Below, one piece after another: positions 1 to 64,000 of a DNA stretch of 64,000 nucleotides. The DNA lies in the NCBI GenBank assembly GCA_002030015.1, contig LQBH01000070.1:1-64000 (forward strand), in the 5' to 3' direction. The position numbers and the translations under genes were made by a program. The notes beneath the pieces were generated by a model that saw nothing but the letters and a program-made list of their open reading frames with translations, searched no databases and was not told the origin of the DNA. The stretch comes from a delta proteobacterium MLS_D. GTDB lineage: Bacteria; Desulfobacterota; Syntrophia; Syntrophales; UBA2210. Numbering within the stretch: position 1 is the stretch's first letter; each line of letters starts with the position of its first letter.

Positions 1-2
1 TT

Positions 3-488
3 CGGAAGGCCGTTACGCGGCCCGGCGACAGGACAGCGTGCACGGCTGTCGCGAACGCCGTGGCGATGTCGGGATGTGTCTTTTCCAATACCGATGATTC
101 TGTGCTTCACAGGCTGGCGCAGGCCGTATACGACATGCGGGGTGTTCACCCCGGCGTGACGATGGCCCTGTCGCTGCTCCCGGTTTTCGAGGAATACCGG
201 GGCGGGGAAAGGTATGACATCGCTTCTCTGCTTCAGCCGCTGGCGGGGGACGAGACGTTCGTGCGGACACCGCCGGAAAAGCGGGCCGATGAGGCCCTGT
301 CGGCGCTTGGGTCACTCGTCGCGGGTGTCCGGGAAGTCCCGGGGGTGAAAATGCCCCGAAACCTGGAAGAAGCGGGCGTGCCCCGGTACGTGATGGACGA
401 TATTTTCGAGGTGCTCGATCGGGACGCCGACGGTGCGTACCTGCGTTCCCTTGCCGGGCGGATTTGGAACGGGTCGCCGCCGGCCTGA
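3..488 (+). CDS. Iron-type alcohol dehydrogenase family protein, C-terminal part, degenerate metal site (5' end outside window)
   Basis: The frame is open from the left edge, so the N-terminal half lies upstream of the window. The visible part aligns by eye with the C-terminal helical domain of the intact iron-type alcohol dehydrogenase that follows: FSNTDDSVLHRL matches FSNSMVGMVHNL, and a conserved LLP follows at the same spacing. Metal binding looks impaired. The family GH is AQ here, and the PHG that supplies the last metal histidine reads HPG, so the histidine is moved by one residue. The gene ends 16 nt before the next dehydrogenase and probably shares its transcript. It may be a non-catalytic or retuned paralogue, and no substrate can be assigned. 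An in-frame ATG at position 60 is very unlikely to be the real start. Confidence 0.7.
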   Translation, partial: RKAVTRPGDRTACTAVANAVAMSGCVFSNTDDSVLHRLAQAVYDMRGVHPGVTMALSLLPVFEEYRGGERYDIASLLQPLAGDETFVRTPPEKRADEALSALGSLVAGVREVPGVKMPRNLEEAGVPRYVMDDIFEVLDRDADGAYLRSLAGRIWNGSPPA

Positions 489-504
489 AAGAGAGGGTTG
501 ATCC

Positions 505-1752
505 ATGATACTGCCGGGTTATTATGAATTCTGCTGCCGCGTGACAATCGCCGCCGGCCACGACGCGCTGGAGCGAATACCGGAACTGCTCGCCGTGCGG
601 GGAGCGGAAAAGCCGATGATTGTCACGGACAAGGGGGTCGCCGGCGCGGGACTCGTCGACATCGTATCCGACGCGCTGCGGGGTTCGGTTGATGTCAGTT
701 TCGTCGCCGACAACGTTCCCCCCGACTCGGATTTGAAAGTAGTCAACGAACTGGCGGCGGTGTACCGGGAGAAAGGCTGCGATGCCATCATTGCCGTGGG
801 GGGCGGGTCCGTCATGGACACGGCGAAGGGAATCAATATCGTCGTTTCCGAGAACGCGTCCGACCTGATGGCATTCAGCGGAATCGGCGCCCTGAAGCGG
901 CCTCTGAAACCGCTGGTCGCGGTGCCGACGACGGCGGGCACGGGGTCGGAGGTGACGCAGGTCGCCGTGGTGAAGGACCACGAGAAACACCTGAAAATGG
1001 CGTTCGGCAGCTATTTTCTGCTCCCCGACGCAGCCGTTCTCGATCCGCGAATGACGCTCACCATGCCGCCCGCGGTGACTGCCATGACGGGCATGGACGC
1101 CATGAGCCACGCCGTGGAAGCCTATTACGGACTTCAGAAAAATCCCCTGAGCGACGCCCACGCCCTGGAGGCGCTCGGCCTGCTCTACAGGTACTTGCCG
1201 GTTGTCGCCGAACATCCCGACGACCGGGATGCGCGCCTGGCAATGGCCGTCGGGGCGTGCCTTGCCGGCATCGCCTTTTCCAATTCGATGGTGGGTATGG
1301 TCCACAACCTGGGACACGCGACGGGTTCGGTCTGCGGCGTGCCCCACGGTCTGTGCATGGCCGTGCTGCTTCCCTACGGTCTTGAATACAACATGCACAA
1401 GCGGCGGGACATCATCGGAGAAATCCTGCTGCCCCTGGCGGGCGAGGAAGCGTACCGCGACACGCCCGTTGAAGAGCGGGCGGAGAGGGTGGTGTCTTTG
1501 GTGAGAGACATGAATTCACGCCTCCACGAGTTGACCGGGGGACGGCACGCCCGGTGCCTGCGCGAGGTCGCCGATCGGGACGGAGCGCCGATGGTCCCGC
1601 GGGAAATCCTGCCGGAAATAGCGAAAGCCGCGCTGCTCGACGGGGCTTCCGTGTATAACCCGGAGGAATCGGATTTCGAGGACAACATGATGGTCCTGGA
1701 GACGGCCTGGGAAGGAACCCCGCTCGATCGCGGCAAGGTCAAAAAGGGATGA
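505..1752 (+). CDS. Iron-containing alcohol dehydrogenase
   Basis: A full-length type III (Fe-ADH) dehydrogenase of 415 residues, the usual family size. The N-terminal dinucleotide-binding part has GGGSVMDTAKG near residue 100 and PTTAGTGSE. The C-terminal metal-binding half carries GMDAMSHAVEAY (Asp and His ligands), GMVHNLGHATG and VPHGLCM (His ligands), all intact. The ATG follows a purine-rich GAGAGGG stretch. It lies between a degenerate paralogue and an aldehyde:ferredoxin oxidoreductase plus ferredoxin. This suggests interconversion of an alcohol and aldehyde by this enzyme and of the aldehyde and acid by the AOR. The family is certain; the substrate is unknown. Confidence 0.92.
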   Translation: MILPGYYEFCCRVTIAAGHDALERIPELLAVRGAEKPMIVTDKGVAGAGLVDIVSDALRGSVDVSFVADNVPPDSDLKVVNELAAVYREKGCDAIIAVGGGSVMDTAKGINIVVSENASDLMAFSGIGALKRPLKPLVAVPTTAGTGSEVTQVAVVKDHEKHLKMAFGSYFLLPDAAVLDPRMTLTMPPAVTAMTGMDAMSHAVEAYYGLQKNPLSDAHALEALGLLYRYLPVVAEHPDDRDARLAMAVGACLAGIAFSNSMVGMVHNLGHATGSVCGVPHGLCMAVLLPYGLEYNMHKRRDIIGEILLPLAGEEAYRDTPVEERAERVVSLVRDMNSRLHELTGGRHARCLREVADRDGAPMVPREILPEIAKAALLDGASVYNPEESDFEDNMMVLETAWEGTPLDRGKVKKG

Positions 1753-1774
1753 GAGAGCGAAAGGAATGTGCGTC

Positions 1775-3684
1775 ATGAAAAAGCCCTATATGGGGAAGAT
1801 CCTCATGGTCGACCTGTCCGGCGGCACCATCGACGAGGAAACCCCGTCCGACCAGGTATACGAGCAGTATCTTTCCGGCGTGGGACTGGGCGCCTGCATT
1901 CTTTACAATCGCGTGCCGGCCGGCGCCGAGCCGCTGGGGCCGGACAACATGCTCGGGTTCTGCTCGGGCGTGCTCACGGGAACGGGCAGTCTCTTTTCGG
2001 GCCGGTGGACGCTGGTGGGGAAATCTCCGCTTACCGGCGGCTGGGGCGACGCGAATTGCGGCGGTACCTTTGCTCCCGCCATCAAGCGATGCGGCTACGA
2101 CGCGATATTCTTCAGGGGATTAAGTTCCGAGCCGGTGTACCTGTATATCAAAAACGGCAGGGCGACGCTGGAGGATGCGGGTGATCTGTGGGGCAGGGAC
2201 GCCGTCGAGACGGAGGAGCTTCTCAGGGAGCGACACGGTCGAAAGGCCGCCGTGGCCGTCATCGGTCCGGCGGGAGAAAAAATGTCTCTCATCGCGGGTG
2301 TCTGTAATGACGGCGGCAGGATCGCGGCGCGGTCAGGCCTGGGGGCTGTTATGGGTTCGAAGAAACTCAAGGCGGTAGTCCTTGACGGCGTGCAGCGCAT
2401 CGGCGCTCACGATCCTGAGGAAATGAAGCGCCTGAGCCGACAGTGCATCAAGTGGGTTAATTTTCCCCTGCCCCTCATGTCGGCCGGCGTGTTCGCCCGC
2501 GTGGGCTCGTTTCTGCGCGTTACGCCGGTCGTTTTCCCTCAGGACGGTCTCCTGTACAGGTCGATTCTGAAGAAGTGGGGTACCGGGGGCATGAACCAGG
2601 CGTCCATTGAAATGGGCGACGCGCCGGTGAAAAACTGGGACGGTTCGAACCGCGGTTTCCCCCCGGCGAAATCGAAAGCCATCAGTCCCGCGACGGTGAA
2701 AGACAGGCAGATCGTCCGGTACCACTGTTATTCATGTCCACTGGGATGCGGCGGCGTGTGCGTTTCAAGAGGGAAGTACCAGCGCACGCACAAGCCCGAA
2801 TATGAAACCGTCGTGGCGTTGAGCGCCCTGTGCATGAACGAGGACCTGGACAGTATTTTTTACCTGAACGAACTGCTCAACCGGGCGGGCATGGATTCCA
2901 TATCCGCCGGTTCCACGGTGGCCTTCGCCATCGAGTGTTATGAAAAAGGCATTCTTACCGGGGAGGACACGGACGGTCTTGAACTGCGCTGGGGAAACAC
3001 GGAGGCCATCGTCGCTCTCATCAGGAAAATGATTCAGCGGGAGGGAATCGGGGATCTTCTTGCCGACGGGACCAGGGTAGCCGCGGGGAAGATCGGGAAT
3101 TGCCCATGCACGACGGTCGTGGTGATCCCGGCTTCAATGCTCATTACAGCCTGGAACCGACGCCGGGCAGGCATACCATCGGCGCCTACCTGTACTACGA
3201 GATGTTCCAGCTCTGGAAGCGGGTGAAGGGCCTGCCGAAACCCGGCATGTTGTACACAAAGGGAAGCAGGTACACGGTCGACGCCGACAAGATACAGATG
3301 GTCGCCGCGTGCAGCAAGTACATGAACCTGGCCAACGCGGCCGGCATGTGCCTGTTCGGCCTTTTCATCGGCGCGACGAGGGTTCCCCTGTTCGAATGGC
3401 TCAACGCCGCCACGGGCCGACAGACGACGCCCGAGGAATATATGGAAATCGGCGGCAGAATCCAGACGCTGCGGCAGGCCTTCAACGTAAAGCACGGTGT
3501 CGAACCGCGTGACAACTTCGCGGCCGCGCGGGCCCTGGGCAAGCCCCCGCAGAAAGAAGGCGCCAACAGGGGACGGTCCGTGGATATCGAAGCGTTTGCT
3601 TCCGGTTACTGGGAGCAGTTCGGATGGGACGGCGCCACCGGGAAACCGACAACCGAGACCCTGGACAAACTCGGCATTAAATAG
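1775..3684 (+). pseudogene. Aldehyde:ferredoxin oxidoreductase (AOR family), frameshifted with a small internal deletion
   Basis: Tungsten/molybdopterin AOR in two frames. The first frame runs to 3226 and carries the N-terminal domain (MGKILMVDLSGG, then GWGDANCGGTFAP) and the HCYSCPLGC cluster motif (Cys about 318, 321 and 325). The second frame takes over at about 3097 with ELPMHDGRGDPG and continues to 3684, carrying the expected fourth cluster cysteine (GMCLFG, codon at 3349). At the junction, GKIG is followed almost directly by ELPMHD, whereas AORs normally have about a dozen residues between them. A deletion of roughly 40 nt is therefore more likely than a single miscalled base. The start at 1775 is preferred because an AAGGA site lies 9 nt upstream; an ATG at 1766 touches that site. 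The neighbouring ferredoxin would be its electron partner. Confidence 0.85.
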
Positions 3685-3697
3685 GGGGGAAGAGATC

Positions 3698-4174
3698 ATG
3701 CCCTACAGGATCACGGAAGAATGCGACGGCTGCGGCGCCTGTGTGCGCGTCTGTCCCGCCGGCGCCATAACGGGTGAAAAAAAGAAGCTTCACGAAATCG
3801 ACGGCGAACTGTGTATCGAATGCGGCGCCTGCGGAAGGATATGTCCCCGTACGGCCGTGCTGGACGCGGCGGGCGTTCCCTGCGTCATGATTAAACGATC
3901 CGAATGGCCCCGGCCCGAGCTCATCATCGAGAACTGCACGGCCTGCGGACTCTGCGCCGACGCCTGTCCCGTGGGATGCCTCGAGATGTCGGAGTTTCCC
4001 AGATCAGGCGGATTTGACGCCTATCCGTGGCTCCGCGAACCGAAGGCCTGCATAGGCTGCGGTTTCTGCAGTCTGGAATGTCCGTCGGACGCCCTGGTGA
4101 TGAAAAAACCCGAAAAAACAATTAAAAAGGAGTCCGCGGCTGCTCAAGGTGCGGCAGAAGCCGCCCGATCCTGA
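3698..4174 (+). CDS. Polyferredoxin with four [4Fe-4S] motifs
   Basis: A 158-residue iron-sulfur protein with four CxxCxxCxxxC-type motifs: CDGCGACVRVCP (residues 8-19), CIECGACGRICP, CTACGLCADACP and CIGCGFCSLECP. That predicts four [4Fe-4S] clusters. The ATG follows GGGGGGAAGAG and lies 13 nt after the AOR stop, so the two genes are a transcriptional unit. This is the expected electron acceptor/donor of the AOR. Its last 53 nt overlap the 3' end of the convergent SfsA-like gene. The Lys/Ala-rich tail after the last motif lies within that overlap. Confidence 0.9.
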   Translation: MPYRITEECDGCGACVRVCPAGAITGEKKKLHEIDGELCIECGACGRICPRTAVLDAAGVPCVMIKRSEWPRPELIIENCTACGLCADACPVGCLEMSEFPRSGGFDAYPWLREPKACIGCGFCSLECPSDALVMKKPEKTIKKESAAAQGAAEAARS

Positions 4175-5327
4175 AGTACTGCACGAGATCGACAAACTCT
4201 TCGTTTATCCAGGGATTGTTTCCCATGCCGAAGAGGTGGCTGTCGCAGGAACAATCGGAACAGCCGAATCCGGGAACAGACCAGTCGGCGATCCGGTCGA
4301 GCGACGCGGCGATGTCGCACTCGAGGCGGTCGCTCGAACGAATCGGCAGGGCGGATACCTGATCGGCCTCGTTCCGCAGATAGTCGATGTGCCAGTGGAG
4401 GGTTTTGCGTTTTCTGAGGTGCCGGGCGATCCGTTTCGACAATCCCTGTTTCGCCGATCCGGCGTAACAGTAATAGCCCGCCGGGAATAATACTGTTCCC
4501 AGCCGTCCAACTGTGATCCGGTGATCAGTATCGAGTCTCAGCAGCAGGATGTAGCTTCCCGAATCGCGCGCTTCCCGTTCCACCACGTCCCAGGGAATGG
4601 TCACCATGCGGGGAGGGGATGACATCGTAAGGTCGTCGTTCCAGTCAACGGCAAGAGGTGTGACGCCGATATGTCCACGCGTCGACAGCATGGCGTCGGC
4701 GAATGCCGGGTCCGTGTGATAGTCGGGCAGAAACCATCGCACGCCGGGTGAGTTGATAATAATAATAACCTCGCCCGCCGTCCCGGTTTTTGAACCTTCA
4801 GCCAGTTCGAGCAGGTGCCGCCGGCCCCGTGACGTGACGGCGTCGGGAAACATGGCTGTGGGACCTTCGAAAAGCGTGCAGGATTTGACTTCCACGAAGC
4901 GCCGGGCGCCGCCCTGTTCGATCAGGAAATCAAAGCGGCTTCGGCCGACCGGCGCCTCACGCCTGACGATGGTCGCGTCTTCACAACCCGGAACGGCGCC
5001 GTTTCGAAGCAGCCATTCCGCCACCCGGTTTGCCATGTGGGTATGAAGCATGACGGGCCGTCCGTCCCGTTCGACGGCGACGACGGTGTGGGTGAACGCG
5101 CCGGTTCCGTTGTTTTTCGCGAGGTACAGTTTCCGCCCCGGGAGAAGCAGCTCACGGAGGCGGCCCGGGTTGGGAAGATAGGCCGGGAGTGCCCGGTCGT
5201 CAAGCAGGCATGTAACGACGAACCGGTTGGGGCGATGAAGAAATGTCGCGGTTGCCGTTGTTTCGAAGAGGCGAAGGCGTTTCGGATCATGCGCGCGACG
5301 CGCGTCCTGTTGTCCCGGCGGGATCAC
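4122..5327 (-). CDS. sfsA: SfsA-like nuclease fused to a DUF123 (GIY-YIG-like) domain
   Basis: 401 residues, much longer than stand-alone SfsA (about 235). Residues 15 to about 235 match SfsA (DNA/RNA nuclease, sugar fermentation stimulation protein): CLLDDRALPAYLPNPGRL near the start, FDFLIEQ and VEVKSCTL in the nuclease core, and VTSRGRRHL. From about residue 250, SYILLLRLD, AGYYCYAGSA, RIARHLRKRKTLHWHIDYL and FGCSDCSCDSHLF form a DUF123 domain, a GIY-YIG-like fold with conserved Cys/His. The GTG start at 5327 is the first usable start; the DUF3568 lipoprotein gene ends 9 nt upstream, so the two are probably co-transcribed. Both domains are nuclease-like, so a nucleic-acid role is plausible, but the substrate is unknown. 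Confidence 0.88.
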   Translation of the reverse strand: MIPPGQQDARRAHDPKRLRLFETTATATFLHRPNRFVVTCLLDDRALPAYLPNPGRLRELLLPGRKLYLAKNNGTGAFTHTVVAVERDGRPVMLHTHMANRVAEWLLRNGAVPGCEDATIVRREAPVGRSRFDFLIEQGGARRFVEVKSCTLFEGPTAMFPDAVTSRGRRHLLELAEGSKTGTAGEVIIIINSPGVRWFLPDYHTDPAFADAMLSTRGHIGVTPLAVDWNDDLTMSSPPRMVTIPWDVVEREARDSGSYILLLRLDTDHRITVGRLGTVLFPAGYYCYAGSAKQGLSKRIARHLRKRKTLHWHIDYLRNEADQVSALPIRSSDRLECDIAASLDRIADWSVPGFGCSDCSCDSHLFGMGNNPWINEEFVDLVQYFRIGRLLPHLEQPRTPF

Positions 5328-5336
5328 AGGGCGCCT

Positions 5337-5750
5337 TTATTGCAGGTGTACCAGGGCGTCCCTGATCCTGTCGTGAATCAGCCGCGAGGCGAGGTTGTTC
5401 CCCGTGAGCCCCACCCTGACCGCCACCGTGGTGATCTCGGGCTCGAGATACTCAACGGTGATTTTCACATCTTCGCCTTCCATGTGGGCGCGCCAGGTCC
5501 CGGATGAAATCTTTTTCTCCGTTTCCATGACGACGGCGTTCATGTTATGCAGGGCCTTTTCCGCCGCCCGCCAGGTTTTCTCGAAGGACGCCGCGTAGTC
5601 GGTTTTCAGGGTTCCATCGGTGTAAAAGAATTTTCCCGATTTGACGCCTACGGTGCGATCCCCCATCATGACGGCGGTATTACAGCCGGCAGTGAACAGG
5701 AAAAAGAACGAACAGGCGATGGAAAGGAGATACCGGGTCGAGCGTTTCAT
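5337..5750 (-). CDS. DUF3568-type lipoprotein
   Basis: A 137-residue exported lipoprotein. A positively charged start (MKRSTRY) and a hydrophobic stretch end in the lipobox FTAGC at about residue 22. The rest is a small alpha/beta domain (TVGVKSGKFF, then SFEKTWRAAEKAL) of the kind found in DUF3568 proteins. The ATG at 5750 is chosen over an in-frame TTG at 5756 because AAGGGG lies about 8 nt upstream. It ends 9 nt before the SfsA-like start, but no functional link is evident. Function unknown. Confidence 0.8.
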   Translation of the reverse strand: MKRSTRYLLSIACSFFFLFTAGCNTAVMMGDRTVGVKSGKFFYTDGTLKTDYAASFEKTWRAAEKALHNMNAVVMETEKKISSGTWRAHMEGEDVKITVEYLEPEITTVAVRVGLTGNNLASRLIHDRIRDALVHLQ

Positions 5751-5840
5751 AATCAATCCCCTTGTGTTTGTCCTGAAGGTTGGCGGTTACGTCGATTACC
5801 ACTTGTCGTGATTTTAGGTTACACGACGTGCAATGTCAAT

Positions 5841-6680
5841 TCAGAAGCTGTAGTAAAGCGCCCTCACCACTGACCAGAGAAGAATGATAACGGTTAATGC
5901 CGCGCAGGCCATTGAAAGAAAGCGGTGGCGGTGGTTTTCGATCTTTTTGTCATTGTAGCCGAGAAGAAAGGCCAGTCCCACACCGGCCAGCGCGCCCCCG
6001 CCGTGAGCCCAGTTGTTGATGCCGGGAACGAGAAAACCGAAGATGCCGATAAACACCAGCCATCCGAGAACCTGTTTGTAGAGCGCTGTGCCGAAGGAGC
6101 CGCCCCGGCTCTTGCCGTAATAGAGGACCGCTCCGATCAGGCCGCAGATGCTCGCCGAGGCCCCGATGGTAAAGGGAACTCCGGCCGCGTAGGACAGAGC
6201 GAACCCGGCGATTCCCGTGCCGGTGTATATGACGAAAAACCGGTGAAGACCGAATTCATGAATGACCAGGGGAGAAATCTGCCGGAAGGCGATCATGTTG
6301 AACAGGATGTGCAGGACGCCGCCGTGCAGGTACGAGGCGGAGACAAGTGTCCACCAGGCGCCGAAACGGTCAATGGGAATGACGCCCGTCGCTCCCATGA
6401 GCAGGAGACTGTTGCTGGACGGAGACAGCATGGAAAGTGGATTGCCGGACATCCCCACGGCCGAGGGGTCGAGTATGAGCGTCAGGAGATAAAAAGCCGC
6501 GTTCACGCCGATGATGACCGTGATGAAATCGTAGGGGTTTTTGAGCAAGATGCCGAGAAAGTCGCGTTTCAGAATGCCCGCGGGATTTTTTGTGCCGCAG
6601 TAGGGACAGACTTTTTCCGAGGCGCTGATCAGTTTTCTGCAGTTGGGACAGAGCAGGGAGTTGCGTTCACGTGGAGACAT
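5841..6680 (-). CDS. Rhomboid family intramembrane serine protease with N-terminal zinc ribbon
   Basis: 279 residues. An N-terminal zinc ribbon (CPNC at 11-14, CPYC at 26-29) precedes a rhomboid domain with about six to seven membrane segments. HILFNM (124-129) matches the family HxxxN motif. The catalytic serine is S175 in GASAS, and the catalytic histidine is H226 in NWAHGGG. The serine motif is usually GxSG, so the Ala after the serine is a small departure. It is expected to cleave membrane proteins within the bilayer. It lies 22 nt downstream of the TraB-family gene and is probably in the same operon. Confidence 0.9.
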   Translation of the reverse strand: MSPRERNSLLCPNCRKLISASEKVCPYCGTKNPAGILKRDFLGILLKNPYDFITVIIGVNAAFYLLTLILDPSAVGMSGNPLSMLSPSSNSLLLMGATGVIPIDRFGAWWTLVSASYLHGGVLHILFNMIAFRQISPLVIHEFGLHRFFVIYTGTGIAGFALSYAAGVPFTIGASASICGLIGAVLYYGKSRGGSFGTALYKQVLGWLVFIGIFGFLVPGINNWAHGGGALAGVGLAFLLGYNDKKIENHRHRFLSMACAALTVIILLWSVVRALYYSF

Positions 6681-6702
6681 ATGTCGTTTCCTCGTTCATG
6701 GG

Positions 6703-7866
6703 TTACAACCAGAGATAATTCATCATCAGGGGAATGGCGATAAACGTGCCCAGGGAGCTGCCCACGTTGACGAAGACCACCACCAGAAGAACGCGGGTTA
6801 TCTTGTTGTGCCAGAAGCCTTTGAGGGTCGATATGTCGTCCCGTAGAGAAATGACATCCTTGACCTGCGGTTTCCGCAGTGATGCCTCGATGATTCCCGC
6901 AACCCATCCTGCCGCCATCATCGGGTTGAGCGATGTAAGAGGCGCCGCCGCGATGGAAGCGACTATAGTGGCGGGGTGTGCGAGAACGGCGAGCGCGCCC
7001 AGACCGGCCAGCGTTCCGTTGATGAGAAACCACCATTTCAGCATGTCCAGGCTTCTTTCCGCCCCTCCCTGAATGAAACCCGTCACGATAATCGCGATGA
7101 CCAGCGCTGACAACCCCCAGGCGATCGCGCGTCCCCAGGGGCTTTTCGGGGGTATTTCATTCAGCGGCGCGATGTCCACGTCTTTGTCAAGGTTTTTCAG
7201 TATACCCGGTACGTGACCCGCGCCGACAACAGCGACGACTTTTTGTCCCGGCGCCGCGGCTATGGAACGGGCGAGATACTGGTCGCGTTCATCAATGAGG
7301 GTGATTTTCGCGCCGGGCAGTTTTTCACCGAAGGAAGCCAGGGCGATTTCGAGCATATCCTTGTTTTTCATTTCTTCGATATCCTGTTCCGAGATGTCCC
7401 GGTCAAACAGGAGAGAAAAGAGGCCCTCGAAAAAAAGCCGAATCTTGGAAATAAAACCGATTGTTCTCCAGGTTCTGGTCAGGGTCGTTCTGATATCGCG
7501 GTCGGCGAGGACCAGGTCGGAACCCGTCTGCTCGGCTTTCAACACGGCCCGGATCATTTCATCGCCCGGCGTGATGCCGAATTTATCGGCCAGCTTTTTC
7601 TGCACGGAGGCCATCAACAATTGGGAGAGGAGCAGAGATGTCTGTTTCCGGCGTATTATTTTAAAAATATCCGTCGCCTCCCAGGCTTCCTTCTGCTTGA
7701 TCGCCTCGTAACGCGACCGGCACAGCTCGACGCAGATCGTGTCCGGCTGCTCCTCCTCGATGACGCGTTCGACAAGGTCGGCGCTGTGACGGGAAACGTG
7801 CGCCGTTCCGACCAGCACGATTGTTTTACCCTCGTGGACAATGCGAGTGACGTTTTCTTGTTCCAT
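6703..7866 (-). CDS. TraB/PrgY family membrane protein
   Basis: 387 residues from the chosen ATG at 7866, which has AAGGATG just upstream; an alternative start at 7911 would add 15 residues. The N-terminal soluble domain has the family motif VGTAHVS near residue 20, followed by CVELCRSRYEA, VLADRDIRTTL and VVAVVGAGHVPGI. The C-terminal third holds about four hydrophobic segments. TraB/PrgY proteins are widespread putative metalloproteins linked to pheromone shutdown in enterococci; the role in this lineage is unknown. It appears co-transcribed with the rhomboid protease. Confidence 0.87.
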   Translation of the reverse strand: MEQENVTRIVHEGKTIVLVGTAHVSRHSADLVERVIEEEQPDTICVELCRSRYEAIKQKEAWEATDIFKIIRRKQTSLLLSQLLMASVQKKLADKFGITPGDEMIRAVLKAEQTGSDLVLADRDIRTTLTRTWRTIGFISKIRLFFEGLFSLLFDRDISEQDIEEMKNKDMLEIALASFGEKLPGAKITLIDERDQYLARSIAAAPGQKVVAVVGAGHVPGILKNLDKDVDIAPLNEIPPKSPWGRAIAWGLSALVIAIIVTGFIQGGAERSLDMLKWWFLINGTLAGLGALAVLAHPATIVASIAAAPLTSLNPMMAAGWVAGIIEASLRKPQVKDVISLRDDISTLKGFWHNKITRVLLVVVFVNVGSSLGTFIAIPLMMNYLWL

Positions 7867-8147
7867 GGCATCCTTCACGCGATAATTTTGCGAAGCTAAC
7901 AATATTTTCACCCCTTGTAAAGAGAAATGACGCCGCCATAATACGTGATTGGTTGAGCCTGTTCATGGTACAGACAGTTCAATGCCCCGTCAATTCGGCA
8001 AGATATGTGCTACTCCTCAGGGGGGCGGGGAAAGGTGTTTCACACTTCGTTTTTCCTCCTCCTTGAGGGGGACGGTCAGGGTGGGGATGAAAGAGCAGGT
8101 GTGAATGGTGGCGCGAAACCTGCGGAGAAGCATTCCGCTCGGTGCAG

Positions 8148-8195
8148 CCACCCCCTCCCCGTAATCCCCTCCCTCCAGGGGAGGGGAAAAATGAT
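8148..8195 (-). repeat. Inverted copy of a dispersed CCCTCCCCTGGAGGGAGGGG repeat
   Basis: The minus strand of this stretch reads TTTCCCCTCCCCTGGAGGGA followed by a G-rich tail. This matches the repeats at 40800-40866 and 41172-41241, which lie on the plus strand. The core is self-complementary (CCCCTCC/GGAGGGG), so it can form a hairpin. Probably a small dispersed non-coding repeat. Confidence 0.7.
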
Positions 8196-8288
8196 TTGGG
8201 AACACCCTCCCGCAAGGGTCGGGGGAAAGATAAAGACATGAGCTTCCCGTCCGGGGGAAAGGGAAAGATATTGTCGGCTCCTTATCCG

Positions 8289-8340
8289 GTCATCCTGAGC
8301 CCTTCGACGGAGCTCAGGACAGGCTTGTCGAAGGATAGAC
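8289..8340. repeat. Palindromic dispersed repeat
   Basis: Contains CCTGAGCCCTTCGACGGAGC, then CTCAGGACAGGCTTGTCGAAGGAT. The inner arms CCTGAG/CTCAGG and outer arms ATCCT/AGGAT and CCTTCGAC/GTCGAAGG form nested inverted repeats. It resembles the short CTTGTCGAAGG-type intergenic palindromes common in bacterial genomes. It sits directly before the 45-bp tandem repeat, which shares the TTCGACAGGCTCAG core. Confidence 0.65.
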
Positions 8341-8360
8341 CGGGGGGTGGTGCTGCAGGT

Positions 8361-8470
8361 CGGTCGTCCGTACTTCGACAGGCTCAGTACGAACGGTATC
8401 TTAATCGGTCGTCCGTACTTCGACAGGCTCAGTACGAACGGTATCTTAATCGGTCGTCCGTACTTCGACA
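8361..8470. repeat. 45-bp tandem repeat, about 2.4 copies
   Basis: Units 8361-8405 and 8406-8450 are identical by eye, and a third is cut off after 20 nt (8451-8470). Each unit starts CGGTCGTCCGTACTTCGACA, contains GGCTCAGTACGAACGG, and ends TATCTTAAT. Within a unit, CGTACT and AGTACG are inverted arms around the TTCGACAGGCTC core. There is no non-repetitive spacer, so this is not a CRISPR array. Confidence 0.85.
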
Positions 8471-8540
8471 CGGGCTCTCTTGAGCCCGTCGACGGCCGGG
8501 CGTCTGCACTATCTCTGTTATATCCTTCGACTTTGCATAT

Positions 8541-8583
8541 TGATGAACCGAAAGCCCGCTGCATGTAAAACCCATCGCGGATT
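8541..8583 (+). promoter_or_regulatory. 43-bp conserved element, copy 1 (upstream of rlmD-like gene)
   Basis: Starts TGATGAACCGAAAGCCCG, contains GCATGTAAAACC, and ends GCGGATT. It matches the element at 25861-25903 at 37 of 43 positions without gaps. It ends 80 nt before the chosen rlmD ATG; the other copy ends 82 nt before the start of an unrelated gene. The constant position relative to the start suggests a regulatory or 5'-UTR role. A mobile palindromic repeat is the alternative. No known riboswitch family was recognised. Confidence 0.45.
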
Positions 8584-8663
8584 GTGGGACGCCGCCTTTT
8601 CGCTTGTCGCCCGCGCCCATGACAGGTATACAGAAGACAGGTCGTTTTCATGGAGGATGGTTT

Positions 8664-9917
8664 ATGCAGCAGCACCGGTTCGTGCCGGGAGATCGCGTCA
8701 CGGTGGAAATATCCGACGTGGCTTTCGGAGGGAAAGGCGTCGGCAGGAGTGAAGGCATGGTCGTTTTCGTACCCTGGACGGTGGACGGAGACGTGGTCGA
8801 GGTGGAGATCGACCGGGTGCGCCGAAACTATGCCGAGGCGGAACTTATTAATATTATTACGCCTTCTCCACACAGAATCGAGCCCGCCTGCCCGTATTAC
8901 GGGGTCTGCGGCGGGTGTCACTACCGGCACATTACCGGTGAACATGAACGTGAGATCAAGGAAAAACAGGTGCGGGACGCGTTCGAACGAATTGGAAAGA
9001 TTTCCTCTCCCCCGGTACATACCATTATTCCGTCTCCCCGAATCAGCGGGTACAGGCAAAAAGCGGATTTTCACGTTCGCGACGGCGGGCCGAACGGCTG
9101 TGCCATCGGGTTCATGCGGACGGACGGCACGACCCTGGTCGAGATCGACCGGTGCGACCTGCTCGATGAGTCGATAAATATCGAATTAGCCGCCGTCAGG
9201 GCGGACACGGCATGCCGAGACGACATGCCGGAACGGATGGTCGTCTGGGCGAACCTTCCCTGTGGAACGACGGACGACATCACCAGACGGGTGGGCAACC
9301 TGGACATGAAGGTACCTGCCCGTGGATTTTTTCAGGCCAACACCTTCCTGGTGGAGACCCTGGCGAAACGCGTTGCCGGTGCGTATCCCGAGTCGTCCGA
9401 GGGGGCGTTGCTCGATTGCTGCTGTGGATCGGGACTGTTTTCGCTTTTCGCGGCCCGGGAAGGCCGGCCGGTTATCGGCATTGATATCGATGGAGAGGCT
9501 TTGCGGTGCGCCCGCGAGAACCTCGCGAGCCTGGGCGTCGAGAATGTCACGCTGCACCGCGGAACACTTGAGGCGGTCCTGGGAAGACTCGATCCCGGCC
9601 CTGTCGCCGCTGCCATCGTTGACCCGCCGCGGGCGGGCATCACGAAACGCGCCGCGGACCGGCTGGCGTCTCTCGAACCGGCAACCGTTGTGTACGTGTC
9701 CTGTAATCCATCGACGCAGGCCCGCGATGTACGCCGTCTCATCGATCTCGGTTACGAGCTGGCCGAGGTGCAGCCGCTGGACATGTTCCCCCGGACGAAG
9801 CACGTGGAGACGGTAGCTGTTTTGACAAGGGCAGGCGTGCGATCGGAGGATGGCGGCACGACGGGAACCCGCGGTGGAACGGGCGATGAGGATCAATCCG
9901 GGAGAATTGTTTCATGA
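8664..9917 (+). CDS. rlmD: 23S rRNA (uracil-C5)-methyltransferase, RlmD/RumA family
   Basis: 417 residues from the ATG preceded by GGAGGATGG; an earlier in-frame start at 8604 has no such site. Residues 5 to about 65 form a TRAM RNA-binding domain (FVPGDRVTVEI, VDGDVVEVEIDRV). CPYYGVCGGC provides cluster cysteines C76, C82 and C85 for a [4Fe-4S] centre. A SAM-dependent Rossmann domain follows (ALLDCCCGSGLFSL), then the motif VDPPRAG and the catalytic cysteine in VYVSCNPST. The fold and motifs are those of m5U methyltransferases. RlmD is the likely function, but RlmC/TrmA-type specificity is not excluded. The Nudix gene overlaps its stop by 4 nt. Confidence 0.9.
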   Translation: MQQHRFVPGDRVTVEISDVAFGGKGVGRSEGMVVFVPWTVDGDVVEVEIDRVRRNYAEAELINIITPSPHRIEPACPYYGVCGGCHYRHITGEHEREIKEKQVRDAFERIGKISSPPVHTIIPSPRISGYRQKADFHVRDGGPNGCAIGFMRTDGTTLVEIDRCDLLDESINIELAAVRADTACRDDMPERMVVWANLPCGTTDDITRRVGNLDMKVPARGFFQANTFLVETLAKRVAGAYPESSEGALLDCCCGSGLFSLFAAREGRPVIGIDIDGEALRCARENLASLGVENVTLHRGTLEAVLGRLDPGPVAAAIVDPPRAGITKRAADRLASLEPATVVYVSCNPSTQARDVRRLIDLGYELAEVQPLDMFPRTKHVETVAVLTRAGVRSEDGGTTGTRGGTGDEDQSGRIVS

Positions 9918-10741
9918 CGATGGTGACGCCGAAAGACGCGGCGACGGTTATTATGCTTCGAGGGATGTCTCCTGAGGATACCGGGGGATTTGAGGTGCTG
10001 ATGGCGCTGAGAAGTTCCCGGAGCGCCTTCGTGCCCTGTTCGCACGTTTTTCCGGGGGGGCGGGTCGACGATGCCGACCGTTCCGCAGGTATGCGACGAT
10101 TCGTCGGTCCTGTCGATTCTTTGGAAATCGACCGTGTTCTCGGTGGTTCGAAGAAGGGTCGGGAAGCACTGGGTATCTGGATTGCCGCCGTCAGGGAAAC
10201 TTTCGAGGAAGTGGGGATCCTGCTGGCATCGCCGCGAGGTTCGTCACGGGTCGTCACCGTCGATTCGCCGGACGAGAGGGGCCGGTACCGGTCCTGCCGC
10301 CGCGATCTTCTTTCGGAACGGGCGACGCTGGAGGACATCCTGAAGCGGGAGGATCTCACTCTCGCGTTAAATCGGCTGCATTATTTTTCACGCTGGATAA
10401 CGCCGGAACAGTCACCGTTGCGGTACGACACGAGGTTTTTCATCGCTGCGGTGCCGCCGGGCCAGGAGGCCTGCCATGACGGCGAGGAGGTGACGGGGCA
10501 CCGGTGGATAACGCCCGGACGGGCGCTCGAGGAATACCGCCTGGGCCGGTTTCACATGGTGGTTCCCACAATCGTCACGCTGGAGGAGTTGTGCCGCTTT
10601 CAAACGGTGGACGAGGTCATCGCGTCCACCAGGGGCAAGGTTATTACGGACAGGTTAAACCGGTTCGTCGACGAAGACGGGGAGATCACCGAGCACACGC
10701 CGGACGGCCGCGTTTTCAGGAATCTCGTTCCCCGCCGGTAA
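9914..10741 (+). CDS. Nudix hydrolase (NUDT19-like)
   Basis: 275 residues. The Nudix box is split by an insertion: FPGGRVDDAD near residue 47, then AAVRETFEEVGILL near residue 93, which supplies the REXXEEXG catalytic core. Long Nudix proteins with this insertion resemble the NUDT19/CoA-diphosphatase-like group. The substrate cannot be read from the sequence. The start ATG overlaps the preceding methyltransferase stop in an ATGA, indicating translational coupling. Confidence 0.85.
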   Translation: MTMVTPKDAATVIMLRGMSPEDTGGFEVLMALRSSRSAFVPCSHVFPGGRVDDADRSAGMRRFVGPVDSLEIDRVLGGSKKGREALGIWIAAVRETFEEVGILLASPRGSSRVVTVDSPDERGRYRSCRRDLLSERATLEDILKREDLTLALNRLHYFSRWITPEQSPLRYDTRFFIAAVPPGQEACHDGEEVTGHRWITPGRALEEYRLGRFHMVVPTIVTLEELCRFQTVDEVIASTRGKVITDRLNRFVDEDGEITEHTPDGRVFRNLVPRR

Positions 10742-10909
10742 AGGGGTCGTTCGCGAATTGTTCAGGGCAGCAGTTCGTTCCTGGTACTTTTGTTTGCGTC
10801 ACCGTCCCTTCATGCGGTAAGAAAAAGGCGCCCATGACGAAACAGTCCGGGCTGGACACGCGGGACAGGCATCATTCGCAATTATTCCATAAGAAGGAGG
10901 ATACATCAC

Positions 10910-11698
10910 ATGAAACTGCAGGATCTGTTCAGACTTGACGGCAAGATCGCCCTGGTGACGGGCGGCGGAAGGGGACTCGGAAAATTTATCGCCACCGGCC
11001 TGGCCGAAGCGGGCGCGAACATCGTTATCACCTCGCGCAAGATGAAAAACCTCGAAGCCACGGCGAAAGAACTGGAGGAAAAATGCGGTGTGAGCGTGCT
11101 CCCCGTCGCCTGCGACATGAGCAAGCCCGAGGCGATCGACGACATGCTCGCGACGGTCAGGGAAAAGTTCGGTCGTATCGATGTCCTGGTCAACAACGCC
11201 GGCGCCACCTGGGGAGCGCCCACACTGGAATTCCCGCTCGAGAAGTGGGATTACCTGTTCGATGTCAATGTGCGGGGCGTCTGGATCCTGACCCAGAAGA
11301 CGGCGCTTGTCATGAAGGAGCAGGGAGGCGGTAATATTATTAATATTTCTTCCATCATGGGATTCCGCGGTTCCACCGAGGAAGGACATCCGGCGGTTCC
11401 TTACAATTCCACCAAGGCGGCCATCAACCTGCTTACCATGAACCTGGCCGTCAAGCTTGCTCCCTATAATATCCGCGTCAACGCGATAGCGCCGGGGTTC
11501 TTCGGCACCGATATGATGGCCTATATCGAGAAACCCGAGTTCAAAGAAATTCGCGACGCCATTATCGCCGAGATTCCCCTGCGGCGGGTCGGCGGCGAAG
11601 ATGATGTCAAGGGCGCCGCCGTGTTTCTTGCTTCCGAGGCGTCAGGGTTCATGACCGGTCACATCATGGTTATCGACGGCGGGACCATCGCGAAATAA
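10910..11698 (+). CDS. SDR family oxidoreductase (FabG-like)
   Basis: A 262-residue short-chain dehydrogenase. It has the cofactor motif TGGGRGLGK near residue 17, the NNAG motif (VNNAGATWG) and the catalytic Ser-Tyr-Lys: serines in NISSIMGF, then PYNSTKAA (Tyr/Lys). It ends in the classical C-terminal VIDGGTIAK. The ATG follows a strong AAGAAGGAGG site. A Rho-independent terminator starts 34 nt after the stop, so the transcript ends here. Substrate unknown; beta-oxidation-like 3-hydroxyacyl or cyclic alcohol substrates are typical. Confidence 0.92.
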   Translation: MKLQDLFRLDGKIALVTGGGRGLGKFIATGLAEAGANIVITSRKMKNLEATAKELEEKCGVSVLPVACDMSKPEAIDDMLATVREKFGRIDVLVNNAGATWGAPTLEFPLEKWDYLFDVNVRGVWILTQKTALVMKEQGGGNIINISSIMGFRGSTEEGHPAVPYNSTKAAINLLTMNLAVKLAPYNIRVNAIAPGFFGTDMMAYIEKPEFKEIRDAIIAEIPLRRVGGEDDVKGAAVFLASEASGFMTGHIMVIDGGTIAK

Positions 11699-11732
11699 GC
11701 TCTGCCTGGAAGCGGATGCGGGCACAATAAGG

Positions 11733-11763
11733 AAAGCCCCGGTCGTCAGACCGGGGCTTTTTA
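11733..11763 (+). terminator. Rho-independent terminator after the SDR gene
   Basis: AAGCCCCGGTC, loop GTCA, GACCGGGGCTT, then a T-run. This is a perfect GC-rich stem immediately after the SDR stop, between convergent genes. Confidence 0.95.
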
Positions 11764-11806
11764 CAATTTTCTTCGCGGTACCAATTATTGTGTGTTTCGG
11801 CAGCGT

Positions 11807-12100
11807 CTATATCGATATCACTTCATCCAGAATTGTCAGCTCGGGTTTTTCTTCCAGGTACGGACCCAGGTTCTTCGAAAATTCCTTGAAATATGGAGTT
11901 GCCCCATGGGCCTGGAGGGCCGAACCGTCCCGGTAGCGTTCGACGACGACCAGCGAATTCGGGGCGGCCTTGTCGCGGCAGACCGCGTAGGCGAGGGTTC
12001 CCTCTTCTTCCCGAACCTTCGGCGCCAGTTCCCTGAAGAGTGCTATCACGTTCTCAATTTCGCCTTCCTTGATTTTCATCCTGGCTATCAATGCTATCAT
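11807..12100 (-). CDS. Antibiotic biosynthesis monooxygenase (ABM)/quinol monooxygenase-like protein
   Basis: A 97-residue dimeric ferredoxin-like-fold protein of the YgiN/ABM type. IARMKIKEGEIENVIALFRE is the typical first strand and helix, followed by REEEGTLAYAVCRDK and VVVERYRDGSALQAH with the conserved histidine near residue 65. These proteins oxidise quinols or act as small-molecule monooxygenases or isomerases; the substrate is unknown. It lies downstream of the HBD/thiolase pair, but a terminator separates them. Confidence 0.82.
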   Translation of the reverse strand: MIALIARMKIKEGEIENVIALFRELAPKVREEEGTLAYAVCRDKAAPNSLVVVERYRDGSALQAHGATPYFKEFSKNLGPYLEEKPELTILDEVISI

Positions 12101-12127
12101 TGTATTGTCCTTTCATGGCGGCGCCAT

Positions 12128-12150
12128 AAAAAACCACCCTGTGAGGTGGT
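12128..12150 (-). terminator. Rho-independent terminator downstream of the hydroxyacyl-CoA dehydrogenase
   Basis: Minus strand: ACCACC, loop TCACAG, GGTGGT, then six T. A short stem with a good T-run, 86 nt past the dehydrogenase stop. A second hairpin with perfect 11-bp arms (TCGGCCCGGCG/CGCCGGGCCGA) at 12169-12203 lies between the stop and this terminator and has no T-run. Confidence 0.8.
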
Positions 12151-12235
12151 GGGCGTTTGACGAGACGCTCGGCCCGGCGCGTCGAGCGACAACGCCGGGC
12201 CGATCTCTTCAGGCTTGTTTCGAGAGGAGGCAAGC

Positions 12236-13108
12236 CTATTTCTGGGTGTAATCGTACCAGCCCTTGCCGGTCTTCTGTCCGAAGTGACCCTGGGCCACAC
12301 GTTTGACAAGTTCGGGATTGGGCAGCATTGCCATGTCGCCGGTATCCCTGAAACGTTCCATGCCAATATCGTATGCCAGGTCAAGACCGGTCAGGTCGTT
12401 GAGGCGGAACGGACCCATGGGATGACCGGCGCCGTAGACGCAGGCCTTGTCGATATCTTCATACGATGCGACGCCCATTTCAAGCATCCACATGGCTTCT
12501 CTCTGAATCGACGAGAAAATCCTGTTGAGAACGAATCCCCAGACTTCCTTCTTGATGTGAATGGGTACTTTGCCGATTTTCTCGCAGAACTGCATGGATA
12601 CCTGGGCCGTTTCGTCGGAAACGTGGGGACCCTGGACGACTTCCACGAGCTTCATGACCAGCGCGGGATTGAAGAAGTGCAGGTTGCACACCTTGTCCGG
12701 ACGGCCGGTGGCGTCGGCGATCTTTGAACTGACGATCATGGAGCTGTTGGTGGCGAGAATCGCGTGCTTGGGAGCGAATTTATCCAGGTCGGCGAAAACC
12801 TGGCGTTTCAAAGCCAAACGTTCAAGTATGGCCTCGATGACGTAATCCGCATCACCGGCGGCCTCTTCGAGCTTGCCGGTAAAAGAGATTCTGCTCCTGA
12901 TGGCCTTCGCCTCGTCTTCGTTCATTTTACCCTTCTTGACGCGCCCCGCCAGGTAGCCATCGGCAAAATCTTCGGCTTTTTTAAGAATTTCGGGAATAAC
13001 ATCGGTGCATTTGACGTTGAATCCCGAAATGGCGCACTGAAGCGCGATCTGGTGTCCCATGTTTCCGGCGCCGACTACACAAACATTCTTGATGTCTTCA
13101 ATTTTCAT
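12236..13108 (-). CDS. 3-hydroxyacyl-CoA dehydrogenase (HBD type)
   Basis: 290 residues from the ATG at 13108, preceded by AAGGGAGA; an upstream alternative (13147) adds 13 unconserved residues. The N-terminal Rossmann motif is VVGAGNMGHQIA, the acidic NAD-selecting residue is in CTDV, the catalytic region is ATNSSMIVSS then NLHFFNPA (His), and the C-terminal domain ends with FGQKTGKGWYDY. It oxidises 3-hydroxybutyryl- or longer acyl-CoA with NAD. The upstream thiolase completes the last two steps of a beta-oxidation or butyrate-type pathway. Serine fills the glycine position (GxGxxG variant GAGNMG is normal). Confidence 0.93.
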   Translation of the reverse strand: MKIEDIKNVCVVGAGNMGHQIALQCAISGFNVKCTDVIPEILKKAEDFADGYLAGRVKKGKMNEDEAKAIRSRISFTGKLEEAAGDADYVIEAILERLALKRQVFADLDKFAPKHAILATNSSMIVSSKIADATGRPDKVCNLHFFNPALVMKLVEVVQGPHVSDETAQVSMQFCEKIGKVPIHIKKEVWGFVLNRIFSSIQREAMWMLEMGVASYEDIDKACVYGAGHPMGPFRLNDLTGLDLAYDIGMERFRDTGDMAMLPNPELVKRVAQGHFGQKTGKGWYDYTQK

Positions 13109-13266
13109 GGTCGCATTCTCCCTTCCTGTATTGTTATTAAATGACATACATGAACCGGGTGGTTCATGTATTTACCGGTCTCACACTGTTTGAAGAAGGA
13201 GGAGGGCGCTGCCGATACATGCGGCGGACGCCCGTCCTCCCTTGACTTTCCTGTAACGTGAGATTC

Positions 13267-14472
13267 TTACCGCTTCAGGTTTTCGATCACCGTGGCAACG
13301 CCGAGACCGCCGCCGCAGCAGGAACCGAAAATGCCATACCGGCCGCCCCGGCGGATCAGTTCGCGCATGGTGAACATGCCGACCCGCGCGCCCGACGCGC
13401 CGTTGGGGTGTCCGAAGGCGATAGCGCCGCCGTTCGGGTTCCACTTGTCTATGTCGACTTTCTCGCCGGTCTGTTTTTCGATTTCCTTGATAACGGCCAG
13501 GTTCTGGACGGCGAAGGCCTCGTTGCACTCCAGCACGTCCATGTCTGACAGCTTGAATCCGCCGCGCTTGAGTGCCTGCGGCATGGCGTAGCCCGGAGCG
13601 ATTCCCATGATCTTGGGATCAACACCCCAGTCGGCGCCGCAGATCCACTTCGCCATGGGTTCGTACCCGAGTTCCTTGGCCTTTTCCCTGGTCATCATGA
13701 GAACGAAAGCGCTTCCGTCATTCCGTCCCGACGAATTGCCGGCCGTGACGGTGCCGCCCTTCTTAAAGACCGGGGGCAGGGCGCTCAGGAGTTCCATCGA
13801 GGTGTCCCGGGGGTGTTCGTCAACCTTGAACTCGATGGGCGGTTTCTTCTTTCCCTGGGGAACGGTGACGGGAATGATTTCTTCGTCGAAATACCCGGCG
13901 TCCATGGCCTTCCGGGCCAGGACCTGGCTTCTCAGGGAGAATTTGTCCGATTCCTCGCGGGGAATGTCGTACATCACCTGCAGGTTTTCCGCCGTGAGAC
14001 CCATGCCGATACACTCCTCGGGAACGGGAGAAAGCTGGGTTTCCATGGGCATGGGAGGAATCAGCTTATAGGGAGGCTGGCTCATTGAAAACTTGGCCGG
14101 AATCTGGCTGTAGGCTTCCATTCCGCCGGCGATAACGATATCGGCGTGATTGCACAGAATTTTCCATGCGGCGTGGTTGATGGAGTCGATTGCGGAACCG
14201 CACTGCATTTCGATGTAGCTCGCCGACGTTTCGTAGGGAAGACCGGCATAAAGAGCCGCCCACCGGGCGGGGTTCATGGCGCGGGAACAATGTGCCGCTG
14301 ATCCGAGGAACACGCAGTCTACATGGGCCTTCTCGTTGATCTTCGTCTTTTCGACAAGACCCTTGACACCGATACCGGCCAGTTCTTCTGCCGTGATGTC
14401 CCGCAGGGTGCCTCCCATTCGTCCGAAGGCGGTACGCATGGCTTCAACAAAAACTACTTCTCTTTCACTCAT
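13267..14472 (-). CDS. Thiolase family protein (acetyl-CoA C-acyltransferase)
   Basis: 401 residues, full thiolase length. The nucleophilic cysteine is in EMQCGSAID (about residue 90). The second half has NEAFAVQ, GHPNGASGAR (catalytic His) and the C-terminal cysteine motif GSCCGGGLG. It starts MSEREVVFVEAMRT after an AGGAGG-type site. It runs 159 nt ahead of the 3-hydroxyacyl-CoA dehydrogenase on the same strand. Together they interconvert 3-hydroxyacyl-CoA and acetyl-CoA units. Chain length is not predictable here. Confidence 0.93.
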   Translation of the reverse strand: MSEREVVFVEAMRTAFGRMGGTLRDITAEELAGIGVKGLVEKTKINEKAHVDCVFLGSAAHCSRAMNPARWAALYAGLPYETSASYIEMQCGSAIDSINHAAWKILCNHADIVIAGGMEAYSQIPAKFSMSQPPYKLIPPMPMETQLSPVPEECIGMGLTAENLQVMYDIPREESDKFSLRSQVLARKAMDAGYFDEEIIPVTVPQGKKKPPIEFKVDEHPRDTSMELLSALPPVFKKGGTVTAGNSSGRNDGSAFVLMMTREKAKELGYEPMAKWICGADWGVDPKIMGIAPGYAMPQALKRGGFKLSDMDVLECNEAFAVQNLAVIKEIEKQTGEKVDIDKWNPNGGAIAFGHPNGASGARVGMFTMRELIRRGGRYGIFGSCCGGGLGVATVIENLKR

Positions 14473-14890
14473 GTTCTTAAAAACCTCCTGTTTTAATGGT
14501 CAAATATTTTATTAGCATGTCAGCGAAAAATTCCGTTTGAATACCTGGAAAATCCGCGTTGCTTTCCTGAGACAGATCATACCGCCGTGGAGGTTTCGGA
14601 GTGTCGGTAAAAGAAGGAGAGGTTCCCCCGAAACGGCCTTGAGAATCTTGCATAAAGATAAGGAATTGTCCAGCGAAAATTAAGGGAATAACCGAGGCGG
14701 CATATATGTCCGCCGATTCAATGTAACGGGGCCGGGGCGGAGGAGAAATCACCGACCGCTGGTCATGAAGAACACGAAGTGGGAGCACCGCCGGCTTCTT
14801 AAAATAAGATTTTCTTACCCGGATTTATCTGGTAGACTTTTCTTACATTCGCGCCTAAACACGCGCATTCCGAATTGAAAGGGGATATTC
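14473..14890. other. Divergent intergenic region between thiolase and Hrb genes
   Basis: About 420 nt. I see no convincing gene, repeat or RNA. It must hold divergent promoters for the acyl-CoA genes and the oxygen-defence genes. A 103-codon frame on the minus strand (14477-14788) has no ribosome-binding site and no recognisable motif. Confidence 0.5.
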
Positions 14891-15595
14891 ATGAATACCA
14901 GTGCCCTTCGAACGCTGAGTTACGGACTCTACATCGTCTCCTCCCGGTCAGGAGAGAAATTCAACGGGCAGATAGCAAACACGATTTTTCAGGTGACATC
15001 GGATCCTCTGAGAATTGTTGCCAGTATCAACAAGGAGAATCTTACTCATGCGTACATAGAGGAAAGCGGAGTTTTTACCGTGTCCGTGCTTGCAGCCGAC
15101 GCTCCCATGACCCTGATCGGAACATTCGGTTTCAAGTCGGGCCGCGACATCGATAAATTCAGCTCTGTTTCCTACAGGACGGAAGGAACGGGGTGCCCTG
15201 TCATTCTGGAGCATACGCTGGCGTTCCTGGACGTCACAGTCACCGACACAATCGACGTGGGCACCCACACGCTGTTTGTCGGCGAAGTGACGGACGCCGA
15301 CGTCCTGGCCGAGGGCGACCCCATGACATATGCCTATTATCATCAGGTCAAGGGCGGCAAGACTCCGGCGAAGGCAGCCACTTTCCTGCAGGAGGACGCC
15401 GGGCGGACGGAGAGGAAAGAAAAAGACACGGCGGCACAACAGCGCTATGTCTGTAACGTCTGCGGCTACATCTACGATCCGGCGACGGGTGATCCTGATG
15501 AGGGAGTTCCCGCCGGGACCCCCTTCGAAGAATTGCCCGAAACGTGGGTGTGCCCCGTCTGCGGCGCCTCGAAAGAAGAATTTGACAAAGTCTGA
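14891..15595 (+). CDS. Flavin reductase-rubredoxin fusion (high-molecular-weight rubredoxin, Hrb)
   Basis: 234 residues. Residues 1 to about 160 form a flavin-reductase-like FMN-binding domain ([41 protein letters not shown]). Residues about 185-234 form a complete rubredoxin: [12 protein letters not shown] and [13 protein letters not shown] hold the four iron cysteines. Such Hrb proteins carry electrons from NAD(P)H to oxygen or peroxide reductases in anaerobes. A rubrerythrin-like protein and desulfoferrodoxin follow, the likely partners. The start ATG has AAAGGGGAT upstream. Confidence 0.93.
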
Positions 15596-15656
15596 AATGA
15601 AATTACGTTACCCTGACACGATCTGCACTCGATAACGAACATGTAAAGGAGACATT

Positions 15657-16136
15657 ATGGGAAGCACATTTGAAGCAGGCGACATTTTTCAGATTGCCGT
15701 GAGAATCGAGGAAAACGGGGCGAATTTCTACAGGTTCGCCGTCCAGGTGGCACGCGACGAAGAGACGAAGAAACTCTTTGAACGGCTCGCCGAGGAGGAG
15801 GAACAACACAAGGCGGTTTTCAGGGACATGCTCGCGGGGGTGGAAAGCCATGATCCTCCCGAAGGATATCCCGGCGAATACGGCGCCTACTTGAGAAGCT
15901 ACGCCGACAACAATATTATTTTCAGCAAGGAGATCATGGACCGGGAGATGGCGGGATTGAATGACACCCTGTCGGCGCTCGATTTCGCCATCAGACGGGA
16001 GCTTGATTCCATCCTCTATTATCACGAGATCAAGGGATTCGTGGCGCAATCTCACCATGACGCCATCGACAGGATTATCAACGAAGAGCGAAAACACTTC
16101 AAACTGCTGTCGGAAGAAAAGAAACGTCGATCCTGA
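15657..16136 (+). CDS. Rubrerythrin/ferritin-like diiron protein
   Basis: 159 residues, a four-helix diiron fold without a rubredoxin domain. Metal-ligand helices: [25 protein letters not shown] (ExxH), [18 protein letters not shown] and [11 protein letters not shown] (ExxH). The missing rubredoxin module could be supplied by the Hrb encoded just upstream. Expected role: peroxide reduction. The ATG follows AAAGGAGA, 61 nt after the Hrb stop. Confidence 0.88.
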
Positions 16137-16149
16137 AAGGAGGAGGAAC

Positions 16150-16524
16150 ATGGCCGAGAAACTGGGAGTATACAAGTGCGAGATTTGCGGCAACATCGTT
16201 GAAGTGGTGCACGAGGGAAAGGGAGAACTCGTCTGCTGCGGCAAACCGATGAAATACATGAAAGCGGGTGAAATAGACGCCGCACAGGAAAAACACGTCC
16301 CCGTGGTAGAGAGAACAGCCGACGGGTTCAAGGTCAGCGTGGGAAGCGTCGCTCACCCGATGGAAGAAAAACATTACATCGAGTGGATCGAGATCATCGC
16401 CGACGGCAAGGCGTACCGGGAGTTTTTGAAGCCGGGCGACGTTCCCGAGGCGGAATTCTGCATCAAGGCTGACCAGGTAACGGCCAGGGAATACTGCAAT
16501 ATACACGGCTTGTGGAAAAAATAA
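16150..16524 (+). CDS. dfx: Desulfoferrodoxin (superoxide reductase)
   Basis: 124 residues. The N-terminal desulforedoxin-like domain binds iron through CEICG (residues 10-14) and CCGKPM. The C-terminal superoxide reductase centre has [17 protein letters not shown] and CNIHGLWKK, which give the four His and one Cys ligands. It reduces superoxide to peroxide in the cytoplasm. The ATG follows AGGAGGAAC, 13 nt after the rubrerythrin-like gene, which would remove the peroxide formed. Confidence 0.96.
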
Positions 16525-16689
16525 GCGGTCCGCCGGTATGGTGGAGCGACCCCGCGGAACGAAACAGCGCCGGGTGTGACGAACAAACCCCGTACCCCTG
16601 GACTTATCGTCTGTGAAGTTTGATTGCCGGACGTTACGGGGGTGATTGACTGGTTCGGCGGTGGTTTTACCGGTTTCGGAGGTGAACCG

Positions 16690-17283
16690 ATGAAGCGACT
16701 CAGTGAAATCCTGGCGACGGCGTTTCTGTGCGGCATGCTTGTCCTTTCTGTGTCCGCGGACGTTTCTGAAGCCGCGCCCCCGGTCGGCTCGGAATTCCCC
16801 GATGTCGAGATAGCCGTACCCGATTCGAAAGAGCACCGGAACTATCTCGGCCTCAAGCGGGGCGAATCGTTCAGGCTGTCCCAGGTTGCGGCGGATACGC
16901 TCATCGTTGAAGTCCTCAGTATGTACTGTCCCTTCTGCCAGGCGGAAGCGCCTGCCGTTAATACGCTTTACGCCATGATCGAAGACGATCCCGCGCTGAG
17001 AGAAAAAGTCAAGATCATCGGTATCGCGGCGGGAAACACGAAGCTGGAACGGGACATGTTCGTCGACACGTTCGATATTCCCTTTCCGGTATTTGCCGAC
17101 GCCGACTTTCTGTTTCACAAGGCGTTGGGCGAAGTGCGAACGCCCTACTTTCTCGGCGTGCGGATCACGGGAGGAGCGGCTACGGTATTTCATTCGAGCC
17201 TGGGCGCCTTCGAAGACCCCGCGTCGTTCCTGTCTCTTATTATCGAGCGTTCTCGATCGAACAGCGCGGAGGTGTCGCCGTGA
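16690..17283 (+). CDS. Exported thioredoxin-fold protein (TlpA/redoxin-like)
   Basis: 197 residues. A cleavable signal peptide (MKRLSEILA, hydrophobic core, SEAAPP) precedes a redoxin fold. The active-site dithiol is MYCPFCQAEAP, near residue 80, followed by KIIGIAAGN and a cis-Pro-like RTPYFLGV. The ATG follows GGAGGTGAA. Its TGA overlaps the GTG start of a peroxiredoxin-like gene, so the two are translated together, probably as a periplasmic thiol-redox pair. Confidence 0.85.
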   Translation: MKRLSEILATAFLCGMLVLSVSADVSEAAPPVGSEFPDVEIAVPDSKEHRNYLGLKRGESFRLSQVAADTLIVEVLSMYCPFCQAEAPAVNTLYAMIEDDPALREKVKIIGIAAGNTKLERDMFVDTFDIPFPVFADADFLFHKALGEVRTPYFLGVRITGGAATVFHSSLGAFEDPASFLSLIIERSRSNSAEVSP

Positions 17284-17909
17284 ACGTTTCAAAATCCCTG
17301 ATCTTTGTATGCGCGTTTTTCCTGCTGGCTTTGTGGATGCCCACCGGAGAAGTTTTCGGTTTCTCCGAGGCCTTTGAAGGCAAGGTTTTCGAACAGAAGG
17401 ACCAGAAGCCGCGGGACAGTGTTCTGAAGGTCGCCGTAGGCGACCGGGCACCCGATTTCGAGTTGCCGAATCTGTCGGGAACAAGGACATCCCTCATTGA
17501 ATTCCGCGGTAAAAACGTGGTGATTTCCTTTGTGCCGGCGGCATGGACACCCGTGTGTTCAGACCAGTGGCCCGGATACAATATTCTGGAAAACCTTTTC
17601 GCGGATTTCAACGCGATCCTCCTGGGCATTGCCGTGGACAACATCCCGTCGCTCTACGCCTGGACGCGCGAAATGGGCGGACTCTGGTTCCCCGTTCTTT
17701 CCGATTTCTGGCCCCACGGCGAGACCGCGGAACGCTTCGGCGTGTTGCGATCGGATGGTACCGCAGAACGGGCCATATTCATTATCGACGGTGAGGGAAT
17801 CATCCGCTATATCGACGTTCACGACATAAACAGGCGTCCCCCGCTGGAAACAATCGTTGATCAACTGAAGCGCATGACATCGCCGGACGATGCCGGGCGG
17901 AATGATTGA
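17280..17909 (+). CDS. Exported peroxiredoxin-like (AhpC/TSA) protein
   Basis: 209 residues with a signal peptide (MNVSKSLIFVCAFFLLALW). The thioredoxin-fold domain has VGDRAPDFELPNLSG and the peroxidatic-type motif AAWTPVCSDQ at about residue 92, then AERAIFIIDGEGIIRYIDV. The PVC motif places it with 1-Cys/AhpE-like peroxiredoxins. It starts with GTG in a GTGA overlap with the preceding redoxin, which may reduce it in the periplasm. This extends the oxygen-defence theme of the cytoplasmic genes upstream. Confidence 0.85.
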   Translation: MNVSKSLIFVCAFFLLALWMPTGEVFGFSEAFEGKVFEQKDQKPRDSVLKVAVGDRAPDFELPNLSGTRTSLIEFRGKNVVISFVPAAWTPVCSDQWPGYNILENLFADFNAILLGIAVDNIPSLYAWTREMGGLWFPVLSDFWPHGETAERFGVLRSDGTAERAIFIIDGEGIIRYIDVHDINRRPPLETIVDQLKRMTSPDDAGRND

Positions 17910-17991
17910 AGGACGGCGTAAAAAAAGCAGCCGCCGCGCCGGCGCGTTCAGCCGGTCGCGAGACCGGCGATGCGTCGGGGGGTGACTCGTC

Positions 17992-18741
17992 GTGAAGCTG
18001 GACAGGTGGAAAATATTCTGGGGAATACTTCTGGTCGCGCTTTCCGCGTGCGCCTATATCATCCACTATTTTATTTTCAGGGATCCACACCATCTTTTCA
18101 TATTTCTCGTGGGGGATTTCGCCTTCGTTTTCGTCGAGGTCCTGCTGGTGACCATGATTATCCACGAACTCCTCAATTATCGCGAGAAGAAAGCGGTCGT
18201 GGAAAAAATGAATATGATCATCAGTGCCTTTTTCAGCGAGGTCGGCTCGCCGCTGCTGCGATTATTCGCCGGGTTCGACCGGGGGTCGGAGGAATTGAAA
18301 AGCCGTCTTTCCGACTGCGGCCTGTGGTCCGACGTGGCCTTCGAGGGGGCGGCACGGACGTGCCGTCTGTATACAGGCGATATGGATATAGACTGTAATC
18401 GGGGAAACCTGGCGGCCCTGAGGGAGTTTCTCCTTGAAAAACGTACGTTCATGCTGAGCCTTTTGCAGAATCCGAAACTGATTGACCACGAAAGATTTAC
18501 GGACCTGTTGTGGGCCATATTCCACTTGACGGAGGAACTGGCCTTTCGAGACGACATGTCAGGTCTGGGCGAGGCTGACAGCCGTCATATCGCCGTGGAC
18601 ATCAAACGGGCCTACGGGGCGTTGACGGAAATGTGGATAGGCTACATGCTCCGCATGAAGAACGAGTATCCCTACCTTTTTTCGCTGGCCGTCAGAATGA
18701 ATCCTTTCGACCCGGAGGCGTCTCCCGAGGTGAAAGAGTGA
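17992..18741 (+). CDS. Uncharacterised membrane protein with two N-terminal TM segments
   Basis: 249 residues. Two hydrophobic segments (about 8-28 and 38-60) are followed by a helix-rich cytoplasmic domain beginning LLNYREKKAVVEKMNM and containing FFSEVGSPLLRLFAGFD, then NRGNLAALREFLLEKRTFML. I do not recognise the family. The domain has no catalytic motif I can identify. It starts with GTG after GGGGGGTGA. It follows the two exported redox proteins by 82 nt and could belong to their unit. Confidence 0.7.
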   Translation: MKLDRWKIFWGILLVALSACAYIIHYFIFRDPHHLFIFLVGDFAFVFVEVLLVTMIIHELLNYREKKAVVEKMNMIISAFFSEVGSPLLRLFAGFDRGSEELKSRLSDCGLWSDVAFEGAARTCRLYTGDMDIDCNRGNLAALREFLLEKRTFMLSLLQNPKLIDHERFTDLLWAIFHLTEELAFRDDMSGLGEADSRHIAVDIKRAYGALTEMWIGYMLRMKNEYPYLFSLAVRMNPFDPEASPEVKE

Positions 18742-18829
18742 GCGGCGGTTGACGCGCGAATTCATGCTGATATATAGGATGTCCTGACGGCGATCGATGA
18801 GTCGTTGCCGATACCGGAAAGGAGTGAAT

Positions 18830-19615
18830 ATGGATCAATCCGGAAAAGTCGCCATTGTAACGGGGTCGGCGAGAGGAGTTGGCGCCGCCGTTGCCCGTAT
18901 GCTGGCCGAACGAGGCTGGAGAGTGGTGATCAACTACTCCAGGAGTGAGGAGCAGGCCCGGGACGTAGCGGAAGCCTGTCGCCGTGCCGGCGGGGAAACG
19001 TTACTCTGCCGGGCCGACGTGGCGTCCGACGGGGATTGCCGTAGAATGGCCGATGAAGTGATGGAAACATGGGGCCGCATAGACGCCCTGGTCAACAACG
19101 CCGGAACGACGAAGTTCTGCGACCACAACAACCTGGAAGGTCTGACCGCGGAAGACTTCCAGCATATTTACGCCGTCAACGTGATCGGTCCCTACCAGAT
19201 GACGCGGGCCGCTGCGCCTCACATGAAGAACTCCGGCGCCGGAGCGGTTGTAAACGTGGCGTCGATAGCGGGAGTTACCGGTATCGGAAGCTCCGTCGCC
19301 TACGCCGCGTCAAAAGGGGCGCTTGTTACGATGACGCTTTCGCTGGCCCGGGTACTGGGACCGGAAATCAGGGTAAACTCGGTATGCCCCGGTTTCATCC
19401 AGGGAAGCTGGCTCAGGGAGGGTATGGGCGCTGAGACCTACGAGAAGGTGAAACAATTCTGGGAGAATACCACGCCCCTGCGCACGACGGCCACGCCCGA
19501 AACAGTCGCCGAGGCGATTTTATATTTTATTACCGGCGCTCCCCTGGTCACAGGCGAGACGCTCATGCTCGACGGTGGGTTTCACCTTGCCGTCGCGCCC
19601 CTGACCAGGCGCTAG
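18830..19615 (+). CDS. SDR family oxidoreductase
   Basis: 261 residues from the ATG preceded by AAAGGAGTG. Motifs: TGSARGVGAAVA (cofactor), NNAGTTKF, NVASIAGVTG (Ser), VAYAASKGAL (Tyr-Lys) and the C-terminal MLDGGFHL. The motif set is FabG-like NADP(H)/NAD(H) SDR. Substrate unknown. It ends in a 4-nt overlap with the convergent HAD phosphatase gene. Confidence 0.9.
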   Translation: MDQSGKVAIVTGSARGVGAAVARMLAERGWRVVINYSRSEEQARDVAEACRRAGGETLLCRADVASDGDCRRMADEVMETWGRIDALVNNAGTTKFCDHNNLEGLTAEDFQHIYAVNVIGPYQMTRAAAPHMKNSGAGAVVNVASIAGVTGIGSSVAYAASKGALVTMTLSLARVLGPEIRVNSVCPGFIQGSWLREGMGAETYEKVKQFWENTTPLRTTATPETVAEAILYFITGAPLVTGETLMLDGGFHLAVAPLTRR

Positions 19616-20244
19616 CTGTTGACGGTTCGTCCGTCCAGGGCGATCAGGTCGCGGGGGGTCCGGACAATATAATCGGGCCCCGCGGCCCTGAGCCGCTCCT
19701 CGGAATGCCATCCCCAGGTAACGGCCACTGAACGGACCCCGGCCTTCCTCGCTTCCCGCACGTCGCCCGCCGTGTCTCCGATGTAGAATGTCTCGCCGGG
19801 TTCGTTTTTCCAGGTCTTCATGGCGTGATTGATCTTATCCGTCTTGCTCGTCATGTGGTCGGCCCCGAGAACATCCCTGAAAAAGCCCGACATGTTCTCC
19901 TGTTTCAGCACCTGTTCGATAGGTTCCGATTGGTTCGAAGATATGACGACGAGAAGATTCTCGCGCGAAAGCTCTTTCACGATCGGGACGACATCCGGGA
20001 AGGGACGCATTTTTGTGTAATCAACGGGTGCAATGGTTGCCGCCGCCTTCATAAAAACATCAACGGGAATATTCCTGGCGGCTATCGCCTCGTAAAAATT
20101 GTCGTCGAACAGCTCCAGGAAGTCCTCCGCCGTGAAGGAAAGGGACGCGTCTATCTTTTCGAGGCAGGAGGCGACGAACTCCCGGTAGACGGTAAGTGAA
20201 TCGACGATAACGCCGTCGAAATCGAACAGGTAGAGTTTGCTCAT
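19612..20244 (-). CDS. HAD family hydrolase (phosphoglycolate phosphatase-like)
   Basis: 210 residues. HAD motif I is DFDGVIVDS at residues 8-16, motif II VISSNQ, then a Lys before DKINH, and motif IV GDTAGDVREARKAG. The cap between motifs I and II is alpha-helical, as in class I Gph-like phosphatases. It is the last gene of the gatCAB-mtnA operon, with an ATGA overlap with mtnA. Proximity to mtnA might suggest methionine salvage, but the sequence does not specify a substrate. Confidence 0.85.
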   Translation of the reverse strand: MSKLYLFDFDGVIVDSLTVYREFVASCLEKIDASLSFTAEDFLELFDDNFYEAIAARNIPVDVFMKAAATIAPVDYTKMRPFPDVVPIVKELSRENLLVVISSNQSEPIEQVLKQENMSGFFRDVLGADHMTSKTDKINHAMKTWKNEPGETFYIGDTAGDVREARKAGVRSVAVTWGWHSEERLRAAGPDYIVRTPRDLIALDGRTVNS

Positions 20245-21302
20245 TCAGTTTCTCCGGATTTCGTGTGTGCCGCGAACAACCCGCCGATGCCGCGGTCGAG
20301 TGGCGGCTCGATGAGGCCGTTCTCGGTGATGATGGCGCTGATAAGTTCCGCCGGCGTCACGTCGAAGGACGGATTCCGGGCTGCCGCTCCCCGGGCCGCC
20401 GTTTCGATCCCCGCGACACGCAGGACTTCATCGGGGTCCCGTTCCTCGATGGGAATGTTAACACCGGAAGCGGTGTCCACGTCGATGGTCGACCGCGGTG
20501 CCGCCACGTAAAAGGGGATGCCGTGGGCCCGCGCCAGGAGGGCCAGCGTATACGTGCCGATCTTGTTCGCCGTGTCGCCGTTGGCGGCGATCCGGTCGGC
20601 CCCGACGATGACCAGGTCGATGTCGCCGCGTGCCATGAAATAACCCGCCATGGAGTCCGTGATGACCGTCACGGGAATGCCTTCGCGGACCATTTCCCAG
20701 GCCGTCAGACGGGCGCCCTGGAGCAGGGGCCGTGTTTCGTCGGCGAAAACCCGGGGATGCCTGCCCGCCTCGTGGGCCGCCCTGATGACGCCCAGCGCCG
20801 TTCCATAACCGCCCGTGGCAAGCGCTCCCGCGTTGCAGTGGGTGAGCACGGCGCCACCTGGAGGAACGAGGTTACAGCCGACTCGTCCCATGCGACGGTT
20901 TGCGTCGATGTCTTCGTCGAGTATACGTTGCGCTTCATTAATAAGGTTCTTTGCGATCGCTTCGAACCCGTCGTTCCGGCATTCCTTGAAGCAGTTATTC
21001 ATGCGTTCCAGGGCCCAGAAGAGGTTGACCGCCGTGGGGCGGGTCGCAGCCAGTTCCTTCCGGATTCTTTCAAGGGTGATCTCTTCGTTTCCCGGTGACT
21101 CTCCTCCGTGTTTCAGGAACCCCAGGGCGACGCCCATGGCCGCGGCGATGCCGATGGCCGGAGCGCCACGAACGGTCATGTCCCGAATGGCCGCCGCCAC
21201 GTCAGTGTAATCGTGGCAGACCACGAGAGACTCGCGCGCCGGAAGCGCTTTCTGGTCGATCATGACCACGGTGTCGTCATACCAGTAAACGGGTCGAATC
21301 AC
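20241..21302 (-). CDS. mtnA: S-methyl-5-thioribose-1-phosphate isomerase
   Basis: 353 residues, standard MtnA/eIF2B-alpha-like length. Family motifs: [20 protein letters not shown], the catalytic cysteine in [27 protein letters not shown], and [21 protein letters not shown] with the catalytic Asp. It isomerises methylthioribose-1-phosphate to the ribulose form in methionine salvage. The start ATG overlaps the gatB stop and its own stop overlaps the HAD start, so it is in the gat operon. No other salvage gene is in the window. Confidence 0.94.
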
Positions 21303-22732
21303 AGGTCGGAGAGTTTCCTTTTTAAAATTTCGTTCACCAGGCCGGGGTTCGCCTGTCCTTTCGTCTTTTTCATGACCTGACCCACAAAAAAGCCGAAGAC
21401 TTTCTCTTTTCCGCCGCGGAACTGCTCGACCTGGGCGGGATTCGCGGCCAGGACCTCGTCGACGACCGTTTCCAGTGCGCCCGTATCAGTAATCTGGGCC
21501 AGGCCTTTTTCCCCGATGATCGTCTCCGGTTTCTTGCCGGACAGCCACATGTCCTCGAAGACGTCCTTGGCCATCTTGCCGCTGATGGTTCCATCATCAA
21601 TCAGGCGCACCAGTTCCCCCAGGTCGTCGGCGGACACGGGACAGTCCTCCATTTCAAGCTTGTCTTCCTTGATATGACCCAGGATGTCTCCCATAACCCA
21701 GTTGCTCGCGGCTTTGGGTTTGCTGCAGCGGGTGGCCACCGCTTCAAAATAATCGGCGATGGCGCGGCTCGCCGTGAGTACCCCCGCGTCATAAGCCGGA
21801 AGGTCATATTCGCGGATAAAGCGTTCACGTTTTTCCAGCGGCAGTTCGGGGAGTGTCTTCCTGATCTCGTCGATCCATTCCCCCGGCACGATTACGGGAA
21901 GGAGATCGGGATCGGGGAAATAGCGGTAATCGTGGGCTTCTTCCTTACCGCGCATGGGAGAGGTCGCACCACGGGCGTCGTCCCAGAGGCGGGTTTCCTG
22001 AACCACGGTGCCCCCGCTTTCAAGAACGTACTGCTGCCGCCGTATTTCATATTCCAGGGCGCGCTGCACGTTTCTGAAAGAATTCATGTTTTTCAGTTCC
22101 GTCCGGGTTCCGAACGTTTGTTCTCCCCTGGGGCGCAGAGAAACGTTGGCGTCGCAGCGAAAATTGCCTTCTTCCATGTTGCCGTCGCAGATTTCAAGAT
22201 ACACGAGAATCTCGTGAAGCCGCCTCAGGTAGGCTGCCCCTTCTTCGGGGTTCCGCATGTCCGGTTCGCTCACGATTTCGATGAGGGGTACGCCCGCCCG
22301 GTTCAGATCGACGTAGCTCACCGGCGCGCTCTCGTCGTGGATCAGCTTTCCCGCGTCCTCTTCCATGTGAATGCGGGTAATGCCTACCCGTTTCCCGGCG
22401 CCGTCGATTTCCAGGTCCAGGTAGCCCCGTTCCGCAATCGGACGGTCGTACTGCGAGATCTGGTATCCCTTGGGAAGATCGGGATAAAAATAATTTTTTC
22501 GCGCCCACTCGCTGACATGGTTGATGGTGCAATGTGTCGCCAGGGCCATCTTCACGGCGTATTCGACGACCTTGCGGTTCAGCACGGGCAGGACGCCGGG
22601 CATGCCCAGGCAGACGGGACAGGTGTGGGTGTTGGGCGGCGATCCGAAAGCGGTTGAGCAACCACAGAAAATTTTTGTTTGTGTACGAAGCTGGGCGTGG
22701 ACTTCAAGCCCGATAACCGGTTCATATTCCAT
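21299..22732 (-). CDS. gatB: Asp/Glu-tRNA amidotransferase subunit B
   Basis: 477 residues, typical GatB. The N-terminal catalytic domain begins [13 protein letters not shown] and has [33 protein letters not shown] and [10 protein letters not shown]; the C-terminal Yqey-like tail has [25 protein letters not shown]. The cysteine pairs support the zinc site. It transamidates misacylated Asp- or Glu-tRNA with GatA-derived ammonia. The ATG shares one base with the gatA TAA, indicating tight coupling. Confidence 0.97.
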
Positions 22733-24192
22733 TACAGGGCGGGCCTCCTTTGCTCTGCAGACAGGGCTTTTTCCAGCGCCGCCGCCGCCTGTATCAGTTT
22801 GCCTTCCTCAAAATGGCCGGCGAGCAGTTGCACGCCCAGGGGCAGGCCGTTTACCGTGAACCCGCACGGCAGGGAGAGGCCGGGTATTCCGGCGAGATTA
22901 GCGGGAGCGGCGAACACGTCGGACAGATACATCTGGAGCGGGTCGTCTGTTTTTTCCCCAAGCCTGAAAGGTGGTGTCGGTGTGGCGGGAGCCAGAATAA
23001 CGTCGCAGGCGGCGAATGCCTCGTCGAAGTCCTGCTTCATGAGAGTTCGTACCTGTGATGCCTTTTTGTAATAAGCCTCGTAGTACCCCGATGAAAGCGA
23101 GTAAGTGCCTATCATGATGCGCCGTTTTACCTCGGGGCCGAAACCGCCGGCCCTGGTGTTCCTGTAGAGATCAAGCAGCTCACGTTCGCCCGGCGACCGG
23201 AACCCGTAGCGGATGCCGTCGTAACGCGCCAGATTCGAGCTGGCTTCGGCCGGCGCTATCACGTAATAGGCAGCGATGCCGTAGCGCGTGTGGGGAAGAG
23301 ATATTTCGCGGCATTCGGCGCCCAGATCCTTCATGGCGGCCACGGCGCGGTTCACCGCGGCGGCCACGGCGGGGTCGATGCCTTCGATGAAGTATTCCCG
23401 GGGAATTCCCACGGTCCAGCCCGCGATGCTCCGTCCGACAAAATCGCGGTAATCGGGAACCGGCGCGGATAACGAGGTGGAATCCCGCTTGTCGTGGCCC
23501 GCTATGACGGTGAGCAGGATGGCGCAGTCTTCCACGTCCCGTGCCAGTGGACCGATCTGGTCGAGCGACGAGGCGAAGGCCACCAGACCGTACCGCGAAA
23601 CCCGGCCGTAGGTGGGTTTCAGCCCCACCACGCCACAGAACGCCGCCGGCTGCCTGATGGAACCTCCCGTGTCGGATCCAAGCGAGGCGATGCACTCGCC
23701 CGCGGCCACCGCAGAAGCGGACCCACCGCTGGACCCTCCGGGCACGCGTTCCAGATCCCAGGGATTCCGGGTTACGCCGAAGTAGGAAGTTTCGGTGGAT
23801 GAACCCATGGCGAATTCGTCCATATTGGTCTTTCCGAGAATAACGGCGCCGGCGTCCCGCAGTTTTTCCACCGTTGTGGCATCATATGGGGGAACGAACC
23901 GCTCGAGGAAGCGCGATCCGCAGGTTGTGGGGGCTCCCATGGTGCAGATAAGGTCCTTGACGGCGACGGGTATGCCGTCCAGCGGTCCCCGGGCGGCGCC
24001 TTCACGCCGTCTTTGGTCCGAAGCGGAGGCGGCCTCCAGGGCCGTCTCCTTCATGAGAGTAATGTATGAGTGGATACGTTCCTCGACATCGTCGATGCGA
24101 CGGAACATCGCTTCCGTTATACTAAGCGACGTCGTTTCACCCGCACGCAACAAACCTTCCAGTTCGTGAACAGTCAGGTAATATGGTTCCAT
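22732..24192 (-). CDS. gatA: Asp/Glu-tRNA amidotransferase subunit A
   Basis: 486 residues of the amidase-signature family. The catalytic Lys is in [10 protein letters not shown] (about residue 78), the cis-Ser in the [12 protein letters not shown] loop, and the nucleophile Ser in [12 protein letters not shown]. It hydrolyses glutamine and passes ammonia to GatB. It lies between gatC (14 nt upstream) and gatB (1-nt overlap). All diagnostic motifs are intact. Confidence 0.97.
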
Positions 24193-24206
24193 GGATATAT
24201 ATCCTT

Positions 24207-24494
24207 TTATTCTATGACTTTCGGCACTTTGAATGACGCTCCGTCGTCATCGGGGGCATTGGCCAGGGCGGCGTCGACGGGAAGTGACGACCGGACAACG
24301 TCCTCTCTGAAGGTTTCCGTTCCTTCCATTGCGTGGGTCATGGGCGCCACGTCCGTGGTGTCGACGGAATTGAGCATGTCGATGTACAGTAATATGTCGT
24401 CCAGCTGCTTCGTAAATACTTCTCTTTCCTTTTCGTCGATGTTCAGCCTGGCGAGGTGCGCCACGTGCGCGACCTGGTCTTCTGTTATTTTCAT
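24207..24494 (-). CDS. gatC: Asp/Glu-tRNA amidotransferase subunit C
   Basis: 95 residues. The GatC signature is clear: EDQVAHVAHLARLNIDEKE near the start, a short helix with LDDILLYIDMLNSVDTTDVAP, then the extended TFREDVV. It stabilises the GatA-GatB contact. First gene of the gatC-gatA-gatB-mtnA-HAD operon. Confidence 0.95.
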   Translation of the reverse strand: MKITEDQVAHVAHLARLNIDEKEREVFTKQLDDILLYIDMLNSVDTTDVAPMTHAMEGTETFREDVVRSSLPVDAALANAPDDDGASFKVPKVIE

Positions 24495-24533
24495 GATATC
24501 GTGTATCCTCCGTTTTTCCTCATGATGGGGTCG

Positions 24534-25586
24534 TTACAGGTTCCAGAACGGGCGTAACCGCTGAAGTATGTTTCGCACCAGCATATCGGTCTTTTCGTCG
24601 GCCCCCTCCGGCGTTTCATCCGGTTTCCGCCCGCCGGTTTCGGTTTCTCCGCTCATCTCGAGAAGCATGGCCCCGGCCGAGCGGGCCATCATGGAGATAT
24701 TGTAGCCGCCCTCGAGCGTGAAAACCAGGCGGCCCCCGCAGCAGCGGTCGGCGATATCCATGAACACGCGGGTGAGCTTGACGAATCCCTCTTCCGTGAC
24801 GTTCATACCGCCCAGTGCGTCGCCCCGGCAAATATCGAAACCCGCCGATACCAGCACCAGTTCAGGCCGGTAGGCCGTCGCCAGGGGATCCAGTATTTTT
24901 TTAAATATTTTCAAGTACTCGGCATCACCCTGTCCCCGCTGAAGCGGCACGTTAACGGTGTATCCCTCCCCCGGTCCCACACCGAGCTCGCCGGCGCTTC
25001 CCGTGCCGGGATAAAAAGGATACTGGTGCGTTGAAAAATACAGCACGCCGGGATCGCCGTAGAAAGAGCGCTGTGTTCCGTTGCCGTGATGCAGGTCCCA
25101 GTCCGCGATCAGGATGCGTTCGAGACCGTATCGTTCCCGGGCGTGAGCCGCGGCCACGGCCACGTTGTTAAAAATGCAGAATCCTCCCGACGCGGCGGTT
25201 TCAGCGTGGTGCCCCGGCGGCCTGACGAAAGCGAAGGCGTTTCGCACGGTGCCGTCCATGACGTCGTCCACGGCGTTCATAAGGCCGCCGGCGGCCAGGA
25301 GCGCCGCGTCGTAGGAACCGGGTGACGCGATGGTGTCGATATCAAGCGCCGAATACATCATTCCCGCGGTGGCGGCGACGCGATCAATATAAGAATGGCG
25401 GTGAATGCGCGCGAGTTCTTCAACCAGGGCCTTTCTCGGTTCGATGCGAAAGAATTTATTTTTCATATCAGCGCCGTCAAGCATATCGTAAACAGCGGCA
25501 AGCCGCTCCGGCGATTCGGGATGTCCGCAGCCCGGATCATGATCCATGTACCGCCTGTCGGCGACGACACCCGTGATGTAACTCAT
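24534..25586 (-). CDS. Histone deacetylase family protein (AcuC/class II HDAC-like)
   Basis: 350 residues. HDAC-fold markers: HDPGCGHPESPERL near residue 15, RPPGHHAE (catalytic His pair), GFCIFNNVAVAA, the zinc ligands in ADWDLHHGNGTQ, and the later SAGFD and LEGGYN. Bacterial members deacetylate proteins (AcuC), polyamines or other amides; the substrate here is not determined. It is upstream of gatC on the same strand with a 39-nt gap, so it may be the first gene of that transcript. Confidence 0.92.
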   Translation of the reverse strand: MSYITGVVADRRYMDHDPGCGHPESPERLAAVYDMLDGADMKNKFFRIEPRKALVEELARIHRHSYIDRVAATAGMMYSALDIDTIASPGSYDAALLAAGGLMNAVDDVMDGTVRNAFAFVRPPGHHAETAASGGFCIFNNVAVAAAHARERYGLERILIADWDLHHGNGTQRSFYGDPGVLYFSTHQYPFYPGTGSAGELGVGPGEGYTVNVPLQRGQGDAEYLKIFKKILDPLATAYRPELVLVSAGFDICRGDALGGMNVTEEGFVKLTRVFMDIADRCCGGRLVFTLEGGYNISMMARSAGAMLLEMSGETETGGRKPDETPEGADEKTDMLVRNILQRLRPFWNL

Positions 25587-25985
25587 GATAACCTCGAAAC
25601 ATAGGCGGATTCAAAGAAGATTCCCTCCTATCACAGACGCCGGGCAAAAGCAATCAGACCGCGATTCCGACGCAGCATCAGCGATGCATGGCGCCTGTTT
25701 ATGACATACATGGTTCACCACACGAACCGCTGTCCCTCGAAAGAGGAACGTCCCCCCGGGAAAAGGGGCCACGGAAACGTACCGCCTATTGTCCCGCTCC
25801 TGCCTGTCCGGTCTAGCCTTCGCCGGTATCCGTTTCCGTTGCCTTTACGGTTTTTCGTGCTGATGACCCGAAAACCCGTTCCATGTAAAACCAATAGCGG
25901 ATTTCGGGCCCGAGCTTCCTGTTGCGTTCCGGGTCTCCCGCGGGTATCGTTGGCGCATGAACGACAGGATTGGAAACATGCCATT
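25587..25985. other. Intergenic region with the second copy of the 43-bp element
   Basis: About 400 nt between divergent genes. The only feature I can support is the 43-bp element at 25861-25903. The open frame running through here into the downstream gene from 25701 is low-complexity and lacks a ribosome-binding site, so the gene is taken to start at 25986. Confidence 0.5.
25861..25903 (+). promoter_or_regulatory. 43-bp conserved element, copy 2 (upstream of small export protein)
   Basis: Begins TGATGACCCGAAAACCCG, contains CCATGTAAAACC and ends GCGGATT. It matches the copy at 8541-8583 at 37 of 43 positions. Here CCCGAAA (in the element) can pair with TTTCGGG just past its end, giving a stem-loop around the ATGTAAAACC core; the equivalent pairing in copy 1 is weak. 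It ends 82 nt before the gene start. Confidence 0.45.
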
Positions 25986-26468
25986 ATGAGCGGCCTTTTT
26001 GACGGCCCTTTCTGGCAGTACGCGATGCTTTTTGTTCTCGCGGCGACACCCTGGATCGAGCTGCTTTTCGTGGTTCCACTGGGTGTAGCCATGGGACTCG
26101 GGCCGGTCTGCGTGGCGCTCGATGTTTTCGCGGGCAACACGCTTCCGGTGTTTCTTATCGTCTTTGGTTACGACAGGTGGCGCGCCTCACGCCCCGGGAC
26201 GGCGGCGACGGAAGGGCCACGCCGCGAAGGCCGCCGACGGACACGGGCGCTTCGCATCTGGAACAACTATGGCCTGCCCGGTCTCGCCATGGCAGGCCCC
26301 CTGCTGACGGGCATTCACCTTGCCACCGCCATCGCGCTGCTGTTCAATCCGGATCGTAAAAAACTCCTTTTCTGGATGACCCTGAGTCTCCTGCTCTGGA
26401 CGATCGCTCTCGCCGCCGCGAGTTACGGCGGGCTGGAAGCGGTCCGCCACTGGTTGGCCCGTGCATGA
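25986..26468 (+). CDS. Small multidrug export family membrane protein (PF06695-like)
   Basis: 160 residues with about four hydrophobic segments. ATPWIELLFVVPLGVAMGLG resembles the characteristic glutamate-containing first helices of the small multidrug export family, and GLPGLAMAGPLLTGIHLATA is a second conserved helix with internal Gly/Pro. A basic loop (RREGRRRTR) lies between. The name is historical, and transport has not been shown for most members. The start is ATG at 25986, with only a weak GGATTGGAA site upstream. Confidence 0.72.
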   Translation: MSGLFDGPFWQYAMLFVLAATPWIELLFVVPLGVAMGLGPVCVALDVFAGNTLPVFLIVFGYDRWRASRPGTAATEGPRREGRRRTRALRIWNNYGLPGLAMAGPLLTGIHLATAIALLFNPDRKKLLFWMTLSLLLWTIALAAASYGGLEAVRHWLARA

Positions 26469-26530
26469 AGGTCGCCCGGTATGACTGCCGCTGTTTTTGA
26501 GATTCCGTCGGTCGCCGCCGTGGCGCTTTC

Positions 26531-26869
26531 TCAGCCGATGGCAACCGGCCCCCGCTCTCCCGTACCGATACGGATGCACTCGGCCAGATCGAAGACGAAT
26601 ATCTTACCGTCCCCCGGCTTGCCCGTGCGGCAGGATCTTTCGATAGCCCCGACGGCGGCTTCCAGAAAATCGTCATTTACGGCGGTTTCCACCTTGATTT
26701 TTTTTAGAAGACCTACTTCCTTCGATCCCCGGTACACCTCGGTGAACCCCTTCTGGCGTCCCCTGCCGTGGACGTTGGAGACGGTTATAAGGTGGACTTC
26801 TACGTCCTCCAGGGCCTGTTTTACTTCTTCCAGTTTGTGGGGCTGAATGATGGCGACTATGTATTTCAT
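26531..26869 (-). CDS. glnB: P-II family nitrogen regulatory protein lacking the uridylylation tyrosine
   Basis: 112 residues. P-II hallmarks: N-terminal MKYIVAIIQPHKLEEVKQAL, T-loop entry GRGRQKGFTEVYRG, B-loop TGKPGDGKIFVFDL and C-loop RIGTGERG. Tyr46 (in EVYRG) is present, but the usual Tyr51 is replaced: the loop continues SKEVGLLKKIKVE and is about one residue shorter than in enteric GlnB. Uridylylation at Tyr51 is therefore not possible; ATP/ADP and 2-oxoglutarate sensing may remain. It sits 26 nt after amtB on the same strand, the standard pairing in which P-II gates the ammonium channel. Confidence 0.93.
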   Translation of the reverse strand: MKYIVAIIQPHKLEEVKQALEDVEVHLITVSNVHGRGRQKGFTEVYRGSKEVGLLKKIKVETAVNDDFLEAAVGAIERSCRTGKPGDGKIFVFDLAECIRIGTGERGPVAIG

Positions 26870-26895
26870 CGTGTTCGTCCTCTTATTTTTGTTTC

Positions 26896-28119
26896 CTATT
26901 CAAGCGTTGTGTAGGCGCCTTCCTGGTGCTGCGTCAGGTCGAGACCCACGATTTCATCTTCCCTGGACACCCGAATGCCGATGACGCTGTCAACAACCCT
27001 GACGATAATCCAGGTTGCGGCAAGTGCGTAAACAATACAGACAGCCATGTAGATGAGCTGAATCGGAAGCAGTTGCGCGCCGCCGTAGAAAAAACCATTT
27101 GTCCCCGCCAGTGATTCCACGGCGAAGAGTCCCACGGCGACGGTTCCCCAGATGCCCGCCATGCCGTGCAGCCCGAATACGTCGAGAGAATCATCGTAGC
27201 CGAGGCGGGGCTTCAATATTGTTATAGCCCAGTAACACAGAGCGCCGGAACAAAGCCCGACAGGAATGGCCGCCATGGGCGTCACCAGCCCGCAGGCGGG
27301 GGTTATGGCCACCAACCCGCCGATGGCCCCGGTAACCACGCCGAGGATCGTGGGTACGCCGTGATGTTTCCATTCGATGAACATCCAGATCAGTCCAGAG
27401 GCCGCCGCGGCGATCATGGTGGTGACGAAGGCGTTGGCCGCCACACCGTCGGCGGCCAGAGCGCTTCCGGCGTTGAAGCCGAACCATCCGAACCAGAGCA
27501 GGGCGCCGCCGAGTACGGTGAAGGACAGGTTGTGGGGAGCGAAGGCCGTCTTGTCCAGACCCACCCTGCGGCCGATCATAACAGCGATTAAAAGGGCGGA
27601 AACCCCGGAGCTGACGTGCACCACGATTCCTCCCGCGAAATCGAGGGCGCCCATTTGACCGAGCCATCCGCCGTTTCCCCAGACCCAGTGGGCGATAGGA
27701 TCATAGACAAACGTGGTCCATAACAGTATCAGCGCGAGGAATGCGGAAAACTTCATCCGTTCCGCGAATGCTCCCACCATAATCGCCGCGGTGATGATGG
27801 CGAACTGAAGCTGGAAGATCATAAAGACATAATGGGGGACCGTTCCGGCGTAGTCGTGCGGCTCCATGCCCACGCCCCGCAATCCCGCCCACTGGAGTCC
27901 CCCGATGACGCCCCAGCCCGTATCGGGACCGAAGGCCAGCGAGTATCCCGCGAGAACCCACTGAATCGTGACGAGGCACATGATAACGAAACACTGCATC
28001 AGGATGGAAAGAACATTTTTCCGGCGGGCCAGGCCCCCGTAAAAGAGCGCCACTCCCGGCGTCATGATGAATACCAGAACGGCACAGACCATAATCCACG
28101 TGGTATCTCCCGCATTCAT
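26896..28119 (-). CDS. amtB: Ammonium transporter
   Basis: 407 residues from the ATG at 28119, preceded by GAGAGGTG; the upstream in-frame stretch is not conserved. About eleven membrane segments with Amt signatures: FYGGLARRKNVLS near residue 30, GYSLAFGPD, AHWVWGNGGWL, the Gly-rich DFAGGIVVHVSSGVSAL, and DDSLDVFGLHGMAGIWGTVAVG with the pore histidine. It is followed by the P-II gene. Likely a P-II-gated ammonium channel used under nitrogen limitation. Confidence 0.95.
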   Translation of the reverse strand: MNAGDTTWIMVCAVLVFIMTPGVALFYGGLARRKNVLSILMQCFVIMCLVTIQWVLAGYSLAFGPDTGWGVIGGLQWAGLRGVGMEPHDYAGTVPHYVFMIFQLQFAIITAAIMVGAFAERMKFSAFLALILLWTTFVYDPIAHWVWGNGGWLGQMGALDFAGGIVVHVSSGVSALLIAVMIGRRVGLDKTAFAPHNLSFTVLGGALLWFGWFGFNAGSALAADGVAANAFVTTMIAAAASGLIWMFIEWKHHGVPTILGVVTGAIGGLVAITPACGLVTPMAAIPVGLCSGALCYWAITILKPRLGYDDSLDVFGLHGMAGIWGTVAVGLFAVESLAGTNGFFYGGAQLLPIQLIYMAVCIVYALAATWIIVRVVDSVIGIRVSREDEIVGLDLTQHQEGAYTTLE

Positions 28120-28297
28120 AGAACACCTCTCATACATAAAAAATGGTACAACCCGGTATATGCTGTGATGAAAGCAATGATGGTGCCAGGGCAGGTTTTC
28201 TATTATAACTAACCGTAATAATAAATAATATCTCGCCAATGTGCTGACAGCAGAAATACGTGGATGGGTACAGAACGGTGTCCCGTGGCGGACAATC

Positions 28298-30139
28298 CTA
28301 CATTATGGTGGGTTTTGTCTCGGTGGGCGTTTCTTGTGCCGGCTCTTCTTTTCCCATGAGGGCAATGATTTCTTCCCGGTCGATTTTTTCTTTTTCCAGA
28401 AGCAGGCGAGCGCCTTCCCTGAGAACCGACTCCCGCTCCCGCAGCATGTCGAGTGCCCTTTTATACTGCCGGGCGATAATGGTTCTGATTTCATCGTCGA
28501 TGGCGCGGGCCGTCGCGTCGCTGTACTCGCCCCGTTTCGGCATTCCTATGTCCAGAAATGGATTCGTCTTTTCGGGGGCAAGATAAACCTGGCCGATACT
28601 GGCACTCATGCCGTATTCTTTCACCATGCTGCGGGCGATGTCGGTCGCCCGCGCCAGGTCGTTGTGCGCGCCCGTCGATATATCGCCGAAAATGAGTTCT
28701 TCCGCCGCGCGGCCGCCCAAAAGCGTGGTTATTTTGTTGAGCAGTTCGGTCCTGCTCATGAGATAACGATCCTCGGTGGGTACCTGAACGGTGTAACCGA
28801 GGGCGGCGATACCGCGGGGGATAATCGATATTTTCTGCACCGGGTCGGTCCCCGGAAGCGCGAGAGCTATCAGGGCGTGTCCCATCTCGTGATGGGCGAC
28901 AATCTCCCGTTCGCGGGCGTTGATAAGCCTGTTTTTCTTTTCGAGCCCCGCGACGATGCGTTCCACCGCTTCCTCGAACTCCGGCATTCCCACCGTCTGT
29001 TTGTTCCGACGAGCGGCGAGTAACGCCGCCTCGTTGACAAGGTTAGCCAGGTCGGCACCCACCATGCCCGGCGTCATGTTGGCGACCGTTTCGATATCGA
29101 CGGAATCGTTCAGCTTGATATTCTTCAGGTGTACTCGAAGAATTGCTTCTCTTCCGCGGCGGTCGGGCCGGTCAACCAGGATGTGTCGGTCAAATCGTCC
29201 AGGCCTGAGGAGCGCCGGGTCGAGAATCTCGGGCCGGTTCGTAGCCGCCATGAGAATGATACCGACGCGTGGATCGAAGCCGTCCATTTCCACAAGCAAC
29301 TGGTTCAGCGTTTGTTCCCGCTCGTCGTGTCCCCCGGAAACGCCTATGCCTCGGGCTTTCCCGAGGGCGTCGAGCTCGTCGACGAAAATAATGCAAGGTG
29401 CTTTTCTCTTCGCCTGTTCAAAAAGGTCGCGCACGCGGGCGGCGCCCACGCCGACAAACATTTCCACGAATTCCGACCCGCTCATGCTGAAGAAGGGAAC
29501 GCCGCTTTCACCGGCCACCGCCCTGGCAAGAAGCGTCTTTCCCGATCCCGGCGGTCCTACGAGGAGAATGCCCTTGGGAATTTTTCCTCCCAGGGCGGTG
29601 AACTTATTCGGCGTCTTGAGAAATTCTATGATCTCGACGAGCTCTTCTTTGGCCTCGTCTACGCCCGCCACGTCGTCAAAGGTGACATTGAGCTCGTTCT
29701 CCATGTAGATGCGGGCCTTGTTTTTGCCGAGGGTCATGAATCCGGGCTGTCCGCCGTACATGTGTTTCACGAGCAGGTACCAGATACCCACGAAAAAAAA
29801 GACGGGTAAAATCCAGGAAAGAAGATCGCGAAGAAAAGTTGATTCCACTTCTCCCTTGAACGTGACGTCGTACTGTTCAAGTATGCTAGACAGTTCCGGG
29901 TCGACCCGCACCGTGCGGAAGCTCGTGAGCCGGTCCCCAGAGGCGTCTTTCATCTTTCCGGCTATTTCATTCGCTGACACGGCTATTTCCGTGACTTTCC
30001 CCTCGCGAAGCAGCGATAAAAATTTACTGTAGGGAATTGTCTGAACGGCAAGCATCGACGCCAGATAGTTCTGAATAATGAGGACCACCCAGATTCCCAG
30101 GAACACGTACCAGGCTGAAAACTTGTGCTGTTTTTCCAT
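28298..30139 (-). CDS. ftsH: ATP-dependent zinc metalloprotease FtsH
   Basis: 613 residues. Two N-terminal membrane segments (about 8-28 and 105-122) flank a periplasmic domain. The AAA domain has Walker A GPPGSGKT (195-202), Walker [12 protein letters not shown] (250-260) and the arginine-finger region RPGRFDRHI. The protease site is HEMGH (417-421) with a third zinc ligand Asp in [10 protein letters not shown]. The usual HEAGH has Met for Ala here, a conservative change. It degrades membrane and short-lived cytosolic proteins. The gene appears monocistronic. Confidence 0.96.
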
Positions 30140-30415
30140 TACTTCTTTCCTGCAGCGTTCCGCGTCTTCGCAAACTGAAGGTTATGGCGGAATAAGTAAT
30201 TATTCTATAATAATATAATACGGAATTTCGATAATTCAAGGGTGGGCCGTCGAACGCTCCCGGGTGCAATTCACTTGACGGGAGGAAGTCAATATTTTAA
30301 TGATCTTTAATACTCGAAACATCCTCGGGACGCTCGCCGGTATTGACCGCGGCGATATAGCGACGCGTGACAGTGCGGCGTAACGACAGATTTTCTCACG
30401 CAAAGGAGGGTTGCG

Positions 30416-31147
30416 ATGAAGATATTCGCGGTCAACGGAAGTCCGAACATGAAAAAGGGCATGACCCATATTCTGCTGAATAATTTCCTGGAAGGCGCCC
30501 GCGAGGCAGGCGCCGAGGTGGAAACGGTTTTCCTGCAGAAAAAAAAGATCAACTACTGCATAGGCTGCTTCACCTGCTGGGTGAAAACCCCCGGTGTGTG
30601 TATCCACAAAGACGACATGGTTGAACTTCTGGACAAGGTCCGCGAGGCGGACTGTCTCGTGATCGGGACCCCTCTCTATGTGGACGGCATGACGGCACAG
30701 ACGAAGACCTTTCTCGACCGCATTATTCCCCTTTCTGACCCGCACTTCGAACTGGTGGACGGCCATTACCGTCACCCGAGGCGGGACGGTGAAAAACCGG
30801 CCGACGTGGTGCTTGCCAGCGTGTGCGGTTTTTATGAGCGCGACAATTTTGACGGCCTGATTGACCACATGGAACGAATCTGCCGCAACATGCAGGTGCG
30901 TTTCGTCGGCGCCGTGGTACGGCCGTCGAGTTACATCTTCACCCTGGAGAAGGTCCTCGCCGATCCGGTCAGGGAAATAAAAGAGGCCGCGCGGCGCGCG
31001 GGACGCGAACTGGTCGAGACGGGAGAGCTGTCCGCACAGGTCCTCGACGACGTGGCACGCGATTACCTGCCCAGGGACGTTTTTCTCAAAGGATCGAACG
31101 AATTCTGGGACCGCTGCATCGAGGCCGGGGAGTTTCTCGCACTGTAG
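30416..31147 (+). CDS. Flavodoxin-fold NAD(P)H-dependent FMN reductase-type protein
   Basis: 243 residues. The flavin phosphate loop is AVNGSPNMKKGMTH, followed by cysteines in YCIGCFTCW (residues 43-51), typical of iron-sulfur-flavoprotein-like multimeric flavodoxins. Then VIGTPLYVDGMTAQTKTFLDR, the classic fold-2 motif. A C-terminal helical extension is present. An electron-transfer or quinone/nitro reductase role is likely. The ATG follows AAAGGAGGG. The next gene, an MBL-fold protein, begins 47 nt later and probably belongs to the unit. Confidence 0.88.
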   Translation: MKIFAVNGSPNMKKGMTHILLNNFLEGAREAGAEVETVFLQKKKINYCIGCFTCWVKTPGVCIHKDDMVELLDKVREADCLVIGTPLYVDGMTAQTKTFLDRIIPLSDPHFELVDGHYRHPRRDGEKPADVVLASVCGFYERDNFDGLIDHMERICRNMQVRFVGAVVRPSSYIFTLEKVLADPVREIKEAARRAGRELVETGELSAQVLDDVARDYLPRDVFLKGSNEFWDRCIEAGEFLAL

Positions 31148-31194
31148 CCGGTTATTTTCGAGACAACGGCTACGCCGGATCGGCGGGGAGGTGA

Positions 31195-31845
31195 ATGATG
31201 AAAATAACGATTATCTATGACAATGAAACAAGCAGGGATGATCTTCAGCCCGACTGGGGATTTTCATGCCTCGTGGAGGTGCGGGGGGGGATAATTCTCT
31301 TCGATACAGGCGCGAACGGGGATATTCTTCTGTCCAACATGAAAACGCTCGGCATCGATCCGGGATCGGTGGAGAAGGTCGTCATTTCGCACGGCCACTG
31401 GGACCACACGGGGGGGCTCGACGACTTTCTCGCGAAAAACAGGAACGTGGCGCTGTACGTTCCTTCGTCGTTTCGCCTGAGACCCGATGCGGCGAGGGAA
31501 ATTTTCGCGGTGACCGACCCGGTGGAAATCGGAGAGGGAATTTTCTCCACCGGTGAACTGCGGGGCATTGAACAATCACTTGTCGTCACGACGGAGAAGG
31601 GTCCGGTCGTTATAGCCGGCTGTTCACATCCGGGGGTCGGCGACATCCTGTCCGCCGCGGCAGCCCACGGCGACGTGTACGCCTTGATCGGCGGGCTCCA
31701 CGGTTCTACCGAATTTGAAAAGATGGAAAAACTCGGGCTCATCTGCCCGACGCACTGCACCGCCTACAAGGCTGAAATCGCGTCCCGGTGCCCCGATACC
31801 TGTGTCGAGGGCGGCGTCGGCGTGGTAATAAACCTCCCGGACTAG
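31195..31845 (+). CDS. MBL-fold metallohydrolase (COG1237-like)
   Basis: 216 residues. LFDTGANGDIL precedes the metal motif SHGHWDHTGG (HxHxDH); the second-site histidines are in GCSHPGVGD and GLHGSTEFE. It belongs to the methanopterin-type/COG1237 group of metallo-beta-lactamase proteins. The substrate is unknown. Two ATGs are in tandem at 31195 and 31198; the second has the better spacing to GGGGAGG. It follows the FMN reductase gene. Confidence 0.87.
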   Translation: MMKITIIYDNETSRDDLQPDWGFSCLVEVRGGIILFDTGANGDILLSNMKTLGIDPGSVEKVVISHGHWDHTGGLDDFLAKNRNVALYVPSSFRLRPDAAREIFAVTDPVEIGEGIFSTGELRGIEQSLVVTTEKGPVVIAGCSHPGVGDILSAAAAHGDVYALIGGLHGSTEFEKMEKLGLICPTHCTAYKAEIASRCPDTCVEGGVGVVINLPD

Positions 31846-31875
31846 TCGCCGTCCGGGATGCGCGCCCGGCGGCGG

Positions 31876-33372
31876 TTATTGTCTGAAACGCTCACGAAGC
31901 TTCAGGTAAAACGCGGCGGCCTTTTCCGCGAAAGTGACTTTCCCGGCTTCATCGTCGCCGCCCTCGACGGAGGCGGTCGCCGGGTCGATCATTTTCGCGT
32001 CCGGTCCGTACATGCCGGCGAACATGTCGAGGATATTCTTCCTGACCATGCCCCGCAGGGGGATGCTGGCGATCATGCCGTACATGGCGGCGCCCCCCTG
32101 CAGCGCCAGTTCGGGATTGGCCCGCGCGGTTTCCACGGCTCGCGCCAGGTCGTCAAGGTATTCGTTCACCACACCCGCGTGAAGAGGCGTCACCATGGCG
32201 TGCAGCGCCTCGGGCCTTTGCAGGCGGTCGATGTGCCACCCCTTTTTTTCCATGAGGTCGCCAACGGCATAGATATTCACCTTTCTGTCCACGGACCGGT
32301 AGGAAAAGACGCTCGCGCTGGGACTGCCGATCACTTCCAGTTCCGGCATTCCATTGATTCCGTCAAGGAGACGTTGCGTGGCCTCCATTGTTTCTTTCGT
32401 GATCGCCGTGTATCCCTCGACGCCCAGGGCCTGCAGGGCCGCCCAGGCTGCGGCGTAGGCGCCGCCGGGACGTGTTCCCAGGAGCGCCGGGGAGGCGAAA
32501 ACCCCGCCGGGCCAGTTTTCATACACGAACATCTGGTGTCTCATCAGGTCAATGTTCCGGTAGGTCAGGACCGACGCCCCCTTTGCGCTGAACCCGTACT
32601 TATGCGTGTCGGCGGATATGGAAGTCACGCCGGGGACACGGTAATCCCAGAGAGGAATGTCGTATCCGAGCCGTTCCGCGAAGGGAAGGAAGTAGCCGCC
32701 GAGGCAGGCGTCGACGTGAAGCGGCGTTCCGGTATCGAGCGCGACCTCGCCCAGTTCGGCGATGGGATCCACGATACCGTGAGGATAGTCGGGCGCCGAC
32801 CCGAGAATCATGACCGTGTTGCGGTTCACCAGTTTTTTCACCGCCTTGACGTCAACACGCCAGTCATCGTCAAGCGGCGCGTGGATCGCCTTTACCCCGA
32901 AGTATTCCGCGCCCTTTTCCCAGGCCACGTGCGCCGTTTCCGGAATGACCATGTTGGGCCTGCGAATGCCGCGCGCGTGCCTGCCGTAATCGCGATACGT
33001 CTTGACCGGCAGGAGACAGCTCTCGGTGCCTCCCGAGGTGACGACGCCCACCACGTTTCTGTCGCCGTGCAGCAGGGTCGCCGTCATCCGTACCACCTCG
33101 GTTTCGAGACGTTTCAGGCTTTGAAAGGCCATGGGATTCAGACCGTTTGCGGAAAAAAACATTCCGTAAGCATCCAGGAGAAAATTCGTATGGTCTTCGC
33201 CGAGATAGTAGACAAGGCTCCAGGCCTTCATGTTTTTATAGTCCGGATCGTTCCGGCTGAATTCCCGGAGTTTCTCGAGAATCGCAGGCCTGTCGTTTCC
33301 CTTGTGGGGAAGCGTGAGGAGTCCGTCACCGTTGACCGTTTTGAACGGTTCCGCGGCATGATCGCCGTTCAT
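31876..33372 (-). CDS. Group II PLP-dependent decarboxylase / sphingosine-1-phosphate lyase-like enzyme
   Basis: 498 residues. PLP-binding motifs: VVTSGGTESCLLPVKTYRD (phosphate-binding region), LHVDACLGGYFLPF (Asp) and ADTHKYGFSAKG with the Schiff-base Lys. The strongest resemblance is to sphingosine-1-phosphate lyase-like and archaeal-type amino acid decarboxylases. The substrate (aldehyde-releasing lyase or decarboxylase) is unknown. The chosen start (33372) has AAAGGGGGTG upstream; an alternative at 33390 overlaps the DUF819 stop as ATGA. The DUF819 membrane protein upstream may import its substrate. Confidence 0.85.
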   Translation of the reverse strand: MNGDHAAEPFKTVNGDGLLTLPHKGNDRPAILEKLREFSRNDPDYKNMKAWSLVYYLGEDHTNFLLDAYGMFFSANGLNPMAFQSLKRLETEVVRMTATLLHGDRNVVGVVTSGGTESCLLPVKTYRDYGRHARGIRRPNMVIPETAHVAWEKGAEYFGVKAIHAPLDDDWRVDVKAVKKLVNRNTVMILGSAPDYPHGIVDPIAELGEVALDTGTPLHVDACLGGYFLPFAERLGYDIPLWDYRVPGVTSISADTHKYGFSAKGASVLTYRNIDLMRHQMFVYENWPGGVFASPALLGTRPGGAYAAAWAALQALGVEGYTAITKETMEATQRLLDGINGMPELEVIGSPSASVFSYRSVDRKVNIYAVGDLMEKKGWHIDRLQRPEALHAMVTPLHAGVVNEYLDDLARAVETARANPELALQGGAAMYGMIASIPLRGMVRKNILDMFAGMYGPDAKMIDPATASVEGGDDEAGKVTFAEKAAAFYLKLRERFRQ

Positions 33373-33386
33373 TGCCGCACCCCCTT

Positions 33387-34544
33387 TCATGTCCAGTTTT
33401 TCAGCAACAGGGCGACGCTTATTCCAAGATAATTTCCCACAGCGTAGCCGATGATGCCGGTTGTCAAGCCCGAAAGGATAATTTCTTTGTTTTTCAGCCC
33501 GCTTGCCACCACGGGGACAAACGGGGGAGAGCATATCAGCGATGTCGAGGTGATGATGAACGTATCCGTGTCTATGTTGAAGAACCGGCAGAGCAGTGAA
33601 TGGAGAAACATCGTTCCGAAAATCGCGATTATTATGAAGACCATTATTACGGCGTCGATATTGACGATGACCCGGTAGTTGGCCATGGAGCCAACGACGA
33701 GACAGAAAATATATATGATGTACATGCCGAGCTGAAACGTCTTGCCGATGTGCCTGATCGACGGAACGAGCGACGCGGCGATGCCCAGTGTGGTGATCAG
33801 CAGGATGATCGCCGACGTACCGTACTCGGGCGGAATGAACGATCCGGCCATAACCGAAACCCCCACGATTCCGGCCGACAGCAGCAGGGCGGCCGTGAGC
33901 GGCGGCGCGACAGCTCGGGACAAGATACCCGCGTAGGAATCGACGTCTTCTTTTTCCACCGGTTCGTCGTGCGCGCCGTCACTCACGAATGCGTTCCTGA
34001 ACGGGGGAAGGTAGGTCAGAAAAACCCGCCGCGCGATGGTGATGCAGAAAATAATAAAAATAATGGAAATCACCGTGTCGTAGGTATGCACCACGATAAA
34101 CCGCCCCGAATCGATGTGAAGGGCCGTTTTGATCGCGGCGAGATTCGGCGTTCCCCCCGTGTAGACACCCACCGCCATGCCGGAAAGTTGCCAGGGATTT
34201 TCCGTCATGCCGGTCATGATGAAAAATCCGGCGACGGCGATGACGATAATGGCCGCCGTGCCGAGCAGCATCGACAGAAGGGCCGGGCCGGCCAGGCGTT
34301 TCCAGCGCTTGACGTCCATGGAAAACAGAAGCAGCGGCAGAGCCAGGGCGACGGCCGATTCCGAAACGGTCGCCTGTACTTGTTCCGACCCGTCGGGCAG
34401 CACGCCGATATTTCCAAGCGTGATTCCCACGATATAACAGATCACCACGGCGCCGATCTTGTTGACCGCCGGAAACCGGTAACAGAGAAAGATGACGAGG
34501 ACGGGAAAAAGAATATAGAAGGCGATCAACATCGGGATTTCCAC
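33387..34544 (-). CDS. DUF819 family membrane protein
   Basis: 385 residues with about ten to eleven membrane segments. DUF819 features: AVVICYIVGITLGNIG near the N terminus, SGMAVGVYTGGTPNLAAIKTAL in the middle, and SLICSPPFVPVVASGLKN near the C terminus, forming two similar halves. DUF819 proteins (YjcL group) are predicted transporters related to the CPA/AT superfamilies. It directly precedes the PLP enzyme, pointing to a transport-metabolism pair. A TetR gene is divergent and may regulate it. Confidence 0.85.
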   Translation of the reverse strand: MEIPMLIAFYILFPVLVIFLCYRFPAVNKIGAVVICYIVGITLGNIGVLPDGSEQVQATVSESAVALALPLLLFSMDVKRWKRLAGPALLSMLLGTAAIIVIAVAGFFIMTGMTENPWQLSGMAVGVYTGGTPNLAAIKTALHIDSGRFIVVHTYDTVISIIFIIFCITIARRVFLTYLPPFRNAFVSDGAHDEPVEKEDVDSYAGILSRAVAPPLTAALLLSAGIVGVSVMAGSFIPPEYGTSAIILLITTLGIAASLVPSIRHIGKTFQLGMYIIYIFCLVVGSMANYRVIVNIDAVIMVFIIIAIFGTMFLHSLLCRFFNIDTDTFIITSTSLICSPPFVPVVASGLKNKEIILSGLTTGIIGYAVGNYLGISVALLLKNWT

Positions 34545-34576
34545 GGCCGATCCCCCCAGTGAAACAGAAAAATTTC

Positions 34577-34588
34577 ATTCAATTGAAT
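34577..34588. promoter_or_regulatory. Perfect palindrome ATTCAATTGAAT in a divergent promoter region
   Basis: A 12-bp perfect palindrome in AT-rich DNA between the DUF819 gene (minus) and a TetR gene (plus). AGTGAAA (34558-34564) and TTTCACT (34593-34599) form a wider inverted pair around it. Position and symmetry fit a TetR operator controlling both directions. No binding data. Confidence 0.4.
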
Positions 34589-34709
34589 TATATTTCACTA
34601 TGGTGTAACAAAATTAAATGTCAACAAAAAAATAGTGTTCGCGGTCGGGTCGATCGTCCGGCTTCACCGGATGTCCGCAAAACCGACGATTCGAGAGGAA
34701 GATCGGAGC

Positions 34710-35378
34710 ATGAAAAACGAAGCACGGAAAGCATGGGAAAAGGCGCGGCGACGGGAGCGTATCATCGACATCGCGCAGGAGTTGATGCTGAAAAAAGGCG
34801 GTCGCCGAGGTGTCGGTGTCGAAGACATCGCCCGGGCGGCGGGATATAACAAGAGGACGCTCTACCTGTATTTCGGCGGCAAGGATGAACTGTTTCTCGC
34901 GGTGGTGCTCCGCGGACAGAAAATACTGAAACAAACCCTTCAGGAAGCCCTCGAGGACAAGAAGGCGACACCCGCGATCGAGCGACTGGGCAGGGCCTTC
35001 TTCGATTTTTCCATTCGGCATGCCGGGTTCTTTTCCATCATCATGGAGTACGAATCGCGTATGCACGTCTATTACGGCGACCCGGTCGATGAAGACCCGG
35101 AATCCTTCAGGGCCGGGTGCCGGAAAGAATCAAACGACTACGGCCGGATCGTCACGGATGCCATCGAGCAAGACCTCTCTGCCGGCATAATCCAAAGTAC
35201 CCTCGGTCCCCGCCAGTTGATGATTCTGCTCTGGGGTCAAATTTTCGGCGTGATGCAGATTATTCTCATGAGACAGACGATGTTTTATCCCACCTACGGC
35301 ATATCGTATGAAGAACTGTTCGAGTATTTTCTCGCTATGGTTTTGAAAAGTCTGGCGCCTGAGAAACGGACCGGGTAA
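34710..35378 (+). CDS. TetR/AcrR family transcriptional regulator
   Basis: 222 residues. The N-terminal helix-turn-helix is at about 15-60: RIIDIAQELMLKKGGRRG, VEDIARAAGYNKRTLYLYFGGKDEL. The C-terminal ligand domain has no recognised subfamily signature. The ATG is preceded by GGAAGATCGGAGC. It is divergent from the DUF819-PLP lyase unit, which it probably regulates together with itself. The PlsC gene lies downstream. Confidence 0.9.
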   Translation: MKNEARKAWEKARRRERIIDIAQELMLKKGGRRGVGVEDIARAAGYNKRTLYLYFGGKDELFLAVVLRGQKILKQTLQEALEDKKATPAIERLGRAFFDFSIRHAGFFSIIMEYESRMHVYYGDPVDEDPESFRAGCRKESNDYGRIVTDAIEQDLSAGIIQSTLGPRQLMILLWGQIFGVMQIILMRQTMFYPTYGISYEELFEYFLAMVLKSLAPEKRTG

Positions 35379-35587
35379 TGTGGTTCCGGAATGATTGACG
35401 GTCCGGTTTGAATTGTCCCGTGGGCGGTACAACGGCGCCTCACTTTTCTTGTTGCCGGGGAGGTTGTTTCGTTGAACGACATGGTGCATAATGAAAATGT
35501 TCGACGACAGATTTCCGTGGGACTGTGCGAGTGGTGATTGTGAGCCGGCACCGGCGGGCGGTGTCGATTTTCGAGAGGGCCAGCGCC

Positions 35588-36391
35588 GTGCATCGTCTGT
35601 TCGACATAATGCGGGTCACCTGGCTCGGTTTCTGGGCGGCGGTCGCGACGATCATCCTCTTTGTTCCCATGACGGCGGCCGGCCTGCTGAGCCGTACCGG
35701 CAATCTCGCGTTCAACATTTCAAGGATCTGGGCGTACTTCGTGCTCGGTGTTTCTTTCGTCCGCTGCGAGATAATGAACGGGAAACATATTCGGAAGGGA
35801 ACATCCTATATTATTGTTTCCAATCACCAGTCGCTTTTCGACATCCTGGCGCTGGTCACCACCCTGGGCGTCCAATTCCGCTGGATTATCAAGAGGGAAA
35901 TTCTCAGGGTTCCGTTGTTCGGTTACGCGCTGTACGCGTCTCGCAACATTTTCATCGACCGAACCGATACCGCCCGGGCGATCGAGAGTATCAACCGGGG
36001 TTTCGACCGTTTGCCCGAGGGTGTCAGTGTCATGGTTTTCCCCGAGGGAACGCGGTCGACCGACGGGCGGATTCGCCCGTTCAAAAAGGGAGGGTTTTTC
36101 CCCGCGGTCCTGCGTAATATTTCCGTTCTGCCGGTTACCATCAACGGGAGCAGGCGTGTTCTGCCCAAAGGAAGCCTGGCCGTGAGGTCCGGGAAAATAC
36201 AGGTTGTCATCGGCGACCCCATAGATGCCGGCGAATATACTGTTACTACGCTCGACGAACTCATCGAGCGAACCCGCCGGACGATTATGGATAATTTCGA
36301 TCCCGCCTATGGAGAACCCGCGCGGCGGGAAGCGGGATGGTTCACCGGTGCCGGCGGGCAGCGGCCCGCCGGAAGGGAAAACTTGCAGTGA
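35588..36391 (+). CDS. plsC: 1-acylglycerol-3-phosphate O-acyltransferase (PlsC family)
   Basis: 267 residues from the proposed GTG at 35588, which has GAGAGG at 8 nt; an upstream GTG at 35525 is possible. One N-terminal membrane segment is followed by the acyltransferase block I NHQSLFD, block II-III region IFIDRT, and block III FPEGTRS, then ISVLPVTINGS. It makes phosphatidic acid from lyso-phosphatidate at the membrane. The gene precedes an aldo/keto reductase by 20 nt. Confidence 0.88.
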   Translation: MHRLFDIMRVTWLGFWAAVATIILFVPMTAAGLLSRTGNLAFNISRIWAYFVLGVSFVRCEIMNGKHIRKGTSYIIVSNHQSLFDILALVTTLGVQFRWIIKREILRVPLFGYALYASRNIFIDRTDTARAIESINRGFDRLPEGVSVMVFPEGTRSTDGRIRPFKKGGFFPAVLRNISVLPVTINGSRRVLPKGSLAVRSGKIQVVIGDPIDAGEYTVTTLDELIERTRRTIMDNFDPAYGEPARREAGWFTGAGGQRPAGRENLQ

Positions 36392-36411
36392 CCTGAAAAA
36401 GGAGGAACATC

Positions 36412-37257
36412 ATGACACTGTCCATTACGTCGACATTGCCGCTCAACGACGGGGGCGCCATTCCCCGTTTCGGACTGGGGACGTTTCTGTCGGAGGCGGG
36501 GAATGAAACGAAAAACGCCGTCCTGTGGGCGCTTGAAGAGGGGTATCGCCATATCGACACGGCCCGGGTCTACGGCAACGAACGGGATGTAGGCGCGGCG
36601 ATACGTGAAAGCGGTGTTTCCCGGTCGGACATTTTTGTGACCACCAAGGTCTGGAATGACGACCAGGGGTATGACGCCGCTTTAAAGGCCTGCGAAAAGA
36701 GCCTTGAGCGCCTGGGCATGGATTATGTGGATCTCTATCTGATTCACTGGCCCGTGCCGGACCTGCGGAACGATACCTGGAGGGCCCTTGTCGAGCTCAG
36801 GCGGACGGGAAAAGTCCGCTCGATCGGTGTGAGCAATTTCATGATCCGCCATCTCGAGGAACTTCTCGCGACGACCGATGTCGTGCCGGCGGTCAACCAG
36901 GTTGAAATCAGTCCCTTTATTCAGAGGAAGGAGTTGACGGCTTACTGCCGGGAACGGGGCATTGTGGTTGAAAGCTACAGTACGCTGGGCAGGGGAGAGA
37001 GGACCGGCGACGAACGCCTTGCCGCCGTGGGCGGGCCCTACGGCAGGACACCGGCGCAGGTCGCCCTTCGCTGGGCCCTTCAGGCGGGATTCGTCGTCAT
37101 TCCGAAGTCGGTGCACCGGGAGCGGATACTGGAAAACGCGGCCGTTTTTGATTTTGAACTGAGCGACGCCGACATGGAGCGGATCGCCGGATTCGACGAA
37201 AACGCTTCCGTCACGCCTCCGTCCTGGGACCCGGAAACATCGGAGAAATGGCGGTAG
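36412..37257 (+). CDS. Aldo/keto reductase
   Basis: 281 residues, an (alpha/beta)8 NADPH-dependent AKR. The catalytic tetrad is visible: Asp in HIDTARVYGNE, Tyr in the same motif, Lys in TTKVWND, and His in LIHWPVPD. The cofactor region VVIPKSVHRERILEN is near the C terminus. The enzyme reduces aldehydes or ketones. The ATG follows AAAAGGAGGAAC. Downstream is an SDR. Confidence 0.93.
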   Translation: MTLSITSTLPLNDGGAIPRFGLGTFLSEAGNETKNAVLWALEEGYRHIDTARVYGNERDVGAAIRESGVSRSDIFVTTKVWNDDQGYDAALKACEKSLERLGMDYVDLYLIHWPVPDLRNDTWRALVELRRTGKVRSIGVSNFMIRHLEELLATTDVVPAVNQVEISPFIQRKELTAYCRERGIVVESYSTLGRGERTGDERLAAVGGPYGRTPAQVALRWALQAGFVVIPKSVHRERILENAAVFDFELSDADMERIAGFDENASVTPPSWDPETSEKWR

Positions 37258-37339
37258 CAGCGCCGCTGATGCCGTGCAACAGAAATATGCACAAGGTGTA
37301 CATCTGAAATTATTATTATAATTCAAGGGGAGGAGCGGA

Positions 37340-38104
37340 ATGAAGAAAGTAGATTTTTCTCTGGATGGAAAAATCGCCCTGGTAACGGGGGCGAGCAGGG
37401 GTATCGGCGAAGCGATCGCCATGACGCTGGCCGAGTACGGGGCGCAGGTGATCCTCGTCAGCCGGAAAATCGACGCACTCACGGAAGTGGCGGAGAAAAT
37501 CGAGGCCGAGGGCGGGACCGCCGTGGCCATCGCGTGCAACATGGGTCGTCCCGAGCAGATCGGGGAATTGTTTAATGAAGTGCGCGAAGGGTTCGGCAGG
37601 CTGGACATTCTCGTCAACAACGCAGCGACGAATCCCTACTTCGGTGAAATGCTGGGGGCCGACGAGGGGGTCTGGGACAAGACCAACGATGTGAACCTGA
37701 AGGGGCCGTTTTTCATGATTCAGCACGCGGCGAAGCTCATGGCCGACGGCGGCGGCGGTTCCATCGTGAACGTTGCGTCGGTGAACGGGATCAGCCCCGC
37801 TCTTTTCCAGGGTATCTATTCCATCACCAAGGCCGGAATGATTTCCATGACAAAGGCCTACGCGCAGGAACTCGCCGGCATGAACATACGGGTAAACGCG
37901 CTGCTTCCCGGACTGACCGAAACGAAGTTCGCCGCGGCGCTTTTCACGAACAAGGAAATATACGAAACCGCTACCTCGAAGGTGCCCATGAAACGGCACG
38001 CGGTTCCGATGGAGATGGCGGGAGCGGTACTGTACCTCGTATCCGGCGCCTCATCCTACACCACGGGAACATGTATCGTCTGCGATGGAGGAATGCTCAT
38101 TTAA
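37340..38104 (+). CDS. SDR family oxidoreductase
   Basis: 254 residues. TGASRGIGEAIA cofactor motif, VNNAATNPYFG (NNAA variant of NNAG), NVASVNGISPA (Ser), GIYSITKAGM (Tyr-Lys) and C-terminal CDGGMLI. The start follows GGGGAGGAG in AT-rich promoter-like DNA. It is one of three SDRs in the window. Substrate unknown. Confidence 0.92.
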   Translation: MKKVDFSLDGKIALVTGASRGIGEAIAMTLAEYGAQVILVSRKIDALTEVAEKIEAEGGTAVAIACNMGRPEQIGELFNEVREGFGRLDILVNNAATNPYFGEMLGADEGVWDKTNDVNLKGPFFMIQHAAKLMADGGGGSIVNVASVNGISPALFQGIYSITKAGMISMTKAYAQELAGMNIRVNALLPGLTETKFAAALFTNKEIYETATSKVPMKRHAVPMEMAGAVLYLVSGASSYTTGTCIVCDGGMLI

Positions 38105-38189
38105 GCGTGGCGCGCCCTGCTGTTCGGTGTAAACAGCCCCGCGACCGCCGGGCGGTCGACACAACAGTGATGAAAGGAAGGGATGTCCT

Positions 38190-38351
38190 ATGGAAATCGT
38201 CAAGATAATACTTGCTGTCGTGCTTCCGCCCCTGGGTGTTTTTCTTCAGGTCGGCATCGGGAAACACTTCTGGATCAACATTATTCTGACCCTGCTCGGC
38301 TATATCCCCGGCATCGTTCACGCGGTGTGGGTGATCGCGAAAAAAAAGTAG
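38190..38351 (+). CDS. Pmp3/YqaE family small membrane protein
   Basis: 53 residues, too short to be found by length cutoffs alone. Sequence runs MEIVKIILAVVLPPLGVFL, then WINIILTLLGYIPGIVHAVW and a Lys-rich tail. The two hydrophobic helices, the PPLGVFL motif and the GYIPGIVHA motif are diagnostic of the YqaE/Pmp3 (UPF0057) family, which is stress-linked and affects membrane potential in other organisms. The ATG follows GGAAGGGATG. Confidence 0.93.
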   Translation: MEIVKIILAVVLPPLGVFLQVGIGKHFWINIILTLLGYIPGIVHAVWVIAKKK

Positions 38352-38394
38352 GGTGAACAAACAGGCTGCCGGCAATGATGTTTCCGCCGGAACA

Positions 38395-38427
38395 GCCGGC
38401 CCGCGGCGCGGATGCGCAGCGGGCCGG
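38395..38427. terminator. Hairpin between convergent genes (possible bidirectional transcription end)
   Basis: CCGGCCCGC and GCGGGCCGG pair perfectly over 9 bp with a 14-nt loop. It lies in the short gap between the Pmp3-like gene (plus) and the DUF6125 gene (minus). There is no T-run, so termination is uncertain. Confidence 0.4.
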
Positions 38428-38435
38428 ACGGTGCT

Positions 38436-39185
38436 TTATGGCTCCGGAATCGTGAAGCGCCAGGCGCAGAACCATTCGGGAGGATGCGGGTCGGGCGGGC
38501 ATCCTACGCACTCGGTGTTAATCCGGGAGTCGATTCCCTCGGCGAAACGGCCGTATTCCACCAGTCCGACCGATTTGCAGGGGTAGTCATCGAGACCCCG
38601 GCGTTTGCGCGCCGACTGGACGCGGCAGTCATTCATCTGGAATACGACACTGCCCGGCCCTTCGTCGATGATGGATTGCACGTTGACCGTCGCGTACATC
38701 CGGAATTTCAACGCCAGCTTCAATCCTTCGAGCCCCGGCTGTTCGGGCAACTCCAGGAACTGTTTTATCGACCAGGCCTCAAAGGGAGAAAAACGCGTCC
38801 AGCAGGAATCGTTGCACCGTTTGGCGTCGTTCATGCCGTAGGTTCGTTCCACCGCCTGGAACCACACGCCGTCGCCGGCGATCCAGTTCACACCGAGCGC
38901 CTTGACCAGCTCAAGCAGTTTTTCCTGCGGCAACTCGAGCAGCGGCGCGGGGATGCGATCCTTCATTTCGAAACCGAGGACGCGGGCGAGACGTTTCACC
39001 TGCACGTCGTAGCTGTCCCGGCGGGCGTCTTCCATGATGCCCAGCGCTTTTTCGAATCCCATCTGGTGCTCCACTTCCCTGAACCAGAGGGTGTGGTGCA
39101 CGATAATACGGTGCAGCATATCCAGAATAAACCGGGCCGTATCTTCGTGATTCAATTCATTGATGTTGTCGGCTTTGTCATTCAT
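38436..39185 (-). CDS. DUF6125 family protein (ATC hydrolase-like)
   Basis: 249 residues. Cysteines and conserved blocks include CNDSCWTRFSPFEAWS, KFRMYATVNVQSI, FQMNDCRVQSARKRRG, TECVGCPPDPHP and EWFCAWRF, which fit DUF6125 and resemble L-2-amino-thiazoline-4-carboxylic acid hydrolase-type proteins. Function in this context is unknown. The start ATG at 39185 follows AAAGGAATT; an upstream TTG would add two residues. Confidence 0.75.
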   Translation of the reverse strand: MNDKADNINELNHEDTARFILDMLHRIIVHHTLWFREVEHQMGFEKALGIMEDARRDSYDVQVKRLARVLGFEMKDRIPAPLLELPQEKLLELVKALGVNWIAGDGVWFQAVERTYGMNDAKRCNDSCWTRFSPFEAWSIKQFLELPEQPGLEGLKLALKFRMYATVNVQSIIDEGPGSVVFQMNDCRVQSARKRRGLDDYPCKSVGLVEYGRFAEGIDSRINTECVGCPPDPHPPEWFCAWRFTIPEP

Positions 39186-39378
39186 CGGCAATTCCTTTCT
39201 TCTGCTGTTTCACGGGTGAAGCTACAAGAATCCTCCCGCGCCCGTCAACGAAAAACCGGCAACGGCGTCGCGTGACCGTCCGGTTCCTGCGGACCGGGAC
39301 GCCGTCTTTTCGGCGGTTCGAGGAATGTATTAGTCATATCAAAGGGATAAGATATTGCCGAGTAAGGAAAGAGATGTT

Positions 39379-39435
39379 ATGCACCAGAGAAGAGAAGTAC
39401 TATACAAAACCCTGTTCCCGGCGGCGGGGCAGTGA
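39379..39435 (+). CDS. Possible 18-residue leader peptide upstream of cfa
   Basis: MHQRREVLYKTLFPAAGQ, with GGAAAGAG about 6 nt upstream. Its stop codon is directly followed by the 24-bp palindrome. It could be a leader peptide linking translation to hairpin formation ahead of cfa, or coincidence. No homologue is known to me. Confidence 0.25.
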   Translation: MHQRREVLYKTLFPAAGQ

Positions 39436-39459
39436 GCGGTGCGGTACGTACCGCACCGC
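39436..39459. promoter_or_regulatory. 24-bp perfect palindrome upstream of cfa
   Basis: Arms GCGGTGCGGTAC and GTACCGCACCGC are exact reverse complements with no spacer, 132 nt before the cfa ATG. It can be a protein operator in DNA or a hairpin with a small loop in RNA. There is no T-run after it, which argues against a simple terminator. Confidence 0.6.
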
Positions 39460-39591
39460 AATTCACCGGACGGAGGAAGGAAAGCGTTTCCGGAGCATTC
39501 GCGGAATTTGCCGAACAACATCATGGTGGTCCTGCTTGTGCGATTTGCTGTCCGTCGTCGAGTGTTTCATCCGGATTGACGGAGGTGTGCC

Positions 39592-40707
39592 ATGCAGGTA
39601 GGAAGAAAAGTGGTCGAAGATTTGCTCGCCGGGACCGGCGTTGAAATCGACGGTTCCCGTCCATGGGATATTCGGGTGCGGGATGATCGATTTTACGGTC
39701 GCGTCCTGAAGGACGGCAGCCTTGGTCTCGGCGAGGCCTACATGGAGGGCTGGTGGGACTGCGATCAAATCGACGAATTCATCTGTCGAATTCTGAGAGG
39801 GAAGTTACAGGAGAAAATCAGAGCGAACATCCGGACGATCCTGTTTTATATCGTTGCGCGGTTATGTAATCTTCAATCGCTGTCCCGCGCGGGTATTATC
39901 GCCCGTAAACACTACGATCTCGGCAACGAGCTTTTCTTTTCCTTTCTCGATTCCCGGAATCAATACAGCTGCGGCTATTTCGAAAACACGGACGACCTGG
40001 AAGAAGCCCAGGAAAAGAAGCTCGAGCTTATCTGCCGGAAGCTCGACCTGCAACCCGACGACCGGCTTCTGGACATCGGGTGCGGGTGGGGCGGCCTCGC
40101 GCGCTATGCCGCGGAACAGTACGGATGCTCAGTTACGGCTGTCAACATTTCGGAGGAGCAGATCAGACACGCGAGAGAAATCTGCAAGGGACTGCCCGTC
40201 GAAGTCGTCGCCACGGACTACCGGCGGATCAGCGGACACTACGACAAGATCGTGTCCGTCGGCATGTTCGAACACGTGGGAAGAAAAAATTACCGTGAGT
40301 TCATGGACGTCGTATCGCGCAGTCTCAATGATGACGGGGTATTCCTGCTTCACACGATCGGCGGTAATCTGTCGCGGGTCAATTGCGATCCATGGATCAA
40401 CCGTTATATCTTTCCCAACGGGATGCTGCCCTCCATCGCCCAGATAGGTAAGGCAGCCGAGGGACGTTTTGTCGTCGAGGACCTGCACAACATGGGGCCG
40501 CACTACGAAAAGACCCTGTTGTGCTGGTACGACCGTTTTCAGTGCGCCCGCGACAGGCTTCCTGAAAAATACGACGATGTGTTCAAGCGCATGTGGGAGT
40601 ATTATTTTCTCTCGTGCGCCGGGGCCTTTCGCGCGCGTCATATTCAGGTCTGGCAGATCGCCATGACCAAAACGGGAGCGAAACAGACGCCGCTTCTGCG
40701 CGCGTGA
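39592..40707 (+). CDS. cfa: Cyclopropane-fatty-acyl-phospholipid synthase
   Basis: 371 residues. The N-terminal domain includes GSLGLGEAYMEGWWD. The SAM-dependent catalytic domain has ARKHYDLGNELF, YSCGYFENTDDLEEAQ, LLDIGCGWGGLARYAAE and SVGMFEHVGRKNY, all diagnostic of CFA synthase. The enzyme adds a methylene bridge to unsaturated acyl chains of membrane lipids. The start ATG follows GGAGGTGTGCC. Confidence 0.95.
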   Translation: MQVGRKVVEDLLAGTGVEIDGSRPWDIRVRDDRFYGRVLKDGSLGLGEAYMEGWWDCDQIDEFICRILRGKLQEKIRANIRTILFYIVARLCNLQSLSRAGIIARKHYDLGNELFFSFLDSRNQYSCGYFENTDDLEEAQEKKLELICRKLDLQPDDRLLDIGCGWGGLARYAAEQYGCSVTAVNISEEQIRHAREICKGLPVEVVATDYRRISGHYDKIVSVGMFEHVGRKNYREFMDVVSRSLNDDGVFLLHTIGGNLSRVNCDPWINRYIFPNGMLPSIAQIGKAAEGRFVVEDLHNMGPHYEKTLLCWYDRFQCARDRLPEKYDDVFKRMWEYYFLSCAGAFRARHIQVWQIAMTKTGAKQTPLLRA

Positions 40708-40763
40708 GCGCCGCACCCGGGCGCCTCCATTTCCTCGGAGGCCGGAAAGTGCGACAAATTAAA

Positions 40764-40866
40764 CAGTACTGATCCCGAAAACGTTCTTTCCCCTTACCCG
40801 GCGGGATGTGCTGATTCCGAAAATTCTTTCCCCTCCCCTGGAGGGAGGGGATAAAGGGGAGGGGGA
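40764..40866 (+). repeat. Dispersed GC-rich repeat, half copy plus full copy
   Basis: A half copy (40764-40795) reads CAGTACTGATCCCGAAAACG, then TTCTTTCCCCTT. The full copy (40800-40866) begins GGCGGGATGTGCTGATTCCG and has the hairpin core CCCCTCCCCTGGAGGGAGGG followed by GATAAAGGGGAGGGGGAT. Same family as 41172-41241 and, inverted, 8148-8195. Confidence 0.8.
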
Positions 40867-40961
40867 TCACCTGCACCGCGTTCCCCGTCATTTCGGACAA
40901 GCTGTGCGCGCTGAGCTTCCCCCGGACTGGATTCGGGGGAAGCCAGGGAGTATTTGAAAAT

Positions 40962-41088
40962 ACTGGATACCGGCCTTCGCCGGTATGACGGGAATAACTG
41001 GATGCAGGCCTTCGCCGGTATGACGGAGGTGACTGGATACCTGCCCTTGACGGCATGACGGGGGTGACTGGATACCGGCCCGCGTACC
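40962..41088 (+). repeat. 35-bp tandem repeat, about 3.5 copies
   Basis: Units start at 40962, 40997, 41032 and 41067 with ACTGGATAC or ACTGGATGC, followed by variants of CGGCCTTCGCCGGTATGACG. The units have diverged slightly, the third more than the others. CCGGCCTTCGCCGG is itself an inverted repeat. The same CCGGCCTTCGCCGGTATGAC core recurs inside the adaptor gene near 58.3 kb. Confidence 0.85.
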
Positions 41089-41171
41089 ACAAGGGTATTC
41101 GTCGGCTTATAGCGTTTTAAGGGGTATATGACGAACTTGGCGATTTTATAAAGTTGTACAAAAGTCTCCCT

Positions 41172-41241
41172 GGCAGGATGTACTGATCCCGAAAACATTC
41201 TTTCCCCTCCCCTGGAGGGAGGGGATGAAGGGGAGGGGGAT
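41172..41241 (+). repeat. Dispersed GC-rich hairpin repeat, second full copy
   Basis: Begins GGCAGGATGTACTGATCCCG and carries the same CCCCTCCCCTGGAGGGAGGG core and GAAGGGGAGGGGGAT tail as 40800-40866. The two copies are nearly identical over about 67 nt. Confidence 0.85.
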
Positions 41242-41520
41242 GTTTGACGTGTTATAATGCTATCAACCTTTATCTGAGGAAATTCTTTTTTCTGTCATGC
41301 CGGGTTCGACCCGGCAAGATGTGCTAATGAGAATCTGCGAAGATCCGTGAACGGGAAGCCGGGCCGTGGTGTCCGCGGAAACCGGGACGGGTCGGATCGT
41401 TCGAGTGGGAACAGACCATGCCGCACGTTGGCCGTTGATACTGTTCATGCCATGTGGTAGTAATTCACGATCTTTCCGGTTTACATCGTGACCGGGACGA
41501 ATAATAAAGGAGACACAGTC

Positions 41521-42855
41521 ATGACGACAAAGGACAAGGATTATGTAATGCGCCAGGTCAAGGAGAGGAACGTCAGGTTCATCCGCTGCTGGTTTACCGA
41601 CGTGCTGGGAATGCTGAAAAGTTTTTCCATTTCTCCTTCCGAGCTGGAAGGTGCCCTTGAAGAAGGCATGGGGTTTGACGGTTCCTCAATCGAGGGATTC
41701 GCGCGCATCGAAGAAAGCGATATGGTGGCGAAACCCGATCCCTCGACTTTTACCATTCTTCCCTGGCGCGCTCAGGACGGCATGAACGTCGCCCGTCTGT
41801 TCTGCGATATTCTCACGCCCGACGGCGAGCCATACGCGGGCGATCCCCGGTACGCGCTGAAACGCCAGCTCAAGGAGGCCGCCGACATGGGCATGACTTT
41901 CTACGTCGGTCCCGAGCTGGAATATTTTTATTTCAGGCGATCTGAGGGGGCGCCGGAAATTCTCGACCGCGGCGGCTACTTCGATCAGACTGCCGTGGAC
42001 GTGGCAAGCGACCTGCGTCGCGATACGATTCTTGCCCTGGAAGAAATGGACATTCCCGTCGAATACAGCCACCACGAGGTGGCGCCCAGCCAGCACGAAA
42101 TCGACCTGCGCTACGCCGAGGCGCTGACCATGGCGGACACGGCCATGACCTACCGCCTGACGGTAAAACAGATCGCCCTGAAGCACGGGGTGTACGCCAC
42201 GTTCATGCCCAAGCCCCTTTTCGGAGAGAACGGCAGCGGGATGCACGTTCACCAGTCGCTTTTCCGGGGTGACGAGAACGCTTTTTTCGATGCCGATGAT
42301 CAATATTATCTTTCCGACATGGCAAAGAGCTACATCGCGGGTCTTCTCAAGTATGCCCGGGAGATGTGCATCGTCGTGGCTCAATGGGTCAATTCCTACA
42401 AGCGCCTGATACCGGGTTACGAAGCGCCCGTCTATATTTCCTGGGCCCGACGCAACCGCTCCGCCCTGATACGGGTTCCCATGTACAAACCAGGCAAGTC
42501 GCAGGCCACGCGTATGGAATTCCGCTGTCCCGATCCCGCCTGTAATCCCTACCTGGCCTTCGCGGTTATGCTCGCGGCGGGCCTGAAGGGCATAAAGGAA
42601 AAACTGACACTCGTTGATCCCGTCGAAGAGGATATTTTTGAAATGACGGACGCCGAGCGCAGGGAACGCGGTATCGATTCACTGCCGGGAAGCCTGGGAG
42701 AGGCCGTCGCGCTGGCGGAAAACAGCGCCTTTTTAAAAGAAGCGCTGGGTGATCATATTTTTGAAAAATTTATTTCAAACAAAAAAATCGAGTGGGATCT
42801 CTACCGAATCCAGGTCAGTAGTTATGAACTGGAGAAGTACCTGCCCATATTGTAA
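41521..42855 (+). CDS. glnA: Glutamine synthetase, type I, lacking the adenylylation tyrosine
   Basis: 444 residues. GSI motifs: GMGFDGSSIEGF near residue 50, VGPELEYFYF (metal Glu), EVAPSQHEIDLRYAEAL, TFMPKPLFGENGSGMHVHQSL (ATP region), RNRSALIRVP and RMEFRCPDPACNPYLAFA. In adenylylated GSI-beta enzymes the region near residue 390 reads NLYDLPPEE; here it is DIFEMTDAERRERG, with Phe at the Tyr position and no 25-residue insertion. This matches the GSI-alpha type, which is not controlled by adenylylation. The ATG at 41521 follows AAAGGAGAC. Confidence 0.95.
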   Translation: MTTKDKDYVMRQVKERNVRFIRCWFTDVLGMLKSFSISPSELEGALEEGMGFDGSSIEGFARIEESDMVAKPDPSTFTILPWRAQDGMNVARLFCDILTPDGEPYAGDPRYALKRQLKEAADMGMTFYVGPELEYFYFRRSEGAPEILDRGGYFDQTAVDVASDLRRDTILALEEMDIPVEYSHHEVAPSQHEIDLRYAEALTMADTAMTYRLTVKQIALKHGVYATFMPKPLFGENGSGMHVHQSLFRGDENAFFDADDQYYLSDMAKSYIAGLLKYAREMCIVVAQWVNSYKRLIPGYEAPVYISWARRNRSALIRVPMYKPGKSQATRMEFRCPDPACNPYLAFAVMLAAGLKGIKEKLTLVDPVEEDIFEMTDAERRERGIDSLPGSLGEAVALAENSAFLKEALGDHIFEKFISNKKIEWDLYRIQVSSYELEKYLPIL

Positions 42856-42929
42856 GCCCGCATCGATCAGGGGACGCGATCTGTGGACGTTCTTAAATAT
42901 TTAAAAATTTCCCCGAAAGTGATGCGAAC

Positions 42930-43727
42930 ATGCGAATCATGACCTTCAACCTGCTTTTCGACAGCGGCGGTGACGAACCGTTCGCCTGGCACAACCGGCG
43001 GGACGTGGTCGACCGGGTTGTCAGACGCTATCGTCCGCACATTCTCGGGACCCAGGAGGGTATGGCGCATCAGCTTGCGTTTCTTGCCGATCGCCTGGCG
43101 CCTGATTACGGCATGGTGGTCGAGGGACGCACCTGGGACGATACATCGCAATACCCGACGCTGTTTTACCGGGTTGACGCCCTTGACCTGCTCGAGACCG
43201 GCGAATGCTGGTTGTCGAAAACCCCCACGGTACACCTGAGCAAGGATTGGAACAGCGGATTCCCCCGCATGATGAATTACGGCGTTTTCTGCGAGCGGGA
43301 AACGGGACGGCGGTTCATCGCCCTGGTGACCCATCTGGACCACATAAGCGACGAGGCTCGTCTGGAGCAGGCCAGGCTGGTGGGATCCTGGCTCGTGTCC
43401 CGCCCGGAACCCGCCGTCGTGCTGGGTGATTTTAACGACGAGCCCGGTTCGGCTGTGCACCGCGCGCTTACCGGTGATTATCGCCTGATGACCGATAGCT
43501 GGCAGGAATTGGCGCTCACGGAAAATGACCAGAGCATGACACGGCATGACGGAAGGGGAACTCCCAAAAAATACCGCATGGACTGGATTCTTCACTCCCC
43601 TGAATTTGCTGTTTCCGACGCGGCCGTTCTGCGAGACAATATGAACGGTCTCTACCCGTCGGACCATTATCCCTACCTGGCGGAACTGGTCTGGAAAAGC
43701 GACCTGCCGGGCCGGCAGGATTCATGA
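42930..43727 (+). CDS. Endonuclease/exonuclease/phosphatase family protein
   Basis: 265 residues. EEP motifs: IMTFNLLFDSG (Asn), ILGTQEGMAHQL (metal Glu), LVTHLDHISDEAR (His), VVLGDFNDEPGS (Asp/Asn), MDWILHSP and PSDHYPYLAEL (catalytic His). Members hydrolyse nucleic acids, phospholipids or inositol phosphates; specificity is not evident. No signal peptide. It begins 74 nt after glnA on the same strand. Confidence 0.9.
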   Translation: MRIMTFNLLFDSGGDEPFAWHNRRDVVDRVVRRYRPHILGTQEGMAHQLAFLADRLAPDYGMVVEGRTWDDTSQYPTLFYRVDALDLLETGECWLSKTPTVHLSKDWNSGFPRMMNYGVFCERETGRRFIALVTHLDHISDEARLEQARLVGSWLVSRPEPAVVLGDFNDEPGSAVHRALTGDYRLMTDSWQELALTENDQSMTRHDGRGTPKKYRMDWILHSPEFAVSDAAVLRDNMNGLYPSDHYPYLAELVWKSDLPGRQDS

Positions 43728-43789
43728 CGCCTTGTGATTGTATCGCTCGGCATATGAGGGGCGGCGGACCGCCGCCCTGCTCAGCCGGC

Positions 43790-43984
43790 TCAGGAAAAGC
43801 CGGATGATCCTGACGAACAGAGATTGACCTTGTCCCCTCCCAGGGCATTGATACAACTCATCAATTTGCTTACATTATCACTACCGCATTCGGGGCAGGG
43901 GGGATGCTTGTCCCTGTCTCCGGCAAACATCAATTGTTCAAAGCAGTGACCGCACGCTTTGCACTGATACTCGAAAATGGGCAT
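43790..43984 (-). CDS. FmdB family zinc-ribbon protein
   Basis: 64 residues. PIFEYQCKACGHCFEQLM, then CPECGSDNVSKLMS, gives the CxxC...CxxC zinc ribbon typical of the FmdB regulatory family. The C-terminal tail is Gly/Ser-rich. Function unknown beyond probable zinc binding. Confidence 0.88.
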   Translation of the reverse strand: MPIFEYQCKACGHCFEQLMFAGDRDKHPPCPECGSDNVSKLMSCINALGGDKVNLCSSGSSGFS

Positions 43985-44212
43985 GGTACTGTTCCTCCAT
44001 GCGCTACATATAATAATTATTTTTTTATAGTCAACAGGAGTTATTCTGATTTATTTCCGGCGAAGGGGCCCAGGCTGAATCCCGCGTTCGGGAATCTATA
44101 TGAAAACTCATGGTAATTCCTTGCATATATAGTATATTATAAAAGTCGTTTCATTCGAGCGGCGAAATCGAAAAAAGTCGGGATGCTTAAAACGCTCGCA
44201 AGAGGGAAACTC

Positions 44213-44578
44213 ATGGCGGACGGTCAACCCCTTGAATGTCTTCGCTGTGGCAGGTGCTGCCTGGCCGATTTCAACGCCTACGTCACCGACGAGGATATCA
44301 GGCGGTGGCGGGAGGAAAACAGGCGAGATATTCTGCGTGTTCTCGAACGCGAACAGGCGTGCTGGCAGGGGGACCGTCTCGTGTCGGCCGTTTCGGGCAG
44401 GGTCCTCGAAGGCTGTCCTTTTTTTCAATTCGACGGGAAACAGTTCGGCTGCGCTATTTACGAGACACGACCGGCAGCGTGCCGTAATTTTGAACCGGGT
44501 TCATCTCCGTTGTGTCCTCTTTTCAACAAGAGGCGCGGAGCGGAACGGACCGCAGAACGTTCCAACGCCGGAACGTAA
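44213..44578 (+). CDS. YkgJ family cysteine-cluster protein
   Basis: 121 residues from the ATG at 44213 (AAGAGGG six nt upstream); an earlier ATG at 44183 adds ten residues. CLRCGRCCLADF is the CxxCxxCC metal motif, with further Cys in GCPFFQFDGKQFGCAIY and RPAACRNFEPGS. UPF0153/YkgJ proteins probably bind zinc or iron-sulfur; no enzymatic role is known. It is followed after 15 nt by the CMK-like/BON gene. Confidence 0.85.
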   Translation: MADGQPLECLRCGRCCLADFNAYVTDEDIRRWREENRRDILRVLEREQACWQGDRLVSAVSGRVLEGCPFFQFDGKQFGCAIYETRPAACRNFEPGSSPLCPLFNKRRGAERTAERSNAGT

Positions 44579-44593
44579 CCAGGGAGGTGTACC

Positions 44594-45412
44594 ATGTCGC
44601 TCATCACCGTTACCGCCGGCATAGGGTCGGAAGCTTATCCCGTCGCGCGGGAGTTGTCGAACCGCCTGTCGATCGATCTGTATGACGACGAGCGGCTCCA
44701 GCAGGAATTTCTTTCCATGGGTCTTGCCTCGCAGGACCTGAAAAGCCTCGATGAAAAGGCCCCCGGTTTTTTCAGCCGGCTTCTCGACCTGCGGCCGAGC
44801 AGGTACCAGGAACTCATGGACGCCGTTGTTTACCACGTGGCGCAGAGTGGCGAGGGCGTCATCATCGGCTACGGGTCGCCCTTTCTGCTGCAGGACTTCG
44901 GGTGCGCCCTTCACGTGAGGATCTTCTCGTCGGAACCGGAGCGGATCAAGCGGATCTCGCAGGAATGGAATATCGACGAGAACGCGGCCAGGAAGGCGAT
45001 CCGCAAAAACGACAACGAGCGCCGAGGGTTCATGGAGTACGCCTTCAACATCAGTTGGGACGACCTGTCGTTGTACGATCTTGTCGTCAACGTGGACAAG
45101 CTGGGGTACGAATCGGCCGTGGACATGATCGCCGCCGTCGCCACCTCGGAAGTCATCAATTCGTGCAGCCTGACGGCTCTCGAGACGATGCAGCGCTTCA
45201 GTCTGGAAAAGAAGGTCGAGGCGGCGGTCAAAAAGACGGCCCTTATTCCGAAAAATATTCAGGTTTCCGTGTCGGGCGAAGGAGACGTGCTGATTACCGG
45301 ACTCATAAATCCCCTGGAATCGAAGGACAAGCTGCTCGACGCCGTGCGTGCCGTCCCCGGCGTTCGAAACATCGATGAACGGATCGCAAACGAAAAGATT
45401 CACGACATCTGA
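44594..45412 (+). CDS. Cytidylate kinase-like protein with C-terminal BON-like domain
   Basis: 272 residues. The first 190 residues resemble the cytidylate kinase-like family (TVTAGIGSEAYPVARELSNR, then VIIGYGSPFLL and RIKRISQEWNIDENAARKAI). The P-loop is degenerate: the usual GSGGREIA-type loop reads GSEAYPVA, with no Lys/Gly-rich loop, so kinase activity is doubtful. Residues about 215-270 (IQVSVSGEGDVLITGLI, then VRAVPGVRNIDERI) match the BON domain, which binds phospholipids or small ligands. The combination suggests a sensor or regulatory protein. It follows the YkgJ gene. Confidence 0.75.
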   Translation: MSLITVTAGIGSEAYPVARELSNRLSIDLYDDERLQQEFLSMGLASQDLKSLDEKAPGFFSRLLDLRPSRYQELMDAVVYHVAQSGEGVIIGYGSPFLLQDFGCALHVRIFSSEPERIKRISQEWNIDENAARKAIRKNDNERRGFMEYAFNISWDDLSLYDLVVNVDKLGYESAVDMIAAVATSEVINSCSLTALETMQRFSLEKKVEAAVKKTALIPKNIQVSVSGEGDVLITGLINPLESKDKLLDAVRAVPGVRNIDERIANEKIHDI

Positions 45413-45489
45413 GGGGCCGGGGCATACAATGTAGAGACGGGAGGGTGTCGTCCGGGGGCGCCCGGCATATACGTCGTTTCTTTCTTCGG

Positions 45490-46167
45490 TCACGCGGACG
45501 TCGTGGCCGCGATAAAGTCCCGCACCTTGCGCGGATCCTTGCCGCCGTTCTCATTTTCCACGCCGCTTATGACGTCGACGGCGAAAGGCCTGACCGTCGC
45601 GACTGCGCGGGCCGCGTTTTCGGCGTTCAGTCCCCCCGCGAGAATGACGGGAATGCGAAGACCATCGCGAATTGCGCGGGCCATGGTCCAATCGATGCTG
45701 TGACCTGTTCCGGCGACGCGCTTCTCGCTGACTGAGTCCAGAAGCAGTGCGTCCGCTCCCGCCGATTCGAACAGTTTCCCCGCCTCAAGCGGATCAATAT
45801 CCGTGCCGAGGCACCGTCCCGTTTCCACGGAGAAGCGCAGGGCCTTTATGGCCGGAATGCGCAGGGCGGACAGTTCGGCGATGATGTCACGGGTCACGGC
45901 GGGGGACTCATTGCCGTGAAGCTGGACCGCCTGCGGTTTCAGGTATTCCGCGAGCGACAGCACGGTGCCGGGATCTCCTCCCACGACGATAACCCGGTAA
46001 ACGAAGGGAGGGACCAGGTCCATGAGCCGCATAGCCTCGTCCCTGTCAAGGTTCCAGGGCACATCGGCGGGATACTCGGTGACGAATCCCAGGGCGTGAG
46101 CACCCGCCTCGACGCAGAGCCGCACTTCCTCGCCGGTCCTCATGCCGCATATTTTTACCCGTGTCAT
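45490..46167 (-). CDS. trpF: Phosphoribosylanthranilate isomerase
   Basis: 225 residues. KICGMRTGEEVRLCVEAGA contains the catalytic Cys; QLHGNESPAV, DALLLDSV and VILAGGLNAENA complete the (alpha/beta)8 active site. It isomerises phosphoribosylanthranilate in tryptophan synthesis. The start at 46167 overlaps the trpC stop as ATGA, favoured over an upstream GTG at 46176. It is the last gene of the trpBADCF operon. Confidence 0.95.
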   Translation of the reverse strand: MTRVKICGMRTGEEVRLCVEAGAHALGFVTEYPADVPWNLDRDEAMRLMDLVPPFVYRVIVVGGDPGTVLSLAEYLKPQAVQLHGNESPAVTRDIIAELSALRIPAIKALRFSVETGRCLGTDIDPLEAGKLFESAGADALLLDSVSEKRVAGTGHSIDWTMARAIRDGLRIPVILAGGLNAENAARAVATVRPFAVDVISGVENENGGKDPRKVRDFIAATTSA

Positions 46168-46883
46168 GGCGGCCACCCCACGTCTATGATGCTTTTCAAA
46201 AAGGCACCAGGGTCGCTCGATTGCAGCACCGCCGTCCCCACGAGAACCGCGTCCGCCCCGCTTTTCCCGGCGCGCCGCACGTCGTCGGGACCGGCGATGG
46301 CGCTTTCGCTCACCAGGATACGGCCGTCCCCGTTTCCGGCGGACAGTTTTTCCGTCCTCCCCACATCGCCGTCATCCACTTCAAAGATGGTGATATTCCG
46401 GTTATTTATACCCAGGAGGGTCCCCGGCAGTTGCCTGATACGTTCCAGTTCTTCCGGCGTGTGGGCCTCGACCAGCGTTTCCAGTTCTCGGCGCGCGGCC
46501 TCGTCTATAAGTTGCGCCAGCCTGTCTTTATCGAGTATGGCGGCGATGAGCAGAACCGCCGAGGAGCCGCAGTCGGCCGATTCTTCAATCTGTCGTTTTG
46601 TCGTGACAAAGTCCTTGTGCAGGATGGGCAATTCCACGGCGTTCGCGATGGTCTTGAGCAGTCCGATGGATCCGCCGAAATGCTCCGGCTCCGTTACGAC
46701 GCTGATGCCCGCGACCTGAAGCGCCGCCATGGAACGGGCCAGCTCGACGGGATCGCGCCCGCGCAACAGGTCCCCTTCCTTGTCGGAACGAACCTTGATT
46801 TCCGCGATGACGGGGAACAGGCCTTCAGCCTGTCTGCGCCGTATCGAGGCTGCCAGGGATGGTCGTTGCGTGTCCATCATCAT
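46164..46883 (-). CDS. trpC: Indole-3-glycerol-phosphate synthase
   Basis: 239 residues, slightly short. PVIAEIKVRSDKEGDLL replaces the usual IAEIKRxSPSKG; the catalytic Lys of EIK is kept. LHKDFVTTKRQI, GINNRNI and ILVSESAIAG follow in normal order. The first of three tandem ATGs (46883) overlaps the trpD stop as ATGA. It closes the indole ring from carboxyphenylamino-deoxyribulose phosphate. Confidence 0.95.
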   Translation of the reverse strand: MMMDTQRPSLAASIRRRQAEGLFPVIAEIKVRSDKEGDLLRGRDPVELARSMAALQVAGISVVTEPEHFGGSIGLLKTIANAVELPILHKDFVTTKRQIEESADCGSSAVLLIAAILDKDRLAQLIDEAARRELETLVEAHTPEELERIRQLPGTLLGINNRNITIFEVDDGDVGRTEKLSAGNGDGRILVSESAIAGPDDVRRAGKSGADAVLVGTAVLQSSDPGAFLKSIIDVGWPP

Positions 46884-48217
46884 ACCGATTTCGACGCCTC
46901 GATCAGCTCGTCGAGCTTGCGCATGGCCGCCCCCGAATCGATAAGAGACCGCGACAGGTCGATACCCTCCCGTATGCTGGTCGCCTTGCCGCTGACATAG
47001 AGCGTGGCGGCGTTGTTCAAGAGCAGAAAATCTCTTCGAGGGCCCTTTTCGGCGCCCGAGAAAATATCTCGTATGACCCCGGCGTTGAATTCCGGCGATC
47101 CCCCGGCTATATCCCTGATGGTGCAACGCTTCAGGCCGAAGTCCTCGGGGACGACCTCATAATATTTAATGGCGCCGTTTGTGATTTCGGCGATGGAAGT
47201 CTTGCCGATCAGCGAAATTTCGTCAAGACCGTCCAGGCCGTGGGCGATGATGACATGATTGAAATCCATTTCCGCAACCACGCCCGCCATCATGTTCACC
47301 AGCTCGGGCCGGTACACGCCGATGGTATGGTTCCGGGCGCCCGCCGGGTTGATCAGGGGCCCGATGATGGTGAAAAAGATGGTCTTGACGCCGAGCTGGT
47401 TTTCCGGGCCGAACACCTTGAGCATAACGGGATGGAAATTCGGAGCGTAAATAAAGCTGATCCCGACGGTCTCGATGAGACGAGCCGCCTGTTCCGGCTG
47501 CAGGTCGATGACGACGCCCAGCGCCTCCAGCACGTCGGCGCTTCCCGAGGGTGACGAGATGGAGCGGCTGCCGTGCTTGGCGACGGGAATCCCCGCGGCC
47601 GCCGCCAGGACGGCGTTCGCGGAACTCACGTTGAACGTGGTCAGCCCGCCGCCGGTCCCGCAGGTGTCGGTGAGATCGCCCTCCACGGCCACCTTCAGGG
47701 GCACGCAGTTGTTTCGCATGGCCTGGGCGATATAGGCGACTTCCTTGATGCTCGGTCCCTTGCTGAGAAGTCCCACCAGGAACCCGGCAATCTGCACGTC
47801 TGAAAGCTGTCCCGCGCTGATGGCGTCGATGACGGAATAAATTTCGCTTCGCTCCAGGTCAAAATTTTCCGTGAGTTTCGAAAGGATGGGCGTGATGGTT
47901 TTCTTGCCGTTTTCGACGATCAGGGCGTCGCCTTCGGAACCCATGAATCCGGCGGGGGCGTCTTCGTCCAGCGCGGAGAACTTGTATGTTTTAAACGCCA
48001 TCATCGTCCGGGTGCCGAGAACGCCCTCCATGTTCTGCATTTTCTCCGTCACCACCTCGGAAAGCATTTCGTATTCACGGACCTGGATCTTGGCCATCAG
48101 GTCGTACTCGCCGGTTATGGAAAGCACTTCCACCACCTCGGCGATGGCCCCGAGCTGGTTGGCAAGATTGGGAATCCTTCCCTGCTCGGCCTTGAAAAGT
48201 ACCAGTGCTGTTATCAT
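46880..48217 (-). CDS. trpD: Anthranilate phosphoribosyltransferase with N-terminal Lrp/AsnC-type ligand-binding domain
   Basis: 445 residues, about 100 more than TrpD usually has. Residues 1-80 match an AsnC/Lrp effector-binding (RAM/ACT-like) domain: [20 protein letters not shown] at the start, EVLSITGEYDLMAKIQVRE at 30-48, then TEKMQNMEGVLGTRTMMAF. There is no DNA-binding helix-turn-helix. Residues about 107-445 are TrpD: DTCGTGGGLTTFNVSSANA and KHGSRSISSPSGSADVLEALG. The catalytic KHGNR reads KHGSR, a mild departure. The start is fixed by an ATGA overlap with trpA, so the extra domain is part of the protein. The fusion suggests feedback control by an amino acid, plausibly tryptophan. Confidence 0.92.
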   Translation of the reverse strand: MITALVLFKAEQGRIPNLANQLGAIAEVVEVLSITGEYDLMAKIQVREYEMLSEVVTEKMQNMEGVLGTRTMMAFKTYKFSALDEDAPAGFMGSEGDALIVENGKKTITPILSKLTENFDLERSEIYSVIDAISAGQLSDVQIAGFLVGLLSKGPSIKEVAYIAQAMRNNCVPLKVAVEGDLTDTCGTGGGLTTFNVSSANAVLAAAAGIPVAKHGSRSISSPSGSADVLEALGVVIDLQPEQAARLIETVGISFIYAPNFHPVMLKVFGPENQLGVKTIFFTIIGPLINPAGARNHTIGVYRPELVNMMAGVVAEMDFNHVIIAHGLDGLDEISLIGKTSIAEITNGAIKYYEVVPEDFGLKRCTIRDIAGGSPEFNAGVIRDIFSGAEKGPRRDFLLLNNAATLYVSGKATSIREGIDLSRSLIDSGAAMRKLDELIEASKSV

Positions 48218-49056
48218 CCGTCCATCCTCCCTTTTTTTCGTGAATTTGTGGTCGCGGTTTCCCCCATCGCCGTCTTAAACGCGCGTACTCGTTCGGCCAG
48301 GCGCTCCGCCAGGTCCGGGCTGTCACGGTATTCCTCTATGATGTTTTCAAAAGTGCTGCCGATAACGACGCCGTCGACGAAGGGCGCGAGCATTGCCGCG
48401 TCGTCGGGCGTCGAGACGCCGAACCCGACGCACAGGGGCAATTCCGACGCGGCGCGGAGAGTCGCCGCCTGTTTCCGGATTCCTTCGGGATCGAGGCCGC
48501 CGCTGCCAGTGACGCCGGCTTTCGATATCAGGTAAATAAACCCGGACGCGTTCTTCACGATGGCGCGCATCCGTTCCGGCGGGGTTGTCGGAGCGACCAG
48601 CCGTATCAGCGCGAAATCGTTTCCGTCCGGCAGGTACTCGTTCATCTCGGCCGCTTCTTCCGGCGGAAGGTCCACCACCAGCATCCCGTCGGCCCCGGCC
48701 GCCGGCGCGTCACGGAAGAAAGCCTCCAGTCCATAGGCGAAAATGGGATTGTAGTAACTGAAGAGAACAACAGGGACGTCGGTTTTTTTTCGAAGTGCCC
48801 CGGTTATCGCGATAGCATTGGCGAGGCTCGAGCCGCCTTTCAGGGCCCGCAGCCCCCCGCGCTGAATAACCGGCCCGTCCGCCGTGGGGTCGGAAAAGGG
48901 AACGCCCAGTTCAAGCACGTCGAGACCGGCATCGCACATGGCCGCCAGTAATTCGAGCGACCGGTCGAATGACGGATCGCCGGCGAGAACGAAGCCGACC
49001 AGTGCTTTTTCTCCTTTTTCCCTGAGTTCGGCGAATCGTTTATCGATCCTGTTCAT
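48214..49056 (-). CDS. trpA: Tryptophan synthase alpha chain
   Basis: 280 residues from the ATG overlapping the trpB stop. [18 protein letters not shown] carries the catalytic Glu49 and Asp60 at exactly the canonical numbers. [27 protein letters not shown] (loop 6) and [13 protein letters not shown] follow. It cleaves indoleglycerol phosphate and passes indole to TrpB. Its stop overlaps the trpD start. Confidence 0.97.
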
Positions 49057-50303
49057 TTCACGGTTCCTTTCTCGGCCGCGGCGCGGCGCGCTATGATATC
49101 CAGGTCCTTGTCGCCACGACCGGAAAGATTTACCACGATGATTGTTTCCGGCGGCAAAGCAGGGGCCTCCTTCACGCACCAGGCGACGGCGTGGGCGCTT
49201 TCCAGGGCCGGAATAATGCCTTCGAGCCGGGAAAGCAGGTGAAAGGCCTCGAGCGCTTCCTCGTCGTCGATAGAGGCGTAGCGTGCCCGCCCGCTGTCCT
49301 TCAGCATCGCGTGTTCCGGCCCGACGCCGGGATAATCGAGCCCGGCGGAAATGGAATGGGCCTCCCTGATCTGGCCGTCCCGTTCCTGGAGCACGTAGGA
49401 CTTCGATCCGTGGAGCACGCCGGTTGTTCCCGCTCCCAGCGTCGCGGCATGTCTCCCGGACATGATGCTTTCGCCCGCCGCTTCCACGCCGACCAGTTCC
49501 ACCGGGTCGTCGAGAAAGGGATAAAAAAGGCCCAGGGCGTTGCTGCCGCCGCCCACGCAGGCCACCAGCACGTCCGGTTGTCGGCCCGGGTTCGCGCGCG
49601 CCTGTTCCTTCACTTCCTCGCCTATGATCACCTGGAAATCGCGCACCATCATGGGATAGGGATGGGGACCGGCGACGGAGCCGATAACGTAATGCGTGTC
49701 AGTGACGGCGCTCACCCAGTACCGCATGGCCTCGTTCATGGCGTCCTTCAAGGTGCCGGCGCCCGACTCGACGGGAATAACCTCGGCGCCCAGAAGCTCC
49801 ATGCGATGCACGTTGGGGGCCTGCCGGTCGATGTCCTCCACGCCCATGAACACTCTGCACTCCATGCCGAAGAGAGCGGCAGCCGTGGCCGTGGCGACGC
49901 CGTGCTGTCCCGCCCCCGTCTCGGCGATCAGCTTTTTTTTGCCCATGCGGCGCGCCAGGAGTCCCTGCCCGATGGTGTTGTTGATTTTGTGGGCGCCGGT
50001 ATGCGCCAGGTCCTCCCGCTTCAGGTAAATGCGCGCGCCGCCGAGGTGTTCCGTCAGCCGCCGCGCAAAAAAGAGCGGCGTCGGTCGTCCCACGTAATCG
50101 ACCAGGAGATCATGAAGTTCGCGCCGAAAGGACGGTTCTTTCGATATGCGGCCGTAGGCCTCTTCCAGTTCCAGCAGCGCGGGCATGAGCGTTTCAGCCA
50201 CGTACCGGCCGCCGTAGGGACCGAAATGCCCGTGCCGGTCGGGTACGGGAACCCGCTTTTGCCTTGTCGCCTGAGTATCAGAATGTATGCCGTGCCGTTC
50301 CAT
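49053..50303 (-). CDS. trpB: Tryptophan synthase beta chain
   Basis: 416 residues, TrpB1 type. [18 protein letters not shown] begins the conserved part; the PLP Lys is K106 in [12 protein letters not shown]; the phosphate loop is VGGGSNALG; and [12 protein letters not shown] and [14 protein letters not shown] are intact. It makes Trp from indole and serine. First structural gene of the operon, preceded by the leader and attenuator. Confidence 0.97.
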
Positions 50304-50320
50304 TAGTATGTTCTCCTCGC

Positions 50321-50354
50321 AAAAAAACCGTGAACGCTTGCGCCGCTCACGGTT
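50321..50354 (-). terminator. trp attenuator terminator
   Basis: On the minus strand: AACCGTGAGCG, loop GCGCAAG, CGTTCACGGTT and then seven T. The 11-bp stem includes one G-U pair. It lies between the leader peptide stop and the trpB start (18 nt before it). With the Trp-rich leader it forms a classical transcription attenuator. I could not resolve the antiterminator pairing by eye. Confidence 0.9.
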
Positions 50355-50382
50355 CCACTTGTTACGAAATTGTTGTCGGTAA

Positions 50383-50487
50383 TCAGTGACAGGAAGACGC
50401 GCCGGCGGGTCCGTATGCGGGAGTGCGCCACCACCACTGAAGCATATCGCCGAAGAAATCTTTCCTGTTCACCGTTGCCGTGTCCAT
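50383..50487 (-). CDS. trpL: trp operon leader peptide
   Basis: A 34-residue frame that reads [16 protein letters not shown], then Gln, three consecutive Trp codons (TGGTGGTGG, 50428-50436) and an Ala/Gly/Pro-rich tail ending CH. AGAGAGAAAC lies just before the ATG. Three adjacent Trp codons in a short frame upstream of trpB, followed by a terminator hairpin, are diagnostic of ribosome-mediated attenuation: stalling at low charged tRNA-Trp should prevent terminator formation. Confidence 0.95.
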
Positions 50488-50510
50488 AATGTTTCTCTCT
50501 ATAGAAACAC

Positions 50511-50540
50511 CGTATAGTCGAAAGCGGGAGGCGCTGTCAA
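50511..50540 (-). promoter_or_regulatory. trp operon promoter (sigma-70 type)
   Basis: On the minus strand a consensus -35 TTGACA (50540-50535), an 18-nt spacer and a -10-like TATACG (50516-50511) lie just upstream of the trpL start. Transcription should start near 50504. A GTTTCT...AGAAAC inverted repeat at 50491-50508 falls at the presumed start site and could be an operator, but no TrpR gene is in the window. Confidence 0.75.
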
Positions 50541-50573
50541 GTTATTTTTAAATATATTTTTTGTTTTCGTGTT

Positions 50574-51613
50574 TCACGGTACGACGTCAAGCATGCGCCG
50601 GCGCCAGTCACGCTCCCAGTCGGACATTGACCGGCCGTCACCGGTGACGACTTTTTGAAAGGTTTTAAGCGATTGTTCAGCCAGGATGGGGTTCCACGCT
50701 TCGAACAGTCCGCCGTCGTTCGAGCCGCCGATCGGCGTGTTTGCGGACAATTCGTGCAGGGCGGCCGCGAGGTCTGTCTTGAGAGTCGCTATGTACTTGT
50801 CGAGAAAGGTGTCGTTCATTCCATGTCGGCCGGCAGTATGGGCCAGGTCATACACGATGCCCCAGGCGACGGCGTAATCACCGGAGCTGAAGGGTTCGCC
50901 GTAGGACCGCGAAAGCACGCCGATCGCGGAAAAGCGGTAGTTGTTCCTGATCATGTTTTGAAGTTCGCGAAGACGCGGGAGATTGGGGATCCCCGTTACG
51001 AGCCGTCCGTTCACGAGTCGAGCCGACTCCATGTAGGTGGCCAGTCCTTCGTTCAGCCACAGGGGCAGACCGATGGGGTTCCGTTCTGCGGGGGAGGAGT
51101 TGTTACCGGTACGCGCGCCTGAAACCCGGCAGTCGAGATCAGCCCGCTGGTGAAGACCCTCGTGGAGGAGCAGGGGCGTAATGTTATCGAATGTCGTTTC
51201 GTCGAGCAGTACATGGACGGCCGCGGGAGCGACCGGCGAGTAGAAGGCCCTGACGGATGGCGGAAAACCGAGGCTTTCCGCGACGAGAGCAAACCGTTTC
51301 CACGTTCCGTAAACATAGATGGTGGATTTTTTTCTTCTTCGGAGGTGTCGATGTCCAGGAGCCTGTCATAGGCGTCGGCCGCCTGTTCCATCAGGTCGGC
51401 GACCGGGACGACGCGGGTTTGTCCGGCGTCGCTGTAAACCACGTAGCGGGGTGTGCGCAGTGAACAGCGTTGCATGTCCGGGATGACGCGGTCCATTGCC
51501 TCCCTGTACCGTCCGTCCCACGAGGGCCCGGCGCATGAAACCAGGAAGAGGATAAGTGCGAACGAAACCGCCAGTTCCGCGAGACGACCGCTGTAAGGTG
51601 ATGAAGCCGACAT
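50574..51613 (-). pseudogene. Gluzincin-like lipoprotein (HExxH), frameshifted at a 7-base A-run
   Basis: A lipoprotein signal (MSASSPYSGRL, then LILFLVSCAG) precedes a protease-like domain split over two frames. The first frame ends its conserved part at TSEEEK; a second frame resumes with STIYVYGTWKRFALVAESLG and carries LLLHEGLHQRADL (HExxH) and LWLNEGLATYME (third-ligand Glu) to the end. The break lies at a run of seven A on the coding strand (51327-51333): one extra A would restore the frame. Either a sequencing error, a real mutation, or slippage. Resembles DUF1570/peptidase MA-like proteins. Promoter and leader of trp lie just downstream. Confidence 0.75.
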
Positions 51614-51688
51614 ATTGCATACTCCCGCCCGTCGATTGGTAATCATGTCATGAATCTACTACTATCATCGACAGGTGTCGCGCGAAAG

Positions 51689-51719
51689 AAAAAAGCCGCC
51701 GCCCCTGCGGGACGGCGGC
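51689..51719 (-). terminator. Rho-independent terminator downstream of the autotransporter
   Basis: On the minus strand GCCGCCG, loop of about eleven nt (TCCCGCAGGGG), CGGCGGC, then six T. It is 20 nt past the autotransporter stop. Confidence 0.9.
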
Positions 51720-51739
51720 CCGGAGAACCTGCATCATCT

Positions 51740-54700
51740 TTAGAATTCGAACCGGAGTCCCGCCTGCCAGTTATGGGCGTCGAAGTCGCTCCGGTATTCA
51801 CCTTCATAGGAGACGAAGAGGGACAATGATTCCTGCACGGTCGTGGTCACGCCCACTCCGAGGAACGCGCTGTCCCGTTTCGCGGTCACGCCGCTTACGG
51901 TGAACGCCCCGGGCGCCCCGGCGAAGCGCGCCGTGACCTGCTGGTCGCGGTCGCCGAACTCGTGGCCCCACTGGAGACTCATCTCGGGCGTGATTCCCAC
52001 GTCCTTGCTTACCCGGAAGAGCCTGTTCACGCGGAACCCGAGTTTGCTTACCAGGGAATCGGCGCTCGATGTGTCGACCGCCAGGTTGAGGCCGCCGGCG
52101 CCGGTTTCGGTGAATCCTTCCTCGCGGTGATAGCCGTACTGTAACGATGCCGTGGGAATGACGTTCCAGGTTCCCATCACCATGGTGTAGCCGCCGCCGA
52201 CATACATCGCGTAATCCCGTCCCCGGTAGTCGCCCCGGGCGGTCAGGCCGAACGTGGGCAGGTGGCGGTAGGACAGATAATCGTTCACCGCGTACATGAG
52301 GGACCCGTCGACGTAGAAGGCTGATTCATTCCAGGTTCCGTAGATGCCGAACTGAGAGGAATCACCGTTGATTTCACCGCGCCTGTCGCTCGTTTCCGCC
52401 GAAGCCCGTCCGAGTCCGAGTGTCACACCCATCGTCAAGCGGTCCGAGACGGCCTTGTCGAGGCCGACGTTCAGGCCCGTGGAATCGTAGTTGTATCCCC
52501 GGTAATTGATGTCGCCGTCCTGGTCGGCCTTGATGTAGGAACCCCTGACCCAGGGCGACCAGCCGGACTGCCGCGTCGCCGGAACGGCGGCTAGCGCCGG
52601 TCCCGCACCGGTAATGCGGTTCGAGGCAATTGCGCGGAGCGCGCCGAGCCGGCTGTTTATGTTCGAGGTGAACCCGGCCCTGGACAGTCCGCTCATGGCT
52701 GCCCCCGCCGTGAATGACTCGGGCGACATCTGGTTGATGGCGTCGCTAAGCGCCGCCGCCGTGGGCAACGTATCGAGGATGAGTATGACGTCAGCAAGGC
52801 TGCCCGCGGCGCCCGTATCGATAAGATTCATCAGGTAGGCGCTGACGGCCGACTGGTTGGAGGTGAGACCCGAACCGGCCAGGGCCGCCTCGTATGACTG
52901 GCGGTGCGTGTCGAGAATGAGTGAATTGGCGACGGAGACATCGTCAATGGTAAACGAAAGAACCGTCGAATCCGCTGTCGCCTCGTCGAAGCCCGCACCC
53001 GCCAGGGTTCCCGCCGTCAGGACCGTGTGCGATTCGCCGTCCTGTATAATGTCAACTGGAACGACGAGTACCGTCCCGCCGTCTATCGTGGCCGTGCCTC
53101 CCACGGTCAGGCTGTCCGAGGCCCCGCTGCCCATGCCTACAGCAAGCGTGGCCCCGGCGTTATTCGTGTAATCTCCGGCGACGGTTGATACCGCCATGTT
53201 TCCGCCAAGATAAAGCGTCCCGCTGTTGACGGCGTTGCCGGCCGCGGTAAAACCACTGCCGACTTCCAGGACGGCGTCGGTGGAAACATCGACGTCATTG
53301 AACCAGTTTGTCTCGCCGTTCAGGAACGTCTCGCCGCCCACGGCGTTGACGGTCCAGTAGTTCTCCTCGCCGACGTCGATCTCGCCGCTGTCGTCGATAT
53401 CGTTAAATCCCCAGATACTGCCGTCATAGGTAAAACTGAAGCCCGCGTCCGGGGTGCCGGGAACAGCGACGCCGTCCCCATCGGCGGCCAGGCCGAAATT
53501 GACCGTGGCGATGCTCGGGTCGTCGACGCTCCGTTTCGACAGGTTCAGCATGTCGCCGGTCATCTGCGCTCCGTTCATAACATTCAGCGTGTTGTTGACA
53601 ACAGCAAAACCGCTGTCGGGGCAGCCGAAAATAACCGCCGCGGACTGTTCGCCGCCCGAGGCGTTAATAATGCCGCTCTGATGGATGGTGTTGTTGTCCT
53701 CCCGCATCCAGATCCCCGCGGAATAACCGGTGTTGCTGTCGTCGGTGAGCACGGCGTTGATCTCGCCGGTGTTGACCACCGTGGAGCCGTAGCCGGTGCG
53801 GATGCCGTAAACAACGCCGTTGTTGCAGTCCGTGGGGTCTCCTGAAGTAAGAGTGCCGGTGACATCGATGGTGCCGGTATTTGTGACGGTTGATCCGGAG
53901 CAGGTCCTCATACCGTAGACTCCGGTGTGCATACTGAAATTCTCACCGGCGGTCAGCTCTCCGGCCACGGTGATGGCGCCGCTGTTGGCGAGGACGGAAT
54001 CATATCCTCCTCTGATACCATAAACACCGGCATGCTTTCTGATGCCGGCTTCCGAGGAGAGACTGCCGCTGACATCGACGGTTCCTTCATTGGCGATTTC
54101 AGAATCATACCCCGTCCTGATACCGTAGACGCCGGCTGTTCTGCCGATGACACCTCCGGCGGTGAGTTCACCGACCGCGCCGACGGAACCGGTATTGTCT
54201 ATAATGGCGTATTCACCCGCCCGTATGCCGAACACGCCGGAATTGTAAGCGATATTACCACCGGCGGTCAGATCACCGGACACGGTAATTACGCCCGCGT
54301 TGGTAATTCCCGAATCGGCCGGTGGAGGCGTGGGATCAACCTCCAAAACCATGAACCCTAAAGGTATTGCACTTTCTGACGAACCGACCCGTATACCATA
54401 CACGCCGGAATTGTAATCGATATTACCACCGGCGGTCAGGGCGCCGCTGATGTCGATAACACCCTGGTTGTCGATTGAAGAGTATTCACTCGCTCGAATG
54501 CCATAGACCCCGGCATTATAATCAATATAATCACCGGCTTTCACATCACCGGACACGTCGACGGTTCCGTAATTACGGAACATGAATCCATCGTTCGCCC
54601 CCTTGATACCGAAAAAGCCGCTCTGAGTGCCAAGATGGTCGCCTGACGTTATGGAGCCACCGGCTTCCATGAGCCCCCGGTTGGTAATGTCACTGTAGTT

Positions 54701-56166
54701 CCCCGTCCATACGGCGTGAGCCGCTGAACGGTTGTAATTACTGTCGGCGAAGTCCCAGTTTCCGAAGGCGCTCAGCACCCCGCCCGTTTCGTTAATAATG
54801 ACGTTGGGGTTGTCCCAGTTATCGGCACAGCCGGCCCGAATGGCGGCCGCAACACTCTCATCGCTTAATGAACCGGTTGAAACAGTGATGGATGATTCCA
54901 CGGTCCCGCTGTTGGTGATGCTGTCGCCGAGATCTCCGGTGAAGATACCGAAGCTCTTGCCAACGATGGAAGAGGTGTCGTCTTCCCCTTCGCTGTAGAC
55001 GTAGGTTTCAATGAGGCCGGAATTGACCACTGTATCCGGTCCTCGGCCACCCTGTATGCCGAAAGCGACTGTATAATCTGAGCCCTCGGCTTCTGCCAGA
55101 ATGCTGCCGTAATTAGTGACAACCGAATCTCCTGCATCAGCAACAGGCGTATCATCTTCACCAATCTGAATACCCATGGCGACAGACATTCCGTTATGGG
55201 AAAGAGCAAAGGCCTCGATCTCACCATAATTATCGATGGTAAATTCTTTTTTGTAATCGGGGGGATCATCCCATCCCAGCTGAATTCCTTTAGCCACCGT
55301 ATGACCGTCAGCCTCAGCCCCAACGCTGATAAGGCCCTCGTTGATAATGGTGCCTCCGCCAGAATACTTGATGCCCTGACTCAGTGCGCTCCCAGTATCG
55401 CTTACAGCACGGGAAAGGATGTTTCCTGTATTCGTCACGTCGATTTCGGGATAATGACTGACCTTTACCCCTATTGATCTCGCATAGCCGGTCTCGTTGT
55501 ACGCGCTGACGTCGATGATGCCGTTGTTGATGACCTCTCCCTGTCCTTCGTGACCCATCTGGATGCCGACGGCACGTGCATACGGGCTGCTGCCACAAGC
55601 CGAGCCACCGGAAACTGCCTCGGCGTAAACTTCAATAAGGCCGTTGTTGATGATAATATTATCGGTTCCTTCGTAACCGGTCTGAATGCCGAATGCCCGT
55701 GCCTCGTAATCAACGCCTGTCTGGACGGCGGAAACGGAAATCGCGCCCTCATTGGTAATGGTATTGCCGTACAAGGCGATAATGCCTTTGGCGTTGATGT
55801 CGGTAGTCGTTCCCAGGGCTGTGACGTTGATCGCGCCCCCTCTTCAACGGTGACCACGTTGTCGTTCAGGAACCAGTCGGCATTGTAGCCTGGATCAGCC
55901 GGATCGGTGATGATGGCACCGTCCGGGAACAGGATGCCGTTTCCCTTGACGCCGATGGTAACTTCCTCGTCCGTTGTGGCGACCGTCACCGTGCCGCCGT
56001 CAGCCACGGTGAGCGTACCGCCGGCCGGCAGTTCCACGGGGCCGTCGACGGCGGTGTCGATCACGACGTCGACCAACTGGGCGTTACCGACCGGTGCCGA
56101 AAAGGACATCAGGAAAAAGGTTAAAAGCCCGATGCCTGTGAAACAGAGTATTTTTTTCGTTTTCAT
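51740..56166 (-). pseudogene. Large autotransporter with repetitive passenger, frameshifted at a G-run
   Basis: About 1,475 residues in total. The N-terminal frame (from 56166) has a signal peptide (MKTKKILCFTGIGLLTFF, cleaved near GNAQ) and reaches VTVEEG. The second frame continues GAINVTALGTTTDINAKG and remains open to 51740. One extra G at the five-G run (55836-55840) would join them exactly. The passenger holds about eight diverged 38-residue units of the form GVYGIR...NxGxIDVSGxLTAGxN, typical of beta-helix autotransporters. The last 280 residues form an autotransporter beta-barrel (MSGLSRAGFTSNIN, WVRGSYIKADQDGD, terminal ...AGLRFEF). Likely surface exposed; a role in adhesion is inference. 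Confidence 0.85.
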
Positions 56167-56425
56167 AACCGACCCCTTTATAAGTGAGATGTTGTGTTTT
56201 TTTATGACTGGTTATGTTGAACCAGCCATGACCGCAAACGACGAACCGCTCGATACGTGTGGCACCCGGTCGCCGCTCAATGGACGGCGTGGATGCTGTT
56301 GATACACGGGCGGCCAATGGCCGCCGCCCTCCCATTTATATTTTTTTATATTTCCCGCGGTTGCTCCGTTGAATGCCTGTTTGAGTTCCCGCGCGTGATG
56401 TTTTGCAAAGAGCACCGTGCCGGCG

Positions 56426-56923
56426 TTACTGTATTTCCTGGTACGCCCGGCTGAACCCCATAAGAGAAATCGTGATCACCATGGCTTTTTCCGAACCGAA
56501 AGGACGTGAGAAAACACGGGCCCTGTTCCCCGATTTTAACGAGGCAAGAAGCTTCGCGTCGAGCGGCAGAAGCACCATGCATCCGTCTTTCGTGCAGGTC
56601 AGGAACGACGCTCCGAACTCCGGCTGGTCATCTACTTTGACGGCTATCCCGGCACGCAAATCCAGTCCCAGGGGGAGCATCAGCTCCATGATCGCCGTTC
56701 CGTCCGGGCGCGTGCCGACGGTGGCTCTCACCAGGCGGCCGCTCACCTGTTCAGTCTTGAGATCCTGTGTCTGCCGCATAGTGCAGACCGTTCCCTCGTC
56801 CTTCTCGACGCATATCACCATCCAGTCCTGGTACGCGGTGACTGCCGGCTCCGGCGGTTCGGAGAAGGCCGTTCCTGGAAACAGGACGACAACAAGAGCA
56901 AGGAAGGGAAGAAGGGACTTCAT
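56426..56923 (-). CDS. Invasion-associated locus B (IalB)-like exported protein
   Basis: 165 residues. Signal peptide MKSLLPFLALVVVLFPGTAFS; then TAYQDWMVICVEKDEGTVCTM with paired cysteines, VGTRPDGTAIMELMLPLG, and FLTCTKDGCMVLLPLD. This is the IalB pattern (family known from Bartonella and other Alphaproteobacteria; several copies per genome). Upstream of the autotransporter gene on the same strand, 259 nt apart. A periplasmic role is likely; the invasion link does not transfer automatically to an environmental anaerobe. Confidence 0.85.
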   Translation of the reverse strand: MKSLLPFLALVVVLFPGTAFSEPPEPAVTAYQDWMVICVEKDEGTVCTMRQTQDLKTEQVSGRLVRATVGTRPDGTAIMELMLPLGLDLRAGIAVKVDDQPEFGASFLTCTKDGCMVLLPLDAKLLASLKSGNRARVFSRPFGSEKAMVITISLMGFSRAYQEIQ

Positions 56924-57549
56924 AACGGTTTCTCAATCGTCGTTATCGTTTTCGGTAACAATGCGAAGCCGGAAGTAATCTCGACCACTCTCCTCACGCC
57001 TTCATACATCTCGAACATTGCGAAGAAAAATATCTTAGAATTTCAAAGTCGGCTGTGTCGCCGATCTTCCTGTAAGGCGTGAAACAATTCTAACATATGT
57101 TACTTTTTACACGTTCGCAACAAAAAATAACACAAAAAATCCATATTATTGTATGGATCCCTCTATCTATCCGCGATCGGCGTTTGTATTCCCCCGGACA
57201 AGACACGTACCAGTCGTTCATGTCGGAAGATAGTGAGTTCCCGCCATCCAGGCAGAATGAACCAGTGAGGTGACCGTACCGGCACCAGAAACCGTCATCC
57301 CCGCGAATACACTGCAGGCACACGAGACGGGGATCCGGAAGGAGACGGCAACGACTGGATTTCACCCGTGCGGGCACTCTAGTTCCGCTGTGCGGGATTA
57401 AAACCGGCCTCCGCCGGAATGAAACCAGGATACCCTTGGCAATAATAATCGCTGATTGTGGTTGGTTTCGCGCGCTTTACAGAGAAAATTTTTTCTGTTA
57501 TTAACTAATAAGTTAAACTAAACGGTTGGTAGAAAGGTGGGTCAGGGCT
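56924..57549. other. Intergenic region between ialB-like and tetR-like genes
   Basis: About 620 nt with lower GC at both ends. A repeat-like piece at about 57385-57432 (GGGATTAAAACCGGCCTCCG followed by CCGGAATGA) belongs to the dispersed repeat family; a candidate operator lies at 57501-57516. A 95-codon minus-strand frame (57090-57377) has no ribosome site and an unusual Cys-rich composition, so it is not called. Confidence 0.55.
57501..57516. promoter_or_regulatory. Candidate TetR operator
   Basis: TTAACT-AATA-AGTTAA, a perfect inverted repeat with a 4-nt centre, 34 nt before the tetR-like ATG. Position and symmetry fit an autoregulatory operator that would also control the RND operon. Confidence 0.55.
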
Positions 57550-58197
57550 ATGGTAAGCGGTGACAGAAGCCGGGAGACGATCGAACGCATCACGCGGGCA
57601 GCGGTCGAAATATTTTCCGAAAAGGGATTCGACGGCGCGCGGGTTGACGCCATCGCCGGGCGGGCCGGGGTCAACAAGGCGACGCTCTACTATCACATCG
57701 GCGACAAAGATGCTCTCTACCGAATGGTTCTGCGCAATGTCATCACCGACACGGTGGACCAGATCGAGTCGGCCCTGTCGTCCCTTTCCGCGCCGGAGGA
57801 AAAGCTTCGCGCCTACGTGCGGATTTTCGCCGGTTCCGCCGCGGACAATCCAGGCATGGCGCCCATCATGATGCGGGAGCTGGCCTCGGGATCGAAGAAC
57901 CTGCCCGACGAGATAGCGCTCATTTACGGCCGGACGATCGACCTGGTCACGGAGATTCTGGAAGAAGGAATACGACAGGGTGTCTTCATAAAGGTATCGC
58001 CATTGCTCATTTACGTGATGGTGGCGGGCGGGGTCGTCCTGTACCGGCTGACCGACTCGGTACGGGAGCGTCTCGCTGTCGAGGCAGGCAAGCATTATGA
58101 TGTCGAGGGGGCCGAAGAAGAGGGCATCATCAGGGAAATAGAAACGATAATCATGAACGCCGTCATGAAGCGGGGAATGAACGGGGAAGCGGAATGA
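57550..58197 (+). CDS. TetR family regulator of the RND efflux operon
   Basis: 215 residues from the ATG at 57550; an earlier TTG at 57526 has a poor context. Helix-turn-helix: RITRAAVEIFSEKGFDGAR, VDAIAGRAGVNKATLYYHIGDKDAL. The C-terminal domain is of the TetR_C type (MMRELASGSKNLPDEIA). The stop overlaps the proposed adaptor start as ATGA, so it is the first gene of the efflux operon and likely a repressor of it. Confidence 0.92.
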   Translation: MVSGDRSRETIERITRAAVEIFSEKGFDGARVDAIAGRAGVNKATLYYHIGDKDALYRMVLRNVITDTVDQIESALSSLSAPEEKLRAYVRIFAGSAADNPGMAPIMMRELASGSKNLPDEIALIYGRTIDLVTEILEEGIRQGVFIKVSPLLIYVMVAGGVVLYRLTDSVRERLAVEAGKHYDVEGAEEEGIIREIETIIMNAVMKRGMNGEAE

Positions 58198-59432
58198 ACC
58201 ACGCAAAAAAAGCGGTTCTCGCGGCGAGATCCTTGCATAATGTCCCCTCCCGTTATTCCGGGCTTGACAAGCCTGCCCCGGACTTAGATCCGGGGGAATC
58301 CGGCAAGTATCTGATAACACGGGATACCGGCCTTCGCCGGTATGACAAAATCGGTGGTTTTGTGAGGTTGCGCAAAGCTCTCGAAATGTGTGTTTCCGTA
58401 ATGGTGCGCGAGGTTCTTCTGCCGTGTCTGGCGGCGGCCGTGATCGTGGCGGTCGGTTGTTCCGGCGAACCCCGGGACGCGGGCGAATCGTCGCGGCCGA
58501 TCACGGTGGCCGAAGTGGAACCTTACGAGGTCATGGATTCGAAGTGTTTCAGCGGCGTCATATACGAACACGACCTGGTCAAACTGTCGTTCCGCGTGGC
58601 GGGCATGGTCGAGGAAATTCCCGTGGATGAGGGACGGTTCGCGCGGAAGGGTGATCTGCTTGCCCGTCTCGATCCCCGGGATTACCAGCTTCAATACGAC
58701 GCCGTCAAGGCCGAGCATGACAAGGTGATCGCCGAGGTGAAGCGTTACCGGGAACTTTACGCGCGGAACAATATCACCGAAAGCGAGTACGAAAAGGCGA
58801 TCGCGGGAGAAACGCAGATCAGGGCAAAATTCAGGTCCGCCGAAAACGCCCTTCGGGACACGCGGCTGACGGCGCCCTTCGACGGGTACGTCCAGGCTCT
58901 TTACGTGAGCGAACAAGAGATGGTCGACGCGGGCACCCTTATTGTTTCGCTGGTGGACGTGTCGACGCTGGTCGTGGAAACGAATGTTCCTCCGGCCTTT
59001 TACCTGCTGCGGGATCGCTTCGAGAGTTTTTCCTTTACTTCCACGCACTGTCCCGGCCGGAGCTACCCCCTGGAACTGATCGGCATGACGGCGAAAGCCG
59101 ACACGGGAAATCTGTACAGAATCCGCCTCCGGTACCGTCCTGAACCAGGCTGCCTCCTGGCGCCCGGTATGAGCGTGCGCGTGCGGATACGGTACCGCCG
59201 CGATTATCACGCGCCGGTCTGCATTCCCGTCACGGCGGTCGCTGCCGGCGAGGATGACCGCTTTGTCTGGCTTTACCGGGACGGCAGGGTGACGAAACAG
59301 CCGGTGGAGACGGGCATGGTCAATCCGGACGGAACTGTTGAAATACTGGAGGGCCTGTCTCCCGGCGACGTGATCGTCACGGCGGGAATACACGGGCTGG
59401 CCGACGGGCAGGCCGTGAGAACGGCGCGATAG
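58194..59432 (+). CDS. RND efflux periplasmic adaptor subunit (MFP)
   Basis: 412 residues if translation starts at the ATGA overlap with tetR. However, the lipoprotein signal (VREVLLPCLAAAVIVAVGCSG) only appears about 70 residues in, after a segment encoded by a dispersed repeat (58249-58349). The functional start may therefore be GTG 58362 or ATG 58386. After the signal: a barrel-sandwich/lipoyl domain (VKLSFRVAGMVEEIPVDEG), coiled-coil hairpin (residues about 150-220, YRELYARNNITESEYEKAIA), ALRDTRLTAPFDGYV, and C-terminal LSPGDVIVTAGIHGLADGQ. It couples the RND pump to the outer membrane channel. Confidence 0.9.
   Translation: MNHAKKAVLAARSLHNVPSRYSGLDKPAPDLDPGESGKYLITRDTGLRRYDKIGGFVRLRKALEMCVSVMVREVLLPCLAAAVIVAVGCSGEPRDAGESSRPITVAEVEPYEVMDSKCFSGVIYEHDLVKLSFRVAGMVEEIPVDEGRFARKGDLLARLDPRDYQLQYDAVKAEHDKVIAEVKRYRELYARNNITESEYEKAIAGETQIRAKFRSAENALRDTRLTAPFDGYVQALYVSEQEMVDAGTLIVSLVDVSTLVVETNVPPAFYLLRDRFESFSFTSTHCPGRSYPLELIGMTAKADTGNLYRIRLRYRPEPGCLLAPGMSVRVRIRYRRDYHAPVCIPVTAVAAGEDDRFVWLYRDGRVTKQPVETGMVNPDGTVEILEGLSPGDVIVTAGIHGLADGQAVRTAR
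58249..58349 (+). repeat. Dispersed repeat inside the 5' end of the adaptor reading frame
   Basis: GGCTTGACAAGCCTGCCCCG, then GACTTAGATCCGGGGGAATC and finally ACCGGCCTTCGCCGGTATGAC. The last part matches the 35-bp tandem units at 40962-41088. Here the repeat is in frame within the adaptor gene, with no stop codon over about 33 codons. Confidence 0.7.
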
Positions 59433-59439
59433 GTTTGTC

Positions 59440-62400
59440 ATGAGCATCACCGAACTATCCTTCAGGCACAGCCGGCTTGTCTGGTTTCTTCTGGTCGCTC
59501 TCGTGGCGGGAGGCATTGCTTCCTACGTCATGATGAGCAAACTGGAGGACCCGGAAATTAAAATCAAAACGGCGCTCGTCATCACGCCCTATCCCGGCGC
59601 CTCGACGAACGAGGTGGAGCTGACGGTGACGGACCACCTGGAGGCCGCCATCAAGGCGATGGGCGACATTCAGGAAATCCGTTCCCGTTCCGTTCCCAAC
59701 ATGTCCGAGATCATGGTGACGTTGCGGAATACCATCGCCGACGACGAGGTTGAACAATACTGGGACATCCTGCGCAAGAACATCGCCGACGCGACATCCG
59801 GACTCCCCGGCGGCGCCTCGGACCCGCTGGTCTTCGACGATTTCGGCGACGTGTTCGGGCTCTTTTACGCGATGGTCTCCGACGGCCATTCCTACGAAGA
59901 CATGAGCCGCCGGGCCGACGAGTTGAAGCGGCGCCTGCTGGCGGTCGAGGGAGTCCGGCGGGTCCATGTCAACGGCGAACAGAGCGCGGTGATCAACATC
60001 AACCTGGAAGAACACAAGATGTCCACGCTGGGCGTGCATCCGGTCCAGATAATCGCGGCGGTGAACAACCAGACGACCAGCGTCTATGCCGGCGCGTATG
60101 AAACGCCGGACAGAACACTGCGCATCGCCGTGGATCACCAGTTGAAATCGATCAGTGAAATAGAAGATATCGTGATCCAGGGTTCCGGTTCATCACAGGT
60201 GAAACTCGGGGATATCGCCCGTGTCGACCGCTCGTACGAAGACCCTCCGGCGCCGAAAATGTTCCGGGACAACTACCCGGCCCTGGGAATTTCCGTTTCC
60301 ATGGAATCGGGAGAAAATATTATCACCATCGGCGAACGGGTGGCGCGGTGCGTCGAACAATTCACCGCCGAACTGCCTCACGGCATTCACTTCGAGAAGG
60401 TGTACTTCCAGTCCGATGAGGTGAACGTCGCCATCAACACCTTTGTGCTGAACCTGCTCACGTCGCTTGCCATTGTCATTATTCTTATCATGCTCCTGAT
60501 GGGTCTCCGGTCCGGCATCGTGGTGGGGACGAGCCTGCTTATCGCTATCGCCGGCACTTTCCCTATCCTGTTTCTGCTGGACGGCACCATTCAACGCGTG
60601 TCGCTGGGGGCCTTCATCCTGGCCATGGGAATGCTGGTTGATAACGGTATCGTCGTGGTGGAGGGCATCTGGCGGGACCTGAAAAACGGGTTGGAACGCA
60701 GGCAGGCGGCGCTTTTCACGCCGGCGGTCACGGCACGGCCTCTGCTGGGAGCGACACTGATCGCCATTTTCGCCTTTCTCCCCGCTTTTTTGTCGCCGGA
60801 CGACACGGGAACCTACACGCGGGATCTCTTTCTCGTGCTGGCCATATCGCTGCTCTTAAGCTGGGTGCTGGCCTTAACGCAGATACCTCTCATGGCCCAT
60901 CACCTGCTCAGCGTTTCCGACAAACAGCGGGGGAAAAATCTCTACGACACGCGCTTCTTCCGGTTGATCAGAAAGGCCATGGAATGGTGCCTGCGTCACC
61001 CGGTTCCGGTTCTGCTCGGCGTGGTGTTTCTTCTGGGTCTCTCACTGTTTTCCTTCCAGTTTGTCAAACAATCCTTTTTCCCGGAATTCGTCTACAAGCA
61101 GGCTTACCTGGAATACCGTCCTCCGGCCGGGACCAGTCCTCACAAGACCGAGGCGGACCTGCGGGAGATAACGGACTGGCTGCTCGAACAACCGGGGGTG
61201 CTCGCCGTGACGGGAAGTGTGGGGGAAACGCCCACGCGATACAACCTGACCCGTCTCATCGCGGAGCGCAACCAGTCCTATGGCGAAATGATCATCGAGT
61301 TCGTCGATTATGAAACCCGCGTGGCCCTGAAACCGGTCATCGAGGACCACGTGCGGGCTTATTACCCTGATGCCTATTCCAGGATAGTAAACTACAAAAT
61401 TATCTTTTCCCAGAACCTGGTGGAAGTGGAATTCAGCGGTCCGGACAGTTCGGTGCTGCGTGATCTGGCGGAGGGCGCCGAGAAGATCATGGCAGGCGCT
61501 TCCCGGGTCGACAAGGCGACCATCCGCACCAATTGGGAACCCGCCACACCCTGTCTGCAGGTGCACTACCACGTGTTCGACGGCAAGCGCGGCCGGATCG
61601 AACGGAGCAATATCGGACTGTCACTGATGGCGGCCACGTCGGGACTGCCCGTGGCGCGGTATTTCGAAGACGACCGGGAGCTGCCCGTCTTCGTGAAGAT
61701 GACGGGAGACGGACGCGAACGGATCGGGAACCTTGAGAACGTACCCGTGTGGGGACTTAATATTTTCGGTATTCCGATGGAAGGCGTCGTGGCGCGTGAG
61801 CTTCCTTTCGACCGGATCGAAAAGGAACTGATGAAACCGACACCCTTGAGTTCAGTGGCTTCCGTGGACCTGGACTGGGAAAACCCCATCGTGCGGCGTA
61901 TCGACGGGCAGCGTGCCATCAAGGCGCAGTGCGATCCCCTCCCGGCATACACGGCGGCCGATGTCCTGCGCGAGATCGGTCCCGCCATACGGGCGATGGA
62001 CCCGCCCGAGGGATATTCCTGGCGGTGGCAGGGAGAGAAGGGCGACCAGCAGAAGGCCCTGCGCTACATTCTTCTCTTCCTTCCTGTCACGATCCTGCTC
62101 AGCGTGATGGTGCTCCTGATGCTCTTCGACAGTTACCGGAAACTGATCATCATATTCTTGAGCATACTGTTTTCCATTATCGGCATTGTGCCGGCGCTGC
62201 TCCTGCTGAAGGTCGATTTCGGATTTCTGACCATTGTGGGTTCCATCGGGCTCATGGGCATGATGATCAAAAACGGCGTGGTCCTGATAGACGAGATTGA
62301 CCGGTACCGCGCGCGCATGGACGACCGCCGCAACGCCGTCGTCGAAGCGTCCCTGTCGAGGGTGCGCCCCGTCTTCATGGCATCGGCCACCACGGCCCTG

Positions 62401-62580
62401 GGCATGGCGCCGCTCCTGACGGATCCCTTCTTCAACAGCGTTGCGTATACTATAATAGGCGGCCTCATGGTGGGAACGGTCATAACACTTTTTATCGCGC
62501 CGGTTCTCTACTTCATTTTTTTCGGCGACGAACCGCCGCGGGCAGTCGCCGACGGACAACAAGAACGGGAGATGTCATGA
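59440..62580 (+). CDS. RND efflux transporter permease (AcrB/HAE-like)
   Basis: 1046 residues, full RND length. It begins MSITELSFRHSRLVWFLLVA and has two six-helix sets. TM4 carries GMLVDNGIVVVEGI: the first proton-relay Asp is kept, while the second is Asn. TM10 has MIKNGVVLIDEID with the relay Lys. Periplasmic porter parts include ITPYPGASTNEVE and PPAGTSPHKTEADL. The C-terminal region SATTALGMAPLL is typical. It pumps drugs or other hydrophobic compounds with the adaptor and TolC-like subunits on either side. Confidence 0.95.
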   Translation: MSITELSFRHSRLVWFLLVALVAGGIASYVMMSKLEDPEIKIKTALVITPYPGASTNEVELTVTDHLEAAIKAMGDIQEIRSRSVPNMSEIMVTLRNTIADDEVEQYWDILRKNIADATSGLPGGASDPLVFDDFGDVFGLFYAMVSDGHSYEDMSRRADELKRRLLAVEGVRRVHVNGEQSAVININLEEHKMSTLGVHPVQIIAAVNNQTTSVYAGAYETPDRTLRIAVDHQLKSISEIEDIVIQGSGSSQVKLGDIARVDRSYEDPPAPKMFRDNYPALGISVSMESGENIITIGERVARCVEQFTAELPHGIHFEKVYFQSDEVNVAINTFVLNLLTSLAIVIILIMLLMGLRSGIVVGTSLLIAIAGTFPILFLLDGTIQRVSLGAFILAMGMLVDNGIVVVEGIWRDLKNGLERRQAALFTPAVTARPLLGATLIAIFAFLPAFLSPDDTGTYTRDLFLVLAISLLLSWVLALTQIPLMAHHLLSVSDKQRGKNLYDTRFFRLIRKAMEWCLRHPVPVLLGVVFLLGLSLFSFQFVKQSFFPEFVYKQAYLEYRPPAGTSPHKTEADLREITDWLLEQPGVLAVTGSVGETPTRYNLTRLIAERNQSYGEMIIEFVDYETRVALKPVIEDHVRAYYPDAYSRIVNYKIIFSQNLVEVEFSGPDSSVLRDLAEGAEKIMAGASRVDKATIRTNWEPATPCLQVHYHVFDGKRGRIERSNIGLSLMAATSGLPVARYFEDDRELPVFVKMTGDGRERIGNLENVPVWGLNIFGIPMEGVVARELPFDRIEKELMKPTPLSSVASVDLDWENPIVRRIDGQRAIKAQCDPLPAYTAADVLREIGPAIRAMDPPEGYSWRWQGEKGDQQKALRYILLFLPVTILLSVMVLLMLFDSYRKLIIIFLSILFSIIGIVPALLLLKVDFGFLTIVGSIGLMGMMIKNGVVLIDEIDRYRARMDDRRNAVVEASLSRVRPVFMASATTALGMAPLLTDPFFNSVAYTIIGGLMVGTVITLFIAPVLYFIFFGDEPPRAVADGQQEREMS

Positions 62581-62590
62581 GGTGAGAGCT

Positions 62591-64000
62591 TTGAAAAATC
62601 CCCTTCGCGTCAATGTCGTCATGCCGGACTTGATCCGGCATCAAGTGTTTACAAATATTTTCTTGATTCCCCCTTGTCGGGCTTTAATCCCATACAGAGG
62701 GAGATTAAAACCGAGTCGCGCTTTGCTTGCCCGGAATGACAGAAAAAGCAATTATGCAAAGTTCTCGAGGTACGGACTGACACTGGGCATCATACTGGCG
62801 CTGATGCTTGCCTGTTTTCAGGAAAGCACTGCCGGGACCCTCATTACGCTCGAGGGCTGCCGCGAGCGGGCCCTCGTAAACAGCGAAGACCTGCGGGTGG
62901 AGAAAACACGCCGTGAGCAGGCGCACCTGCGAACCAGGGAACAACGCACCCACTACCTCCCCAAGGTAACCGCCTCGGGCCACTACCTCGGCAGCAGGAA
63001 CCGGTTCGAGTGGGACGTGGAATCTTCCCTCTTCGACCCCCTGGGCCGGATCATTTCACCCGCCACCATCAATCCCCTTACCGGGCGGCCCATCAACGAC
63101 GTGAGCGGGCACCACATTATGAAACAAACGGCGTATTACACAAAGGTCGAGGCGCGACAGCCGCTCTACATGGGCGGGAAAATAAACGCCGCCAACCGGA
63201 TGTCGGAAGTGGCGGAACACATCAGCCTGAAAGCCGTCGAGGCCAAACGGCAGGACGTCATCGTCGAGGCCGATCAGACCTACTGGCGTTTCGTGGCGGT
63301 GGGCGAAAAACTTCAGTCCGCCCGGAAGTACGTGGAACTCCTGGAGGCCCTGGAAGCAAAGGTGAATCATGCCGTGGACACGGGACTGGTGCACCGGAAT
63401 GAACTTCTCAAGGTACGGGTGCGGCGTAACGAAGCCCTGCTGGACCTGGAACGGGCGAAAAACGGGCGGGAACTTCTGCGCATGTCGTTGTGCCGAATCA
63501 TGGGTTTCGATCCCGGCACATCCCTGAAGATCGCCGACGAAGAAATCACCATCCCGGCAGCCGACGAACTTCCCGAGGCCCCCGTTCTTTCGGTCATAGA
63601 CCGGCCGGACTACCGGATGCTGGAAGACAAGGTGGACCTTACGCGCGAGAACGAGCGTCTGGTGCGGTCCGACTTTCTTCCCCGTGTCGGTCTCACCGCC
63701 GGCTACCACTATCTGGGAGGCGTTGAACTCTACCAGACCTCTCTCGAAGGACGCGGCTATTACCTGATGGCCTCGGCCGAAATCCCGCTCTGGCAGTGGG
63801 GCGAAGGGAAATACAAGACGCAGTCGGCGAAACTCGACTCGCACATCGCCGAGCTGGACCTGCAAAAATATAAAAAACTGATGGAACTCGAAATCCGGCA
63901 GGCCTTCTTCGCTATGTCCGAGGCCCACAGCAGATGCGCCATGACGGAAGCGGCGCTGGAAGAGGCCGAAGCCAACATGGAAATGAGCCGCGACTTCTAC
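62591..64000 (+). CDS. TolC family outer membrane efflux protein (3' end outside window)
   Basis: 470 codons to the window edge with no stop. Start TTG at 62591 has GAGGTGAGAG upstream. Codons for MKNPLR are followed by a stretch encoded by a dispersed repeat (62612-62745), then the apparent signal peptide YGLTLGIILALMLACFQEST. The mature part starts GTLITLEGCRERALVNSEDL, and has the coiled-coil repeats of TolC-like proteins (VEADQTYWRFVAVGEKLQSA, NELLKVRVRRNEALLDLERA) and PLYMGGKINAANRM. Outer-membrane exit duct of the operon. The signal sits unusually far from the start because of the repeat. Confidence 0.88.
   Translation, partial: MKNPLRVNVVMPDLIRHQVFTNIFLIPPCRALIPYRGRLKPSRALLARNDRKSNYAKFSRYGLTLGIILALMLACFQESTAGTLITLEGCRERALVNSEDLRVEKTRREQAHLRTREQRTHYLPKVTASGHYLGSRNRFEWDVESSLFDPLGRIISPATINPLTGRPINDVSGHHIMKQTAYYTKVEARQPLYMGGKINAANRMSEVAEHISLKAVEAKRQDVIVEADQTYWRFVAVGEKLQSARKYVELLEALEAKVNHAVDTGLVHRNELLKVRVRRNEALLDLERAKNGRELLRMSLCRIMGFDPGTSLKIADEEITIPAADELPEAPVLSVIDRPDYRMLEDKVDLTRENERLVRSDFLPRVGLTAGYHYLGGVELYQTSLEGRGYYLMASAEIPLWQWGEGKYKTQSAKLDSHIAELDLQKYKKLMELEIRQAFFAMSEAHSRCAMTEAALEEAEANMEMSRDFY
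62612..62745 (+). repeat. Dispersed repeat inside the 5' end of the TolC-like reading frame
   Basis: Contains CATGCCGGACTTGATCCGGC, an inverted core, and ends with CCCGGAATGACAG. GCCGGA/TCCGGC pair around ACTTGA. About 134 nt, in frame with the TolC-like gene and without a stop codon. It resembles the CGTCATTCCGG-type repeats common in this lineage. Confidence 0.65.

Follow-up and report, generated by a model that had tools for sequence, protein, structure and literature searches.

The window, the whole 64,000-nucleotide stretch of DNA analysed here, carries a 43-bp sequence twice, once upstream of an rlmD-like gene and once upstream of a gene of the small multi-drug export protein family, each time with a divergent neighbour on the other side (Table 1). 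An earlier note on this DNA had described the pair as lying on one strand at a fixed distance from two unrelated genes, and had offered a 5'-UTR RNA element, a promoter element or a common mobile leader as its nature. Direct comparison bears out the resemblance: the two stretches are identical at 37 of 43 positions, are oriented alike with respect to the gene that follows, and are separated from the start codons by 80 nt (ATG 8664) and 82 nt (ATG 25986). With up to 3 mismatches allowed, two patterns built from the 43-bp copies each found two places in the window, versus 0 in 100 shuffles.

The 43-bp unit is real, but its full extent is longer: each stretch forms the right-hand terminus of a MITE, a non-autonomous transposon, of 238-654 bp, as judged from sequence features, because TIRs and a target duplication are found and no IS1380 transposase is. 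The left end of copy 2 was found only by an HMM of its own subfamily (E 7.5e-9, 25719-25674, minus strand), with the tip extrapolated, and no flanking direct repeat was recognised at this copy. The middle of copy 1 (8300-8500 and 8160-8200) consists of stacked dispersed repeats, of the CTTCGACAGGCTCAG type at 8373 and 8418 and of the CCCTCCCTCCAGGGGAGGGG type, and these internal repeat types recur within other MITE copies. The true start of the traB-like gene is probably downstream of the one given by the longest ORF reading, near 7878 or 7866, because its predicted promoter (-10 at 7893-7898) falls inside that reading.

Table 1. Features of the two element-bearing loci of the window; promoters are predictions, and offsets (+) are counted outward from the element end.
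Feature	Positions	Strand	Details
TraB/PrgY/GumN-family (traB-like) gene	6703..7911	-	divergent neighbour of copy 1; Pfam
Predicted promoter, traB-like gene	7893..7921	-	TTTACA 7921-7916, 17 bp, TAGCTT 7898-7893; -35 at +14 from modelled left end
Left flanking direct repeat	7929..7937		GACGCCGCC; 6-9 bp according to the placement of the tip
MITE copy 1, complete	7935..8588	+	654 bp (end models), between traB-like and rlmD-like genes; left-end HMM 67 bits, right-end HMM 62 bits
Left end of copy 1	7935..8015	-	TIR tip decayed
Right end of copy 1	8541..8583	+	first 43-bp stretch; TIR ATCGCGGATTGTGGG
Right flanking direct repeat	8588..8596		GACGCCGCC
Predicted promoter, rlmD-like gene	8604..8632	+	TTGTCG 8604, 17 bp, TATACA 8627; -35 at +16 from element end
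rlmD-like gene	8664..9917	+	TRAM and tRNA_U5-meth_tr; Pfam
Histone-deacetylase-domain gene	24534..25586	-	divergent neighbour of copy 2; Pfam
MITE copy 2, diverged subfamily	25671..25908	+	about 238 bp; right-end HMM 49 bits
Right end of copy 2	25861..25903	+	second 43-bp stretch
Predicted promoter, small-export-protein gene	25922..25950	+	TTGCGT 25922, 17 bp, TATCGT 25945; -35 at +14
Small multi-drug export protein gene	25986..26468	+	PF06695; Pfam

A family of MITEs in one genus

With the core pattern of the window copies (up to 3 mismatches), only the window pair was retrieved from the host genome, and the reversed control gave 0 matches. Among 149 genomes (the host and its relatives) four were matched: the host (2), the sister species G003 (3 places) and G004 (2), and G061 (1, coding, by chance). 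The yield of this narrow pattern was seven true relatives, window pair included, plus the coding chance match L003; the wider family became visible only with a broader model (R1). A sequence-only family model trained on 7 close copies matched 39 times in the host genome, 35 times in G003 and 38 times in G004, as compared with 1 match in G001, 2 in G002, and 0 to 2 per genome in the 14 genomes of other genera that were examined. Likewise, the TIR alone, CCCRAAATCCGCGATTG, was matched at 49 places in the host genome versus 1 in the reversed control, and at 35 and 48 places in two sister species. The counts indicate dozens of MITE copies in three species of one genus.

In aligned copies the layout consists of a left end CCCRAAATCCGCGATTGGTTTAGCCTGTTCATGG..., a variable middle with other repeats, and a right end ...CTCTACAGAAAATCAATCGCGGATTTTGGG, with direct repeats of about 6 bp outside. 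Strong matches are paired with a second match on the opposite strand, invariably pointing outward, and end models applied to 80 regions delimited 42 outward-facing left/right pairs spaced 266-654 bp. A direct repeat (score of at least 6) abuts both ends in 14 of the 42 pairs, versus 0.8% of 1722 cross-pairings; examples are AGGACTT, ATATCCC, GTTATCC, CAGAAG and TGTTGT. The family thus combines the features by which prokaryotic MITEs are recognised, namely outward TIRs, target-site duplication, short length without a transposase gene (searched for the IS1380 family), and empty orthologous sites.

Two such empty sites were found. In G001 the traB-rlmD intergenic region has no element and measures about 190 bp, versus about 750 bp in the window, with the bases of the traB-side promoter conserved; G003 carries the same insertion as copy 1 with the left half lost. 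At the second site (L051), G004 has ...GGATGACGACGGTATTGACATT... where the host genome has the TIR followed by GGATAACGCCGGTATTGACATT, and in G002 TTGACA is present and the element absent. At empty sites in sister species, the predicted promoter is therefore present without the element.

At numerous loci (L043, L110, L067, L077, L122, L125, L126, L128, L134, L137 and the DYLE/JAKAGF loci) the contig ends a few hundred bases from the element or inside it, so that the assemblies break there and autonomous copies are probably missing from them. At L127 (G004:C113), several left and right ends overlap in the region 5366-6520, which looks like insertions nested in one another or placed in tandem.

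Element ends lie at a fixed offset from predicted promoters

Flanks were scored with a generic promoter matrix of the E. coli type, and with it outward sigma70-like promoters scoring at least 10 were predicted, before deduplication, at 24 of 60 right ends (3.5 in shuffles) and at 17 of 52 left ends (4.05 in shuffles). Removal of look-alikes with shared 12-mers left 86 of 111 flanks. Among these, TTGAC starts at +14 in 10 flanks and at +15 in 9 (19 of 86 together), versus 15 occurrences scattered over all other offsets within 110 nt. Full promoters scoring at least 8 are similarly concentrated, with 9 flanks at +14, 13 at +15 and at most 2 at any other offset listed, and the reverse strand has 0 flanks with such a promoter at +14/+15. 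The best -10 is spaced 17 bp from the -35 in 10 of 34 cases. Counted per element, a promoter is predicted at +13..16 at one end in 22 of 39 elements, at both ends in 2 and at neither in 15, whereas a control window gave one end in 3 of 39, both in 0 and neither in 36. Copy 1 of the window is one of the two elements flanked by promoters at both ends. For the 15 elements that lack a promoter at the expected offset, decay, non-sigma70 promoters or untargeted insertions are proposed. Taken together, predicted sigma70-type -35 boxes start 14-15 bp from the MITE ends, and either end can face the promoter.

The gene downstream of the element end can be of any kind, tRNA-Val included. At this locus (L049) the tRNA-Val gene (860-934, minus strand) lies about 55 bp outside the element end, and the predicted promoter has TTGCAT at +15.

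The geometry recasts the options of the earlier note. The spacing that it noticed is constant, but the fixed point is the -35 box and not the start codon: a rough ORF call on 21 elements puts the nearest ORF anywhere from about 0 to 338 nt away, and the similar distances to the two start codons are a coincidence of two copies. Of the three proposed identities, the common mobile leader came nearest; the element is mobile, but it is not a leader since it is located upstream of the promoter. Reading the repeat as a promoter element finds no support because the predicted -35 and -10 fall outside it, in unique sequence. As a refutation of its reading, the note had named many copies at random orientation and distance; copies are indeed many and either end can face the gene, but their distance from the promoter is non-random.

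A clade of IS1380-family elements shares the ends and the offset

In L226, from the Desulfobacterium sp. SW.3.97 MAG (another genus than the host), the same TIRs enclose 1601 bp (1098-2698) with one 429-aa transposase of the IS1380 family (NCBIfam NF033539, 304 bits against a cut-off of 180; Pfam DDE_Tnp_1_4), and TTGACA, 17 bp and TATAGT follow outside its left end with the -35 at +14. The transposases of L226, L299, L250 and L247 score 263-351 bits against the same cut-off of 180, and other IS families are matched only below cut-off. These autonomous relatives are about 1.6 kb long, with short TIRs and direct repeats. An ISNCY/ISDol1 source, considered at first, was abandoned once the IS1380 transposase had been found between the same TIRs.

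Homologues of the transposase occur in 14 of 395 genomes of the host phylum at E 1e-40; at E 1e-60, the phylum to which a TIR-bearing Nitrospirae MAG belongs has them in 13 of 295 genomes, and one record of a plasmid collection was matched at E 1e-30. No match was obtained in the host genome G000 (E 1e-40) or in G003 and G004 (E 1e-15), all MAGs that are 80-96% complete. Because of this, we only infer that the MITEs are moved in trans, the candidate being a transposase of the promoter-associated IS1380 clade.

G560 (Nitrospirota) holds five near-identical IS copies on one contig, with the direct repeats TAGGGA, AGAAG, CGCTT, TCAAAA and a weak TAAC; they appear to be recent, since they are near-identical and have direct repeats. 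Four of the five have a -35-like box at +14/15, with offsets and spacings counted by eye: TTGAAA-17-TCTAAT, TTGACG (no well-spaced -10), TTGACG-17-TTATCT and TTGACA-17-TATAAC. The exceptions are L315, without a promoter, and L312, without a well-spaced -10. TTG at +13..15 of one end is also found in L250, L247, L254, L257, L252, L255, L303 and L304; L301 and L308 came from a search for exactly this pattern, which leaves their well-spaced -10 as the only feature that counts. L249, L258 and L259 have TIR-like ends but lack TTG at +13..15, and L306 has TTGACT at +2. Delimited IS1380 elements from other branches in the same phylum (L256, L261, L267, L279, L285 and L289) have no promoter at +13..15; TTG does stand at +15 in L256, but no TTGAC-like box is present. 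These promoter counts cover loci with delimited ends; the ends of L244-L246, L248, L251, L253, L302, L305, L307, L309-L311 and others could not be delimited.

When 45 transposases were placed in a tree, a branch supported at 100/99 set apart a group that contains all 8 rows labelled as promoter-associated. Labels were given only to rows with delimited ends; the group also includes unlabelled rows, and its members had been collected through their similarity to a single query. The promoter habit is tied to a clade whose TIRs begin with CCCAA, and the IS1380 elements without it have TIRs of the CCTGAATCCGTGA type and others. One IS1380 clade, as far as the predicted promoters indicate, shares the promoter geometry, and the other IS1380 branches examined do not. 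Target-site duplications measure 5-6 bp here and 4-6 bp at other IS1380 loci; for IS1247 the consulted excerpt of PMC3281130 gives direct repeats of 5 bp.

The same TIR extends beyond the genus. A scan of 84,980 species for ATCAATCGCGGATTNTGGG returned 90 stretches against our own chance estimate of about 7, with carriers in Desulfofervidaceae, a Desulfonema-labelled MAG, the Nitrospirae MAG, Troglogloeales and others; viral contigs gave 2 TIR matches. These are separate element families sharing one TIR, because the bases just inside the TIR differ between lineages. After subtraction of 17 G003/G004 loci, 41 of 101 flanks outside the genus score at least 7 at +13..16 (control mean 3.1), in a set diluted by 3 apparently same-genus rows (L238), the viral-contig row L242 and several coding chance matches such as L158, L213, L220 and L224; of the 86 genus flanks, the 85 of at least 100 nt were used in this analysis. 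Direct repeats are weaker there, with 4 of 33 pairs versus 19 of 1056 cross-pairs.

Discussion

We are confident that the 43-bp repeat is one end of a MITE whose insertions keep a constant distance to the promoter downstream, apparently moved by a transposase of an IS1380 clade that would be guided by polymerase. Setting the -35 box at position -35 places the element end near -48/-49 and the 6-bp duplication near -48 to -43. In sigma70 promoters the polymerase footprint ends just upstream of the -35. The transposase, as we suppose with less certainty than its part in moving the MITEs, would locate its target through RNA polymerase holoenzyme bound at the promoter: it would dock on the holoenzyme and cut at about -49/-43, at the upstream edge of the footprint, which would leave the -35 and -10 intact and thereby offer a low-harm landing site.

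A transposase that merely reads TTGAC-like DNA 7-8 bp from its cut might produce much of this pattern, provided that promoters contain the motif and that genic insertions are purged. TTGAC is the strongest flank signal, and TTGAC-like boxes stand on both sides of a few targets (L041 and L059). What makes recognition of DNA alone rather unlikely in our judgement is the -10, which accompanies the -35 at the right spacing (best 17, in 10 of 34) and gives 28 -10-like matches at +36..39 over the 45 TTG flanks outside the genus. Weak -35 boxes are found with a good -10 at the same offset, as in L056 (TGCATA/TATAAT) and in the window (TTGCGT/TATCGT), and the 47 genus flanks without TTG still show 7 -10-like matches at +37/+38, versus a mean of about 0.5 per offset. 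We favour guidance by polymerase on account of this correct placement of the -10 boxes and of weak -35 boxes too.

Random insertion with later selection, whether for copies that spare the promoter or for well-phased ones in which the TIR serves as an activator site upstream, would be in keeping with the intergenic position of the insertions (rough ORF call) and with a TIR located near -50 to -66. Survival alone, however, predicts a broad spread beyond +14, and the observed peak is 1-2 bases wide in the genus and about 4 outside it. Moreover, the near-identical autonomous copies of G560 already show the offset, either element end can face the promoter, and other IS1380 elements of the same phylum lack the offset, all of which leaves this account very improbable.

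A riboswitch-like 5'-UTR RNA common to the two genes hardly deserves belief: a hairpin CCCGAAAA..CCGC/GCGGATTTTGGG can form in the window's subfamily, with folding z of -2.31 for copy 2 and down to -2.70 in sister copies, but the window has 0 Rfam matches, the 5' arm is lost in the main family (CTCGATAACGTGC instead of CCCGAAAACCCGC), copy 1 shows no more folding than shuffled sequence (z +0.64), the predicted promoters separate the elements from the genes, and outward TIR pairs come with direct repeats.

Insertion just upstream of promoters has a precedent. According to the consulted sections of Guerillot et al. 2014 (PMC3942029), TnGBS ICEs and related ISs insert 15-17 bp upstream of the sigma-A -35 (13-17 bp as counted), the same habit was shown for ISLre2 (p-MULT 3, as is TnGBS) and some ISKra4-group (p-MULT 4) elements, and an interaction with the RNA polymerase initiation complex was proposed. 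The elements described here likewise keep a constant spacing to a sigma70/sigma-A -35 downstream, but those of the paper have Mutator-like transposases and ours are of the IS1380 family; p-MULT 3 elements turn IR-right towards the promoter, whereas here either end does so, as in the ISKra4 group (same sections of PMC3942029). IS1380 is nowhere mentioned in those sections. Across open-licence PMC literature, searched at the level of titles and abstract openings, no paper was found that describes IS1380-family elements as targeting promoters. The MITE end itself is of an ordinary kind; its fixed placement upstream of promoters is an uncommon property, apparently unreported for IS1380.

We lean, with reservation, towards a broader proposal: that an IS1380 clade unrelated to Mutator-like transposases evolved, independently of them, the habit of inserting near -49 of sigma70 promoters through polymerase docking, and that its MITEs thereby spread upstream of many protein-coding and tRNA genes in Desulfobacterota, Nitrospirota and other phyla. 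If so, a second, unrelated transposase family would have converged on insertion just upstream of bacterial promoters, and promoter-guided transposition would be a recurring strategy rather than something special to TnGBS and related elements. The yeast elements Ty1 and Ty3, with their insertion at Pol III genes, are a comparable case. Such compact transposases (about 430 aa) would also be suited to testing which polymerase surface guides insertion, and could provide a tool to mark active promoters in genomes. In uncultured bacteria without transcript data, MITE ends may flag likely promoters.

Other known elements resemble the present ones in part. In the excerpted text of PMC9208149, IS1380 copies are overrepresented between co-oriented genes, and no distance rule for IS1380 was found in it. 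IS1202-family ISs at dif also keep a set spacing (5 bp) to a site where a protein binds, and contact with bound XerC was suggested by the authors, but their target is dif and their transposase belongs to a different family (PMC10132070, in excerpt). Correia, MITEAba12 and other prokaryotic MITEs are similarly short, non-coding and intergenic, with TIRs and target-site duplications; they are noted for carrying promoters, whereas here the host promoter lies outside the element at a fixed offset (PMC10969869, in excerpt).

Follow-up and report, generated by a model that had tools for sequence, protein, structure and literature searches.

The trpBA-trpDCF operon of the delta proteobacterium MLS_D (Syntrophales), in which a sensor domain is fused to trpD, is most likely controlled by a ribosome-mediated attenuator, probably placed behind a TrpR-type operator; we put the probability of this reading at roughly 0.9. 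Comparison with related genomes makes a strong case for the predicted mechanism, which is a known one, whereas the setting of this putative trp attenuator is unusual. The analysis covers a stretch of 64,000 nucleotides of contig LQBH01000070.1, hereafter called the window, from a genome of 2.5 Mb in 70 contigs (G000), together with genomes of the same order and phylum.

Organization of the leader and the operon

The leader and the genes behind it comprise the following features.

50540-50535, minus strand: -35 box TTGACA, read from the sequence and kept in the relatives G003, G004 and G002
50516-50511, minus strand: -10 box TATACG, read from the sequence (TATATG in G003, TATACA in G004)
50490..50509, over the expected start site: operator-like palindrome TGTTTCTATAGAGAGAAACA, a candidate TrpR-family site from exact matches in its own genome and in relatives and co-occurrence with PF01371
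50487-50383, minus strand: leader peptide ORF of 34 codons plus stop, with homologues of the same length in G003 and G004
50436-50428, minus strand: Trp control codons TGG-TGG-TGG, found as WWW in seven trpB-type leaders (the window included) and three before fused trpD
50392..50407, minus strand: segment 2, the 5' strand of the antiterminator, within the leader ORF (ribosome-position fold; pair counts in 11 leaders)
50341..50356, minus strand: segment 3, the 3' strand of the antiterminator and also the 5' strand of the terminator (ribosome-position fold; pair counts)
50321..50354, minus strand: intrinsic terminator, 11-bp stem and T7 (sequence, fold and pair counts)
49053..50303, minus strand: trpB, TIGR00263 over cut-off, the only canonical copy found in the genome
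48214..49065, minus strand: trpA, PF00290 and TIGR00262 over cut-off
46880..48217, minus strand: trpD fused to an N-terminal Lrp/AsnC ligand-binding domain, PF01037, PF02885 and PF00591, with TIGR01245 over cut-off
46164..47126, minus strand: trpC, divergent copy, PF00218, below the NCBIfam cut-offs
45490..46176, minus strand: trpF, divergent copy, PF00697, below the NCBIfam cut-offs

The frame of trpC stays open further upstream than its likely start.

An earlier note on this DNA had described TTGACA-N18-TATACG on the minus strand, a 34-codon frame with three consecutive Trp codons and an 11-bp hairpin followed by T7 before trpB, and direct reading recovers all of them. The spacer between the two boxes is 18 nt, the frame runs from the ATG at 50487 to the TGA at 50385-50383, and the terminator stem AACCGTGAGCG / CGTTCACGGTT occupies 50354-50344 / 50336-50326, with T7 at 50327-50321 and a hairpin folding energy of -18.1 kcal/mol. 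The hairpin lies close upstream of trpB as described, with a gap of 17 nt, and not the 18 nt given there, between the end of T7 (50321) and the trpB ATG (50303). Two elements of an attenuator are present, namely a short, translated-looking ORF that carries tandem Trp codons behind a promoter, and an intrinsic terminator ahead of the first structural gene. The leader has no match at the gathering score in Rfam (release 15).

Elsewhere in the window, a long repetitive frame of 1344 amino acids with an autotransporter-like look (51740-55774, minus strand) is overlapped by a separate frame with a signal-peptide-like start (55471-56166, minus strand); the two are possibly one gene broken by a frameshift.

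Conservation and folding of the leader

The recurrence of Trp-rich leaders in relatives, on which the earlier note had made its reading depend, was found ahead of both trpB and the fused trpD: WWW leaders precede trpB in six relatives and directly precede fused trpD in three more. The leaders of G003 and G004 align with that of the window without insertions or deletions and with WWW unchanged, and the terminators of the WWW leaders in Syntrophales sit at a constant distance past the Trp codons. The leader frame is kept in four of the five genomes searched within the genus itself, but in G002 two of the three Trp codons are gone. In that genome the promoter, the terminator and the 2:3 pairing of the trpB leader remain around the single Trp codon left, and its fused trpD shows an apparent frame-disrupting deletion.

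The alternative antiterminator fold that the note had likewise called for is present. With a ribosome modelled on the third Trp codon of the window leader and the downstream RNA freed, segments 2 and 3 pair (-19.8 kcal/mol), and with the ribosome at the stop codon only the terminator remains (-18.5 kcal/mol). Across the 11 leaders of trpB and fused trpD, the 2:3 antiterminator pairs in 88.1% of cells, compared with 32-48% when the strands are slid, and the 3:4 terminator pairs in 91.6% of cells, with nine pairs altered on both sides. The folds and pair counts indicate an antiterminator that excludes the terminator, is exposed with the ribosome at the Trp codons and is covered with the ribosome at the stop. 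Whenever segment 4 is included, the terminator appears in the best fold of the window leader, and at equilibrium it prevails as soon as segment 4 has emerged. The antiterminator would therefore have to exist as a kinetic state, which is the usual situation in attenuators.

The whole 191-nt leader is modestly more stable than its shuffles (z -1.7), and the energy of the window's own 2:3 duplex does not exceed that of shuffled sequence. We therefore rejected an antiterminator signal from the window sequence alone, and the case for attenuation rests on the comparison with relatives. On that comparison, the note's proposal of ribosome-mediated attenuation is supported by the conserved control codons, the mutually exclusive 2:3 and 3:4 helices and the ribosome-position folds.

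The computations show the anatomy, its conservation, the two alternative helices and the joint occurrence of motif and repressor gene. In the mechanism that we infer from these, ribosome stalling, termination and repressor binding would each play a part. When charged tRNA-Trp is scarce, the ribosome would stall on the three Trp codons, leaving segment 2, just past them, free to pair with segment 3; this pairing would block the terminator, and the operon would be transcribed. When tryptophan is plentiful, the ribosome would reach the stop codon and cover segment 2, so that the terminator immediately ahead of trpB could form from segments 3 and 4. A TrpR-family repressor would bind the palindrome that overlies the start site.

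The trpE leaders of Syntrophales

The leaders upstream of trpE form an attenuator class with the same logic as the window leader, including WWW, a segment 2 inside the ORF, where it codes for EGFVRR or similar, and the choice between 2:3 and 3:4. An alignment of 25 trpE leaders allows the antiterminator in 90.3% of cells (47-62% in slid controls) and the terminator in 91.1%. A covariance model of the trpE leader (R1) matches in 106 of 155 genomes of the order at E <= 7e-15 and, in a phylum-wide sample of 395 genomes, in 57 at E <= 1e-8; matches with E above about 1e-8 were left uncounted because R1 also scores terminator pairs.

Most trpE leaders carry a second terminator-like hairpin approximately 20-35 nt further on, whereas the window leader has one hairpin only. 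Base pairing between the 3' arm of the first hairpin and the 5' arm of the second would couple the two, and such 4:5 pairing is possible in 94.6% of cells. We do not claim coupling of the tandem terminators, as the covariation was mostly not above shuffles and the leaders' own 4:5 pairs were hardly better than swapped ones within a family.

The trpE leader of the source genome itself gives an R1 match of 85 nt (contig C68, 35787-35871), compared with the usual length of about 155. Aligned with its counterparts in G003 and G004, it shows a gap of about 66 nt in which segments 2 and 3 and the end of the leader ORF are lost; the gap is either a real deletion or an assembly fault. Owing to this gap, the leader frame now reads through the second terminator-like hairpin.

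A candidate operator and TrpR-family genes

The palindrome follows the motif TGTTTCT-N6-AGAAACA, and the window copy lies just past the -10 box. At trpE of G003 and G004 it contains TTGACA (TGTTTCTATTGACAGAAACA), and the copy at trpE of the source genome has one mismatch. Within one mismatch, the source genome holds only three sites, one at the window leader, one at trpE and one ahead of a TrpB-like gene. Of the 155 genomes of the order, 19 carry a TrpR-family gene (PF01371) and 15 the exact palindrome; 13 have both (Fisher p 9e-13, uncorrected for common ancestry). All 17 exact sites in these 13 genomes lie upstream of trpE, trpB with its leader, trpR or the TrpB-like gene. Sixteen of them were placed by coordinates. 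Since G002 has its trpE on a different contig, its site on C45 was placed by adjacency to the aroC-like gene that in the source genome precedes trpE.

The palindrome stands immediately ahead of several trpR genes, as expected under self-regulation. No site within two mismatches was found in the 2.5 kb examined at trpR of the source genome, nor any site in the stretch examined at trpR of G003, and G010 has neither trpR nor the palindrome. The TrpR-family protein of the source genome (C35:98987-99202) scores 47 bits against a PF01371 gathering cut-off of 27 and falls below the NCBI equivalog TIGR01321 (40.2 vs 67.25 bits); because the proteins of this group pass the Pfam threshold and miss that of NCBI, they are called here TrpR-family and not TrpR. 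Because 13 of the 15 genomes with exact sites carry such a gene, repression probably adds to attenuation, as a predicted second layer of control.

The TrpB-like gene, which encodes a PLP enzyme (near 76700 on contig C35 of the source genome, and in G016), is preceded by the palindrome, a short Trp-containing frame and a terminator-like hairpin, suggesting a third unit of the same regulon. The frame includes FFWWR in G016 and two separate Trp codons in the source genome. In G017 (C43) and G016 (C75), the palindrome lies immediately ahead of a trpR-family gene whose direct neighbour downstream is another trpB, more distant and about 56% identical. This arrangement resembles the trpR-trpB layout known in Chlamydia.

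Two trp operons and a sensor-fused TrpD

Contig C68 of the source genome carries trpE-G-D-C-F, followed by a prephenate dehydrogenase gene and preceded by a WWW leader of its own, so that trpD, trpC and trpF are duplicated and the window operon is partly redundant. The earlier note had proposed separate control for the synthase and late genes on the one hand and for the first pathway step on the other. In that form this is not supported, since trpEGDCF with its own WWW leader and the same palindrome, at one mismatch, shares these signals with the window operon, and both operons would be expected to answer to tryptophan. Owing to the gap of about 66 nt in the trpE attenuator, their responses may still differ.

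Most relatives have trpE and trpB on the same contig, separated by a few kilobases, and a complete reading of G012 gives trpEGDCFBA in one run. The gene arrangement of the window recurs in G003, G004, G010 and G018, and in G019 up to the contig end. In G052, Syntrophus PtaU1.Bin005 and MAG SpSt-1140, a WWW leader of the same kind directly precedes the fused trpD; trpC and trpF come next, and trpBA is missing from the unit. The original unit may have been leader-trpD-C-F, with trpBA having moved in behind the leader.

As for the fused TrpD itself, an Lrp/AsnC ligand-binding domain (PF01037) lies N-terminal to the TrpD domains. Its homology to TrpD is certain: the TrpD part matches TIGR01245 over the full length of the domain at 356.5 bits (cut-off 199.05), and the best solved relatives are all annotated as anthranilate phosphoribosyltransferases. 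In addition to the extra domain, it differs from canonical TrpD in the missing Asp of GTGGD and in the changes of KHGN to KHGS and of RRELG to ENQLG. In each of 15 fusion proteins compared, GTGGD is without its Asp, KHGS replaces KHGN, and PENQLG or a close variant stands in place of the canonical PRRELG/PRREIG, whereas the canonical motifs are intact in the TrpD of the trpE operon in the source genome. Residues of the KHGN and RRELG motifs contact anthranilate in solved enzymes. With these motifs altered, a changed substrate is possible for the fused enzyme. The fusion is dispersed, occurring in Syntrophales, Desulfatitalea, other Desulfobacterales MAGs, a Desulfofervidaceae MAG, Propionibacterium MAGs and Raineyella, and six of eight fusion-bearing genomes encode a second TrpD over the cut-off.

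Tentatively, and with more doubt than confidence, the fused TrpD with its own TrpC and TrpF might constitute a separate, Trp-attenuated side branch, in which an amino acid bound to the Lrp/AsnC domain would switch the enzyme, a modified anthranilate might be the substrate, and trpBA would have been captured in the lineage of the window. The only canonical tryptophan synthase would then be expressed together with the side branch. In open-access papers, we found nothing relevant on trpD of Syntrophus aciditrophicus or on sensor-TrpD fusions.

Alternative explanations

Repression alone might matter today, the leader being the relic of an attenuator and the hairpin a plain partial terminator. The operator-like palindrome, the control codons lost in G002 and the gap in the trpE attenuator of the source genome would all suit such a history, but G000, G003, G004 and more distant leaders retain the reading frame, WWW and both helices, and we regard it as improbable. 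Less probable still is an action of the leader peptide or of the terminated small RNA in trans, instead of or besides attenuation. A role of this kind is documented for peTrpL, the trp leader peptide of Sinorhizobium meliloti (PMC7298713); however, apart from the Trp codons and segment 2, the peptide considered here shows little conservation from genus to genus, which fits a role in cis.

Finally, the ORF could have arisen by chance ahead of the ordinary terminator of the upstream gene. As the next frame upstream lies on the same strand and ends at 50574, the hairpin could terminate its transcript, and the fold of the whole leader departs only modestly from shuffles. Against this, many genomes have WWW leaders ahead of trpE, trpB and fused trpD, with the alternative helices conserved, and the conservation found already contradicts a chance origin, to which we assign hardly any probability. 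Ribosome-mediated attenuation, probably combined with repression, is the reading that we prefer.

Comparison with known trp regulation

The predicted control resembles that of the trp operon of Escherichia coli (TrpR operator and trpL) as generally known: both have an operator or operator-like palindrome at the promoter, a tandem-Trp leader, a segment shared between antiterminator and terminator, and structural genes just past the terminator. The window differs in that the leader stands ahead of trpB in a second operon that is partly redundant, has three adjacent Trp codons and holds segment 2 inside the leader ORF, and the palindrome differs in sequence from the E. coli operator. The genome comparison points to an E. 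coli-like pairing of a repressor site with a trp attenuator in Syntrophales. It also supplies many natural leader variants, two of them apparently broken, for the study of attenuator evolution, and exposes a dispersed fusion of TrpD with an amino-acid sensor.

In gammaproteobacteria, TrpR regulons have sites upstream of trpE and trpR, and TrpR is described as absent from the other classes among 196 genomes (PMC5343134). Syntrophales resemble them in the TrpR-family protein and in the sites at trpE and trpR. Unlike the gammaproteobacterial case (PMC5343134), a minority of Syntrophales carries the TrpR-family protein, the motif is TGTTTCT-N6-AGAAACA, and sites also stand before the TrpB-like gene. 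The kind of switch is already known, whereas the controlled operon, with its sensor-fused enzyme and duplicated steps, and the motif of the repressor site look new.
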